A stretch of DNA of 64,000 nucleotides from Biscogniauxia marginata (lineage: Eukaryota > Ascomycota > Sordariomycetes > Xylariales > Xylariaceae), in NCBI GenBank assembly GCA_022695795.1, contig MU404072.1, positions 311,864 through 375,863 on the forward strand, read 5' to 3'. The notes under the pieces were generated by a model that saw nothing but the letters and a program-made list of their open reading frames with translations, made no database searches and was not told the origin of the DNA. Positions within the stretch are counted from its first letter, which is position 1. Each line of letters opens with the position of its first letter. Of this stretch, positions 1 through 64,000 are shown in pieces. The translations under genes and the position numbers were made by a program.

Positions 1-118
1 TTTTTATATTTATTTCTTCTTTTTTATATTTATTTCTTCTTTTTTATATTTATTTCTTCTTTTTTATATTTATTTCTTCTTTTTTATATTTATTTCTTCT
101 TTTTTATATTTATTTCTT
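1..118. repeat. 20-bp AT-rich tandem repeat (satellite)
   Basis: Five exact copies of a 20-bp unit (a T-run, ATATTTATTT, then CTTCT) are followed by a sixth copy that differs only in its last two bases. The array begins at the first base of the window, so its true length is unknown. It opens an AT-rich stretch reaching about position 500, which fits heterochromatic or RIP-affected DNA, or an assembly edge. Confidence 0.95.
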
Positions 119-1782
119 TAATATGTTAAATATTTATTAGATTTAAACGAATTTAAAAAGTAGCTTAAATTCGTTTTTTTAATCGGTTTTGATTTTAAGA
201 CCAACTTAGATTCTTATTACGTAATATTACATTACATTCTTAAAGCAGTCTTAAATGTTATATATATTCTTGGTCCGTGTCTTTACACCCTTGTTAAAAC
301 CCTTTTAACGCGGTTAGCTCGTGACAAAATATTTCATTTTATTTTATTAAAAGTTATTATAAAAATAAGTATTATTTAAATTTAATTACTAAAATTAAAG
401 TCTCGATTATTATAATTATTAAGGTTTTATTATAAGTTAATTAAAAACTAGTATTAATAATAATTATATTATTATTATTAAAAACTACCAAATTAATTTA
501 ATATACCTCACAATGAAATAGCACAGCTAGTCTTACTTACCGGGCACCACGATAGAAGTAACTAGAATATATAGTAAGCTTAGACTAGATGCATGATATT
601 TGTGAGAACATATAAGAATTGTTTAAACCAAAGACATGGTTTTTGTTTAGCCTTGTACCCCGTAGCCGAAGAGCTAGATAACATTGACGATCAGCAACAA
701 AGGTGCCCTTAATAGCCATTTATCACAAGTTCGATTAACATCCTGCCAAACCAATGTATCAAACAGAACAACATGCAATAACTACTCATCTGAAGTCTCA
801 AGTTTCCACAGTTATGGATAGGTGAGGATAAACTGTTGAACCTCTAGTGTTGCCTCTAAGTTTAGAGACGAACATCTATCAAACTCGACCAAGTTGGTCG
901 AGTTCTACAGTAAAAGCGTTACATGTCCTGATATTAAACGAACTCGAAAAGGCCCCTTATAAGATCACGCGTCTGACTCTCGGAACCAACTTCTCGAATG
1001 AAGTGATGCTATCGGCTAGTCGCATGCGACACCACAACAGCGACACACTTCTGGTCTCGAAATAGACCATGAGTTATGCTTGATTTCCTCAATATGTTGG
1101 TAAGTCTAGCTATCAAGGTGATTGGACTGTTGGGAAAAAGGCATTGACATTTGCCGACAGAACGCGAGGGAGAAGCTGTGATACCCCACACGCCGAAGAC
1201 TTTCCAAGCACGTCAAAATGTGTCTTATAAATTGAACTCCTTTTCCGCCTAATTAGAAAACCCAGTAAACCTATTTCGCCCCCTTCCGCAGCCCGAAAGC
1301 GACATGAATCCCACAGCACACCTTGCTTCCCAGGAGTGGCCCTATATTACGACATCGTGATATAGCCTACGTACCTTACCCTCTGTCCATCAGTCATACC
1401 TGAACCCTAACGTCCGTCGAGTCTACTTGAGCACTCATTACCGCATTCGTAGATCCCATTAACAATGTCATCCAATGACGCCGCTACCAACATCCGCTCC
1501 CAGATACTAAATAAATCGCCAAGAGCTCGCCGGGGAATGGACTCTCCGCATGCCAAATAGCGTTTGCATAAGAACGATGCCGTTGCATCATCTCGGATGG
1601 CTCTCTGCTAGGTATATAGTATTCAGTTTCCCTCGGTAACCTGGCCATAACTCTTGTTGCCTTTAAAGGCCTTTGCAGCGTTCTCTGTCAACTGATACTG
1701 CATGACTTGGCAATTTGACTTTGTTTCCCTGTGTAGATTGTGATATACGATACTCAACTACTATTACCCGCTTAATACCAAG
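119..1782. other. AT-rich flank then intergenic DNA, no gene seen
   Basis: From 119 to about 500 the sequence is almost entirely A and T and rich in TA dinucleotides, as expected of RIP-degraded DNA. From about 520 onward the composition becomes normal. No open reading frame here looks coding. The stretch contains a 23-bp inverted repeat (882-904) and, just before it, a small 14-bp one (853-866). The last few hundred bases presumably hold the promoter of the dehydrogenase that starts at 1783. Confidence 0.7.
882..904. repeat. 23-bp near-perfect palindrome
   Basis: Two 11-base arms (AACTCGACCAA and its reverse complement) are separated by a single G. A shorter hairpin (CTCTAA-GT-TTAGAG) lies at 853-866. 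The pair could form a cruciform or bind a dimeric regulator. No function is shown by the sequence. Confidence 0.7.
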
Positions 1783-3308
1783 ATGCATTGGATTCTCAGG
1801 GCTGTGGTGGGAGCCGCCCTCATGGGCACGGGTATGTATTTCACAATAGCGCTTCTCCGTATTAGAAAATAGCACTGGGCAGCGCTAAACAGAAGCCATG
1901 AAAACCCCCCCAAACCAGGCCTCTCACAGGATAATCCTCCTCCCAGCGTCCCATTCCCGGAGAGCTGTACCGGGGTCAGTGCAGCGCGGTACCCGTACAC
2001 GCTAGACGGGGGCTGGCAGATCACCAAGATTGCGGACGGGCTGCGACAACCGCGAACTATCATCTTCGACCCGCTGGGCAACATGCTGGTCCTGCAGGCG
2101 ACATCGGGCATTTCGGTGCACACGTTCGGGGAGGACGGGTGCATCAACAGCACGACGACGCTGGTACAGAGCGCGGGGCTGAACCACGGCCTCAGCCTCA
2201 CGCCCGACGGCAAGACGTTGTACGCGAGCTCGCAGACGACGGCATGGTCGTGGGCATACGACGCGACGGCGCGCACTGTTTCGGGGCAGAAAACGGTCAT
2301 CACGGGCATCGGACAGGGCATCCACTCGACGCGCACGATGGTGGTGTCGCCCAAGAATCCGAACATCGTCATCGTCTCGGTCGGCGCCAACTCCAACTGG
2401 GACACGGCGACCATCAGCCCGGACGCCGGCCGCGCCTGCGTCAAGACCTTCGACATGAGCCAGGTCCCCGCCAACGGGTACAGCTACAACACGCAGGGCA
2501 CCATGCTCGGCTACGGCCTGCGTAACGAGGTCGCGCTCGCCTTCGACCCCAACGGTCACGTTTGGGGCGCCGAGAACAGCGGTGACGACTTCCAGAGGAC
2601 GGTCAACGGCCAGGCGACGGATATCCATATTGACAACCCAGCCGAGGAGCTTAACTACCGTAAGTATACATATATATCTCATCTCATAAATTAGCTTTAG
2701 GGCCACGATGAAAGTTGCAAAGATGGAAGATTTTTTTTATAAAGACTAATTATTTTTTCCTGTACGTAGTGGGCGATCCGGAAGCGCCGCTGAGCCCGAA
2801 CTGGTTCGGGTACCCGACATGCTTCACGGTGTGGGAGCCGTCGGTGATCCGGGACAACACGGCACTGAAGACGGGGTCGCAGTTCGTGGTGTCGCCGAAC
2901 GCGACTTTCGACGACGCGGCGTGCGACGGACAGGCGCTGCCCGCGCGGCTCAGCTTCCCGGCGCACATGGCACCCATCTCGAATGCATTCGACCCGGCGG
3001 GTGAGAACCTGTACATCACGTTCCACGGCAGCTGGGACCGGCAGCCGGCGCAGGGGTACATGGTCGCCGAGGTGCCGTTCACCAAGAACGCGGACGGCTT
3101 GTTCGAGCCAGTCGCCCCCGCCGACAGCAAGACGGGTTACAAGACCATCCTATCGGCCCAGAGCCCCGGCAGCTGCAACTCCCCCTCCCTCACGATGAGC
3201 ACCTGCTGGCGACCCGCCGGCCTGAGCTGGGATTCCGCGGGGGAGCGGCTGTTCGTCAGCAGCGACAACCAGTCCTCGGGCGAGATCTTCGTCTTAAGGA
3301 AGAAATAG
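1783..3308 (+). CDS. Secreted PQQ-dependent sugar dehydrogenase (sorbosone/pyranose dehydrogenase-like, AA12)
   Basis: Three exons (1783-1831, 1919-2659, 2770-3308) join in frame to give 442 residues. Both introns are GT-AG (GTATGT...CAG and GTAAGT...TAG). The N-terminus (MHWILRAVVGAALMG, intron 1 falls just after it) is a short hydrophobic signal peptide, so the enzyme is probably extracellular. The body has the repeating beta-propeller pattern of the soluble quinoprotein glucose/sorbosone dehydrogenases, including GLNHGLSLTPDGKTLYAS, GYGLRNEVALAFDP and WGAENSGDD. The C-terminus (RPAGLSWD...GEIFVLRKK) closes the last blade. Family knowledge: AA12 enzymes oxidise sugars with PQQ and pass electrons to partners such as LPMOs. 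I see no cytochrome or CBM1 domain, so this is the catalytic domain only. The substrate cannot be told from sequence. The closest alternative is a bacterial-type L-sorbosone dehydrogenase name for the same fold. Confidence 0.88.
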
Positions 3309-5335
3309 ATGCCGATAGGATATTATATATATCGAGGGGAGGATGATATATACCTATGGAGCGTAGTTTCGGGGGGGTTAGAGGAAAGGGGCTAGATTAA
3401 CTTATCTCGCTCGTTTGAATGAATACAAGGAGTATTTGTCACTATGAAGGAAACCCCCTATCTTGTTCTGTGCCAGCACTAGAATCCCTGAGTTGGTAAG
3501 AGTTGCTCGATAGGTATTGCATTCCTAGTGATTAATACCTAATTATCAATATCGCATTGGCCAGAGATAAATAACGACGACATTCTGCCATCAGCGGGTT
3601 TTCTCGTCCAACTGGTTTGGTCGGGGGGGAAATTTTTAAGGATTAAAAAAAGCCATATGACGGGTTTCAATTCTGGTGAGAGCATAAATCATGACAGTAT
3701 CTTCGGGGTCTTAGCAGTAAATACGAAGATTGTTGTCGTACCAGTCTTTAGGTAGTCAGCAAGATTTGTCAGTACATGTATGTAGTAATAAAACAAGCGG
3801 CCGTCGATCGAGATATGCCTGGCTTTCGTAGAGTACTCACGACATTAATCAGGTAGAGGAGGGTATGTTCTTGTAGTGTAGATGCTCAAATTAATGAATC
3901 CGAATGCCCTCACCAAAGCGCCTTACAAAGAAAGGGTCCCGCCGTGCAGGTGATCTATATTTAGGGGGTATTTAGGGGGTATTTTTGTACCTAGGTACCT
4001 AAGTATCCCAGCGGGACCCGACTGCCCCAGGTGTGAAGGTTTCGGTGCAACATTTCTGCGAAAGACGGAGGCGAGAACAGACCACTCAGATTGATTCGAT
4101 ACCTACTACCTAGCCTAGGTAGGTACTACTAGTGTACTTTAGATTGTGGACTCGAGTCAGATCCATCAGGCGGGCCAGATCTGCCTTCTCATTAGTCAGC
4201 CTCCACTGTTGCCCCCCTTTTTTGGTTCCAGTTCTGCTTGTAAGCAAAAAGGTACCTCAGTACATACAAATGTACACTACCTGCCTAATGGACCGATAGG
4301 GGCTAAACAGGGGTTTGTCTACTTGGTGGCTCGTGTCCAGCGGTCGTAGCGGTCACAGCGGTTGCCTTTCTAGTGGAGACAGCAGCGTAACAAGTGGCAC
4401 AGATGAGAAGCCATAGATAGGTCGTAGGCAGTTCCAGAATTGACTCCGACTTCTTTTTCTTTTTCTTTTTTTTCCTTCTCTTCCTTTTCCAATCTTAATT
4501 CGTCCCCATCCTGTTGTTCAATCTTTTGCCCGACCTCATCCCACAACCCACTCTCACCTCTTTTTGCTTCCGTGATCCTAACAACCTCCAACTCCCTTCG
4601 CACCAGTACGGACAACCCTCGTGTAATTCCGCCTTACATACGGGGTCCCCTGATGAGTTTGAGCAGATCGTTACCGTCCAAGACTTTATCTGGTCTGGCC
4701 TAACGCCAAGAATCCCCAACTGACGCGTACCGAAACCACACCGTTGGTTGGTTGAGTCGTCTCCTTCCACACGTCAACTCGTCAATTCTCACATCTTGAT
4801 TTCCCATCTAATCCCATCTAATTCTTTTTTTACTTCCTTTTTTCCCCTAAGGGTCCTTCTCTCCCCTCCTCCCCTGTCGCTCGTTACTCCCTTATTCCTG
4901 CAGCTACCTCGATTCACACCATTCGCGTGCTCGCCAGACGGAAGCAATACACGGATAGACAGCGGGACCGGGATAACGGAGTTCGAGTGATTACATTCCT
5001 GATGAATTGGTTCGCTTGATGGATGATTGGAATAGGGGCATCATCAGTCATCGTCCTTGTCATCATTTCCGTTTCTCCGCTTGGTTCGACTGGACCATCT
5101 TAATGCCTGGCCTGGTTTAATACATCGTCCACCGCCGTACCGCAACTATACAATTCGATTCGATTCGAGTACATTTCCCAAGTGTAGACGACTGACACGT
5201 CGCCCGGATATATATCGCCTCCACTTAGACCCTTGACCGCATCCGTTACTACCATCGGATACAGCCTCCTAATTCGAGTTACCTGCCGCCTGGCACCTCT
5301 CCCTTTGGGACCTCTGCCATTGGGATCCCTTCATC
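3309..5335. other. Intergenic region with promoter of the GT15 gene
   Basis: No convincing gene. It has a two-copy 11-bp TATTTAGGGGG repeat near 3958-3979, a 12-bp palindrome GTACCTAGGTAC at 3987-3998 and a 15-bp one (TACCTAG-C-CTAGGTA) at 4107-4121. From about 4440 to 4880 there are long pyrimidine (CTTTTTCTTTTT-type) tracts, typical of fungal promoters and 5' leaders, which fit the mannosyltransferase gene downstream. Short open frames between 4146 and 4990 look non-coding. Confidence 0.6.
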
Positions 5336-7085
5336 ATGGATCTTTTCCGGCGCGCGTATAGGCGCGTGCCGTCGTCGTCAGCCGTTCCACAATTGCCGAC
5401 GTCGGACGAGAAGCGGCCGAGGCCTAATCGATGGGCCTCTCGTCTTGCTTTCTTTAGGAGACCTCTCAGATTAAGAGGCAACTCCAGCATATCCGTGCCC
5501 CTGGGCGTGGTTGTGCTATTCCCCTGTATTGTCGTCATTCTGATCCTCGTCCTATTTGTGAGGCATCCAAGCTCTCCGGGCATGATCCTAATGCCCGCCG
5601 GATCGCCTCCAGCTATTCGGTAAGCCCGTCTCCTATATCCGGCATATTTGTACAGTTTAGCTTTGCTAACCACGTTTTATCAACAGGAAAATTAGCGAAG
5701 AACACGACAAGGTATTCGTTAATGGCTGTCTTGAACCCGACACTTCACAGCCCCGAGCGAACGGTGCTTTTGTCGTGCTGGCGCGGAATAAGGAGCTGGA
5801 AGGAGTCATTCAGTCGGTCAAGTCCATCGAGCGCCATTTCAACAGGTGGTACCACTACCCCTACGTCTTTCTGAACGACGGCGAGTTCAACCAGACCTTC
5901 AAAGATGTCATCCGTAACTACACCTCTGCCGATGTTGAGTTCGGCAAGGTTGGTCCGGAGATGTGGGGATACCCTGACTGGATCGACCCCAAGGTAGCGA
6001 AAGAGGGCATCGCTAAACAGGGAGATGCTGCTGTCATGTATGGCGGTCTCGAAAGCTACCATGCCATGTGTCGATTTTACTCCGGGTAAGTAGAGCGCAA
6101 ACACACGCTAGCCGCGACCTGCTAATTCGGTGCCAGATTCTTCTACAAGCACCCCCTTCTTGCCAAATACGAATGGTACTGGCGCTTGGAGCCCGAGATC
6201 AAGTACTTCTGCGACATCACCTAGTATGTGCCCACGTCTAACATGGATGTATTCGCATGCTGATTTGTTCCAGTGATCCTTTCCTCAAGATGATCGAGAA
6301 TAACAAGACGTACGGCTTCACCATCGCCGTCAAGGAACTCCGAGAGACTGTGCCAAATATTTTCCGCTACGCCTCCGCCTACAAGCGACTCAATAATATC
6401 ACCTCTCAGGGACTTTGGGAGATGTTCGTTGAGCCCCGAGAGAAGCCAGCCCCAGTTCCCGAAGATGATCCTAACTACAAGCCTCCCCTGCCCGAAGAAA
6501 TTTTGCGCAGTGATCCTGGTCGTACGAGCCTACCTGAAATTGACCCCGAAGCCATGGAGGGTGAGAGCTACAACATGTGCCACTTTTGGTCCAACTTCGA
6601 GATTGCCAAGCTCAGCTGGTTCCGAAGCAAGGAGTACGAAGCCTTCTTTGAGATGATGGACCGAAGTGGTGGGTTCTGGATGGAAAGAGTATGTTCTCGA
6701 ATTCATTTCCTCTCCAGGAGAGTGTTGCTAATATTTGGCCTAGTGGGGTGATGCACCTATCCACTCCCTCGCCGCGGGTGTCCTCTTGGCCCCTCGTGAT
6801 ATCCACTACTTCCGTGACTTCGGCTACCGGCATACCACCATCCAGCACTGCCCAGCGAATGCCCCGACCCGCCAGCTACCCCGAGAGCCTTTCTTAGAAA
6901 AGACAACCCTCGATGAGAGAGCGCGAATCGAGGAAGATGAGTACTGGGACCAATGGGATCCAGAGAAAGAGAACGGCGTTGGTTGCCGTTGCCGTTGCGA
7001 TACCGATATCGTAGACGTTGAAGGCAAGGAGGGTTCGTGCTTAGCCGAATGGGTCGATGTTGCTGGTGGATGGGCAAGCCCGTAA
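5336..7085 (+). CDS. Alpha-1,2-mannosyltransferase, GT15 (KRE2/MNT1/KTR family)
   Basis: Five exons (5336-5619, 5687-6085, 6137-6223, 6274-6688, 6744-7085) give 508 residues; every intron is 50-67 nt and GT-AG. This is a type II Golgi membrane protein: a basic cytosolic tail, one membrane anchor around residues 53-74 (VPLGVVVLFPCIVVILILVL), then the lumenal catalytic domain. Diagnostic family stretches are GAFVVLARNKELEGVIQSVK at the domain start, MYGGLESYHAMCRFYSG, YWRLEPEIKYFCDITYDPF spanning intron 3, GESYNMCHFWSNFEIAKLSW, and the C-terminal AGVLLAPRDIHYFRDFGYRH followed by a Cys-rich end (GCRCRCDTDIVD). Family knowledge: these enzymes move mannose from GDP-mannose onto O- and N-linked glycans of secretory and cell-wall proteins. 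Length matches the family (about 400-520). Which KTR paralogue it is cannot be told here. The start ATG follows a TCATC context and is the only one upstream of the anchor. Confidence 0.95.
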
Positions 7086-10000
7086 GGAAGTCTTACATTT
7101 AGTGTTTGCCCCCAACATTGCAGCCATATATATGTCGTCTCCATTTGTGAAGCGGCAGACCCGTATGGGAAGGAGTTGTGTCTTGATGCGTATTCTGGTA
7201 CGGGACAGATTATGTCGGTTTTTTGTCTTTCAATAGAGAGCAGGATCTGTCTTGTATGAGGTTCTTAAGAGTTTACGACTTTGGACATGGTTGGAAGGGG
7301 ATAGGGAATATGGGCGGAGTAACGGGCCCGGCGTGTTCCATATTGGTCCCTGTGAAAGCCCAGGTACTTGATCCACCGGGCAAGGTGACGATGACCAGAA
7401 CATCAGAGGCTAAATAGGCCCTAATGTGCCCTTGTTAGCATGTAGAGAGGAGCGCCCATACCACGTCGCGAGGGGAAAATTACAGTAATTTTTCTCATGG
7501 TTGGGTATACATATTGCAGCTTTTAAATATCGAAGGTATATAATATTTCACGCACTATTCATTAAGTCTTACTGTTATTATTTCTTGTGAATATGTTCCC
7601 TATTTTATGCCATACACTTATTTATTTGAGAAGAGGACATTACTATGTACTTGTGTCTCTGGACGACGAGATAGTTTACGCTGGTAACCAAGGCCTGCAG
7701 GTATAGTTTAGATTATAATTGCGAGCGGTGCGAGTTTGAATTTGTATCTATTACAACTAGTTTAATAAGTTCTTCGACAGAGTCGAGGAGGTTGTGGTGG
7801 AGAGTGTATGAAAGAAAGAATGCAGGAGAAAATCGGTTGTGTTAAGACTGATATTTAGATTAGACCTCTAGTTATTAGACGTCTGGTGAATCGTGTATTA
7901 GTCCAAATTACCCATTCATACAGTTAAATCTAAGAGGTGTTAGTCGAGTAAGGTAGTGAAGCAGTAGTCACCGATCTTTATATATCAGTCGGTATCTTAG
8001 AAACTTAGGTATCCAAGTTTACCATTTTCAAGCCGTGATGGGAAATACCATTACCGTATGCAGCTGGACTCTGCATATGATATACTCCAGAATCTACCTA
8101 TGTAGCTAAGTTTACAGCTAACTATATAGTTATCCAGGGCCGCTCATATCGCTCCGGTACTGGGAGAATTTAACACAGGACACTCAAAATTGGAAAATGA
8201 GACCTGAAGTTTTATTCTAGTTATTTTATCTGTCTACCTGGTTGGCTTACTCACGCCAATATTTATACTCGAAACCTCGCCGAACGTATAAGACCACCCG
8301 CGCCCTTGATAACTAAAAGAGGCTGAGCTTAAGCCTGAGAAAGACTTGAGCCCAAGGTGCAAGAGACTACCGTAGCACAAGACGCGGCTTGGAGGTTTTC
8401 GGTGGGTGAACGGTCAGTAGAAGAGCTGCTGTCAGAGACAAGGCTTGTCGTCCCCCCTATTAAGCACCAAGCCTAGAGGCTCACGACGGTGAAGCAGCAA
8501 CTTTTTGTCTCGAGTTTTCCGCGGAACAACACCTTTGGGTTATACCGCTGTATACCGGTATACAACCTGACAGCTATCGCTGTGACCTGCTCTGGGAAGA
8601 GTACAGCCCAAGCTACGAGACGGGGCTTTGGGCCTGCCTTAGCTATCACGTTTGTACGAAGATAAACAATTTCAATGCTTGCTAAGGATGCATCATAATA
8701 GAGCGCCTGGTGTTGTCGCTTCCTGGAAGTTTGCCATGGATGGGAGGGGTCTGACGAGTCTGATGGGTCCTTTTCTTCTTTTTCTTTTTCATGTTCTCAC
8801 ATCTGGGAGATCTTCACTTTCGATAGACCTTGAATCGATAGGCCGGACTTAGAATAAGTGGAAAGAAAAATCAAGAATTAGACGAAACGGAGATCAAGAT
8901 GAGATCAAGATGAGCACAAGCTGGCTAAATTTTTCATATTGCTCAATCTCGATTCCTTTGGGACAATCTTTGATTTAATTATATCTTCACTTGATCCATC
9001 ATCCATTGAATATCATTTGTTGACTGAGAGGTTGCGTGTGTTGCTAGATATACATATACCGTACTAAAATAACGTTTTCCAACTGCTACTTCTCTTCCGC
9101 ACAATTATATGGAACATTATTGACAACGTCGACAATGAATATAAAAAGGTTGTTGGCGGCATGGTATCAAGACACATCGCCTCTGCAGGTCTCTCGTATG
9201 TGAATATACATGTAGTCCTACTTCTAGGCTGCCTTCAAGGATATTTCCCCTTCTCACACTAACTTGAAATACCCCCATCTACTCCTGTACACGTGACTCC
9301 AAGACTGAGGTCCGTCAACTGGGGTGAGCATTTCCCCCCAAAAAAATTCCACCTTGCCTCTTCTTTGCTCGCCTTGCAGTCAATCTAGTTGGTAGGTTTC
9401 CGGGATTATTCCACCTCTATTCCCAACGGATTATTTTAGTCTATTAAATCCATTAGTTGAGTTGCAATGCCCAATGTTGGCTTATATGTTTCTTGTGTAT
9501 TGAAAAGAATATAATTAACTTAGGTATGAGGGTTTTTATTTTAATGAGAGCAGCCGGGGTAAACTGGAGGCCTGAATCATGACATCGTTGGGCATGTGGA
9601 AAGGGGACCACAACCTACTTTTTGCCAATAATACGGGCATTCTTAAGAAACTGACAATGTTATGGTGAAGAGATGGCGGAAGAGGGAAGTTCTTTTTGAT
9701 AGACTTGGCTGGGGGAAGAAAAGCGGGCGAAAAGTCGAATATTCAACGGTTTTTGGAGGTTTCTTTAGACGTCGCATCTCTATGTAGATAGTTTCTTAAA
9801 GACGGATATGCGTCTTACCTCTGGCTCAATCAATTAAAAGGGCTGGGATACTAAAATCGACAATATCACTCAATTTGATGACTTCACTCTACTCTGTTTC
9901 GTTTTACATGACAGGAGTGAAGTCTTCAAACGAACCCCTCTTATACTTATTAATGATCTATTCCCGACTCTGTAATCATTTTCTTCTCGTTCCTTTCCTT

Positions 10001-13000
10001 AATGTAAGGGGCTGATGGCATCAATTTATTTTCTTGGCACATCATCAGTCATCGCAAACTTGATCGAACAACTAGTTCAGGACTGCACTTAAATATGCCG
10101 AAAACGAAGCGGGAAGTATCAAAAAGCGCCCAAGGAGACCGGCGGCAGTAATGTATTCAACGATCGGGATTGTAAAAGCTGGCTAGCCTCCCAAAGAGTA
10201 TATGACGTGAGCTGTTATCTCCTATGCAGATATATGCTTCATCCCGAGAACCTCTATTACATGTAAGCCGCCTCCGCAATGGTAGTAAGAGGCCCTGGCC
10301 TGGTATCAATGTTTCTGCTGGAAGCTAATGCGCCAAGGACATTGGAGGGGGCATTGCACCTCCGGCATGAGCCGGGCCTGACAAATAGATGGTCAAATGG
10401 TGGGATATTTGATGTAGCACACTCTGTATATCTAGCTAGACTACCTTGCAAGAGCAGCCAGGAAGTCAGGCACGTGGAGCTAAGAGTAGACCACGATGAT
10501 ATATTTACGAGGTTGGATGGGTTAGTAGGCGACTGAAGCTATGGAAGGGAGGTATTCGACTTAACCGCAAGCCATCTCATCCATAGACAGGATATGGCAA
10601 TCATAGACGTCGACCCAAAGGGACCCGATTGTCGAGAGGTGTTATAATAGGCTGACGTCACGCATTGCTAAGGCTACTCCTTTCGGGCAGCTTTCGGATT
10701 CATGTACGCTACATTTCACCTCGAGCTGGACTGATGACGACAATAAGCGAGGTCAGCAAGATCTTGAATACCACGAAGGGAGCGACCCCAATCATAAAAA
10801 AAGAGCCGGGCAAGTTATGATAACGCCAGCTGCAGTAAGCGTAGCATAGTTCGCCTTCAAATGATAACGTGGTATTAATCCACAGGTACCACAAAGGCCC
10901 TGCAGATGGGAATTTCGATGGATGAACCAGTTCTACGCCCGACTACTATTGCGATTCCGAGAAGGGGTGTAGTTACGATGGTGGCACGAGATTGCAACCT
11001 CAATAGGACATCAGACGCCTTGCATACCATCCTGCTCATGCTGATCGCAACAGGGTAAGCCATTTGCTGGGTGGACAGTATCTTAGCTAAAGATGGGATA
11101 TTCTGGATGGCAGAGATGATGAAGCGCTCTGCCCAATGGATGCCGGATTGGAACACGACGCAAGGCGATGTGATCAGATAGATCCATCCAGCTTAGCTCG
11201 AACGAGACTTGGGTCTTGGACGAGCGCAGTCGCAGTCATAGTGGGACAACCGAAATTTCAAAAGGAAGGGAGGCAAGAAAAATGACGACGATGAATAGCC
11301 CACGAACCTCAGCCGCCCGAAGCGCCACAGCGACGAGACTAAAGCCGACAGCGATAGGCGGAGAGACAGACCGCAGTTTCTCACCAGACATGGCTTGCCA
11401 GGAATATGTCGTAACCTCTAGGACAAGAACGAAGCAAGGAACGGAAAGAGAGCAAGGGCACAAAGGAAAGAAGACATAATGCTGTCGTAAGTTAGACACG
11501 GGCGAAGCCTGCCTCAATGGAGGCGGATGGTTTATGTTGGCTGAAGTGGCTTTGATGATTTGACGATTCCTCGGCCTTCCGTCCCTCCTCTCAAAGGCTC
11601 ATTCAGGGTTCAATTAGTGCTCAGCCGAGCCGAGCCCATTAATAAAACACGATTCTGAGCGGGGATTCGATAAGTAAGAGGGCTCCGCTCTCACGCGAGC
11701 GAGTTGCGAAACTGACCCCTCCCCCCTTTTTTCTCCCTCACGATTTCCAATGTGGCAGGTAAGTCACCTTTCCCTCTCCACGAGGATAGAGGAAAGTCGA
11801 TCAAGGAGCAGACTATTACATCTAGGATCGGGGATTAGACCAGGTTTTGGGAGGGTAGCGTATGACTTACGAAATTGCTGTCAGAGCTAGAGTGTGAAGA
11901 TCGCAAGGGGGAATATGTCTGGGTTCATCATGGGTTGTTTGCGAGGGGTAAAACTACAAGTGGTAACTCCAGAGAGGTGTCGTATGCGAGAGTGAGTTTC
12001 TGAGTTGGAAATGATCTCACAATTTGATGTGCGATTCGGAAACGAGGTTTGGTGCAGGGAAGTAAACTACCTAGGTAGACCTGGTCCGCCATCCTTGGGT
12101 CGCACGCTAAATTTAAAAAGCTACAGTCGAAGGACAGACAGGAAAGGCTTGGATAATACGAAGCCTTTACGCATAGAAAAAATTGGATATTTGTTGGCAG
12201 GAGGGAAAAAAAAGCCGCGTGGATAGAATAGGTTCCGGAATAAAACCCTCCAAACATCTATGATACTCCACCTAAACTAGCTGGGTATGTAAGTCTGGAT
12301 ATAGTAACCGCGCATGTCTATACTCGTACCAGACGTCAGCATAACCAAATCCTTTTGCTAGGATAATCATTGGCTAGGAAACCACCGGCCACGAGGTTTC
12401 TGGGTCAGGCCAACTTGGCCTACTGAACGCGCTGCTGCAAGCTCTTTCTCTCCTGACGCGCCCCGCGTGATCGTATTGGGATCGAAATGGGGGGGATGGA
12501 ACTAGGAAATGGATATGTGTACTGCAGCGTCCCGGCGTCCTGGACCGGGACTAATCCGGTTCGAGAAGTATAAAAAAAATCCCCCGTTGCTGATTACTAT
12601 CTGCTTACCCTCGGCTTGGATATTGGACATGGGACATGGGGTATGGGCAGACATATTAACTGTTACCTAGCCTACGTGTCGGCATAACCTAACCTGTGAC
12701 GAGTCTTTCACTGTGTAGGACTTCGGGAGGCGCCATTAATCAAATGATTACCACCGTTAAGATGCTGCAGATCTTGCTGCACTGGCGTCGGGCGGCATGA
12801 CCATTGATTGTGACAGGACGAGGCAAATTCCATCGGCCGCCACGGAAAGCCGAATCATGATCACCCATCAGAAAATGGAATAGGTTTCGATGATTTTTAG
12901 TTACATAGCATAGCAGCACGAAGATTCAGCAGATCCATCTCATCCGCCCGGGAATGATGAACCAACTCGGGGACGTTCCAATGAAAGACCAGTGTCATAT

Positions 13001-16000
13001 ACCTAATACATAGTGAACAAGGCCTAGTGGGCATCGGAGGCACTATCGGTGCAAACCGTGGCATGATGGCACTTTCGTGGCAAAGGGTTCACACTTGAGA
13101 CCCATGCTATTATTTCAAGAGGCGAGAGATCGCCGGCCAATGGGCTCAGGGCGGCTGACTAGCAAGCGAGTGCCTCGAAGGGCTTCGAAACATTTTCATT
13201 ACATCAGTGATTGGCTGAGGAACCGGCAGGATGATTTGATCGACTTGCCGCGTCGGGCAGCTAAGGGCTACTGTATCGAGAATAGAGTGACCGCCATGCG
13301 CCGATGCAATGCAAAACAACGGGTGAGAAATGTTCGAAGCCCTCTTTGAGTTTCCTAGACCAATGGGGGTCTCGGGGGGACGTTAAACGGTTCAAGACTG
13401 ATGTCAAAAGACAGGGTTCTTGGCTGCAAGGTGTTTGGAAATCGGTGGCACATGGTACCGCTAGATTGCCCTCCATTCATCATCGAAAGCCTTTATTATC
13501 ATTGCAACGATAGGAAGGTCGTGTTTCATTCCGGGACCTCTGACTCGAAGAGATCTTGCGAATCTCTGATGATGCTGTAAGAAAAGGGGAACGAATCGAG
13601 CTAAAGATGCATGCCCGGTGCTTTTGATCCGCTTCGAAGTCACCTGGGTATGTACATACATAATGAAGACCTAACGTAATAACCAAGCTGGATTGTCGTT
13701 TTACGGGAAGTGACCGGGGTAAAGTTATCATTCGTGTCTGCACGAATAGCCCAGATACCGACAGGTGTGGGTTTGAGAGATATCAATAGGCAATATACCC
13801 TGAAGCTGCTTGGCCTTAAGACACAAGACATATACATGTTCTCTCATTACAGTGCACTAGGTAAGTAACCTATCTGCTTGGCGATCAAGGGACATACATA
13901 TCTGCCTCATCCGTCGGGGCTGCTGAATCACCAATATCTCGTCGGTCATATTATTGCCATGCACCTTTTGAGCTAAATCTATAACCGGTGTGAGATCATG
14001 CGCTGATAGTTGATAGACTATCGCAACGCGAATCCATAATCCTGCCAGACGTTGGCTCGCACCTGGAAAGGCTTGTACGGGGCTTGGCTTAGAGACGACC
14101 TGGGAAGCACCACTGATCGTGATGCTGAGTATTATGATGTGGACTCATATGCCACATTGCTTGAAATTGTGGTCGTCTCGACCCCGGTGTTATAGTTAGT
14201 TGTGGCATCTCTTTGGAGTAACAACCACTCGGATGCGAACGCAGCATCAAAGGATGCCCTCGTGCGACTCCACTTGGAAGAGTGTGATGTTTGCCGGCAT
14301 TGGCTTGGGAGAGCTGGGTAGGTCTCAGGCCGTCTCGGCACGAAAGCACCGGCCGAGGGTCACCGACAAGGACCGCTAAGCCCGCCGAGATGTTCAGGAT
14401 TGATCCAGAAGGGGGCGCTGACGAGTCATATGCTGGAATATATTGCGTAGATAGTGAGATTGGGGGTAATGGATGGAACGTCAGAGCGATCCAGATGTCC
14501 TGCAAATTGAGTCCTTAACCTTTAAGGGCCTGGTTACCTAACGACGCTGCGATGGTCGTAGAAATGCAGAGAGAGGCTTGATCCTGGTCTAACCTATCGT
14601 GGGTATCTTGTGCAGGATGCTCATTAGCAGATCGCGATAGAGACACCCCTGCCTCTCCGTTTGAATTGTTACGGTGAAGCCGTGAACCGTTTTACTTGGG
14701 CCTGGCGAGCGAGCACATAATTAAGTAAGGGTGGGTTTGTGGTTCGCACGGGATACATACTAACAACAGTAGGGATCGATAATTTTGATGGGATTCTTCT
14801 ATGCTACATAGATCTTTGATAGAAGTATAAGAGATATTACCCTCAATATACGAGAGATGTACTTATTCATAATGAAGAGCGGTAGACGACGTGACATGTA
14901 AGATACTCAGAGAGATGCAAGGCACATAACTCGGACTAATTACCTTAAATCCACAATGTACTTAAGATATAGTACCTAGTCATGTAGGTATAATAGCACT
15001 GCTGGCGAACTGAGTATAAGCGCTGGGCAGTGTAGTGCACCGATGTTGCCCACCCCGTCTGCCCCCCTTAAATTCCTAAGACATGTAGGTTATGTAGGTA
15101 TGTACCAGAGCAAAGCTAGGCTGGGCATAGGCTGGGCGAATCAACGAATAGTGCATCCAACTGCATTTTAGGGCGGTCTCCTTCGCTGCAACTTTGACGC
15201 TCTGTCTTACATCCATCCACCAGCTCTTCCTTCGATAAACTCCCGGTCCGTTCGACCATACTATCTCTACCTATTGGATCGTCACTCCTGATGAAATCCA
15301 CAGCGATGACGACCTCGGACCATGTGGCTGGTCGGTCCGTCCGGGGCAAAGCTGTTAAACCTTGGTAATGACTCGTTATTCTCCTGCATGAGATGTCTCG
15401 GTGTAAGGATTTCATCGGAAAATGATTCACTCAGTCAATCAATTTCAAATCCAAACAGATGTCCTAACTAGCAGGGCCGGCATGCCAATCCCTCCGACCG
15501 CAGACTGGAACATGATGGGCGGGCGGCCTTCAGTACTAGGCTGATCTATCGTCCGTCCATCGTTGTCACCCAGGTACAGCACAAGTCGCATGCATCATAT
15601 CTAATTAACCTCGCCCGTCACGTTCAGAGGGCATTGAAACCGAGTGCTAGGTTTGGGCGTAGTGCCACCACAGTGACACGGCTTTAGTCCCAGTATGCCA
15701 ATCACATCTTACACACGACCTAGCCTGCCGCTCTGCCACTCGGTAGCCGACTTTCCATACGATCCGAGATCTTGCGCACCTCATTCGTGAATATTAATGT
15801 GTAGCCGAAGCGGAGAAAAAGGGCCTGAAGCCACTAGCAACTGCAGTCCGTCATGGTCGACAACGACAACAACCATGACACTCTGTATCAGCTCTGCAGA
15901 ATGGTCTGACAAGCTCGCGCTGACAAGCCAGGCATCGTGCATTCCCCCTTCCCTTTCTTACCATCTTCGTAAGCTATGTACATGCCAGCCCCCGGCCGGC

Positions 16001-18768
16001 TGATCTTTTCTTGGTCCGCCGCGACGGTCAAACTCCGGTTTCTTTCTATTTCGAGGTCTCTTTTGCCATTAAGGAGGACATGGATCTTGGAACAGAGGGC
16101 GATATATCTAGGACTACCTAGGCAGTATACCAAACCCATATGGGCCTAAGATGCGCCGAACAGGACGTCGTCTAGTACCGAAGAGGCTAAAGCCCACACG
16201 GCACCGTACTATACGCAATATTCCATAGTCTTGGAAAGGACTATTAGCAACATGTGGCTTTCCTGGGTGAGTCTACTTTTGTGGCAAGCCGCAGCCATGT
16301 TCATGTTGATGAGGCCGCTTTAAGCCAATGACATAGAGTCCGGCCGTCTTTCAGAGTAGGATAAGCCACCAGCTGTTTACCTTCACCAGCTCAGGCGGTA
16401 AGCAATAGTGCTCAAGTGTGTGTTATCCCCCCTTCCCTCCTGTATCACATATCCCACCCAAAGCTTTTTAGTCCCTTTTACCGCCACTCTAGACTATGCT
16501 ATCCATCTGCTACTAGGTAGGTAGTTATTGTAGGTTGTGCCGACGCTCTTCAACTGGTGATTTCGACCTCCACAAGTTCATTCACAGTGGAGCCGTACCA
16601 AACACTATTAAGACAGAGCTGCGGTAATTCAACATTCAACATGACCAGTGACTTGTAGGCCTGACCGAAAGTTTCCGCCGGATCGCAAACTCTCGCTGTC
16701 GCAACGCTCTCAGTATGGTGAATCCTCTTGACTAAGTTTTGCCATGGCATGACATCAAGTGGACACAATACGACGGGCGAGACGGAAACACGCCGCCTCG
16801 GAGGCTTCAAGGCGTGCCGCCTGACGAATGGGCTCGTACCAAGACTCCCGGACAGGACACGAACCCTTTACGGTAGAGGAGGATGGCATCTGTTCTAGCA
16901 ACCAGTCTGTTTTCGTCGTTCGGTGCGCGACGATCACAAATGCTGTATTCCTACCTAGTGATCCAAAGGTGGCGTCGATAGCTAGCTCTCGATTTCGAGA
17001 TTGGTTGACTGGGCATGCAAGCTACTGCCAGTGCTGCGTATTTCGCACATACAGGGGCAGACGGCAGAGAGACTAATAAGGCCTCCACTGACTGACTAGC
17101 ATCTTCGCCTTGTCATGAGCCCTGCGATGGACGCCCTTTTAGCTGTGGAACACCACCTCCCGATGGTGATCAAGTGGTCTCAGGCCTCAAAGATGTTACG
17201 AACGGGCTGGGTCGTGAAGGGTTTAGGCACTCCTTTTCTTTACTTCTCCCTTATTATTATTTGTTTTATCTTAAGTTATTTTGGCTCTCCCCCCTAGCTA
17301 GCTCACTTATTTTCTCACTCCTTCAGCATCATCATCATTACCGAATCAATCAGTTCCCTCGGCCTTTCAGATGCAGCTATCCAACATATGGAATTTCCTA
17401 CCGCCAAGCTATTTTCCGGATTGTGGACCTCTCCGCATCCATCCATCCCTTCGGCGTGCCGCACCCATTGATTCCGGAAATGCCCAAGCAATTTAGACTG
17501 AAAGGGGGCGTGCTCCTAGTCAGGATACCTTCTCGGACTATATGTCACCCTATCCCTACCTTTCTCATCTCAGAAGCACCTGTGCTCGAAAACTTTTCCT
17601 TGGCCTATCCATGATGCCGGTATCAAGCAGACAGGAGTTGTCTTTTCGATACTTCTTGATCATGTGAGGTGGATTGAAACCAAACGTCCTTCTCTCCGTC
17701 TACTATCCCACTAGCCCCGGCAAGCTAAGCTGCTTCTCTCACTCAGCCGGTTCAAATTATCGGATTTAGGATCAATGATGCATGTGTTGTTTTGGTGAGG
17801 CGATCATCTACATTTCCTACCGGTTGCCTAGCCATCTACGATGCCGTCGCCGTCGTCCCCTACCATATTTCGGTAGACATGATAACTATTGGTACTAAGT
17901 ATCCATACATGCAGCTGTAGGACTTGGGTATCGTTGGTATCACGAAACCCCTTCTGCCCATGTCCTTGTTGCAACTGTCTTCGTCTCGATAGTCTAGACG
18001 TATACCAACCCAAACCAACCCCTCATCTCACTTTTGCAGCCCGTTGGCCCCCCTTTTCTCAACATGGACGTTCGCTATTCCCAAGGGAGGGTTTATTGAC
18101 AATTGCTATGTACCCTTGAGGCCTTTGCCGATATAGCTTAGGGTCAATTTATTAGTAGGTATGAGGAGTAGGTACTCTTGTGAGGATTCCCGAAACACGT
18201 TACCTTATTGTCCTGGTAATTAGACTGGGCTGTCCGCACAAGGGTCCGACTTATTAGACAATCTCGTCAAACATGTAGGCGCCGAATGTAGCCACTTGTG
18301 CGGATATCCCATTCACCCATTCCCAACAATTCCAACAATCTAGTCATTCCAAACTTAAGCTGCGGATATAAATGCTGTATACGGAGAACTGCGAGCGACA
18401 GTAGCATCGGGGCCAAGTTGGCTTTCGACTTGCATACACAAAATAAATCGCTCTAAACCTCGAAGATCAAGTGGGTAACTTTTCTCTCTTTTCTCTCGTC
18501 GTTAATCAATCATGGCTGTTACCGATATCGTCATCCACCTACTGCGGATTACCTTACTTACCCGAATAATTAATCACCCAAGGGAGTGGAGACGAAACAA
18601 GACGGCTTCACGGCCGCATCGTCGGCTTAGCATAAACTGTACACTACGAGTAACTTTTTTTTTCTTCCCTTTCTTTCCTTTTAATTCCACATCTTCTACG
18701 GCCTGGACTTGCGGGCAAATAATTTTTTTTTACTCTCGTGAGCCACAATCCACCTAGCTGACGATCCC

Positions 18769-18792
18769 TTTTTTTTTTTTTTTTTTTTTTTT
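18769..18792. repeat. Homopolymer T24
   Basis: A run of 24 T residues within the gene-poor stretch, preceded by other T-rich tracts from 18655. It may be a retroposition relic or simple slippage. No flanking target duplication was noticed. Confidence 0.95.
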
Positions 18793-19550
18793 AAGGACAA
18801 CCTATAATAAATGAGTGGTAGAGACATTGAAACACACATACCACGTATCCATCCACTTGACTAGGGGGTTGCACTATCTTCACGCAAACTTACACGCACG
18901 CACAAGTATCTACCTGGCCTTACATACGGACAGAGTATACACAGTAGGTATAGGTAAGAGGTGTATGTACACCCTGCGGTCAGAGGATGGAGGAATCCCT
19001 TTTCTGGGTTGTCTATGTACGTTGTCCGGTGAATGCTGTACCTGCTTGCCGTTGCAGCGGACTGGAACCGAGCTGAACACTTGAAAGTTCCATGATATGC
19101 GTTGGGTAGGCCGTACTTCGTACTTCGTGCTTCGATACTGCCACTATCTACGCGTAATAACACCGCCAGTTGACAGGGCAGGACTTACACGTACATATGT
19201 AGTGGCATTTTCAATACCACCTTACCACCTAGGAGAGAAATACATGCGTATCCCATATATTGCATACCTACCAGACTTGTACCGCGGAACTGCAGGCGCT
19301 ACGTCGAGGCGACCGGACTGGGGCGGTGATGAGGTAGTGCAGTCTCGTAATGTAATGACAGTGCGTGAATTGCAGCGAAATTGGCGCTAGGAGCACACGG
19401 GGAGAATAGCGGGGAGGGGTTTCATTATTGCAGCACGTCGTAGTAAAATCTATGTACTCATAAAAAGACTGCGGACGGGCAGGATTTCCTTGATCAAGCT
19501 AAACAAGCTGAAGCGAGCGGATTGATTGGGACGGGAGCTGAGAGGAAGAC

Positions 19551-19575
19551 GGGGGTCGGGGGTCGGGGGTCGGGG
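19551..19575. repeat. (GGGGGTC)n G-rich tandem repeat
   Basis: Three tandem GGGGGTC units plus a partial one form four G-tracts in a row, so a G-quadruplex is possible on the plus strand. Confidence 0.9.
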
Positions 19576-21217
19576 ATAAGGCAGAAAGGGATTGATTAGG
19601 TGCCCAGGGGAGGGGTAGACTAGGTAAAATATGTACATACTGTACCTATTTATGTAGCCTCCAAAAAGGGTTGTCACAGGCAGAGCTTCTGAGTACCCTA
19701 CCTACGGGCTGCGCTAGAGCTTCCGTGACCACTGATCAGTGATCGCCTTTAGTGTACTTGCAGTGGTCAGGCTTTCATCGTCAGGGCAATCCACCGCACC
19801 TTCTGATCCATCCCAATCTCCACACACACATTACACACCCAGACACCCGCACCACACAAGCTCTCATTCTCCCTCATAGCATGTATTCTCGTATGCCGCT
19901 TACAAACTACACACCTCCCCTTCCCCTGTCTACCCCCACACTCTTTTCACTTCCGTTTCCATTTTTCTAAACTTCCGCCTTAGGCATCCTTTTCTTTATA
20001 GTTGCTTTTATTTCGAGCACCAAAGCATCCTTAACCACGAAGGGCTGGAACACACACAAAACACTTACAGCGCAGCATAATGAGATATTCCGTGTCTCTC
20101 TAGGTAAGGATGCTTTACCTACGCAAGTATTGTACAGATGAGAATCGTGCCTTTTTCACAGTGCCAGCATTCCCTCACGTACATATAACCTGAGTACTTT
20201 GAGAAAATGTAGTATGTCCGGGTACAGTTAAACAAGGATAAGAGGCGACGGATAGTAGAGAGAAGGAAGATATCTTGCATCCTTCCGAAGCCTACTTACT
20301 GGTCTGCTAGCCGCGAACCAACGATTTTTCCGATCTTCCCTTGGTAGGGTACCTAAGGTAGGCGATTGGCCTCCGTATATTATTGTAGGGATATCACTGT
20401 GTTATCCCTAGCTAGGTTCTACCGTATGTACAGTACATGCTCCGTACACGTATTTATTAAGACTTGTAAGCACTTCGCTTCAACATGGTATGCAGGGGAT
20501 ATTAGGTACATATTCCGGTATTACCCCTGGTGAACAAGTCCCGTATTCCTGTGTATGTTAATACCTATTATGAACTCACATTAATTATACGGCTAGTCGG
20601 TTTGTGCGAGCAAGCAACTTGACAGTAGTTCCTATCTCGTTTATATCGTCAATCGACTTTTTATTCTTTAATTTCCCCTCTCCATACCTAATCCTCCTTG
20701 TTCATCTGGAACATTTATTTGATAAATAAGTGCAATATATGTATAGCCTATTAACTAGATAGTAGAAAGTATCTACAAATTCAAGGTGGTCAAGTGACAA
20801 GACAGAGTCAAAGACAAAAGAGCTCTGAGGTAAAAGTTGCTAGTGAATAAAAGGAAAGGCTACTTTTATTTATGTAGCATGTATGCATATCATACCGTAA
20901 CAAGCCGGGGGCCGTAGACGTAACCGCAAAGCTATCTCACTTTTAGTTCCATGCCAGCGTCCATGCTCAGACTTCGTTTCGCTTTTGTATTTCCTTCCTT
21001 GCATATCTCATTATTAGTGTGAACTATGTACACCCACTTCCCCCCATCGCCCATCCCTACCCCACTATACCTATTGTGCCACACTATTTTCCATGCGCGC
21101 GCTTGTATCCACCTTAATTCTGCACGCCCCTGACTTGACTTGCAAGGTTCAATGCTTTGACCTCATTCACACACTCTCGCACTTACTTATTCCACTGCCT
21201 ACCTGAGGCTAAACGCG

Positions 21218-21232
21218 CCCCCCCCCCCCCCC
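21218..21232. repeat. Homopolymer C15
   Basis: A run of 15 C residues, the first of several simple repeats clustered between 21.2 and 22.3 kb. Confidence 0.95.
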
Positions 21233-21444
21233 TTTTCCATGGAAGTCGGACATGTCAAGTGTACACTACATTACCTTACACGCCTTGCACGATACATACA
21301 GCAGTACCACCACTAACCCTACCTACCTATCTAAGCCCTGGCCCTTACCTGTAATGTATGTAGTGTACCTCCCTAGCCCCATGAACCATGAATGACGAAC
21401 GAGCCACACACACTCACACGCTCAATATTCTCTCTCTCACATTG

Positions 21445-21488
21445 ACACGCACACGCACACGCACATCTCTCTCTCTCTCTCTCTCTCT
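21445..21488. repeat. (ACACGC)n and (TC)n microsatellites
   Basis: An ACACGC-type repeat is followed by an uninterrupted TC dinucleotide run of about 23 bases (21466-21488). Confidence 0.95.
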
Positions 21489-21952
21489 TGTACGTGGGGC
21501 CGTGGGCGTGTGGGAGAGAAAGCGTCCACGGCCATTGGCACGGCCCATTCAAAGTCCCATCAGTCCATACGGTCTAGGGTTGACGGTCAGCTTGTCCACT
21601 CACGAGCGGACGCAAGGTTGCCGGAACACCAATCAGAGGCTTGCTTGGATCGGTGGTGAGCCAGCCCAGCCAGCCTACCAGACCAGTCTCAATCCGGCCA
21701 CTCAAACCTACACTAGCAGTACCTATGAGTGCGGTCTATACGGAGCAGAGGGAGAAACTGGAGGTCTTATTATTTATTATATGTAGGCCAATGTAATTGG
21801 CTGGCTCTAAACCACGACTAGTCTGGCTAGTACGTATGTAGTGCAAGTTAAATGTGAGGTGCGGTACGTACCTTGCTACCTATTACCTATTCCCGTCTCC
21901 AGCTATCGCACATGTAAACTACCTAAATGGATAATAGGTTAGGTACGTACCT

Positions 21953-21975
21953 GTATGTATGTATGTATGTATGTA
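21953..21975. repeat. (GTAT)n microsatellite
   Basis: Between five and six tandem GTAT units. Confidence 0.95.
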
Positions 21976-22269
21976 CTTCGTACCCATTACCACATAACAA
22001 CAACTCCCAGTTACATGCCCGGTTACATGCCACACCATGTCTTCATCATACCTTACCTAGAACATTCGTAACTTTGCTATTGCATTGTATATTACCTGAC
22101 GACCACCCCCAAAACTGCCAATTGAATTCCCCTTTCCGGCCCAGGAACTCAACTAACCGTACGAGTGAATACGAACAGCCGCAATCCTGAAAGAAGAGCG
22201 AGAGTCAGACCTTTGCTCGCCCGTAACCCCCCCGGCCGCGTATAAGTCTTGCACTACGACCAAAACGAT

Positions 22270-22289
22270 CACCACCACCACCACCACCA
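22270..22289. repeat. (CAC)n trinucleotide repeat
   Basis: Six to seven CAC/ACC units lie about 600 bases upstream of the cyclin start, in its probable promoter or leader. Confidence 0.9.
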
Positions 22290-22419
22290 TTACTACTACC
22301 TGCTACCACCATCACCAACAGCAAAGAAATAGGACACACCCCCCCACCAGCTGGGTTGACTGGGGACGGGAACGGAAAACCGGAGAGGCAAACTTGTCAT
22401 CCAACGATCCTCTAGTTTT

Positions 22420-22456
22420 GGGTTTTTATTTTCCTCGTCGTGAAGAATAAAAACCC
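22420..22456. repeat. Inverted repeat (11-bp arms, 15-nt loop)
   Basis: Arms GGGTTTTTATT (22420-22430) and AATAAAAACCC (22446-22456) are exact reverse complements. The element sits about 430 bases before the cyclin ATG and could act as DNA hairpin, leader RNA structure or binding site. Function is unknown. Confidence 0.75.
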
Positions 22457-22889
22457 TCAGCTACATTGTCCCGAACATGGCCCATCGCGGATGATCGGTT
22501 GATTCCCTTTTTCTCTTTTTACTTAACTCGAGTTTCCTTCACTTGTACCAACATCGTCATCCGCCGACGGGACACACCCTTTTGCAACAGCAGGCAGTGG
22601 TAAAAGGTGTGGAATAAACCGGGGGAAACAAAATAAATAATAGACTGACGCAACGCAACGCAAACGAAGCGAGCTCGGAACACGGGCATGTCTACGAGAT
22701 CGATCTCTGTTCTTTGACCAGCCAACTCAGGGTTACACGCCTGGATCACGCCCTCGCCTCAACTCACCTCAACTCACCTCAGGTCTCCCATTCAACGTCG
22801 CCTGCAAACAGCACCCAGTTGGCGGGACGTCCTCCTTCGATACAATTCCTCGTCCACTCCGTCTTCCCCTTCCTTCATATCCTCCCCAC

Positions 22890-24990
22890 ATGTCTTCGGC
22901 CGTCCTCCCCACGAGCTTTCGCCTATTTCCTCCCTCTCCCACATACTCGGCCGGCTACCCAGCACGGTATATCCCACCGCCATTGAACCTCCACAAGGTG
23001 CAAGAAACATCTCTGGCCCACGGGACTACCCTCTACACGGGTGGTCTTCGCACGCCTCCGGCTGAAAACACCATGAGTACCGCCTACCAACACCCCATCC
23101 TCGCCAACACCTACGACAGCCATGTTGCCCTCGCGAGACAACCGGCTGCTGCGATACCGACTGGCCGGACAGTAGGGTTACGTTACGATACGACAACACA
23201 CCCGTTCGCAAGGACACAACCTCAAGCGTACCACCAGCAACAGCAACAACAGCAGCCGCCGCCACAGACCCATTCTGTCTCGACCATGGCTCCCCAACCG
23301 ACTTCGGCACCGTCGCGACACTCTACGAGACCATCCACACCTGCATCAACCAGCACTTTGAGTGTACACTCGGAAGGTACTGTCTCTAGGAGGGAATCGA
23401 CTATGGTGATGCACAGTCTTCAGCTGCCGTCCTGCATTAGTCCTCACGGCGGAAATCTCGATGACTTTGCCGCGCAAGTGAGTGCCGTGTGCAACCCAAC
23501 CCCCTGCCTCGAAAAACGTAGCTAACCACCTCCTAGATGACATGTTTCTTTTGGTTCGAGACCATGGATACGATATACGCCGCAGAGCAAATCCAGAGCC
23601 GTCGATCGTCCGAACCGATTCCTGCCCTCTCCAAGTACACCGAGCCATGTCCCGCGTACAAGAAATGGGTTCACAGCATTCTATCGACAACGCAGGTGAC
23701 CCAGAATGTCGTGCTTCTTGCGTTGTTGTTCGTCTATCGACTGAAGAGGACGAATCCGAAGGTGAACGGCAACCCGGGCAGCGAGTACCGGCTTCTCACT
23801 GTGGCATTGATGTTGGGGAATAAGTGTAAGTTCCGATGGATCATATTTTGAGGTATGCAGAACTAACAAAAATGGTAGTCTTGGATGATAACACCTACAC
23901 GAACAAGACCTGGGCCGAAGTATCAGGCATCTCGGTCAAGGAAATTCACGTCATGGAAGTCGAGTTTCTGAGTAATATGCGGTACGGCCTATTGACGTCG
24001 AAGGAGCAATGGCAGGATTGGTTGAAGAAGTTGGCTTGCTACCACGAGTATTGCGAGAGAGCGAAGATGGAGGAGAGAGTTCGACAGGCTCAACCTGCAC
24101 CGCTCACTTTGTCACCAACTCGCGGCCGATTCACCTCACCTCTGCCGTCGCCTACCAACGTTCTCCCGTCAACCGTGCAAAGCGCAACTCCTTCGCTCGC
24201 CGCGGCTTACTCACCCAGTTCGGCAATCCAAAACCAGAATTGGCATGGGAACTACCATCCCGCCCCGTCTGTATCGCCCCTCGCTATCAAGCCTAGTCTC
24301 GGACATCCACTGGTGCGAAAGAGAAGTCTGGAAGGCGGAGATGCCGTTGAGCCAGCTCCTAAGAGACTACCTCGTCAACCTGCTATGACTTCAGTTCAAT
24401 CAGCTCGACCAGCTGCGACTACCGAATCGGTTCGTCTGCCTGTTCCGCATCTTACGCTCGATACCAGCCAGACTGCACTGCCTGCCTCTTATGGACCGTC
24501 GAGCTTTTCTTCCCAGCCTGTGGTATCGTTGCCTCCCCTTGGTACCGGCGTCAGGGCGATGTCTACGGTTTATCCAACCACGACCACCTCTTGGGCGCCT
24601 CAGGGACCAATTATGGCGACGTGCGGACCGGCCACTCCATCGTATATCATGCCATCGAACTATGGCACACCTACTAAGCGTCATAGCCCTACCGGGATGG
24701 CTGCGTTTGGTTCTTCGCCGTTGGCAGAGCCGTACGCCGCGCACACGCCCATATCGAATTCCCCCTCAGTCTATCTGCAGCAGCGGGCAAGCCCGTATAA
24801 ACCTGTCCGCCGAGTTAATACTCTTCTCAACCCTCCCCCTTCGATTCCACTTTCGGAATATCATCTAGGCTCAAGCCAGATGCATTACCAACCTCTCGGC
24901 CGAAGAAACGACCTTCGTTCTGGTATCGTGCCCGAATTTCTACCTGGCTATGGTAGTTTGCGAGCTCCGGCTCAACATCACTACCAGTAG
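22890..24990 (+). CDS. Pho85-type (PCL/CLG1-like) cyclin
   Basis: Three exons (22890-23477, 23537-23825, 23879-24990) give 662 residues; introns are 59 and 53 nt, the second with a CTAAC branch site. The N-terminal third is low-complexity with a poly-Gln/Pro run (QQQQQQQPPP near residues 112-121). The cyclin box crosses exons 2 and 3: FFWFETMD...SKYTEPCPAYKKWVHSIL, then TQNVVLLALLFVYRLKR, SEYRLLTVALMLGNKFLDD, TWAEVSGISVKEIHVMEVEF and LLTSKEQWQDWLKKL. The order and spacing fit the fungal Cyclin family (PF08613 type). Family knowledge: such cyclins activate Pho85/PhoA-like CDKs in morphogenesis, cell-cycle entry or nutrient response; the long Pro/Ser-rich tail after the box is common in the CLG1-like group. 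I cannot name the exact orthologue. A later in-frame ATG (MSTAYQ) is an alternative start. The leader is strongly pyrimidine-rich. Confidence 0.9.
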
Positions 24991-26852
24991 CAAACTACGC
25001 ATAATGCATCTCTTCATATTCTCGGTGTATGTGGGGACTGCACACATTGATTGCATCTTTTTCTTTTCTTCACTTCTTCATGTGCATTATACTCATCATT
25101 TGCATGGCAACTGGCGTTGGAGGAGTGGCGCATCGTCGACACAGTCACCCCCACAAGGGATTCATTCTGCTTTGATTTTTATTTTTCGTTTTTATTTTTA
25201 GGTGACAGCAAAGAGGGACTATCCGCATAATACAGGGGCGTTTCGGTAACGCAATAAACATGGCATCTGGTACAGTGTTAATGGAGGCATGGCATTTGGT
25301 CTTTAGCAATTTGTGTGTTGCTCGTTCTCCTTCGAGTCTGCGAAGTAAAAGCTATTTTTTTTCGGACTTGCAGCCGACACGGTTTGGGGTGGTAGGGAAA
25401 AGGATGAACGGAAGACAGGGCGATGCGATGTGATGTGGAAAAGGCTTACTAGGGGATGCTGGGGGGGGGGGGGGATTCGTGCGGACGGATTAGGGCCAGC
25501 AGTTCCGTGGCGGCTCTCGCTTTATTTTATCTCTCACATGCATTACACAGTAGATAGATGGATTTGTTTACCAGCAATGGTAGTGCATAAAGTCCAGCCT
25601 TAGAGAAATAAAGAGGCATGCTTCGGAGAACGAAGAAGAGCCAAGTCACTGGTATTTGAATCATAATCTCGCTCTGCTTTTTTCAACGTGGTTGATAGGT
25701 TATAAGATCGAGGTAGGTTAAATGGTAGGTAACTTTATGACAGACATGTTGATGGTATGATGTCATTTTGTTTGGACCCTGGATTATCATGGCTTATCTT
25801 ATCTTATCCTATCTTATCTGACTTGGCAATACCCGTTTGGTACGCTGCTTACGGTATCGAGTATAAGTAGCTGCCTAATTGGTTGATACCTGTTACTAAT
25901 GGTCATTCTGGATAATCTTTATACCGAGCTCTTAAGGTTAGCCGATGAGAACAGTTAAAGCTTAAATAAAGTATTAAAGTTCTTAACCGGTTTAATTATA
26001 TAAGATTTATTAATAAGGTATATAAAATTAAATTAAATTTTTTAATAATTTATAATTTTATATATTTAATAAATAAATAATAATATAATAAATATAATAA
26101 ATTAAAATGAAAATGAATATAAATTATAATTATAATAATTTAAAGAATTTATTATAATTTTTAAAATTTTATATTTAAATTTTAATATATAAACCACCTT
26201 TACACCGGTTTTTATAACGTTAAATTTTATAAAAACTTATTTCGCTCTTTATAATTTATAATGTAATAAATGAGACAGGATAGTATATAATAACTTAAAA
26301 CCTACCCACGTATTGCTAAATCCGGTGCTATTTAATTCGGGCGAGGGGAAACACTACTGCAGACTTAATTTGCTCCGAGGAAATGCCTTTCCCGTAGCCT
26401 CAGAAGACGTCCTCTACACGGCGTAGCCCCGGGGTAGTTCCCGGTGTATATCACATGAAAGCCGTCATTAGACAAGTTGTCAACTTTTTCTCATACGTAC
26501 TTCTCTCGCTGAAATATAATAAGCCTCGGTAATCGATGCCTGAAAAAGACCCTTATACATATTAACATGACTCGCGGATGAATCAATGTTGCCCATTTGA
26601 TGTATCGATGAAGGCCCCTGTGATACCTCTACAACAAAGTAAGCCCTCTGATGTGGCTTACGTATATAACAAATACTCACTTGTAATGCTCCAGAAAGAT
26701 ACTCATCCGCACAATATCGGCCTTAGGGATGCTTCTTAAGTCGAACTCAATCTGAAGAAAAAAAAAAGACTACATCAACCTCTCATTCGAACACATATAT
26801 AATTTTATATCTCGCATTGATAGACTATAACACGACTTGCAGAATATAAACC
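24991..26852. other. Intergenic region with AT-rich island
   Basis: No gene supported. A G14 run is at 25461-25474 and TTATC pentamer repeats at about 25794-25819. From about 25960 to 26290 the sequence is almost only A and T with many TA steps, like the left edge, and suggests a short RIP-affected relic. The last 500 bases should contain the promoter of the nitronate monooxygenase. Confidence 0.65.
25960..26290. repeat. AT-rich, RIP-like island
   Basis: This island of about 330 bases is dominated by TAATAAATTA-type runs with few G or C, sharply bounded by normal DNA. No reading frame, terminal repeat or transposase remnant can be read in it. RIP of an old repeat is an inference from composition only. 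Confidence 0.6.
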
Positions 26853-27513
26853 ATGACAGCATTAGCTGCTACGCGGATGCGGCAATGGTTCCCGACGACT
26901 TCACATCCGCTCATTATCAGCGCGCCAATGTATCACATCACCAACTCGAGGCTTGCAAGTGAGGTAACAAAGGCCGGTGGCTTAGGTGAGTATTTTATTA
27001 TTATTATTATCATCCTATGTCGTCTGTGACATGATTGAATATCGAGAGAGGAGGAAGAACCGCGCCGCGGCGTTCCTTGTATCTCAATCTTATCAAACAA
27101 GACCACCGTTGCTCCCCTATCTAACCAAATAAATGAAAAACCAGGCTTCATCCAAGGCGGACGCGACTTCACCCCAGACTCGCCGGAGCTGAAGAAACTC
27201 GACGAGCAGCTCACCCTGGCGAGGTCTCTCCTGGCGGCCGAGAGCAGTGGCAGCGGCACTACGCGAGATGACGAGAACAAGAACAGGAACAGGAACGAAA
27301 CGACGACCTTACCCTTAGGCGTCGGCTTCCTGGCCTACACCCCGTCCGCGGCGCACTTCCCACGCACCGTCTTGCCCATCCTGCGCAAGCACCGACCAGC
27401 CGCGGTATGGCTCTTCGCGCCGGACCCGGCGGCACCGAGCAACACCGTCGGTGACATCATCGCCTCGCTGCGCACTTCTTCTTCTTCCTCCCCCTCCTCA
27501 TCCTCCTCCTCCT

Positions 27514-27565
<52 letters not shown>

Positions 27566-28599
27566 TAGGATCTGGAACCCCAAGGTCGCCGTCCAGGTCG
27601 GCACGGTAGCGGCGGCGCGCGAGGCCGCGGCCCTCGGCGCGGACGTGGTCGTCGCGCAGGGCACCGACGCGGGTGGGCACCAGTTCGCCGCCGGCGCCGG
27701 GGTGGTGAGCCTCGCGCCCGAGGTCGCCGATATGCTGCGCGGCGAGTTCCCCGGCAGGGAGGTCGCGCTGTGGGCCGCGGGCGGGATCGCCGACGGGAGG
27801 GGCGCGGCGGCTGCGCTGGCGCTGGGGGCGGAGGGGGTGGTGTTGGGGACGAGCGTGAGTTTTTTTCCCTATGTAGCTTTCTTTTTTATTCTTTTTTATA
27901 TGTATTTCTCTTCGGGGGACCGACTGACTCTAATGACGCGCTTCTGTGGTCCCCGTGGTTTTTGTGCGTGTGCTGCTCCGATGTCACGAAACGACGTTTT
28001 CTTGGTGGGAGGAGGAAAAAGAAAAGCTGACAGATATAATGAAAAGTACATGGTGGCTGCGGAATCCGACGCGCAAGATTTCAAGAGGCAGGCGATCCTG
28101 TCGACGTCGGACGGGGGCGTCAATACCGTAAAGTCAGTCAGTCACACACACAACTTCCAACTCCCCTTCCTGTCAACGTTCGCACAAAGGTCAGGCCTGA
28201 ACTGAACTGAAGCTGACGCGATCCCGCCGTTCGACCTTCTTCAAGATCCCAACTACATGACCATGTCCAAGGCAACAGGGAATGGCCCGGCGTGTACGAC
28301 GGGCGCGCAGTCGTCCACCCGTCGTACCTCGACCACGTGGCGGGCGTGCCGCTCGAGGACAACGTGAGACGCTATAATGCCGCCAAGGAAGGGGGCGATC
28401 TTTCTAGGACGGTTACTTGGTCGTGAGTTATCCGTCCCGCTCCTAGCTTTTTGTGAGGAGAGTGCTCGCTGATGCCGTGTCCCCATGCAGTGGAACGGGC
28501 GTCGGCTTGGTCAGGCAGGAACTGCCCGCCGCTGAGATCACGAGGCGGGTGAGGGATGAGGCGTTAAAAGTCATTGCGGACCTCAAATCAAGTATCTAG
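26853..28599 (+). CDS. Nitronate monooxygenase (2-nitropropane dioxygenase family)
   Basis: Five exons (26853-26985, 27145-27854, 28047-28132, 28246-28422, 28491-28599) give 404 residues. FMN-dependent TIM-barrel enzyme that oxidises alkyl nitronates; cytosolic or peroxisomal in relatives. Seen: PLIISAPMYH at the first strand, VTKAGGLGFIQGG across intron 1, VAVQVGTVAAAREAAALGAD, then AQGTDAGGHQ, which contains the conserved catalytic His of class I enzymes, ALWAAGGIADGRGAAAALALGAEGVVLGTS for phosphate binding, and the tail HDHVQG..WPGVYDGRAVVHPSYL, VTWSGTGVGLV. Odd points: residues about 156-186 are a Ser13/Ala11/Asp5-type homopolymer insert encoded by trinucleotide repeats, and intron 3 (192 nt, 27855-28046) is stop-free and in frame, so a longer isoform is possible. 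Intron 4 was placed to restore the family's TVK...HDHVQG join. I am sure of the family, less of exons 3-4. Confidence 0.88.
27477..27566. repeat. Coding trinucleotide repeats (TCC)n-(GCC)n-(GAC)n
   Basis: Consecutive trinucleotide runs inside exon 2 of the nitronate monooxygenase encode Ser, Ala and Asp homopolymers. The tract lies between two conserved barrel segments and most likely forms a disordered surface loop. Slippage makes its length likely to vary between strains. Confidence 0.9.
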
Positions 28600-28627
28600 G
28601 CATGGACTTGTCCCACGGATAAGATAT

Positions 28628-28656
28628 GGGGGTGGGGGTAGGGGTAGGGGTAGGGG
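28628..28656. repeat. (TAGGGG)n G-rich repeat
   Basis: Three tandem TAGGGG-like units with a leading GGGGTGGGGG stand just 3' of the nitronate monooxygenase stop. It resembles degenerate telomere sequence and could form a G-quadruplex. Confidence 0.85.
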
Positions 28657-29421
28657 TGTGATCCCCAAAAAGATGATACCGTGCTTGTGTCTCTATCGTC
28701 GTCGTGAGGCTCTCGAAAACCAGTATAGTGCGTATCTACTCGCCGGCTTTAAACTTATTTGATTGCGTACCAGACCGCCGGGACGGCTTCGGCATTCAGG
28801 CCATCCAATTCGTGTACGCTCGGCTCACATGCTTCGAGGGGCTGTTTAGTATAGCTGGAACTTGTCGCTTAGAGTTATCCGACCGGAGCTACTTGGGCCA
28901 AACATCTGGTAAAAGCTATAACATGCCATATGCACGTAATACGATGACTTTCGTGATCTCCCTCGTCCTTCTGATAATGATGAGAACCCTTTCACTCAAG
29001 CGCAGAATTTCTTCGCTGATTAACGCTGACCATGAGGTGGTGGTGATCGCCAGGCCTGGCAGACGGGCAACTCGGCCGGTCCCAACCCGGGATGAGACGT
29101 TGGCTTACCTGTTGGGTATATGAATATTGGAATGGGCGCAAGCGTGTAAGACTATTTATCTATCATGTAATGTTAGTCATCGGCAACACCGCATTCATGG
29201 ATGTTAACACCTTTCTCGCTCCTCTCCATAAAGCACAGAAAGTTGATAATCATGCTTGCTAATTCCAGGTTGTACGCTAAATAATAAGGATACGACCTCT
29301 GGAGCAAACTCTTGCCGCTCATGTATCACATCCAGCAACCATTAACTAGCGTGGATTTAAGGGTGAAGGAGAGAGTATAAGTGACCATGATGAGTCGAGA
29401 CCGAGGTCTGGTGAACAAAGG

Positions 29422-29447
29422 CCAAAAAGTCCCGTACGACTTTTTGG
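29422..29447. repeat. Perfect hairpin (10-bp arms, 6-nt loop)
   Basis: CCAAAAAGTC and GACTTTTTGG flank CCGTAC. It is isolated in intergenic DNA, about 560 bases upstream of the next gene. It may be a regulatory site or the core of a small inverted-repeat element. Confidence 0.75.
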
Positions 29448-30005
29448 ACTCTTGTGCTATTCTAGAAAAGAGAACTGGTTTTTTTCTTCTCCCCCTTTTC
29501 TCCCCATCAGCCTAGCCTAGTCGATGTAAGTATGTTCAATTTGTACGAATAGTCTCACCGTGGAATAGAGCATTTCAATTCGGAACATTATTTTACTTTA
29601 AGATCCCAATCTTAGGAAGTTGTGCCGACCTTGATCAGTTTCAGCAGTAGAACCTCCTAGATCTATGAACGCTATGCACAGCCAGAAGGCAAATCTTTGA
29701 TATCTCATAACCCAGCATTTCTAAACCCCTTTCTCTCTCTAGGCGTGTTTAGTTAGACATGCACAACAAAGACTGATAGACTGCGGTGCCAAACAACCCT
29801 CTTTGTTCGTCAGACACATATCAAACAACATCATTGTCTTAAGAAATGCACATTATTATTGCTTCTCAGGTTTTCGCCAAATATATTATGTGTAAACTGT
29901 TCCGGGTGATCGGAGCTCCTGTAAACCAAGGCAAACCATACCGAGAACTAGACGACGCTGAATTCACACCATCGATTAGCATAAACCTCAGGGTAAGAAG
30001 AAAAC

Positions 30006-30737
30006 ATGGCCCCTACAATCCATATTATGCGCCATGCCGAAGGATGGCATAACATAGGGATGACTGACACCCGTGATCCCACACTAACTCCTCACGGCCG
30101 ACTCCAGTGTGCCGTGTTCAATACAAGCTTCCCCCTCATGAACGAGGTTACTCACCTCGTAGCGTCGCCGATGCGAAGGACCATCGACACGTGCATCTTG
30201 TCGTTCACTCCGGCATCCGATCGCCTGAAGATAATCTTACTATCCGAGTTACAGGAGGCGGGCAACAGGAGGTCCTCCGAGGGGTCGTCCATAGGTAGGA
30301 TCCAGCTCCGGTACGGCGCTCGCGTGGACACCTCCCTCATCGACCAATATTGGCTCATCAAGAACAAGTACACCAAGTGGGACACCACGGTCCCCAAGGT
30401 CGAGGCCCGCGCCCGGGAGGCCCGCGTTTTCCTCCGGAAGCTCGCCGCGGAGGCGGGCGACGACAACGCGCACATCGTCGTCGTCACGCACAGCGTGTTC
30501 GCGCACTGGCTGACGGAGGATTTCGCCGGCACCGAGGCGGCGGGCTACGACTGGGCGAATATGGAGTACCGGTCTTACCAGTTTGTGGATCTCAACGGGC
30601 AGGACGCGGAGGCCACGCTCACGGAGACGGCCTCGAGCTGCCAGGGACGCGGCGGGGTGCATTGGTCTTCGCTGTCTCAGTCTGAACGGGAGGAGCATAA
30701 GAAGAACGCTTCTAAATTTCTGGAAGCAGTGGAATAA
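30006..30737 (+). CDS. Histidine phosphatase superfamily protein (phosphoglycerate mutase-like)
   Basis: Single exon, 243 residues, start in a good fungal context (AAACATGGCC). The catalytic motif is HIMRHAEGWHN at residues 6-16, a variant of RHG with Ala in place of Gly, as in many fungal PGM-like phosphatases. Further family positions: LTPHGRLQC, VASPMRRTIDTC (second Arg), LSELQEAGNRRSSEGSS, and the second catalytic His in VVVTHSVFAHWLTEDF around residue 163. The C-terminus is short and charged. No signal peptide or membrane segment, so it is probably cytosolic. Family knowledge: these proteins dephosphorylate small phosphorylated metabolites through a phospho-histidine intermediate; the substrate cannot be inferred. 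The preceding open frame beginning at 29846 is in another frame and would only be a leader. Confidence 0.9.
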   Translation: MAPTIHIMRHAEGWHNIGMTDTRDPTLTPHGRLQCAVFNTSFPLMNEVTHLVASPMRRTIDTCILSFTPASDRLKIILLSELQEAGNRRSSEGSSIGRIQLRYGARVDTSLIDQYWLIKNKYTKWDTTVPKVEARAREARVFLRKLAAEAGDDNAHIVVVTHSVFAHWLTEDFAGTEAAGYDWANMEYRSYQFVDLNGQDAEATLTETASSCQGRGGVHWSSLSQSEREEHKKNASKFLEAVE

Positions 30738-32203
30738 GGCTAGCGACCGCCTACTAGGATAGTCGGATGTGTGCCCACCTGGCTTCTTGATATATACGTA
30801 TTCTGTTTCTACATTGATGACCATGTGATTTTACAGGGATGATTTACTTACATCTGCGTGAAACTGGCATAAGGAGTCTAACCAACTGCCATGTCACTAT
30901 CGCTTTCTGATATACTAACGTCTTTCCGAGATCAATACAAATTCCTTCAATCTTATAAAAGCAGCCATCTTGCTCTTCTCTCAACTAGCTATCAATTGAA
31001 CGAGTATATTATGAATAATAATCCGAATTATATCTTTTAATCTTGTACGTGTAGCCATGTTATGCGGTTGTATAGAGCTTTTTCATAGCTTCGTCGGCTC
31101 TTGAACTAGTAATATATCTGAGTTGGCTAGTCGGGGAAACCTTGATACAAAATGAATGCTAATAGTAGCAATTATGAGTTCCTATTAGTAGCTCCTGGCC
31201 TACATATACTTTCCCCTGCTATAGCAATACTTAAGAATTTCTCAACATTTATTCCTTTTTGAAATAACGTAAAATGACTAAGGGGCCGTAAGTGAAACCT
31301 ATAAAAAGCAGTTGTAGGATCTGTGAATAGCCAACCACCCTGCTAGCCATAGTTTTATATCCTCAGCTTAAGAGAAGTTATAAAATCGATATAGCTGGTT
31401 TTCCTATTTCGAGCCTGCCAGGCCCCCTAACCACAGGGAAGTATTAAACCATGAAGGTCTACGCCCATCTCATCTTCATTTTGCCCTTTATCCGGGGTAT
31501 CCCATTGGGCAGCCCCAGAAGCCATAGTTGGCATCACAAACAACCTCGTTCTACAAAGTCAACTCGGTCGTAATCGAGGCTCTCTCTCCATAAGGATACA
31601 GCCGCAATGATGATGGTGATGATGATATAAGGGCGGAAAAGGGGAGGGTCTCGTGCGTATATTGTTGGTACGAATGCGAATTGATGGAGACATATTTTTT
31701 CTATTTAACGGGCTTGAAGAAGCAAGTATTATTGATAACTGATACCTTGAGGTATATATATCATTCCCTTACGATATGTAATTTAATTAGCCTTAGGCGC
31801 CTAATAACGATTATCGCCGTTCATCGCCATTCATCTATCCACTTTCGAGGAACTGTATAAGAGGCAAAGTCTCCTACCATATTTTGTTCTTAGTCAATTT
31901 ACCTTTCCAACTCTTAGTAGTCACTCATGTTATCTTGTGTAAAGTCCCCAAGAACCCAGTAAAGCAGACCGCAACAGCGTCGTTGAGCTCTGGAACCTTG
32001 TCGTGTCTATGCTACACATCAGGTCGATTTTATTTAATCGATTGATATTTCTTGCAAACCTTTCCCCAGTGACGTAAAGCGCGGGCAATTAAGCCCCAAC
32101 GCGGCAGTATAAGGGTATCAGAGGATGGGACGAGACGGACTTCCAACCAAACTAATAAGCATGACGGAGCGCGATCGATCAAGGTAATGACTACCTCTCA
32201 TTC
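30738..32203. other. Intergenic region between two convergent genes
   Basis: The flanking genes point towards each other, so this holds two 3' ends. Moderately AT-rich with no open frame worth calling, no tRNA-like fold and no clear repeat. Confidence 0.5.
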
Positions 32204-33402
32204 TTACGCTTCTACAATCTTCCCACTCTCGTCCATTTTCCCGATCACGGGCTCGAACAGCGTAGGCAGGATCTCGGCGGCGTCGCCCTGGAAGAAGAAA
32301 TCCTTGCTCCCCAGCCCCGCGGCCGAGTCCGGATCCGGGTTGACGACGGCGACGATGGCGCCTCTGCGCTGAGCCTTGCGTGTGTAGCCCGCGGCCGGGT
32401 AGACGGTTGCGGCGGTGCCGACGACGAGGATAAGGTCGACGGGGCCCTTCCAGATCCAGTTGTCGACCTGCATAAGCATGTCGTTGTCAAGCGACTCCCC
32501 GAACCAGACGACGCCAGGTCGCAATAGGCCCGTCTTACACTTGGGACAGTGCGGGAGGTCCTCAACCTTGATCTGCGGGACGGGGACATTCGGGTCAAGG
32601 AGCGGGAGCGTCTTGTCGGGTGGGTAATCCTCAGCGGCGGGTGCGAGGGCCGGACACACGGGGTCGCTCAGGTTATTGCGCTCGATGTAGCCGCAGTTGT
32701 TGAAGCACTTGTTGTCGAGGATGCTCCCATGTAGAAGACGTAGCTTGGATTCGGGGTGGCCGGCGCGGGGGGAGAGACCTGATAACAAAAAACAACAATA
32801 ACTTGTCAGCACTAGAACCTACCACACCCATTCTTGCCGCTGTACATATACAGAGATATGGCCGACTCACCGTCAACATTCTGCGTCAAGCACAGGAAGT
32901 TCTCCTTCCGCCTCGCCAGCTCCGCGAGCGCGTAGTGTCCCCGGTTCGGCTGGGCCTTGAGGGCCATGTGGCGGCGCCAGGCGTAGAAGAGCCAGACGAG
33001 GCCCGGGTCGGCCTCGAAGGCCTCAGGGGTAGCGAGCGAGGTGGGCTCGTGATTCCTCCAGAGGCCGCCGGAGCCTCGGAAAGTGGGCAGGCCCGAAGCT
33101 GCGGACAGGCCGGCACCGCAGAGCGCCAGCACGCGGTCGCCCGAGCGCACGAGCTCCTGGAACTCGGCGACGGAGGTCCGGGGAGCCATCGCGCGCGGGG
33201 TCGGGGCTTGGCGGGTCCAGAAGTGTCGGCGCGAGTGGTGAGAGAAGGCCCCGTTGCTACGGCAGATCGTGAGATATCGCACGTAGTAGCGAGAGAGGGA
33301 GAAGAGGGAGGAGGAGGAGGAGGAAGAAGCAGAAGAAGGAGGTGGTTGTGAAATAGAAGAGCGAGGATGATATAGCCGGCAGGTGAAGTGGTACCGGTAC
33401 AT
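32204..33402 (-). CDS. SIRT5-like NAD-dependent protein deacylase (sirtuin)
   Basis: Two exons (33402-32871, 32778-32204; intron 92 nt) give 368 residues from the first ATG or 297 from a second in-frame ATG at 33189 (MAPRTSVAEF). Sirtuin motifs in order: CGAGLSAASGLPTFRGSGGLW (NAD loop), LTQNVDG split by the intron, LLHGSI (catalytic His), CFNNC and CPKC (four zinc-binding Cys), LRPGVVWFGE, VVGTAATVYPAAGY and VNPD. FYAWRR contains the Tyr-x-x-Arg pair that in SIRT5 binds succinyl or malonyl groups, so desuccinylase/demalonylase activity is likely. The extra N-terminal 71 residues are rich in Arg, Ser and Tyr with few acids, like a mitochondrial presequence. I infer mitochondrial and cytosolic forms from the two starts. 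A poly-Ser run in the presequence comes from a GGA repeat near 33306-33330. Confidence 0.93.
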
Positions 33403-34088
33403 GCTACCTACTCAGCATAGGCGGACGCATCTTCTTATCATTCGATCGCCTCGCAGCTGCCTAGAGGGATGGTTCGCATATTTCATAGCGTAGAAGCATG
33501 AAAGGAACCAATCTCAGGTGTTGATGGTCGAGCCTTGGTAGATGCAACATGAAAGTTGTTATGTCATTGGAGAGTTTGGAGTTGGCGATGCGGCACAGAG
33601 AAACTTTGTTAGTCAGTTGGGGGTGGGGGTTAAGCGGGCCCCGCTGTCTACAAGGTACTTAATACCGCACATAGGTACTTACTTGGGTATACTTCAAGTT
33701 ATGTAGTAATCGAGTATCAATGTTATAAGTGATTGCATTATAAACCGTATAGCTTAGAACAGCGTGGTTCAGTCAACAGAAGGAGGAGAGAAAAAATAAT
33801 TCTATGCATCTTTCGTCAAGTACAATACGGGGGGTTCTGAGACGCACCTTGCAAACAAACATGAATTGGTTGAACCAGTTCAAAATATAGGTAACTTCCC
33901 GTTTGTAGCGAATTCATTAACGGACAACATATAAACAATAACAAGATCTCAACAGAAAGTGTCGAATCCGTACCTTCATTACATCATCAACTACATAGGT
34001 AGATCGACAGATCTTCGCTATATAAAATAAAATAAACCCAAATATACCTTATATATGTGTATGCGAAAGTAAATAAACCGATCTAAAC
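33403..34088. other. Intergenic region
   Basis: It lies between the 3' end of the acid phosphatase and the 5' end of the sirtuin, both on the minus strand. It should contain the sirtuin promoter. No open frame, repeat or RNA gene noticed. Confidence 0.5.
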
Positions 34089-35552
34089 TCAGACTAGTAA
34101 CCCATCGTCCCCGAACCGAACCCCCCTCTTCCCAACCGCCGTCCCGTTCCCAACCCCCGGGTCCGAGTATATCGTCAGCGTATCCGTCGTGTTATCATAG
34201 TCCGTGCCGCACTTCTCCGAGAAGCCCGCGAACAGGTCCGCGCGCTCCCGCACGTACGCCTCGAACCCGGCGCGCGAGCAGCTTGTACTGGGTCCGTCCG
34301 CGCACACGGGGAGGGGCTGCGGCGCGCTGTTGGCCAGCACGCGGTAGTACTCGCCGTCGGCGAAGCCGTAGCTGCCCTTGCAGTAGAGCCGCTCGATGGC
34401 CAGGTTGCCCAGGAAGGGCAACACGTGCGAGCTCTTCCACGCACGCCGGTGGTTGATCCGGTCCAGGGGCATGGTGTCGTTGATGCTGGACGCACTGCCG
34501 CCGCTGAAGGCCGAGTTGTTGAATAGGCCCATCGCCACGAAGACCATCGGTGGTAGCTCGCGGTGCGTGAAGCTGACGTACAGGTCCTGGTCGCTCGGCT
34601 TGTTGTCTAGCAGTAGGTTGGCAGAGGCGTTGAACCAGGGCAGCCCGACGGGCCCGGCTACCTCGTTGCCATACCCCACGTTGTAGTGGTACTGGATGTC
34701 GGCCGTGTACTCCCACCCGAGCCAGTCGTCGGGCGAGAATAGGTCGAGGTCGCAGAACGGCGAGCTCCCGCGGATCACGGACTCGTAGCCGCACAGCTCC
34801 ATCATGCCGTAGATGTCGTTGGCGGTGAAGTTAAAATCGGGCACCGCCGCGTTTAGCCTCGCCACGATGGGCTTGGTGAACCGTTCGAGGAACACGGCGG
34901 ACTGATCGCTCCCGGCCGACGAGGAATATCTCGGACAGCTCTTGTACGGGGTCAGACTGTCGGCCCCGGACTCTTCGCTCTCGTAGATGCTGATTACGTT
35001 GATGCCGTTATCGTCCGCCTCCAGGCCGCGCACAAAGGACTGCGCGGACTTGAAGGTGCGCTCGGCGGACGACGTCCACACGTGCACGGGCAGCCGCAGG
35101 TTGGGGTACCGGAAGGACAGCACGGCACCGAGCTGCGAGGCTTCGACCTTGCCGACGCGCGTCAGCAGCTCCTGCTCGGCCGCGGTGATGGGTGCAGTCC
35201 AACTAGCGAGGAAGTTGAGCGCGGGGATCTTGGCCCAGTCGATGCCCGTGTGGTTCCCGACCTTGGAGACGAAGGGCTCGATGTACTCCTCGTAGTCGTA
35301 GTCGTTGGCGTAGATGGCCGCGTGGCGCGAGAGATACGCGGCGCGCACCGGCGTGCAGCCCTGCGGAGGAGCAGGGGACGCCGGCGGGGCTTGGGGCTCG
35401 AAGTACGGCGCGACGCCGCCGAGGTGCTCGAGCGGATCAAACGCGTATGTGGAATAGAGCGACGCCGCCGCGCAGAGGCGAGATGAAGCCACTAGAAGCG
35501 GCAGTGCGGCCCTCAGCCATTGCGGCGACTGTCTAAGAACCGTCGAAGCCAT
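34089..35552 (-). CDS. Secreted histidine acid phosphatase-like protein (phytase/MINPP-related)
   Basis: Single exon, 487 residues. The start at 35552 (MASTVLRQSPQWLRAALPLL) opens a good signal peptide ending near LCAAAS; the open frame extends 32 codons further upstream but that part is Cys/Arg-rich and unlikely. Histidine-phosphatase hallmarks: AAYLSRHAAIYANDYDYEEY at about residues 68-87, VHVWTSSAERTFKSAQSF with the second Arg, and VSFTHRELPPMVFVAMGLF as the second catalytic His region. Cysteines near the end (RLYCKG, PVCADG, SCSRAG, EKCGTD) suggest disulfides, and there are several N-glycosylation sites (NHT, NFT, NAS, NNS, NDT, NTT, NGT), in keeping with secretion. Family knowledge: such enzymes release phosphate from phytate or other phosphomonoesters. 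The usual RHGxRxP and HD/HAE motifs are altered here (RHAAIY, HRE), so activity or substrate may differ. Confidence 0.88.
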   Translation of the reverse strand: MASTVLRQSPQWLRAALPLLVASSRLCAAASLYSTYAFDPLEHLGGVAPYFEPQAPPASPAPPQGCTPVRAAYLSRHAAIYANDYDYEEYIEPFVSKVGNHTGIDWAKIPALNFLASWTAPITAAEQELLTRVGKVEASQLGAVLSFRYPNLRLPVHVWTSSAERTFKSAQSFVRGLEADDNGINVISIYESEESGADSLTPYKSCPRYSSSAGSDQSAVFLERFTKPIVARLNAAVPDFNFTANDIYGMMELCGYESVIRGSSPFCDLDLFSPDDWLGWEYTADIQYHYNVGYGNEVAGPVGLPWFNASANLLLDNKPSDQDLYVSFTHRELPPMVFVAMGLFNNSAFSGGSASSINDTMPLDRINHRRAWKSSHVLPFLGNLAIERLYCKGSYGFADGEYYRVLANSAPQPLPVCADGPSTSCSRAGFEAYVRERADLFAGFSEKCGTDYDNTTDTLTIYSDPGVGNGTAVGKRGVRFGDDGLLV

Positions 35553-36726
35553 CACTTGGAAGCGATGTGAGTGATGTTTACCGTTGCGCGTTCCGTGTCC
35601 CGTGTCCCGTGTGTTGTAGCAGCGACGACGACAACAACAGCACAGCACGAAAAGGCAAAAGGTCGGTCAGGACAAGAGTCCATTCTTGTCTTTGTACGTA
35701 ACGTAATGAAATTTAATCATGCTTAGGCATTGATGGATACCCCCTGGCAATATCCGTCGCCTAATACGTGCGTAGGGAGAGGAAAGCATGTCGAGTGGGA
35801 GATGACGGGATGGTTGGATGGTTGGATGGTTGGACTTGTTCCCGCAGTAAAAAGACGACATGACGGCGTCTGGCGTCATGCTTTTATGCCAAGCTTCCAT
35901 CGGACTGGGTCCCGTAGAAAGCTTGTTCCTCCACCTAATCTTCCATTCTGCCCCAGTTTAAGTTCCTGGCACTTGTTAGGTAATCTCGCTTGGCGCTAGG
36001 TCCGTCGAGGTCCTTAGGTACCTACTTGGAGCAATACGTCCGCGTGTAAGTCGTTGTTACATATTAATTCCTGCCCTGGATCGCTATAAGCAATAGGTAT
36101 AAAACCAGATCTCACCAGTGTCATAATATCCGATGTATCATTGGTTCCTAATCCTTGGCGATCGCATTTCATGTTACGCCCCGCATATTATATGTGCATT
36201 AGAATTGTTAGATTTGATAACCACTGTAGCCACAAAGCCTTCCACTAGATCACAGCTCGTTCGCTCACCAATAACACTGCCCGTTCACCTGGAGAGCCGA
36301 AACATTGCCTGTGGATGGTGTGGAAGGGAGGGGTCGGCGTATTCCTCGGCTTTCCGAAAAGGCTGGTGAGATAACTCCGTACAATGTAGCGCCTAGATTG
36401 GTTCCAAGCCCCTCGAGGTGACGTTGCGGCCTTGATAAATATCGTTAGTACAATTATCCTATTTTGCAGCGGCGGTGTGGCTGGAGAGCTGACAAGGTGA
36501 TAAACTTACCTAGGCAGAGCCGAAGCAGGGGTCTGCAAAGCGGATGCTGCTGCTATTGACGTGAGGCTCCGCGTCGTTTCTCTCACACACTCTCTCTCGC
36601 TCGCTCCTTCGCTATATCTCATCCTGGAAAAGGACTAACGATGTGAACAGCGCCCAATAAATGGGATTCTCTTAATTAGTAATTTTTAGAAGACATCTCA
36701 TTAGTCTCGGTGGAAAGGTAGCTTGA
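35553..36726. other. Intergenic region between divergent genes
   Basis: It separates the phosphatase (minus) from the NLR-like gene (plus), so it holds two promoters. An 8-bp GGATGGTT tandem repeat is at 35809-35834. No open frame looks coding. It marks the left border of the proposed amyloid-signalling cluster. Confidence 0.5.
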
Positions 36727-37787
36727 ATGGGCGTCTTTGAACTCACCGAGATGGCCGTCAATTCCCAGAATACCCACCAAGTTAAGGGGAACATTGCTAT
36801 GGATCAGGCGCAGCAGATTAACATCAACCTAGCCTGTCCCCAGACAATGAACGGAAGGATGGTGCAGGACATTATTTTCACTTACTGCGGAAGAACGAGT
36901 GAATACGAGCAGTTGGGCCCTGAGAGTTTGTAGAACACGACTGGGGATGTTATAGAGTTACAAGATTGCTAATTCGTAGGACAGGAAAAAAGTTTCTCTC
37001 CAGTTTAGTTACCCCTGATCTGCTAGCCTCACAGGCCCATGGTGGCTTCTTACCATTACATGAATCCCTTCTAAAAGAATGTTTCCACGAACTTCATGCG
37101 TATAGGCGCGAGGCAAATACGGACATCGAGGATATCCGGAAAGATCAATATTCGGCCTTTGATTCACTAGATGATGATCATGTGGGGATCCTGGATCGCT
37201 GGTTGAGAACAGACGCTGGCTCCGATTTTTTATTATTAGAAGGATATGAAAACATGCCCGATTTGCCGTGCAGCACGAATCTTCTGTTGGAAACACTACA
37301 TTGCTTCCAAAAGGCTTTGATTAATCCAGGCACGCGAAATGAGATTTCTTTCGTATACCACTTATGTGGTACCGGTGGAACCCTCGATATTCTAATGCAG
37401 GACCTCCTTATCCAACTCCTCGAATCACACCAGGATGAATTCCATAATTCCGATACCAATCATTCAGATTACCTCACAATAGAGCAATTTCGCAAGGTGG
37501 CCAACTCTCAGGAGCTTTGGAGAATGTTTATGCGGTGTATCAACCGAGCTGGGATACGAAAGCTCATGATTATGCTCGACCATATTGAATACTATTCGGA
37601 AACTCATAACCAGATCCAACCATACAATCTGATTGAGGAACTGGATTCCCTCATCCAAGAACTCAGGGGCAGAGTCACTGTGAAAGTGATGGTCACCAGC
37701 AATTGCCCCAAGATAAGGTCGAATTTTGACGGAATCGGTGCTTGTAATCTTTGGCTACCTCATCCGTATCACCGTATGAAAGGTTAA
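36727..37787 (+). CDS. NLR/STAND-like protein, truncated, with N-terminal amyloid (r0-like) motif
   Basis: Model: exons 36727-36898 and 36985-37787, 324 residues, intron of 86 nt (GTGAAT...ACAG, GCTAAT branch site). A weaker alternative intron is 36912-36979. Residues 19-36 hold VKGNIAMDQAQQININLA, matching the motif N-x-[AV]-x3-[SA]-x-Q-x-N found in two downstream genes. After it comes a region resembling the pre-NACHT and P-loop part of fungal NLRs: LKECFHELHAYRREANTDIE, then a position where Walker A is expected (LLLEGYENMPDLPCSTN, residues about 139-155) that has no GxxxxGK[ST], and a Walker B-like LMIMLDHIEYY near 250-260. No WD, ANK or TPR repeats follow; the frame stops where the NTPase domain would continue. 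A further 30-codon open run in another frame (37819-37908) may be decayed C-terminal sequence. I infer a degenerate receptor able to template its partners but not to hydrolyse ATP normally. Family call is tentative. Confidence 0.5.
36781..36834 (+). other. r0-like amyloid motif of the NLR-like gene
   Basis: Encodes VKGNIAMDQAQQININLA. Key positions N22, A24, A28, Q30, N32 line up with all four copies in the HeLo-like effector and the small Q/N/G-rich protein. Its place at the N-terminus of a STAND-type protein is that of r0 in NWD2. Confidence 0.55.
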
Positions 37788-38125
37788 GAAGCAAAGGAAT
37801 CATTGTGAGAAATTTTAGAAGGAGCTAGTGGGAAGGCGAGATAGCTGGCTACCAGTACCGGAATGGCAACACACCCCTGACCCAGTCTACCTGTCAATCG
37901 AGGTATAGAAGTAATCCCGAGGAATCTGTGTCGTATAATACCATCGAGTCCCATGTAAAGAACGACGAGATATGAACAGGGCTAAACGAGGTTACTACCG
38001 ACAACATTGTATATAATTTGGTTCCAAGGTCCAAAGAAAAGACTTGTTGCCTAGATACTCAAATACGACACCCATAGATAAGAAATTGATCATATAATCA
38101 TCAAGTTAGCCATTCCAAATTCTTC
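37788..38125. other. Short region between convergent genes
   Basis: It holds the 3' ends of the NLR-like gene and the AAA+ gene. One open run (37819-37908, ending ...VPEWQHTPDPVYLSIEV) is in a different frame from the NLR-like gene and may be its decayed tail. Confidence 0.4.
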
Positions 38126-40745
38126 TCACCTGCTCTGTGCAAACCCTTGAGTGAGGTGCAACCCTCTGTTACGGTTCAGCTGAGCAGGAGGTTGGGACAT
38201 AAAGTCTCTGAACCCTTTATAAAGCCTAAGAATTTCCTTGATGTGATGTGTTCTCAAGTTATCTAAAATTATATGTCAGCAATTACTATCAGAAATATGT
38301 GTCTTTAATCACAGTGAGATTATGAAAATCTTGTGTCAGGGGCCCAGTACTTAGCCTCCTAGTTTAGGGCATCCCTAGACAGCGTTGCAACCATAATTGG
38401 GTGTAAATGCTGTTGCCACTAAGAGGACTCGGAGGCCCTTACATGAAAGAACGTGATAAAGGGAAATGACTGACATGAAAGGAATACTGTATTTACTTAC
38501 TCTCGTGGTTATGAACAAGGGCTAATGCTGCGCTTATGCAGTTCCTAATCTGCCGTCCATTCATGCTTGTGTACATCCCTTGATCTAGGCTCTCGAGATC
38601 GTCCCTGATGAACAATTCGAGATCTTGCTTCCCGACCGGGGTCAGATTCTCAAGACGCTGAATCAAATTGGTCCAGATTATCTTTTGAACGTTGAAGTCG
38701 AATTGGGGTAGTTCTAGCATAATGTGGATGCGCGAGTCGATGCCCCGGTCAAATTTGGCAATGTGGGTGGTGGTCATAAAGAGTAAAGCTTCTGAATAGT
38801 CTAGGTGGTGGAGGAAGATGGAGACAGCGATATTGCGTTTCAAGCTGAACTGATCACGGTTTTGCAAGAAGATGTCAGCATCATCAAGCAATAGAATTGC
38901 TCTCCAATTCGTAGCTCGGAGTAGAGCTGTACGAAGTTGCTGTTCGAGGATGTCGAGGTCGGCACGCAAATCGGTACATGTTACCGTGTATAGAGGAACC
39001 CCGTACTTCTCTGCTAGACATTCTACGCGCAATTAGGCAACTTTATAATCCAAGTTGGGAACAATATCTTCCACGGTAAATATATCGTGGCTTTAAAAGG
39101 GTGGGACTGTACAGGAGACATACCTGCTGTTAAAGTTTTCCCCGTTCCAGGACCACCATGCAAGAGAATATTGAGACCGTTTCCTTTTCCTTTGATGAAG
39201 TCAATATTGGTAGTGCCAGATCTATTTTTCAGATGTGCGAGCAACGTAGATTCGAGGAGTTTCTTGTGGTCTGAGTCCATCCATAACTGCTTAAGGGCGT
39301 CGTCACCCCCTTCCTGGGCTTGAACCTTGGTCAAATCTTGTGGTAGCACCATCTTCCAAGATTTATGTTTCATGGAGAAAGCCCATACTCTGGATGGACA
39401 GAAAAGCAGCGAATCTTTACTGTCGTTGCTGCCCCTTTCAGGTCGCTCATCCACCAGGACCCTTCTTGCACACACATCGGGATCGTGTGAAATCCTACTA
39501 GGATAAGAATTGAGATTGATAACTTCTCCAATACATGCGGCGCATGAGTTATCGGTCCCAAGATTAGTATAAGCTTGGTCTTGTTCATGCTTGCTGTCGG
39601 TCACATAGTCAACAATGACTTTCACTCGATCCTAACTGCTCAGTCAGCAAATAGATGAGAACCATTTTCACCAGAGTACATTACATTCTGCTGTGTTCGT
39701 GGCCATGCATCCCCGTGGTATTCATAATAGAAGACGTCGCCATTGTAGTTCCAGTACATGTCCCCACGTTTGAGCAATTTCTCGCGAAAACCATTGTGAT
39801 GATCGAAGAACCATTCGGGAACCACCTCTAGGCTCCCGATTGTCCTTGTTGAGGAATACGAAGGTACTTGGAGCACTTCGAGTTGCGGAACTAGCCGTCT
39901 TCCCGTTTTATCAAAGTCGAGAAAGTAGCAGTAAATGAGCATCGTATCTGAATGTACACTGACCTCGACTCTCTGAACCTTGTAGGCTCGCCATCCTCCG
40001 TCATCCTTTCTGAGTACGGTGGTTCCCGGTGGGTAAATCACCCAGAGGTCGTCAAAAGCAATCTCATTACAATCTTTCGTCTTGATCTCGTCAAGCTTCT
40101 CCCAGATATGAGGATGCTCGTCCTTCAAGAATTCTAGTAAAGTCTTGATGTGTGCAGCAGTACGCTCTTCATTACTTTTATGTACTGCCTGCGACAACTT
40201 CTCTCTATTATAGAATATCAATTTGTAGGGTTCATCGATGCTTGTTGTCGGGGAAAAAGGGGCATCTTTCCGATAGACATTTGAGTAGCCAATCGTAGCT
40301 CCATTCAGAGCATCAATCAACTTCGGACAAACTATTCTTAAAGCAGACTTCTCCCGAATGAATTGCCTCTCGAATATGAGCTCCTCGGTCTCTTGGTTTC
40401 GAACTTTTAGAGGCATGAGCGTCTTAGACAAAGGATACCGATGCTGTACGTGAATAAAATAGGTTATATTTTCAGTTTAAGCACATGTATTATCAAAAGG
40501 AGGACTCGAAAAGGACAAAGGAGGCCTACCTGACATGTTTGCTCACACGTTGATGGAGATGTGACGGTCTCCACAGTCGTGCTTTCATCGTGAGCATGGA
40601 AAGATGGATTTTTGGTGCCTATGTCTGACCCATATCCTGTCCCCGTTGACATTGGTGACATTACATTCCTGCTTCTAGGTCGAGGGATTGGCAGACTTGG
40701 AGCATGACTCGTGCCGGCGCCTGGCTTTGCTTGGGTCTGTCCCAT
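38126..40745 (-). CDS. AAA+ ATPase with N-terminal DUF7025-like domain
   Basis: Five exons (40745-40530, 40443-39685, 39631-39124, 39022-38501, 38262-38126) give 713 residues; the 53-nt second intron removes a stop and restores WPRTQQN-DRVKVIVDY. Layout: a Ser/Pro-rich N-terminus (residues 1-72); a domain of about 250 residues of the type that precedes AAA modules in many fungal proteins (DDLWVIYPPGTTVLRK, VEVVPEWFFDHH-like stretch, GDMYWNYNGDVFYYEYHGDAW); then the ATPase with Walker A GGPGTGKTLTA (split by intron 3), Walker B AILLLDDADIFLQ, MTTTHIAKFDRGIDSRIHIML with the Arg finger region, and a helical lid ending in exon 5 (NLRTHHIKEILRLYKGFRDF). Both Walker motifs are intact, so it should be active. 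The cellular role is unknown. It sits inside the amyloid-motif cluster but carries no copy of the motif. Confidence 0.85.
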
Positions 40746-43311
40746 ACTGCTACATATGTTTGCCGTATACTGAATTACCAATAGTAATGAATAAGAAGGG
40801 AAAAAATAAGTGGGAAATAACTTGCCAAGCTATTTATAACGAGAACACCCTTGACTGGGCGGCAGTGTCATGTAGCAAATCTACCTAGCTACCCAAAAAT
40901 TGCCTTCATCCACCACTATGAAATCCAGGTCCCCCCCACCAGAATGATAAGCACAATACTTCATACAGTCAATAGGGGGCGGAACACTACCCATGAAGAG
41001 CATATATTGCAACCACAGATACATCGTGAACCAGTTATAACTCTCCTTGACCCTACATGTCAGAAGCATCCACTGGGGGTCATCAGGAAATACTTAGAAG
41101 CGGTGAGGACACAGGTACAACAGCGACAGGAAACAAAGTGACTTGTTGTATATGAAATAACCGCTTTGGAGGCACCTTAAGTTCTAGCCCTTCGGACAAC
41201 AGCTATGTTGTTACCTTGTCCTAAGACTCGCATCGTGATACTACCCAGGATTATGACATCCAGAATGTGATAGCGAAGCCTACATGACATTAGCTCGGCA
41301 TCTCAGAGAGGAGCCATATCCAATAAGACCCTCCCTTGGGTATCATGGCTCCCACACTGCTACGTGTAAACATACGTCTTGCCGATACAGCTGCAAGTTG
41401 ACTTGTCTCTGCAGCCACTAACATCCATGATCGAAGGAAAAGCACACAGATTCACCCGTTACGTGTCAGCTCGAGGCATATTTCTTGTCCGTATTTTGCA
41501 ATACTACGGAAGTTCGCCGCTTTAGAACGCATGTCTCAACATATTCTATATATGCCTGCATGCCGTCTGGAGAAGGCTCATCGAATCAAGTGATGTGGCG
41601 TCACCGCCGTATATAGAGCAGAAGAGGGGAAATATGAGCATTATGAGATGGTAGGCTATCGATTTCGATAGGCTTCGTCGCCCTAGCCTGACAAGATAGG
41701 CATTAGGAACACGACTGGTTGGAGATGGACCTGCCATTTTGGTTTGGGGCGGGTTAGACATTAGAAGCCATATATATTATACGGCCGTTGAAAAATACTG
41801 CGAATGCCCTATGGTATTTCCAACTGAAGGCTTTTACAGGTGTACCGAGGTAGCTTTTGAGCTAATAAACCCGGGTTTGGCAGTACACCACCATGGAATC
41901 GAGGTGATACGCCAAAGACTGAACGAGAATGAAGTTCCCTGGGAAGGTGCAGAAGCTAATCCTAGCACTATTAATAAAATTAAAGCAGCATGCAAAACTT
42001 CTAGTAAGCCATACAACAACGATAGGGTGGCAGGGACTAAGTCGGATATCGTAAGATGCAGATATCTCGTGCTTCGTGGCATGGGTTAAGCTATCACTTT
42101 CGACTTCCGTTCAATACTACTACATGTAATCAGGAGCCTTGTCCCTTAAGGTGATCTCCTATAGAGGCCTCAGAGGTTTCCGGCGCTGGAGACTTATGGA
42201 GGCGAGAGATCGGAGTTGGACAAGGATGATCTGAAGAACAAGGTACTACTATTAATATGCAAAGGGGCACTTGTCGGTGCCTCACTAGTTCCCGCTCTTC
42301 GTACAGTGGCCAAATTATTGCCTAAATTAATGATACCTTGTGAAATCTAGGTAGCGGATTGGTCTGTGTACAACCCCTTCATTGCCAGTTTCGACTAGGT
42401 ACCCTAAAGGTAAAGACCACTGCGTGATGTTTTTACTATTACCCATGATGATGATAAGTCGACGAATTTGGTAACATCCAATGGAATCTTTCATGTAGCA
42501 GTACACTATCTTGGTCCGTAATAATTTGATCAAGAAACTATGATGTTCAAATGGCTTACCACCCAAATCAGTAGTCATCAAACGTATATTCCAACGTATA
42601 AAATGTCTTTTCTATACGAGAAGAACTGCGCCTGACCTTCTGAACGTAACCAATAGGACCCTACCATATTTCTGAAGGATACCTTACTCTATTTGTCCGT
42701 CGTGATTCGCTCAGAACTTTTATAACACCAGGTTTAGCCCGTCTATGATTTGCTTCAATGCAGCCGTTCTACCCACTAGGAACAGAGCCGTTAAAACGAA
42801 TGGACGTGTGGCTAGATTACTTTTCATCTGCCTGATGGTCGAATTCCCAGTCTACTCTGAGTATTACAATGGCAGTAGAAACCACCCCTCTTTAAAAAAT
42901 GGTATTACATTAGGTAGATATATAGGTAATAAAAAGAAGTTGGTCACACCGCGTGTCTTTTTCGTATTTAATGGTATTTGGTGACTTCTATTCAAAGTAT
43001 ACGAGTATTACGTTATACGAGAACTCAGCCTCATGGCAAACAAAAGAAATGGAAAAAGAAAATTGAGAGAATTTTTGGAACATTGACAAACTACTCCTTG
43101 GGAGCTTCCCCTATTTTTGGACTGCTACAGCTATTGCCCCAGCCTACTGTTTCTGCTTTAACATAAGGCATTTTTATAACTCTGCCTCTCGGCATATATT
43201 TAGATTTCCGCCAAGCACATTTTTGATTATTCGCTATTCTATATTGAATATAAAACCTCAATACTCAATTTCGCGGCCCGCTGAAGTTCATTGCCTATAG
43301 TATAGCGTATC
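40746..43311. other. Intergenic region inside the proposed cluster
   Basis: Moderately AT-rich, with no domain recognisable on either strand. One unplaced open frame (41811-42089) is listed separately. It separates the divergent AAA+ gene and HeLo-like gene and probably contains both promoters. Confidence 0.45.
41811..42089 (+). CDS. Hypothetical small protein (doubtful)
   Basis: A 92-codon frame from the first ATG (MVFPTEGFYRCTEVAFELIN...) ending RYLVLRGMG. I do not recognise it. It is open upstream to 41739 without an ATG, so it may be an internal exon or a relic. No amyloid motif, signal peptide or membrane segment is visible. It is kept only because it lies within the cluster and reads more like coding DNA than its surroundings. 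Confidence 0.2.
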   Translation: MVFPTEGFYRCTEVAFELINPGLAVHHHGIEVIRQRLNENEVPWEGAEANPSTINKIKAACKTSSKPYNNDRVAGTKSDIVRCRYLVLRGMG

Positions 43312-44263
43312 ATGGCGAGTATCTCACTCCTTTAACTTAAAATATGTATGCTAACAGTTTGGGGGACGTTAGGATGTACTGAGCGTCGCCGCAGGCATCG
43401 GACAGCTGCTCGGACAGATCAATAGCCTATATCAACAGATCGACGCCGCACGACATGCCGTTAAAACAGCGCCTGAAGTTTTCGCGAACACAAAGGCACA
43501 ATTGGATAATATATCCGACATCTTGAAGGATATTGAACACGAGAAGAACTTTGATACTCCGGCGATTAAGGCCCAGCTCAACCTCCTTACAACTATCATG
43601 AATGAGGCCAGTGGTATACTACACTCTATGAATATGCTACAAGGCAGAAATCGGCTCCTACAGGGTCTGCATGCCTTGATCCACGGACAAAGAGACGAGA
43701 TGAAGCTAGTCAATATTCTCACCCGGCTTGAGAGGGCCAAGGGTGCACTGTTACTACAGATAAATGTCACCCACGTAGGGCTGACAGGATGCCTAGCAGA
43801 AGAGGTGAAGAAAATCGTTCAGAGTAATGAGGCTCTAGCGTCAAGAGAGATTGATCGGCCTGAGATCACACATGATCCAATTCGCGAAGGTAACGAGACA
43901 ACACATTCAAACGAGGGAGCTGAGATCGCGGCTCGGGGGGGGAATAAGCGATCAAAGATATCAAGACATGCACGTTTCAGGAGCAACAGACCAATGGAAA
44001 CCCCAGACCAACTTAAAGGACGAGCCAAAACTATCGTCTTGTCGAGAAATAAGAAGCCAGAGGTCGTACACGAGTTGGTCATCGAGGAGAACAAGGCGAT
44101 CAATAACTCAAATCAAGTTAATGGCATTTTGGGGATGGAAGGCTCTGGTGTGTCGACTACGGCGAAGGTCTTAGGGAACCGGGCGATTGGGATGAGCAGG
44201 CAGCAGAACCTCATTCTGGATTCCTCGAATGCCCTGCAAGTGATCCGGAGCCTCTGTACCTAA
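43312..44263 (+). CDS. HeLo-like cell-death effector candidate with two C-terminal amyloid repeats
   Basis: The main exon is 43373-44263. The first 100-150 residues (VLSVAAGIGQLLGQINSLYQ, then APEVFANTKAQL, LTRLERAKGALLLQINVTHV, GLTG) are helical and match the pattern of N-terminal HeLo-like/SesA-type domains of fungal STAND-associated proteins. A charged linker (residues about 160-235) leads to two repeats: R1 ENKAINNSNQVNGILG with its first Asn at residue 241, and R2 GNRAIGMSRQQNLILDSS with Asn at 270. Both fit N-x-A-x3-S-x-Q-x-N and lie 29 residues apart, as in HET-s-type prion-forming domains. Family knowledge: HeLo-type domains attack membranes after amyloid templating. The start is unusual: ATG 43312 then a 54-nt intron with a GCTAAC branch site and AG at 43372. 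Only a GC-AG donor directly after ATG keeps frame; a normal GT donor at 43319 would shift it. About 297 residues if the GC-AG model holds. Confidence 0.6.
44084..44257 (+). other. R1-R2 amyloid repeat pair of the HeLo-like effector
   Basis: Two motif copies with conserved Asn, Ala, Ser, Gln, Asn spaced identically, 29 residues apart. R2 aligns without gaps to R2 of the small protein at 46173 with about 10 identities in 31 positions, including AK, N, A, Q, N, LD and N. Confidence 0.6.
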
Positions 44264-46172
44264 GGTTTTGGTTGCATACTTCAGCTCGTTACGACGCCAA
44301 TAAAGATAGACCCTTTTCAATGACAGCCCGGTCTCGCCGAGATAGCTGAACATTGCTTAACATACGCAGCCTACGGTCGCAGATCACATCCGTATAGAGC
44401 ACAAATGTTTCCGATGATAAAGTATCTGTATACATTATGAGGCTTACGAGAGCGGGGGGGTATGCAATAGATCACAGCCTACTTGGCTTACACTTTCAAT
44501 CAGGACTCATCTACTTCGCTGGTTCACCCCTCACCGAGAAACAAGGCAGACTGTTCTACATATTTGCCCACTTTTCTTTTTCTTTTTTCGTTTTCTTATT
44601 CATTGATAATGTGACGCCAGGGATTTGATTGGATGCATGTCTAGCCTACCGGATAAGCGCCATGTTATACAACTCAATATATTCATGATGATGAGTAGGT
44701 AGCGATCATATCCAACCATGACGAAAATAATATCAAGTGTAAACTAGGCTGCCGGCAAGTAGCCAGCAGCAGCTACTAATGCTACATTAGCTGTATTCAA
44801 CATACGTACTTGTATATCATCGCCGCAGTTCGCTATTCATTTATATCTATGAATGTACAGCATATAAACAAATCCTTATGTCTTCAGGATTGTATTTAAT
44901 AGATAGCGACTATTATTACTGTTTGACAGGGGGTTGTTATTAAGTTATTATGAAGCCACATCACTGACTCCTTACACGGAGAAAATTGCACATGTTTAGA
45001 TATGCGGGTGTTGGTGACAGCGTCAGCATCAGGGATTATCTGAAGGTTTTACACTGCCCCCTCGTTTACGTTATGCTATACGCCTCTTCTTTACCGAACT
45101 GGCCGACCAGTAGACATGACCAATAGTTTTTGTATGCGTAAATGCCTCACTGTTTGTATCACCGTGCCCTGGATAATTGATTGAGACATATGATGGACTG
45201 TTTTCTCTGTATCTTGTGCATTATATAATGAGATAACTTCTGATAGGATCTTAGTCCGGGTATACGTAAGTTACAAATAGTATTCTAACGGACAGGCGGC
45301 CATGTATTACGTAGTGTTGCAATGCAGATTGTAAAGTTGGATGAGCCGCAGCCTTAATCTGACTTTTATTTTCGTATTAGTTCACATTGGGTATATTCCC
45401 GTCTCTGCACTTCTCTCGCGACATTACAGGTGCATTCATCTTCGTGGTCATCTTAATTCGGTAATTTTACCGGTGTACTATTCTTACGAGCTAACTTCTA
45501 AGACTATTTCTCTCAGAAGCGTGTAGCATATAATATCAACTCCTTAATACCTAGTCACAGCACTTTCATGACTATTAACGACTAATTAATCTACATGTTC
45601 GGCTGTGGACAGATTCGGAAAACTCATGATAACATAGCGATCGACTTGGGTATTTCCCGCAGTAATGTAGCACCTTTAAACAAAGCCTTGCGAGGCTTAC
45701 TGAAACCTTGGGTTGAGCCCTAGTAAATTAAATGTGCACTTTAGTTGCAATCTTTTCGCGCAACTCGCATAACAATCCCAACTCCCCACAGCCACCAAAA
45801 GGGTGCGATAGTCACTTAATACTACCACGATACAAGTTGAAGGATTTTTATCAGCCAATCACTACCCGTACGCTTGACGTTTGCATCACTGAACTGCAAA
45901 GTCGGGCGTTTATGCTGTAGGCAACACTCGGAAGATATCGGTTGTAAACGTGATTGACCACCAGGCTTCACAGCCTAGAACTGATGAGTCTGCTTTATAA
46001 ATTTGGCTCGTTCCTCTCTCCCTTTATGTCTTTGATGTTTTTCTGGCATACTAAACGCTGAGAAAAATGTCTTGCCCCACTGTCCAAACTTCTGGTAAGC
46101 CTCTATCACTCATGTAGGAATCCTCTCGATGGAGAACCTACATTCTATCATCTATGATCTGCACTAATCGAG
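44264..46172. other. Intergenic region inside the proposed cluster
   Basis: AT-rich compared with the coding parts; open frames are short. An ATG at 46067 followed by GTAAGC looks like a mini-exon (MSCPTVQTS), but joining it to 46173 breaks the downstream frame, so I leave it out. This is probably the promoter and leader of the small Q/N/G-rich gene. Confidence 0.45.
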
Positions 46173-46712
46173 ATGAATGGATACTTAGATGCTTCCAACA
46201 CTATGAGCTGGACCGAACAGCGCGAGCTTGTGCTTCATCGCCCTGCCAACGGACCTAGCATGACAACCATGAATGCGAACAACCCCCCTCAAACAGGAGG
46301 TTACAACTCCCAAAACTCAGGGGGATACAACCAGCATGGAGTTCCGGCTGGGCAATTCACCGCACAAGTGAAGCACGAGATCCAAATCGGTACGCACTAT
46401 CTGTTGAAATATAAAGTCTCGCTAAGCTAAGGCGCATAACACATTTCTTTCTCCTAAACCACCACTATCATTCCCTTAGTTCTTCTTACTTAGCAACTAC
46501 AAGACTACTAACATTTGAGGAAATCATGTATAGAAAAGAACGAAGTTGGTGGCATGGCGAAACAACGCAATTTCGTCGCGGCGGACAGATACCAGCATGC
46601 GGTCAACGCTAAGATTGTTTCGAACAAAGCGAGTACCTCGGCGATCCAAGCCAACGGGGTTCTAGATGCGAACAACATAGAGCTGATGATAAAAAACGGC
46701 CTTTTCAACTGA
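46173..46712 (+). CDS. Small Q/N/G-rich protein with two amyloid repeats, no effector domain
   Basis: Exons 46173-46389 and 46534-46712 (intron 144 nt, GTACGC...TATAG, ACTAAC branch site) give 131 residues. The first 55 residues have no fold I recognise, with a prion-like low-complexity run (NPPQTGGYNSQNSGGYNQHG). The C-terminal half holds R1 EKNEVGGMAKQRNFVAAD (first Asn at residue 75) and R2 SNKASTSAIQANGVLDANN (Asn at 103), 28 residues apart. Both fit the motif shared with the HeLo-like effector and the NLR-like protein. The splice junction falls right before R1, in phase, which supports the model. No signal peptide or membrane segment. I infer a partner, seed or regulator of the effector amyloid; a truncated second effector is the alternative. 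Confidence 0.6.
46534..46703 (+). other. R1-R2 amyloid repeat pair of the small protein
   Basis: Two copies of N-x-[AV]-x3-[SA]-x-Q-x-N with N75/V77/A81/Q83/N85 and N103/A105/A109/Q111/N113. The spacing is 28 residues, against 29 in the HeLo-like effector. Confidence 0.6.
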
Positions 46713-48982
46713 TAGAGCGTTTCGTCATATAGTCTTCTTTTTTCGGAGAAGGTTATGGCTATCCGATGGCTTAGGTGAACGTTAGTAGGATAGTGCGGCT
46801 GCTACGGTAGTTGTCAGCTTATTACATGTCGAATCATCAATGCGGCACAGCGCACACTTTTTCTTGAATACAAAAATTCTCGTTATCATATCTAGGAGCA
46901 CAGCGAAGTTTGTCCCGGACCCAGTTCTTGATCGCGTACACAAATGGGACGAATAAAGTGAAAGGGGGTTACTATCTTGAACAATATATAGACCCTTTGT
47001 TCTTGCCATTAAGGAAGTAAACCTCATTGGTCCAAAGAGCTTGAATCGTAACATTAGCTCCTGACACACCTTTATATGTGCTTACCTGTTGCGTCCCAGA
47101 ATGAGGTTATTACGCTATGATAAGGGCACATATAGTCCACCTTCACCTTATATATTGTATTCGACTTTCCGGCCCCCACCTTTGAGGCCATATTTGCCCC
47201 GTAAAATTATCTTATTCAGTTACAGTACGCTACTGGTAGATAGTCTAAATGGCGTAGCAAGTAGAGTAAAATTACCAGACATTGGTGCCTTTCTTCCTTC
47301 TAAGCTAGCTAATATATCCACAGCTATAGACAATTTCACTATTTCTCTAAAGGCCCTGTCTAGGAAGTTAAACAACTGAGCTAGAATGATTCCTGTAAAT
47401 ATATTTAGACAGAAAAAAAAGAGGAAAGGAAGGAGAGAGAATGAAGAAGACGAAAGGGGTATCGATTAATTACTCATGTCATCATCTTGTACAATGAATC
47501 CATGTGGAGATGCCTACCCACCAGTTATCACTACCGTGTAGCGTGCTGTGCTAGACGAATCTACCATAACTATTTTGTGGATTATCAACGTGGCCATATA
47601 GCATGGTAGATCATGGATCACGTATATCACATTGCAAGTCTTACGCAAGGGAGGCCGGGGAAGAGATCTAGTTGTATGATATAACATGGAAGCAACAGCA
47701 GGGGAAGAATACAGCATCTTCAGCTCGATGTACAAAAAGGTAAGGAGTAGTAGGCCTACGTTAACTTTAACACGCTACATTTTTTAAAAAAAAAGTTCTA
47801 AGTGAATTTTGTACTTTAACTTCTGGCAAGGTCCTTCTTCTTGAATACATATGGACTAAGACTTATCGCGAACGCGAGGGGCCTAGTGTGCCGTAAAGGG
47901 TATGTAGTAGGTCTGAGCTAAAAAGATGATTGGCTGCAAGTCCCCTGTACTACGTACCCCTATTTCTGGGGATATCACGTGGTAGCATGCGTGCCATCCC
48001 TGAATGGTCTGGGTTAGACGTTGACGCGCAGGTAGGCGATAATTTGGTATCGCATCATTAGAAAGACGAATCAAGGTCAGTGCATGGTACATGTAACCAT
48101 TGACGGCAAGGGAATGGGCGGCATTGCATCAAGCGAGAAGGGACTTGCGTAAACGTTCCAGAATCGTCGCATAGGATTGGATAGATCAGTGCAGTGCTCA
48201 TGGAGAGTAATTCGATATAAACCGACTAGGAAGCTAACTACATCTTTACCAATTCCAATATCCATATCAGAACACCCCGGCCTGAAGAAAAGTAGTATAT
48301 ATCTAAGAAAATAGATAACTTGAGCGATACCCTGCGGACAGGAAGGCAGGTAGGTAGAGGTAGTTCAATTAAATTGAACGAATTGGTCAACTAGATGAAA
48401 AATGTAGGTAGTCCGATATCCGATGTAAGACTTCGCCAATGAGTGAGCGAAGGAAAAGGGAGAAGAAAAGCGAAAAGGGGAAGGGGGGATCCTTCTCATA
48501 TAATAATTCGAGTAAGCCTCCAACGTTATATTATCACTATGCAAAACGAGAATGCGTAAGCTAATAATATATGGAGCAAACTATACCTTCCGTGTGCGTG
48601 TAATCATCTACGAATGCCAGGCCCAAGAGTACTAGATAGTAGAGGTGTTTTGAATCGGTGTACCTAACTAACCATTTAACTTGTAAATAACGACAGAGTA
48701 AGTAGGTAGTAGTTATCTTTATATATGTAATTAAGATAATGCAATGTTAAGTTACAATACGAAATAAGCCTCCGGCCCTCGCCTCAACGGCGGTATAATA
48801 GTTTCAAACTGATCAATCATTATTTCCGTAACCCATTAAATCCTGTCTATCCATCCCATCTCATCATATTTCATATCTTCAATCAATTAATAATCCAGAC
48901 TTTTTTTTTTGTTATTACAATTCCCACCCAAACTTACAATCCCAACTTAGACATCCCTCCCATGCCAAGCTTCCTTCGTCTT
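46713..48982. other. Intergenic region, right border of the cluster
   Basis: No gene supported. A purine-rich stretch is at about 47410-47455, an A-run near 47784-47793 and a 17-bp palindrome (GTTCAATT-A-AATTGAAC) at 48363-48379. Open frames such as 47089-47379 show no domain. Confidence 0.5.
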
Positions 48983-49660
48983 TTATCGTTCTATGATGGA
49001 GTACCGCCTCGAGCTCCGATGGGGAATCACCGCATCGTAGTCGTCGACGATGTACCTCCTCGGCACCGAGTGCGGGCCGGACGCCTGGGTCTCGACGTAC
49101 TTCAGGTCACGGCCGTCTACCGTGCACGACTTCCTGCGGCTGGACACGTCGTTCTGGTAGATCTGGGGCCTCTGGCCGCGATGGTGGCCGCGGCTCCTAC
49201 CGCTGCTAGTGGTAGAGTAGTGGTAGTTGCCCCCGCCCTCCGAGAAGCTCTGCCGGCTGATGGTGGACCGGCGGGACTCGGACGTCATCCCGGTGTCCCA
49301 CTCGAACTTATGCCGCCGACTCTCACGTCCGTCTACGATCCTCTTCGCTTTGATCTGCCTCTCGCCCTTCTTGGCCCACTCTTCTTTTTCGCCGTATAGC
49401 ATGCCCTTGGGCCAGTATTTGTTGGCAAGTACCGATGCGGCGCCTATGGCGCCGAGAAAGGCCAGCGAAGACTTAACCACAGTCTTTTCCTTGGCCTCGT
49501 GGGCAGCAGAAGCTGAAATGGAAGGCGACCGACGCCGTCGACCCTGGTATGACGAGTCTACGGAGCGGCCTCGTCTGAAGGAAGATTGAGATCGAGAGCT
49601 GGATCGAGAGCTTGATCGTGAGCGTAATGTTGAAGGAGATGGAGATATGTAGCGAGGCAT
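48983..49660 (-). CDS. Small Ser/Arg-rich conserved fungal protein of unknown function
   Basis: Single exon, 225 residues. The N-terminal third is built of Ser-Arg dipeptides (RSRSSSRSSSRSQSSFRRGR), like RS domains or phospho-regulated disordered tails. The middle has one weakly hydrophobic segment, SSLAFLGAIGAASVLANKYW, followed by PKGMLYGEKEEWAKKGE; this hydrophobic-KYWPKG-GxKEEWA arrangement looks conserved in filamentous fungi, from memory of similar proteins. The C-terminus is again Arg/Ser-rich and ends YDAVIPHRSSRRYSIIER. It may be a small membrane-associated protein, but no function can be assigned. The high-GC exon and clear start support it as real. Confidence 0.72.
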   Translation of the reverse strand: MPRYISPSPSTLRSRSSSRSSSRSQSSFRRGRSVDSSYQGRRRRSPSISASAAHEAKEKTVVKSSLAFLGAIGAASVLANKYWPKGMLYGEKEEWAKKGERQIKAKRIVDGRESRRHKFEWDTGMTSESRRSTISRQSFSEGGGNYHYSTTSSGRSRGHHRGQRPQIYQNDVSSRRKSCTVDGRDLKYVETQASGPHSVPRRYIVDDYDAVIPHRSSRRYSIIER

Positions 49661-52172
49661 AATTTGCAGTGCTGCAAGGGTCTGACTTGGGAAACTGGGG
49701 ATAAACTAGTCGACAATAGCGAGCTACGTTTCAAGCACGTTGTATTGAACAGTCGTCACGTTGTATGGCCCTTAAGATGTCTTGATGGAGCCCTGGCGGC
49801 TAATTTGGCTTGGACACTTAAACTAAGTCCGCTTTGTATTGTCAGGTAGGTAGGTATGGGTATAGCTAGATCAAATGGGTCTCGGGGGGTTATAAGTAGG
49901 CAGGGATGAAGTCAACGATGAGTAGATGGCGATGACGACTCATAGAGGGCCAACGGGAAATAATGAAACGTCAAGGATTAAAACATAATAAACTAATAGA
50001 TACCGCAATTGCCGACATAATAACACGGCACCGGGATGGTACACTAGCAGCCCTGCGATGCGAAACATATCAAGTGAGGCGGAAAAACTGGAGATATGAT
50101 GAAACACAGCAGCAAGACAATACGACCCTCGAAGACAAGATCTCATACCTTCCATCTGCTTGAGCAACCCCGTGTTGAGGACTCAGGTATGACGACGTGC
50201 TCCGGTAGATCAACCAAGAGCCTCGTTCGTTGAGCGTTCGATGGCGCCATGATCAGCATTATCGAGATCTCAAAATGGCCTACTAAGGTAGCTCGAGATG
50301 GGGCACAGCATACATGATCGAATATAGGGGGTGTGGAATAAACAAATACTCGCGATTGATTAGTGCCCTCGGATGGCGACCTGGATGATCCCGAACTCTC
50401 GTTCCACACAAACACATCCCATATTGACAACGCAATAGGGTGATCCCTCTAGGTCTACGTCTCCCCGCAAACACCTGGGACTGAAAGCAGAGGTGGTTGC
50501 TGACGCGGAAGGCCGCTAAGCGTTCCCGTTGGAAGAGAGACTGATGAGCTAGACAGCCTAATCCTATGCTAAGGGGGGAAATGATGTCAAGCGTGAAACT
50601 TGGCTGCCCAAAACCTGCACTCGTCAAGCTACTCGTTGGGGACGGATGTAGGATAATGCTTGATGAAAATAAATTCTCCGGCAGTACCAAAGACGGGAGC
50701 CACCACCCCTTCAGCCTGGTCGGATAAGAAAGATGCTCCACGAAGGTAGGATGGCAAAACGAAGGTGTGTGATACAACAGATTCTGTTGATAGTCGGCTC
50801 CTGTGAGTAGCACTACTGGCATAACACGTCAACATGCTTCGTTGTCGCGGATTAGCGTCGCCGAACCACCTAAGCCGGCAGGGCTAAAGAATATGCCTCT
50901 TAGCGAACGTCATGAGCGATCTTTGAGAAGTTTGTCCACCCGTACGAGTCTGATGGTTTCTGTGGAACAAGAGCCACGATAAGGGGCCGGCTATCACCTC
51001 AGCCTTACTGATATTCTCACCCCGACTCAAGCCTGGGTTGCACGAGGAAAACTTCCTTGCCCGCTTTTAGATTAGTGAGGCTTCTCGTGGCCTCGCGAAA
51101 CAATGAGGAATGCATGCCCTAGCATAGCGCGCGCCGATATATATAGCCCAAGATGGTGATTGTAATAGTGTTCTGGTTCCGACTGCCCAGTCAAGTCGTG
51201 ATATCTGTGTAAACAAGATAAAATGCATGGTATGCGAAGCCGGAAGAAAACTCAAGGTCCGCGGTAGTGATTACACCATGCAGGATGTATGGCTTGCGGC
51301 CCATGCCTTGGCTTGATTCCGAGCTACCTATGTTGGGCGCCGAAAGGCAGCCATGTCGGTAACCGCATGCCGTACGCTCTGTCAGCCGTGATTGGATGAA
51401 CCTCGGCTTGGGCTTCTCACGGGTGGCTACCTAGATGGGGCTATACATTCGGTACCGTAGAGTTGCTCTGTGTTCCGTGGGGGTAAGCAGAAGCAGAAGC
51501 AGAAGCAGGAGATCGATCTTATCGAGGTTCGCATTGGCTCAGGGGGAGGTGTTGGACAAGATCTATCAATGAAAACCCGAATCTGCAAACATGATGGACA
51601 TGATACCATAGATGAGGAGTAAATGAGTGTTCATTTCTGACAAATGTTCTGGCAGGATTCTGGTAGGATTTCTTAAGCTGGCGGGTAATGGTGCGTGGTG
51701 GTTGTCTCGGGAGAAAGAATGGTAACCAATTGGAGAGAGGAGGATTCATACTTCCACGAATCTACAGCAAGCCACAGAAGCAGCCACTGCTGCAAAGCCG
51801 ACGGGAGAGATAAGATACGCTATCGCTCTTAGTGTAATGAGAAAAAAAAAAAAGGGTCCATGGGTTTCTTTGAATATTACGTCACCGTCACCTAGCAATA
51901 GTCTAATCTAGGTACGTACAGACACGCGAACAGACTGGAGACCCACAATTATCAATTAGCTTTAGGTTGTACCTTTTACCGACTTGCACTGGACGCGACT
52001 CAACGCGCCACAAGTCAATTCTCACCTTTAGGTACCTGAGGTACGCACTCCACGCGCTGTACATCATTGAAACTTATCTGGTTTAGGTATTTGCATCTTG
52101 CCTTGACATCTGCCACCTTGCTTGCTTCGAACTACCTTCGCTTTGATGTCTTGCTGCCCATCCTCGAATTAA
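49661..52172. other. Intergenic region
   Basis: It lies between divergent genes (49660 minus, 52173 plus) and holds both promoters. It includes an AGCAGA repeat at 51486-51509 and an A-run at 51841-51854. A minus-strand open frame at 50283-50822 (179 codons) shows no recognisable domain or exon pattern and is not called. Confidence 0.5.
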
Positions 52173-54961
52173 ATGGAGTCGCCGCCGCCGTCTACAGACC
52201 TCGCTGGAGAGTCTTTCGACTCGTCCAAGCCCTTCCAAGGTCTCGTTCTCTGCTGCACCAGCATCGAGGCCGACCAGCGTGTAAGTCGAGTCGAGGCACA
52301 GATCAGATAGACCGAATCATTACATAACTGACCTGTTTCCGTCCCCGCCATGCAGACAGAGATCGCCCAGAGGGTTACTGACATGGGCGGCGTCCACAAA
52401 TACGACTTAACACCTGATGTCACACACCTCATTGTTGGGGACTACAACACTGCCAAATACCGCCATGTCGCAAAAGAGAGGCCCGACATCAAGCCTATGG
52501 CTGCCGGCTGGGTCGAAGCTGTGCGGATACTGTGGTTAGAAGACAGGGAGATGGACTTCGCCGCGCTGGAAAACGAGTGGCGCCTGCGAACCTTGGAAGC
52601 CAGCGGTGGAATACCGAACAGTCCCATCCCGCAAGAACGAGAAAGAACCAAACTGGTCTGTTGTCTGACGGGATTCGAGGATAGTATGTCAACCAAGTGC
52701 TATCATACCTGAACTGGTAGCTGACGGCCATAGACGAAATACGCACCATGATCGAGGACAAGGTCACGAACAACGGCGGCGAGTTCACCCCTGACCTCTC
52801 TAGAAGAGTTACGCACCTGATCGCATGCAGGCCCGACGGGAAGAAGTACCAGGCCGCAAGACGGTGGGGGATATGTACCGTTTCCATCGAATGGTTGCAC
52901 GACAGCGTCGAGCGAGGCATGATCCTCAACGAAGAATGTTACGATCCCACTCTGGCTCCCGAAGAACGAGGGAAGGGCGCTTGGACCAGAAGGGAGCTTA
53001 GACGAGTTTCCACCGGTAAACGATTGCGAGATAGCAGCACCCCTGCGCCAGAAGTTGGAAGAAGGAAGCTGAGGAAGACGGCGAGCATGAAGCTCAGCCA
53101 CCAGAGGGACAATCTCTGGGGTGATATCTTGGTAAACCAATCGTCCATCGACCTATCAAAACCAAATCTCGACGAACGAGCGCAGAGCGTCCCCGACGTT
53201 CCTGCGGCCGAATCAATAATACCTGCTGTAGAGACTGCACCCCCGACAATACAGCTAGACAATGTCGATCCTCAGGTGCATCGTGAAGGAGTCTTTGCAC
53301 AGTGCCGGTTTTGTGTCTATGGCTTTCCTAAACTCAGGGAGAATCTTGTGTGTGCGCATCTCAGCTCGCATGGCGGCCAGTTATCATCGTCATTAGAAGA
53401 TGTCGCATCACTTAGACACGCCGAGCCCTTAGAATGTCGCTATCTTGTTGTCCCGCAGGCATCTCAACCAGATACCCACCCGCAACTTCCAGAGGGAGTT
53501 CACATCGTCACCGAGTTTTTCATTGAGCGATGTATACACAACAAGACACTATTTTCGCCCAATGAGCATGTTTTAGGACAGCCATTTCCGCGGTTTCCTA
53601 TCGATGGGTTCCAGAATTTAATAATATGTACGACTGGCTTCAAGAACGAGCAGTTGAACCAAATGGAGAAGACGATTACACAACTTGGGGCTAAATACTC
53701 TGAAAGGTTTAATTCCCAAAGCTCGCTACTTGTTTGCCCAGCGCTCCAGGACGTGAGGAAACAGAAGCTCGACTTCGCGATCCTATCCAATATTCCGGTT
53801 GTCGAGGCTGAATGGCTGTGGCAATGCATTACAACAGGCTGTCTGGTACCATGGGACAAGTTTTTATTCAAAGAACTAGGCCAAAAGGTCAGTACCGACT
53901 CTGAAAGTTTGAAGAAAAAGGAGAGAGAGAAGCTTCCCCGAACAAGATCAGAGCCTATGCCAAAAAGGCTAAAGCCGGTTCAGAGAGCGCAATCATCGAG
54001 AGCCGGTATCGATACTACTGCGTTTGATGACGAGACCGTAATAAACGATTCCGTACGGGGAAGACAGAACGACAGTGAATTGTACTCGCATTACGATACA
54101 GCGCCTACACATCTCGCGGAAAGTATAGACACGGGATCTGTCTCTGCACCGTTATCCGAAGCAAAATCTAACGCCCTGAATAAATCAACACCGTCACCCA
54201 ATCTCGCCCAGCCCCCACAACGCAAACTCAAACGCTTTCCCACGGGAGGCGAAGTCGGTGATTCCGACAGCGGAGAGGATTCAGACACTACAACTCGGCC
54301 ATCGAAAGAAGGTATCATTACAGCTGCTCCCGCCGCCGCGGCCGTCAGAGATGAGGAGACTGAGCGCAAGCACAAGGCGGAGCAAGTGCAAGCCGCGGAG
54401 CGCAAAAGGCTGTCGGAGCGCCTAAACTCCCTCATGTCCCATAGCGAAGCGCCGAAAACACCAGCACCGGAAGGTGGCGGCGAAGGTCTGAAGCCCTTAC
54501 CCGGAGCTGCTGGAGCCACCCGGCCACCGCAGCGCCGGAAACGCGAGGTCTTCGGCCGCGCGGCGAGCAACGTTTCAGCGGCGTCGAGCGCGAGCGCCGA
54601 CTCCTCAGGCACGAGGTCCATATCCCGCCTGGAACGTCAGGGCAGCACGACGACGGGATTTCTCCTAGATAGGATGATGATGGAGCCTGGGGGCGAGAGC
54701 GGGATGGCGGATAACAGCGCCGAGCAGCAGCCGCCGCCGCCGGCCACTCAGCTAGGCTACGATAACCCCGAAGCGAGGGAGCATCGTGCCGTCGTCATGG
54801 ACCGCATGTTGGGCCATAATGCTGACGGGAAGAGCGGCTCGGGTTCGAGCTCAAGCGTCGTCGGTGGGCAGGGGCGCAGTCAAGAGAAGTTAAGGATGGG
54901 GGACCTGAAGGGCGCGGATATGGCTGGGATCGCGGGTAGGAGGAGTATGAGGAAGAGGTGA
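52173..54961 (+). CDS. Four-BRCT scaffold protein (Rad4/Cut5/Dpb11/TopBP1 family)
   Basis: Three exons (52173-52280, 52356-52683, 52734-54961) give 887 residues; introns are 75 and 50 nt. BRCT1 is at about residues 17-110 (PFQGLVLCCTSI...VTHLIVGDY...AGWVEAVRILW), BRCT2 at about 130-225 (LVCCLTGFEDNEIRTMIE...VTHLIACRPDGKKYQAARRW...SIEWLHDSVERG), BRCT3 at about 325-425 (FAQCRFCVYGFPKLRENLV...VTEFFIERCI) and BRCT4 at about 434-525 (FQNLIICTTGFKNEQLNQME...VVEAEWLWQCITTG). The pairing (1+2, 3+4) and a long charged tail with the conserved-looking GYDNPEAREHRAVVMDRMLG fit fungal Rad4/Dpb11. Family knowledge: a nuclear scaffold that binds phosphorylated Sld3 and 9-1-1, needed for origin firing and checkpoint signalling. 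A basic stretch after BRCT2 (RRKLRKTASMK) may be a nuclear signal. Confidence 0.92.
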
Positions 54962-56568
54962 GATCAGTAAAGCTCAAGTTTCTTGTGACAATAAAAAGAA
55001 ATACCCTGGGTTTTTGATAAATATTAAACCACCAAGTATGACGATGGGGAATATTAGGCGGTAGGTGTTAGTCGCGTTACCCATTCGGCTCCCGGGAAAA
55101 GAAAGGGAGTTAAAATATCACGTTTAAATGGAAAGGAAATGGGGGTTCACCAGAGGGGAAGCACGTGGTTATTTTATTAGATACACCAGGGAATAAGCAG
55201 CATGATATGGATACGGGGGTATACGGGAAGATAGATAGATATGCATGTATGGAAATGATACCACGCATGACTTGCGATATATCTACTCTTGTTAATATGG
55301 GGGGGAGAATATTGGTTTTGACGTGAAGTAATGGTTCTTTCGTTTTCCCCGGCCTGGGTGCGAGATGAAGACCTTAGTTTAAAGTATTAAAGTACCTAAC
55401 TAAACTATTCTATACAAGTCGTAAGTTTGTTGGTGGGTATATAGAGAGGGCAACCAACGCTTAGCGAACTTGGGCATGTATTGTTCAGGAAAGTAGCTAT
55501 TCACGAAACAAAATGTGGTAAACACACATATATACGCCTGCTACGAGCAATCCTGGTTTACTCACTCTACTTAAGTATATAGGTATGTTGGGTAAGGTAA
55601 GTAAAGAACGATCGATACCTAGGTAGTTTTCTATAAGTCTAAGGAGATGCTTGTTCTGTCAACAGGCAGTGATGAGTTAATATCCTCTACACACCTAATA
55701 CATATCCTTACACACGTACAACAGCGGAAAGGAGGGGAGGGCAAGATGCATATCCATGAGGTATATATATACAGCCCAGTACCAAAGGGAAGAAATAAGG
55801 GGTATCTAAGGTCGATGCCCGATCTATAGATAGCGAACGCCATCGTCAATCTCTCCACAAATCGACCTACCGTCATAATATCTATCATATGCATCTTTAT
55901 CCCACCCGCTAAAAACATATAATCCACATTTCCAATCACTTCGAAGGAAAAGGAAAGGAGACAGGGTTGCTCGTTCATTCGTTATTCGCATTCATGTCAT
56001 GTCATGTCTCTCTTCTCGACCTATCTAACTGCTTCCGAGAATCCATCCAAAGCCATATCTCAGAACTAGCCAACATTCAATCGTAAAAAAAAAAAGGAAA
56101 GTACCTATGTACTGTTTAAAAAAAAAAGAAATTTGAAATTTCGCCCTCCGTATAAACACGGATTTCACTGAACAAGGGGGTATAAAACGTTGTTAATAGG
56201 AAAGAAAAAGTCAAAAAAGTCAAACCAGCACCCAGTGCTACAAATAAAAGTTGGTAGAAGAAGAGAAGGGGGCGGTGGGCACATTCTTCTCAGAAGAATT
56301 TCCAACCTGAACTGGCCCCCTTTCCTGCTCTCCCCCTATCGGAATATTCACAAGACTCCCGAGTTTCACTGTTTTTAAAACTAGACAAAGGTATCCTGAG
56401 AATTCCACGTTATCGCTGATCAATAAATGATGTACCATGCTTAATAATTTCCCGTCTTAAATATCCCCCTTTGTACTCATCTTCATGATATATATCTGGC
56501 ATCATAACCAGTCCCTCAAAATAGCCCGCCCCTAGACCACCACTTTTGGGGGCATGGGTGACTACCTT
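54962..56568. other. Region between convergent genes
   Basis: It holds the 3' ends of the BRCT gene and the DUF8035-like gene. There are A-rich runs near 56083-56094 and 56117-56129 and dispersed TACCTAGGTAG-type elements near 55617. No coding frame supported. Confidence 0.5.
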
Positions 56569-59278
56569 CTACAGCCCTGCAGCAGCCTCTGCAAGCACAC
56601 TCAGTAGGCTCGCAGCCGCACCCCCGATGCCGACTGCACGCAGGGCCTCGCCCCTAGAGCTGCGCTTGCGTGAGTCTTTCTGGCGGCTATTGCTAGTGCC
56701 GCTTGCAGAGTACTCGTCTCTATCTCTATCTCTGTCGCGGCGGGAGTGGTGTCTGCTACTGCTGTGGTGGCGTTCTCGATGAGGCTCACGGTCACGACGG
56801 TCGCGGTCGCGGTCTCGGTCTCGGTACCGATCAGAGCGGTATCGCTTCTCTCGATCCCGATCCCTATCTCTGTTGCGATCCCGATCTCTATCCCTGTCTC
56901 TATCTCTGTCCCTCCGTCCGTGGCTCCGCGAGAGCGATCCGGACCCGTCATCTAGAACCTGGGGTTCGGGATCGAACCGCACGTGCGGGTCGTCATTCTT
57001 GTTCTTGAGAATGGGTTTCGGCTTCACCGTCGACGCCGGGGTAGCACCGTCCTTCCCGCCGTCTGTGCCATTCCTACTCGTCTCTTTGGGAGGCGGCACA
57101 ATGAACGGATAAGCCTTGGTCCCCTTCTCCTCACCATCGCCCTTGGTTTTACTGTCATGGCTACCAGGCCCGGAGAAGGAATTCGACGTTGAAGAGAATG
57201 AGCCTACATCATGACCCCCATCGGCACGCATACGGTGGGAGTTGGCCACGGAGGTTGATGAGGCAAAGTTGTGATGGTAGGGCTGGGATTGGGAGCGTGA
57301 GTGGTGTGACTTGGGGTATGAGCTTGAATACGAGTCTCGATCATCGGAGGATTCCGAGTACCCATCGTCATCATCGCTGGAGTCGTACAGGTCACTCTCG
57401 GAACTAGCTATACTGTCCGAGCGTCGGCGCCCGTGGTTGTCGACTACATAGCCGGGCCTATTCTTGTCCTTCTTTTCATCAATGACGTCCCAGTTGCGGT
57501 ACTTGTCAGGGTGATATCTATCCTCCGGCTTCCTCTCCTTCTTGAAGGTCTCGGGTCTATCCTTCCGCTCTGACTCTCTATCCCGCTCGTTCTCCCTAGG
57601 GTGAGTAGCCATAGACGACCGACGGCGCATATTCCGCACTTCAGCGCTCCGCTTCGCAAAGTCGACCACCTGCTCCCTCGTGAGCTCACCTAAGATGGCC
57701 ACAAAGTCGGGCCTGGCCTCGTACCGTACGCCCGCTTGCTCGAGAACCTCCGGTGATACCAGACTCCGACGAATGCGTGTCCATTTTGCCTCGGGTTTGA
57801 TATCCCGACCTTGGCTGTCTGGTGCAAGTCGTCCGATTCCCTGGGCCGATACTGGTTGCACTAGATCTGATGAAGGTAGAACTTGTTGCTGGGTTCCGTT
57901 GACGAAGGGTGGTGTCATGGAGTCCTGATGAAGCGTTGAAGGGGAGCTATTGTCACCCGATGCGTACCGGGGTGGGTTTGGAAGGGCGTGTCGAACAGTA
58001 GGCGGCGAAGATGCAAGGAGGGCGGGTTGTGAAGATGAAGGCGGTAAGGAATGTGTCGTTGTGGAGACGGGAAGGGCATAGTTAGGGCTCGAGAATTTTG
58101 GAGGCGGAGGTTGTTGTAAATGCATGTTCCCCATTGACAGAGCGAGGTCGGCTTCCCTCTTGTCGATAGCCATGAGATCCTGAGTCGAGATGAGTGCCAT
58201 GGAATCGGCTGAGGAATCATACTCCTCGTCCGAAGTATGTCGATCATAGGAGAGCCCTGTACCACTCCGAGCCACGCCGTGCGGAAGTATGTAGTCGTCG
58301 TTCTGCAGACGTTCCATTCTCATGGACGGGAAGAACTTCTCATTTTCGGCAACCGGGTCGTACAACTCCTTAGGGCTAAAGTCCGAGGGAGGATATGGAG
58401 TCACCTTGGGCCCGAAGTAATCCGAGGGATGGTAACTTTCAAGAAAACCACGCATCGAAGGTGTTGAACCACCATGTGCGGATAGCTGCTCGTCGACCTG
58501 GCGGATATACGCCCGTATAACATCCTACGTTTCGAGTTAGCATTTTCCCACAATATTCGAGACGGGTGTCTTAGGGGGCACCTACTTGGTTCTTACGCAA
58601 GACGTCCCTCGAGAAGCCCTCGTCTTCCAGGGCATCCCTAAACTGCTGCCAGAGCTCTTCTTCGTTGTCGCTTAGGTTTGAGTCCTTGCGCGCATATATC
58701 CGCGTCGCAATGGCGTCCACTTTGTCCTTAATGGAATCGAGGTTCGCATTACTAGTGTCGACCATCTCGCGGGACTTTGGGCGGTTGTGCAGCTGGACGG
58801 TGTCGAGGAACATGTCGATGTTGAGCTTCTGGTTTGCAAGCTTCGTATAGACTAGGGAGATCATGGCTCGTTCTTTGCTCCCCAATATGGTCCAGCCTTT
58901 GTCTCCGTCCATACGCCTGCCACCAGACTCGCCGTCGCTGCCGCTGCCAGCCGCCTTGCCCCCATATTTTTCTAGAATGGTGTCCAGCTGTTTCAGAGCG
59001 AACTCGGTGTCTTCGACGTTGTGGGTCAGCTCGCGAGCATAAACGGCGTTGTCGGCGGCGTTCATTAGCGATTCTGGATCTTCGGCCTCAACTTTGAGGT
59101 GTTTCAGCACGGTGTGTAGGTCGCGTACGATGGTTGCGATGTCTTCAAAGTCCGGGCCGGCACTGCGCGCACGCCGGTGCAACTTGCGAGCGAAGGCATC
59201 GACAGTCTCGATATCGGCGGCTGATGTATGCGGCGTCTTGTGGCCACGGCCGTGGCCGTTCATCTTGTTGCTCGTCAT
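56569..59278 (-). CDS. DUF8035-like protein with Arg-Asp repeats, function unknown
   Basis: Two exons (59278-58586, 58524-56569; intron 61 nt with GCTAAC branch site) give 882 residues. The N-terminal 230 residues are helical (VDAFARKLHRRARSAGPDFE, LHTVLKHLKVEAEDPESLMN, TEFALKQLDTILEKYG), similar to a HeLo/STAND-like N-terminal fold in many fungal proteins. The middle is Pro/Ser-rich and disordered. A compact conserved motif follows (KWTRIRRSLVSPEVLEQAGV, YEARPDFVAILGELTREQVV, DFAKRSAEVR), which I take as the DUF8035 core. The rest is highly charged, with a KP(I/L)LKNKN...VRFDPEP stretch and long alternating Arg-Asp runs near residues 760-820. The last 20 residues turn Ala/Gly/Leu-rich (GIGGAAASLLSVLAEAAAGL). 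The Arg-Asp runs resemble those of RNA-processing proteins, but no function is claimed. Confidence 0.8.
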
Positions 59279-62200
59279 GGCGCTTGATATTTGATAGATG
59301 GGGTTGGGATCAGAGTCCCGTCGCTCGTAAAGTGAGGCCAGTACAGCAGATGATTTTCAGATGATGAACCCCACGTGTGGAGTTGTTGTTGTAGAAGTAT
59401 TTTTGTTTGTCTCGAGTTGCGGAGGGGTTTAGAAACCAAAAAAAAGGTTGGCAGCCCAAAGGACCCAAAGTGGGTTTATGTGTGGTATCAATTTGTATAA
59501 AGCGGCTAGCCAAAAAAAACAACAGCCTGTTGTTAATTGCCCCTGCCGCCAACCTGTTCAATCGCCCGAAAGACGGAAGGTGGGTGCATGTAAGAGGTAC
59601 CTAACCTTAGGTAGTCTATTTTTCTTGTTCTTGCTCTTTTTCTTTTTTCCTTTTCTTTTTTCTTTCTGTTTTCTTCCTAGTCTAGAAAGGACGGCGTAGG
59701 GCAGAGTTAAAGGCAGCTTAGCGTGTTGTTGCTCGTGGTGGGTACCGTAAACTTTAAATTCTCAACCCGAAGCGCTGTACGGAACCTCAGCTACACCTAA
59801 GTAACCACCTAAACCCAAAAGGCAATGATGACGATGACGACGACGATGCTATTGTCATACGTTGTTGTAGGAACTTGGGCAGATACCTGAGGACGGACAG
59901 AAAGATTGGAAATACATCAAACGAAAAAGGCTGAAATGGTTCTAAGACAACTTCAGCTACTTGGTTAAAGCAGTGTTTACGGTTTAGATTGAGAGGAATG
60001 AAGTATTGCATTGCCATGTGATGTCAATATGCCAAGCCAAGTTTTAGTTGTGGTTGGTGACTTTCGATTATTATTATCATCGACCGTGTCACAATCCAAG
60101 TCGGGATAGGATGTTCGCTCGTCTAGTCTCGAGATGGTTGGACCATGCGACCGAAGGGCAGGTCGACTGGGTAGGTATTCTGTCTCTAAGGACACGGAAT
60201 TAATGCTTGTTACATGGAAGTACGAGGCACGGGGCACGGGGCTCGGGTGACAACATCAGGTAGCTACGAAGGAATACCTGGGTACATGCAGAATACCGTA
60301 TTCGATATGGGGTCTCGCCAAGTATCAGCCCCGATGCGAGAAAAAAAGGTCTAAGAAGATACCTAAGAAAAAAAGAAAAGAACGTTGAAGACCAGACTGA
60401 AAAAAAGAGAGCCTGAAAAGCGAAATCATTGATGGCAATGAAATTGATCCAGGTGGTCGCTGCCGCTAAGACCAATGGAAGACACCCAGTGACGTACTAT
60501 TAATCATTCATGTCATCATAATTCGTCCGTCCTGGATGTTTCGACAGGGATCATCCTCATCGTCATTGGACAGCCCTGCCGCTATAATTTCCCCTCCAAA
60601 GATCGGCCTCAGCCAGTACATCAAATGCAGCTAGCTTGGAGTTTTGTTTCTCAGGTTTCTATTTTTCTCTAGCCTTTTCCCCCTCTCTTCTGCGTCTCCA
60701 GGTCCCCTTTCTTAGTGTTAGGTAGATCCGGTCCCTGTCCCCGTCCCTGAGTTGGGGTTCTTGCGCAGCCACCCAGCCGGAATCTTACATGCGTAGGTGA
60801 TGCGTGAACCTCTTAGTTTTTAGAGGCAAACTATACCTAGTGGATTACATTGTGTACCCAGGTAACAAGGACCCTGCTTTTTAACAATTGCCACAATGTT
60901 CTTCCATTTTTATATCCTGCATCGATCGTACCGCACCTCATGATTTGGCGCTGCAGACGTGCATACCTAGCAACCATGGATAGGTAAGGCTTACTGCATC
61001 GAAAACCATGCGGAAAAAGAACAAGAAAAGAAAAGACAAGACAAGACAAGACAAACCCCCTAAACAGATACCGATACGGGCTGAGTTACCTGTAGTTCGC
61101 GCATGGGGTCGCCCGGCTCTGCTCGGCTGACAACGGGGCAGGATTCCGGATAGCGAATTCTCGCAGTGTTCGCGCAAGCTCAGCGAGCCGGCCATAATAA
61201 CCCCCGGTAAGAGTCAGAGTAAGCATCGCTTAACCCCTGCAAGGCCTTTGGCTCTGAGCTGCTTCGTACAATCAACATAATGTCGTCCGACCACCCAATC
61301 CGCCAAGCCAGGCCGTCCAGTCGTACGCAGAAAGCAAACTAAAGGTTAGGTGTTGGTGCTGGTGTTGAGTCTTGATCATGTGGAAGGGCAACTAAGGGGG
61401 CGCACTACATCGAACTGCGTTTCATGACAATCATCCAACTCGCTCGGTTAACATGCAGTCGAGGTAGCACATGGAACTATATGAGGCGAATTGATATCGA
61501 TGCCGGATACTTGCTGCTGGTGCATCAAACCTGCGGCACGACGTTGCGACGCAATGCGGTATTACACTTGGGTACAATTCACCATGTTATCTATCACACA
61601 TGGGCGTACCACCACCAATTCCGGGGACTAGCTGCTTATGAGCAGTCCATCTTCATAGACCGAGGATGGAGGATGGAGAATGGGAGCAGAATAAGCACCA
61701 AGAAGCCTTGCCGCATGCTTTGCATGTTCTACACTAATGCTGACCGAAGACGGAGTAGATAAACCGGAGTACGTTACTACTATATATCTACTTACCTATG
61801 CCGAACTGCATACCGGTTCATATGTAGGATGTATACGCGGAAGCTAAAAGCCAACTAGAACTACTCAAGTATAAGACAAAAAGTCTGCCAATCATTTGAC
61901 CATCTGCGGCCAATTCCACTCGACTGGCCACCAATTAATCAGTCGACCATATCAATCAAAAGCATGGGAGCAATGACTAATATTTAACTGGAAGATGGGT
62001 AGAGACGGCAAAGAATTATATAAGAATAATGCCCAACTCAGGCAGCGACATAAGAGAGCATCCGAGCCCTGCGAAATTTGCCTTCCGGATATAAAAGCGG
62101 CGGCGGCGTGGTTTGGCTCACTTAAGCCCGCCCGGATCGGTCACCGACTTACACCTCCAGCACGAATTATCTGCTGTCGGTATACCTAAAGTACCGCACA

Positions 62201-64000
62201 TATTGATTGGTATCTGGCCGGTTGCCAATTAACTCCTCTGTCGCCGTCCCTACTCTCATCGAAGGATAAGTAGGACAAGACAAGACGAGGCAATCGAAAG
62301 GGTGGCAAAACACGAGGTAGGACAAGATAGAATCGAACCTACATATTGAACGGCAGTATCACGTTGCCCGCTAAGGGTGATGGCCCCGATAGCGACAACC
62401 TTCCCCGCGGATGCCTTCATTCCCCGGGCATGCATATACTACCAAGGAGTATATGTATGTCACGTAGAAAGGTGCCAATTGATGCATGTACAGCTGTAGA
62501 TAGCTAGATATATAGGTAGATATCATTGTGAACTACCTGTTAGAACACAATATCTATACGCCTTCGTGTCGTACATAGTAGTCAGGTAGCCGCACGCACA
62601 TAACCTCGCAAATCACGTCTTGCAGTTTGTCATACTCTCATCAGGTCGCCCTGTTATGCGGGTATGATCCTGGTTTACATAGAATATAGGACTTCCCCAG
62701 CTAGTACGCATGTGCGAAGGTGTCTGAAGTACGTAACTGTGTAACCCCCTAACCAAGTCAACCTACATATATGGATTACCCCGGCGTTCTGAAAAACGAC
62801 TACCGGTACCGGGTAAGGCGTGGTAGGGTAGAGTAGGGTAAGGTGAGACTGGTAACATTTGCACCTTGACCCACGAGTCCTACGTATATGATGACGATGA
62901 GGCTCTTATGGCGGGTTTTCTCACCTGCCTATTCGCAAACAAACTACCTAACTCACATGTATTACGAAGAGAGAGAGCTAAAGCAGCTATCGGGTTGGTC
63001 ATCTGAATTTCAAATCGGATCCCGAGAGCAACGAGAAAAAGGGGCGCGAAGCAAACACAATTCACACTGGCAAACCAACCAAGCAAGGGCGGAAACCTCG
63101 GGATGAGAAGATCATGCTAACCAGCCAACCTAACTGACTATACATCCTTACTCGACGTAAGCTAACTGCTCCCCCCTTGTTCACCGAACTTACCTACCTG
63201 TAGACAGACCCCAGTTGACCGAGGTGAGAGAGAAAGCGAGAGACAGAGAGAAGTTGAGCCTCCACATTTGAACATAATTACTACCTACGGATGAATAAAC
63301 CGACTTACACTAATTAGCAACCCCCCAAAAGAATCATGTGGTCTTTCTGACCGACGAGGCTGTGTACAGTACGACCTATTACACTAACCCGCCTAACTAA
63401 CCGAGTAATAAGTAATCGTCCATATACCAGCACTAGAGCAAAAAAAAAAAAAAAATCCAACCCACGCACGAAACCATGTGACTTATTAACCGCACTAGCC
63501 CCTTAGCCTAGGCATATGTTGGATCTAGAAGTTTTCTAGAACATCCGGGGAAAAGGGAATCGGAACCAATAATGGAAGAGAATACCTTATGTACCTACCT
63601 ATCTACTCAGCCCCCTTCTCTCCCTAAACGCCTACCTAGAGGGAGAATAAATAATACACTAATGATAACAATAAAAATCATTATATACCTATGTAATCCC
63701 AAGGGCGCATGACTAATTCAATTGTCTCGATTCATTTACCGATTGGGCCGGAACCCTAAACATCCAGCCTCGAAATTGAACAAAGGGGGTACCTACAATA
63801 CCTAACGTCTGACAACATCGACAAGATTTGGGGGCCGGAAAAAAACAAAAACAAGAACAAAACCCCAAGCCAATAAAAAGGAACTAAAACAGAAAAAAAA
63901 TAATAATAAAAGAATCAAGGCTCTCGAAGTTCGAAAAACGTATGACTGACTGATTGGCCACTTCGTAATAATAAATCATGATTAGGTAGGCTCAAACATA
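59279..64000. other. Gene-poor right end
   Basis: No gene supported over 4.7 kb. The first few hundred bases are the promoter of the DUF8035-like gene, with a CTTTTT-rich tract at about 59618-59670. Simple repeats: ACAAG pentamers at 61034-61054, GGTAGGGTAGAGTAGGG telomere-like runs at about 62818-62842, and an A16 run at 63440-63455. A tRNA-like T-arm sequence near 62330 was checked and rejected. AT-rich, CCTACC-type elements become dense toward the end. Confidence 0.5.

Follow-up and report, generated by a model that had tools for sequence, protein, structure and literature searches.

A recurrent Asn/Gln motif in a HeLo-like gene and its neighbours in Biscogniauxia marginata: a candidate amyloid-signalling locus

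The locus and its recurrent motif

The DNA analysed here, referred to as the window, is a 64-kb stretch from Biscogniauxia marginata. Using the pattern N-x-[AV]-x3-[SA]-x-Q-x-N in a six-frame scan, exactly 5 matches were found in the window, at positions 36790, 44090, 44177, 46539 and 46623, each on the + strand. All five were located inside three genes of the same strand, a NACHT-type gene (gene 1), a HeLo-like gene (gene 2) and a motif-only gene (gene 3), which together span less than 10 kb. A sequence-only reading of this DNA had listed five copies in three genes within 10 kb, and the scan recovered the same five. The doubled copies, described there as 28-29 residues apart, have a spacing of 29 residues for gene 2 and of 28 residues for gene 3. 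First-order Markov resampling of the window (60 resamples) yielded a mean of 0.033 matches per 64 kb with a maximum of 1. Two matches within one residue shuffle were obtained in 0 of 20,000 shuffles for gene 2 and in 0 of 20,000 for gene 3. Elsewhere in the B. marginata genome (267 kb, six frames), a single match was found, in a stop-rich frame, while a stricter form of the pattern gave no match in the six frames of the 40 comparison loci, which comprise 267,188 bases in total and partly overlap. We were aware of the fact that the pattern had been defined post hoc, from the copies themselves, and because of this choice profile tests omitting the copies in question were run.

The three genes

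Gene 2 (43312..44263, + strand; P0001) encodes a HeLo-like protein of 297 aa with a C-terminal double motif. Its first exon is probably the ATG alone (43312-43314), followed by a GC-AG intron (43315-43372) and an exon from 43373 to 44263. The resulting start, MDVL, is common to P0001 and its relative P0002, a B. mediterranea protein 50% identical to the gene 2 product. The HeLo-like domain is placed at residues 2-158 (43373..43843, + strand); when hhalign was used to compare gene 2 with four PF17111 proteins from B. marginata itself, residues 1-136 aligned with a probability of 94.6%. In the HeLo-like comparison gene 2 scored 24.4 bits and P0002 32.5 bits, with 10.9 bits for the best of 2,000 shuffles. 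In Pfam, PF17111 (PigL_N in the copy used) was listed for neither protein; the best related hit of gene 2 was SesA with 16.6 bits, below the cut-off of 26.3, and P0002 matched neither SesA nor a HeLo-like model up to E 10. Structure prediction for gene 2 reached a mean pLDDT of 43, with the HeLo-like region helical at low confidence. A fold search with this low-confidence model returned generic bundles of the BAG, syntaxin and spectrin type and no HeLo or MLKL chains among the best 50 fold matches listed, a result with which a HeLo fold is still compatible.

The two motif repeats of gene 2 lie at 44069..44131 (r1, HELVIEENKAINNSNQVNGIL) and 44156..44218 (r2, TTAKVLGNRAIGMSRQQNLIL), both on the + strand. 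Identity between gene 2 and P0002 differed by region, with 95/157 residues in the HeLo-like part, 14/73 in the linker and 35/66 in the module. The 11-residue core of r1 retained 3/11 identical residues, namely N, Q and N only, and that of r2 9/11. Judged by these identities, the C-terminal two-copy module is conserved between both proteins while the linker has diverged. Together with the profile-profile match, this bears out the earlier description of gene 2 as a HeLo-like protein with a doubled C-terminal motif.

Gene 3 (46067..46712, + strand) is modelled as a motif-only protein of 135 aa with exons 46067-46094, 46189-46389 and 46534-46712. An alternative form with two exons, starting at ATG 46173, is likewise open. 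An N/Q/G-rich (Asn/Gln/Gly) stretch precedes two motif copies: the intron-split r1, HEIQIEKNEVGGMAKQRNFVA (46374..46580, + strand; 46374-46389 joined to 46534-46580), and r2, VNAKIVSNKASTSAIQANGVL (46602..46664, + strand). Splicing of the intron that interrupts r1 restores the HE-[LI]-x-[VI] start of gene 2 and P0002. With a profile built solely from the gene 2 and P0002 modules, gene 3 came out as the next best of 6,117 frames (E 4.3e-4), and a single-repeat profile gave E 8.7e-6. The spliced form reached a single-domain score of 14.0 bits in one continuous alignment, compared to 8.9 for the unspliced exon; by whole-sequence score the spliced form obtained 15.2 bits (E 0.0044) and the unspliced exon a higher 18.5 (E 0.00043). 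By these profile scores, the gene 3 module is homologous to that of gene 2.

Gene 1 (36757..37787, + strand) encodes a NACHT-type protein of 325 aa with a degenerate P-loop, read from exons at ~36757-36925 and ~36985-37787. It corresponds to the annotated B. marginata protein P0003 (F5X99DRAFT_407172), which is 97% identical to the model built here; the two differ in start and splice donor. A further in-frame ATG lies upstream of the annotated start (36757), at 36727. The NACHT assignment relies on a match of E 9.8e-4 to a profile built from NACHT proteins of the same genome, and its alignment spans only residues before and after Walker B. Gene 1 has the later part of the domain. Against Pfam NPHP3_N gene 1 scored 15-15.6 bits, below the cut-off of 24.8; a sub-threshold EF-hand model scored higher. 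The P-loop pattern GxxxxGK[ST], present in 12 of 15 NACHT frames of the same genome, was not found in gene 1, where the likely place reads LLLEGYENMPDLPCSTN. Pfam detected no C-terminal sensor repeats (WD40, ANK, TPR) in the protein, which ends at 37787; beyond this end, the reading covered 700 bases in all + frames. Structure prediction gave a mean pLDDT of 36. As read from its sequence, gene 1 is part of an NLR, not a full NLR, and it makes a poor receptor since it has neither P-loop nor sensor repeats.

A single r0-like copy, NTHQVKGNIAMDQAQQININL, was found by pattern match at the N-terminus of gene 1 (36769..36831, + strand). It fits [VI]xxNx[AVT]xxx[SA]xQxN, a pattern defined by the other six copies (two of them from P0002), which arose in 62 of 200,000 shuffles of the first 50 residues of gene 1. 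Profile searches did not reach significance, with E 3.8 (rank 7) for the gene 2 and P0002 module profile and E 2.2 (rank 5) for the single-repeat profile, unrelated frames scoring higher in both cases; with the six-copy profile the copy fell outside the top rows (domain E 25). Of the claim that one motif is common to three genes, the profiles uphold the part concerning genes 2 and 3, while gene 1 belongs by pattern only. Similarly, the proposed NLR-like receptor with an N-terminal copy keeps its later NACHT part and its terminal pattern match but lacks P-loop, sensor repeats and a significant profile match.

These profile results would suit an arrangement in which the pathway consists of genes 2 and 3, gene 1 matches the motif by chance and the actual receptor is a full NLR encoded at another genomic site. 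An AAA-ATPase gene sits between genes 1 and 2, and signalling between non-adjacent genes is suspected in PMC9815663. However, the gene 1 motif sits right at the N-terminus of its NACHT-type protein, where an r0 copy should be, its pattern is rare among the shuffles, and no motif was found around the scanned NACHT places of the genome (a scan covering all but five places, which account for six of 44 rows, and for 15 places only ~1.5 kb of flank). We consider such a remote receptor improbable.

Alternatively, the locus might be a decaying cluster, derived from a pair of a full NLR and a HeLo-like gene, with gene 1 truncated, P-loop-less and non-sensing, gene 3 a fragment of an effector duplication, and only gene 2 possibly working. 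The early end of gene 1 and its missing P-loop and repeats agree with decay, as does the weak codon score of its main exon (-0.102), hardly above that of the best reverse frame (-0.107). Relatives point the same way: among 1,156 candidates (range searched up to ~966 aa) gene 1 had none but itself and no orthologue, and none of 7 protein-database candidates matched gene 3 at E ≤ 10. On the other hand, the second exon of gene 1 is open over 803 bases, in phase with the spliced first exon, and TpA/ApT stays at 0.74-1.03 across 36-48 kb, showing no RIP-like increase. Both motif copies of gene 3 retain N, Q and N. In the two main exons of this gene the frame read scores best of six, with codon scores of 0.151 and 0.256 compared to an intergenic 95th percentile of 0.056, a weak measure because gene 2 itself reaches only 0.043. 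A HeLo-like remnant that could have belonged to gene 3 was sought with the gene 2 N-terminal profile and rejected, as the best frame in the interval separating the two genes (45094-45270, - strand) had E 4.7; the best other frame in the window (42544-42672) had E 0.67. Taken together, decay appears unlikely.

Motif architecture and known amyloid motifs

Alignment of seven copies, the five of the window and two of P0002, extended the motif beyond 11 residues. V/I precedes the first N by three residues in 7/7 copies, and I/V follows it by twelve in 6/7. Read as a 21-residue motif, the copies have the columns V/I5, N8, A/V/T10, S/A14, Q16, N18 and mostly I/V20. The loop between repeats comprises 8 residues in gene 2 (29 = 21 + 8) and 7 in gene 3. 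In gene 2, P0002 and gene 3 alike, r1 starts with HE[LI]x[VI] and r2 with xxA[KC][VI]. Comparing gene 2 with P0002, 11/24 (r1-r1) and 15/24 (r2-r2) residues were identical, exceeding the crosswise values of 10/24 and 7/24, so the repeat order has been kept. Between gene 3 and gene 2 the same order was scarcely favoured (6 versus 5 and 9 versus 8 of 24); the repeat starts hint that gene 3 has kept it as well. The window copies have merely 23-31 of 63 bases in common (the gene 3 r1 row of this comparison contains intron bases), and the codons at Q and the second N vary while the first N is AAC in 5/5. The few shared bases and the differing codons exclude a recent duplication of the motif at the DNA level.

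One of the nearest described systems is the HRAM family (HRAM1-5) with its NWD2/HET-S layout (PMC4518210). HRAM proteins are described as HeLo, HeLo-like or SesA proteins of up to 310 aa with two repeats near the C-terminus and a loop of 6-18 residues; hydrophobic residues occupy positions 5, 8, 10, 16 and 18, with T sometimes at 10, Q16 in HRAM5 and Q18 in HRAM4, and glycine is found at position 19 in all groups (PMC4518210). With its 297 aa, HeLo-like domain, two C-terminal repeats and 8-residue loop, gene 2 agrees with this description in size, domain and repeats; the 7-residue loop of gene 3 likewise falls within the described range. Placing the first N at 8, one register makes the conserved columns coincide with the core positions 5, 8, 10, 16 and 18 (permutation p 2.5e-4 over 10 registers, an optimistic value because column permutation does not preserve beta-strand alternation); the alternative registers N-9 and N-5 were likewise clearly above zero. 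Repeat order is kept between relatives as in HRAM, and the layout of r0 in one gene and r1-r2 in the other is that of NWD2/HET-S (PMC4518210), as had been noticed from the sequence, with a NACHT-type neighbour whose one N-terminal copy is non-significant by profile. Clear differences were also visible. While positions 5, 10 and Q16 fit in 7/7 copies, 8 and 18 are N in 7/7, and G19 occurs in 3/7, with L, L, F and I in the others; position 3 is not conserved, leaving no polar seal there, and a diglycine tail is absent. Membership in HRAM as such is ruled out by G19 and the polar positions 8 and 18. Gene 1 further departs from NWD2 in lacking P-loop and sensor repeats, and the motif-only gene 3 is extra. 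PF11558 (HET-s_218-289) matched none of P0001, P0002, P0003 and gene 3 up to E 10, which weighs little because 38 of 155 HRAM proteins match it (PMC4518210); in the B. marginata genome it had no match, nor did the control.

The three-gene PP-motif cluster PNT1/HELLP/SBP also combines one motif with a conserved Q, but SBP is a putative lipase whereas gene 3 has no enzyme domain (PMC5485727, PMC7889193). The core here is [SA]xQxN instead of the PP core NxGxQxGxN, with two copies in the effector, and 0/7 copies carry G at both Q-2 and Q+2, ruling PP out. In the sigma cluster HET-eN/SESA/SESB three proteins likewise share one motif and one HeLo-related domain is present, but the sigma motif comprises ~40 residues with two submotifs in threefold repetition, and its third partner is a predicted lipase (PMC5485727); sigma is excluded by this signature. 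PUASM (Pnp_Udp-associated motif) resembles our case as a Q-containing motif common to a NACHT protein and its neighbour but, according to PMC9815663, is defined by FxGxGxQxxGxGxF and a PNP_UDP effector. Its pattern is missing from the seven copies and Pfam gave no PNP_UDP hit, so PUASM was rejected. The motif family, first suspected to be new, lies outside the HRAM, PP and PUASM signatures as given in the published descriptions compared. It may coincide with an unassigned NLR class (NLR17, 19, 20 or 34) or with an HRAM2/4-like class, as named in PMC9815663. Searches for module relatives found 29 prokaryotic stretches fitting a pattern, of which 0 were confirmed, one chance match each among solved structures (E 2.1 and 0.46), and nothing convincing with PADLOC (best E 0.014).

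A different view takes the motif as a non-amyloid homotypic binding element, e.g., a short helix or coil, uniting the three proteins. The gene 2 module indeed received no confident structure in the single-chain model (pLDDT ~30), and the tail after r2 (residues 276-295) was modelled as a helix, also with pLDDT ~30. Conservation along the motif, however, alternates with breaks of 2 and 3 residues, which is beta-arch-like, compared to the 3-4 of a helix; the most conserved sites are Asn and Gln, and the layout is that of proven amyloid systems (PMC4518210, PMC7889193). We give this explanation little chance.

Proposed mechanism and its meaning

Our best reading, held at a probability of about 60%, is an amyloid-signalling cluster built like NWD2/HET-S, related to HRAM but with a polar core, and having a third protein that is motif-only. 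HeLo-like bundles are membrane-damaging in relatives. Gene 2 would be the executioner, in which a flexible linker joins an N-terminal HeLo-like bundle to a motif module of two rungs. Once this module has been templated into a beta-solenoid with two rungs, the HeLo-like domain would be set free and the cell would die; amyloid formation and cell death at this locus are inferred. The template might be donated by gene 1, with one rung at its N-terminus, and/or by gene 3, with two. The motif would represent a 21-residue HRAM-type rung, and since its core is partly polar, Asn/Gln ladders may replace the HRAM hydrophobics in the stack and make seeding specific to this motif. Gene 3, having rungs but no effector domain, could act as an adaptor spreading the template or as a decoy capping it. 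Solenoid, templating, the partnership of gene 1 and the role of gene 3 are putative throughout.

A bolder extension is tentative and, in our view, probably goes too far. Here, the motif would add a sixth class to the HET-s-type rungs, polar in its core (N8/Q16/N18 ladders) and distinct in its seeding specificity, gene 1 would be a P-loop-less, repeat-less NACHT mini-receptor, and gene 3 a motif-only tuner, adaptor or capping decoy, as an amyloid counterpart of the Pyrin-only and CARD-only inflammasome regulators of animals. 

If our best reading is right, the HET-s-type rung would extend past a hydrophobic core, and the locus would offer a natural test of the core residues that set seeding specificity. 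The signalling rung could then also be borne by a NACHT protein that has lost or never had P-loop and sensor repeats. A protein consisting solely of two rungs and an N/Q/G-rich stretch would be a type of regulator not met in the fungal amyloid-signalling texts consulted, and adaptor and decoy could be told apart for it with simple fusions.

Occurrence of the repeat motif and its relation to HRAM

The sequence-only reading had described five copies of the motif N-x-[AV]-x3-[SA]-x-Q-x-N in three genes: one r0-like copy in gene 1 (36757..37787), and r1 and r2 copies in both gene 2 (43312..44263) and gene 3 (46067..46712). This was confirmed by a six-frame scan of the window, which returned 5 matches, every one on the forward strand and inside these genes. 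Resampled windows contained 0.033 matches on average (60 Markov resamples), and 1 match was found in six frames of 40 other loci of the same genome (267,188 bases, partly overlapping). These loci include the surroundings of NACHT and HeLo-like genes; 15 of the NACHT places had only ~1.5 kb of flank, and five (six of 44 NACHT rows) lie outside the scan. The pattern [VI]xxNx[AVT]xxx[SA]xQxN had no match in six frames of the same 40 loci and 267,188 bases.

As the motif pattern was chosen after the copies had been seen, leave-out tests weigh more. When 6,117 frames were searched with a profile made from the last 66 residues of gene 2 and of its B. mediterranea relative P0002, the gene 3 exon ranked directly after gene 2 itself (E 4.3e-4), followed by the next frame at E 2. 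A single-repeat profile built without gene 3 found gene 3 at E 8.7e-6. By profile the gene 1 copy is not significant: it was found at E 3.8 (rank 7) with the 66-residue profile and at E 2.2 (rank 5) with the single-repeat profile, unrelated frames standing above it, and at a domain E of 25 with a profile of all six other copies. Support for this copy is the pattern match at the N-terminus of the protein, which arose 62 times when the first 50 residues were shuffled 200,000 times.

PMC4518210 describes the HET-s-related amyloid motif (HRAM) as 21-residue repeats in which positions 5, 8, 10, 16 and 18 form the core, positions 3 and 20 hold large polar residues, position 19 is glycine, and the arches consist of two and of three polar residues. 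Of ten registers, one places the conserved columns of seven copies (five from the window, two from P0002) on the core positions, namely the one in which the first N is position 8. The p values obtained by permutation (2.5e-4 over the five core positions, 2.1e-3 over seven positions; 4.5e-4 and 4.7e-3 with the five window copies alone) are optimistic, because the permutation ignores strand alternation. With the first N as column 0, conservation over the seven copies is highest at columns -3, 0, 2, 6, 8, 10, 12 and 13, and the steps of 3, 2, 4, 2, 2 and 2 up to column 12 equal the HRAM arch spacing. Position 16 is Q. Position 3 (column -5) shows no conservation, positions 8 and 18 are N, position 20 is I/V instead of polar in 6/7 copies, and G19 is present in 3/7. 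Because the spacing fits and the residues at 3, 8, 18, 19 and 20 differ, the motif was likened to HRAM yet kept outside it, and filing it as HRAM was rejected. From its sequence, we say that the motif would work like HRAM, with HRAM periodicity. Going by text descriptions, it may be identical with one of the unassigned classes in PMC9815663.

The proteins of genes 1, 2 and 3

The gene 2 protein (annotated as P0001) has 297 residues. In the DNA a TAG stands before the second codon, so a spliced exon supplies the start Met; the first exon is best read as a putative ATG alone, followed by a GC-AG intron (exon and intron together 43312-43372). Annotated P0001 and P0002 both start with MDVL, in agreement with this ATG-only exon. 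A GCTAAC branch site lies within the intron. In Pfam gene 2 matched SesA alone, below threshold (16.6 bits), and P0002 had no SesA match. The earlier claim of a HeLo-like protein was borne out by hhalign (94.6% probability, residues 1-136) against four HeLo-like proteins picked from the same genome with PF17111, and by profile scores of 24.4 bits for gene 2 and 32.5 bits for P0002 (best of 2,000 shuffles, 10.9). A structure model from a two-row alignment (mean pLDDT 43) showed helices to residue 156, with pLDDT under 50 from 119 on, and little beyond. P0002 was the sole relative found besides gene 2 itself (1,478 candidates). Its identity to gene 2 was 95/157 in the HeLo-like domain, 14/73 in the linker and 35/66 in the module, with 3/11 in the r1 core (N, Q and N) and 9/11 in the r2 core. 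Between the repeat cores, NGILGMEGSGVSTTAKVL (P0001 residues 251-269) bears a superficial P-loop likeness with a sub-threshold HerA match, and is probably merely a glycine-rich loop; its NGI[LV]G[MI]EGS is also present in P0002.

Gene 1, annotated in B. marginata as P0003 (F5X99DRAFT_407172), was the sole window frame under threshold (E 9.8e-4) for a NACHT profile built from 15 stretches of the own genome. The alignment spans the Walker-B region LMIMLDHIEYYSE through to VKVMVTSN, and EGYENMPDLPCSTN stands at the expected P-loop position. In Pfam, NPHP3_N was sub-threshold and outscored by an EF-hand model, also sub-threshold. The protein ends at 37787, and no sensor repeats were seen in the sequence at the gene end or in Pfam scans. 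Gene 1 was therefore taken as a short NACHT-type protein, not a full NLR; perhaps it is a worn receptor. Among 1,156 candidate proteins of ~304-966 aa, a range below longer NLRs, it had no relative besides itself. From the proposed NLR-like receptor, NACHT relatedness and the N-terminal pattern match thus stood, a full NLR and motif significance by profile did not.

For gene 3 a three-exon model with splice sites in phase gives 135 residues: ~28 mixed residues, a 38-residue polar stretch (79% N, Q, G, Y, S, P or T; zero K, R, D or E) and the two-copy module. After splicing, r1 begins with HE[LI]x[VI], the start that gene 2 and P0002 also show. An alternative model with two exons, starting at 46173, is possible. 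The codon score of both main exons was highest in the frame that is read (0.151 and 0.256; 265 intergenic windows, 95th percentile 0.056, maximum 0.316); this score is a weak measure, giving just 0.043 for gene 2 and -0.102 for the gene 1 main exon. The protein database yielded 7 candidates and not one match at E 10 or better, so gene 3 is seemingly unannotated for B. marginata there.

Genomic surroundings

The window sits in a contig of 515,856 bases (assembly 45.3 Mb) of this xylarialean fungus. Between genes 1 and 2, an AAA-ATPase gene in several frames (38493-40431, minus strand; DUF7025 type, with a weakly matching fungal AAA lid domain) carries no motif copy in the six-frame scan and may or may not belong to the cluster. 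Ordinary neighbours are a histidine phosphatase branch 1 gene (29997-30737), a SIR2-type gene (32204-32818) and a histidine phosphatase branch 2 gene (34089-35666). The stretch 36001-48000, which holds the cluster, has 43-46% GC versus 47.5-60% in three 2-kb blocks on each side, and its TpA/ApT ratio is not raised. On the same contig, a NACHT fragment (NPHP3_N) that contains a TGA in frame (locus L023, G000:C18:391623-391901) lies ~16 kb past the window end and ~33 kb downstream of gene 3; the scan of this locus found no motif.

Putative mechanism and known clusters

According to PMC4518210, PMC7889193 and PMC5485727, an activated NLR brings r0 rungs into a stack; on this template the r1-r2 part of a HeLo-type protein takes up a beta-solenoid fold, and its pore-forming domain is set free. 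A putative amyloid mechanism is likely for the cluster. The amyloid-signalling reading was partly supported: gene 2 fits the role of executioner well, and gene 1 that of r0 carrier in part. Gene 3 stands apart, having rungs but no domain; its two rungs could seed or cap, and the N/Q/G-rich stretch could aid its gathering. Pyrin-only and CARD-only proteins offer a comparison for gene 3.

A literature search found no paper joining Biscogniauxia and HET-S, and no title on a motif-only partner among titles and abstract openings. Clusters of three genes with one common motif are already known, as excerpts of PMC5485727 describe for PP (with HELLP and SBP) and sigma (with SESA and SESB); in both, however, the third partner is lipase-like. 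The cluster of B. marginata is probably a variant of this known amyloid-signalling type, with a motif-only third protein.
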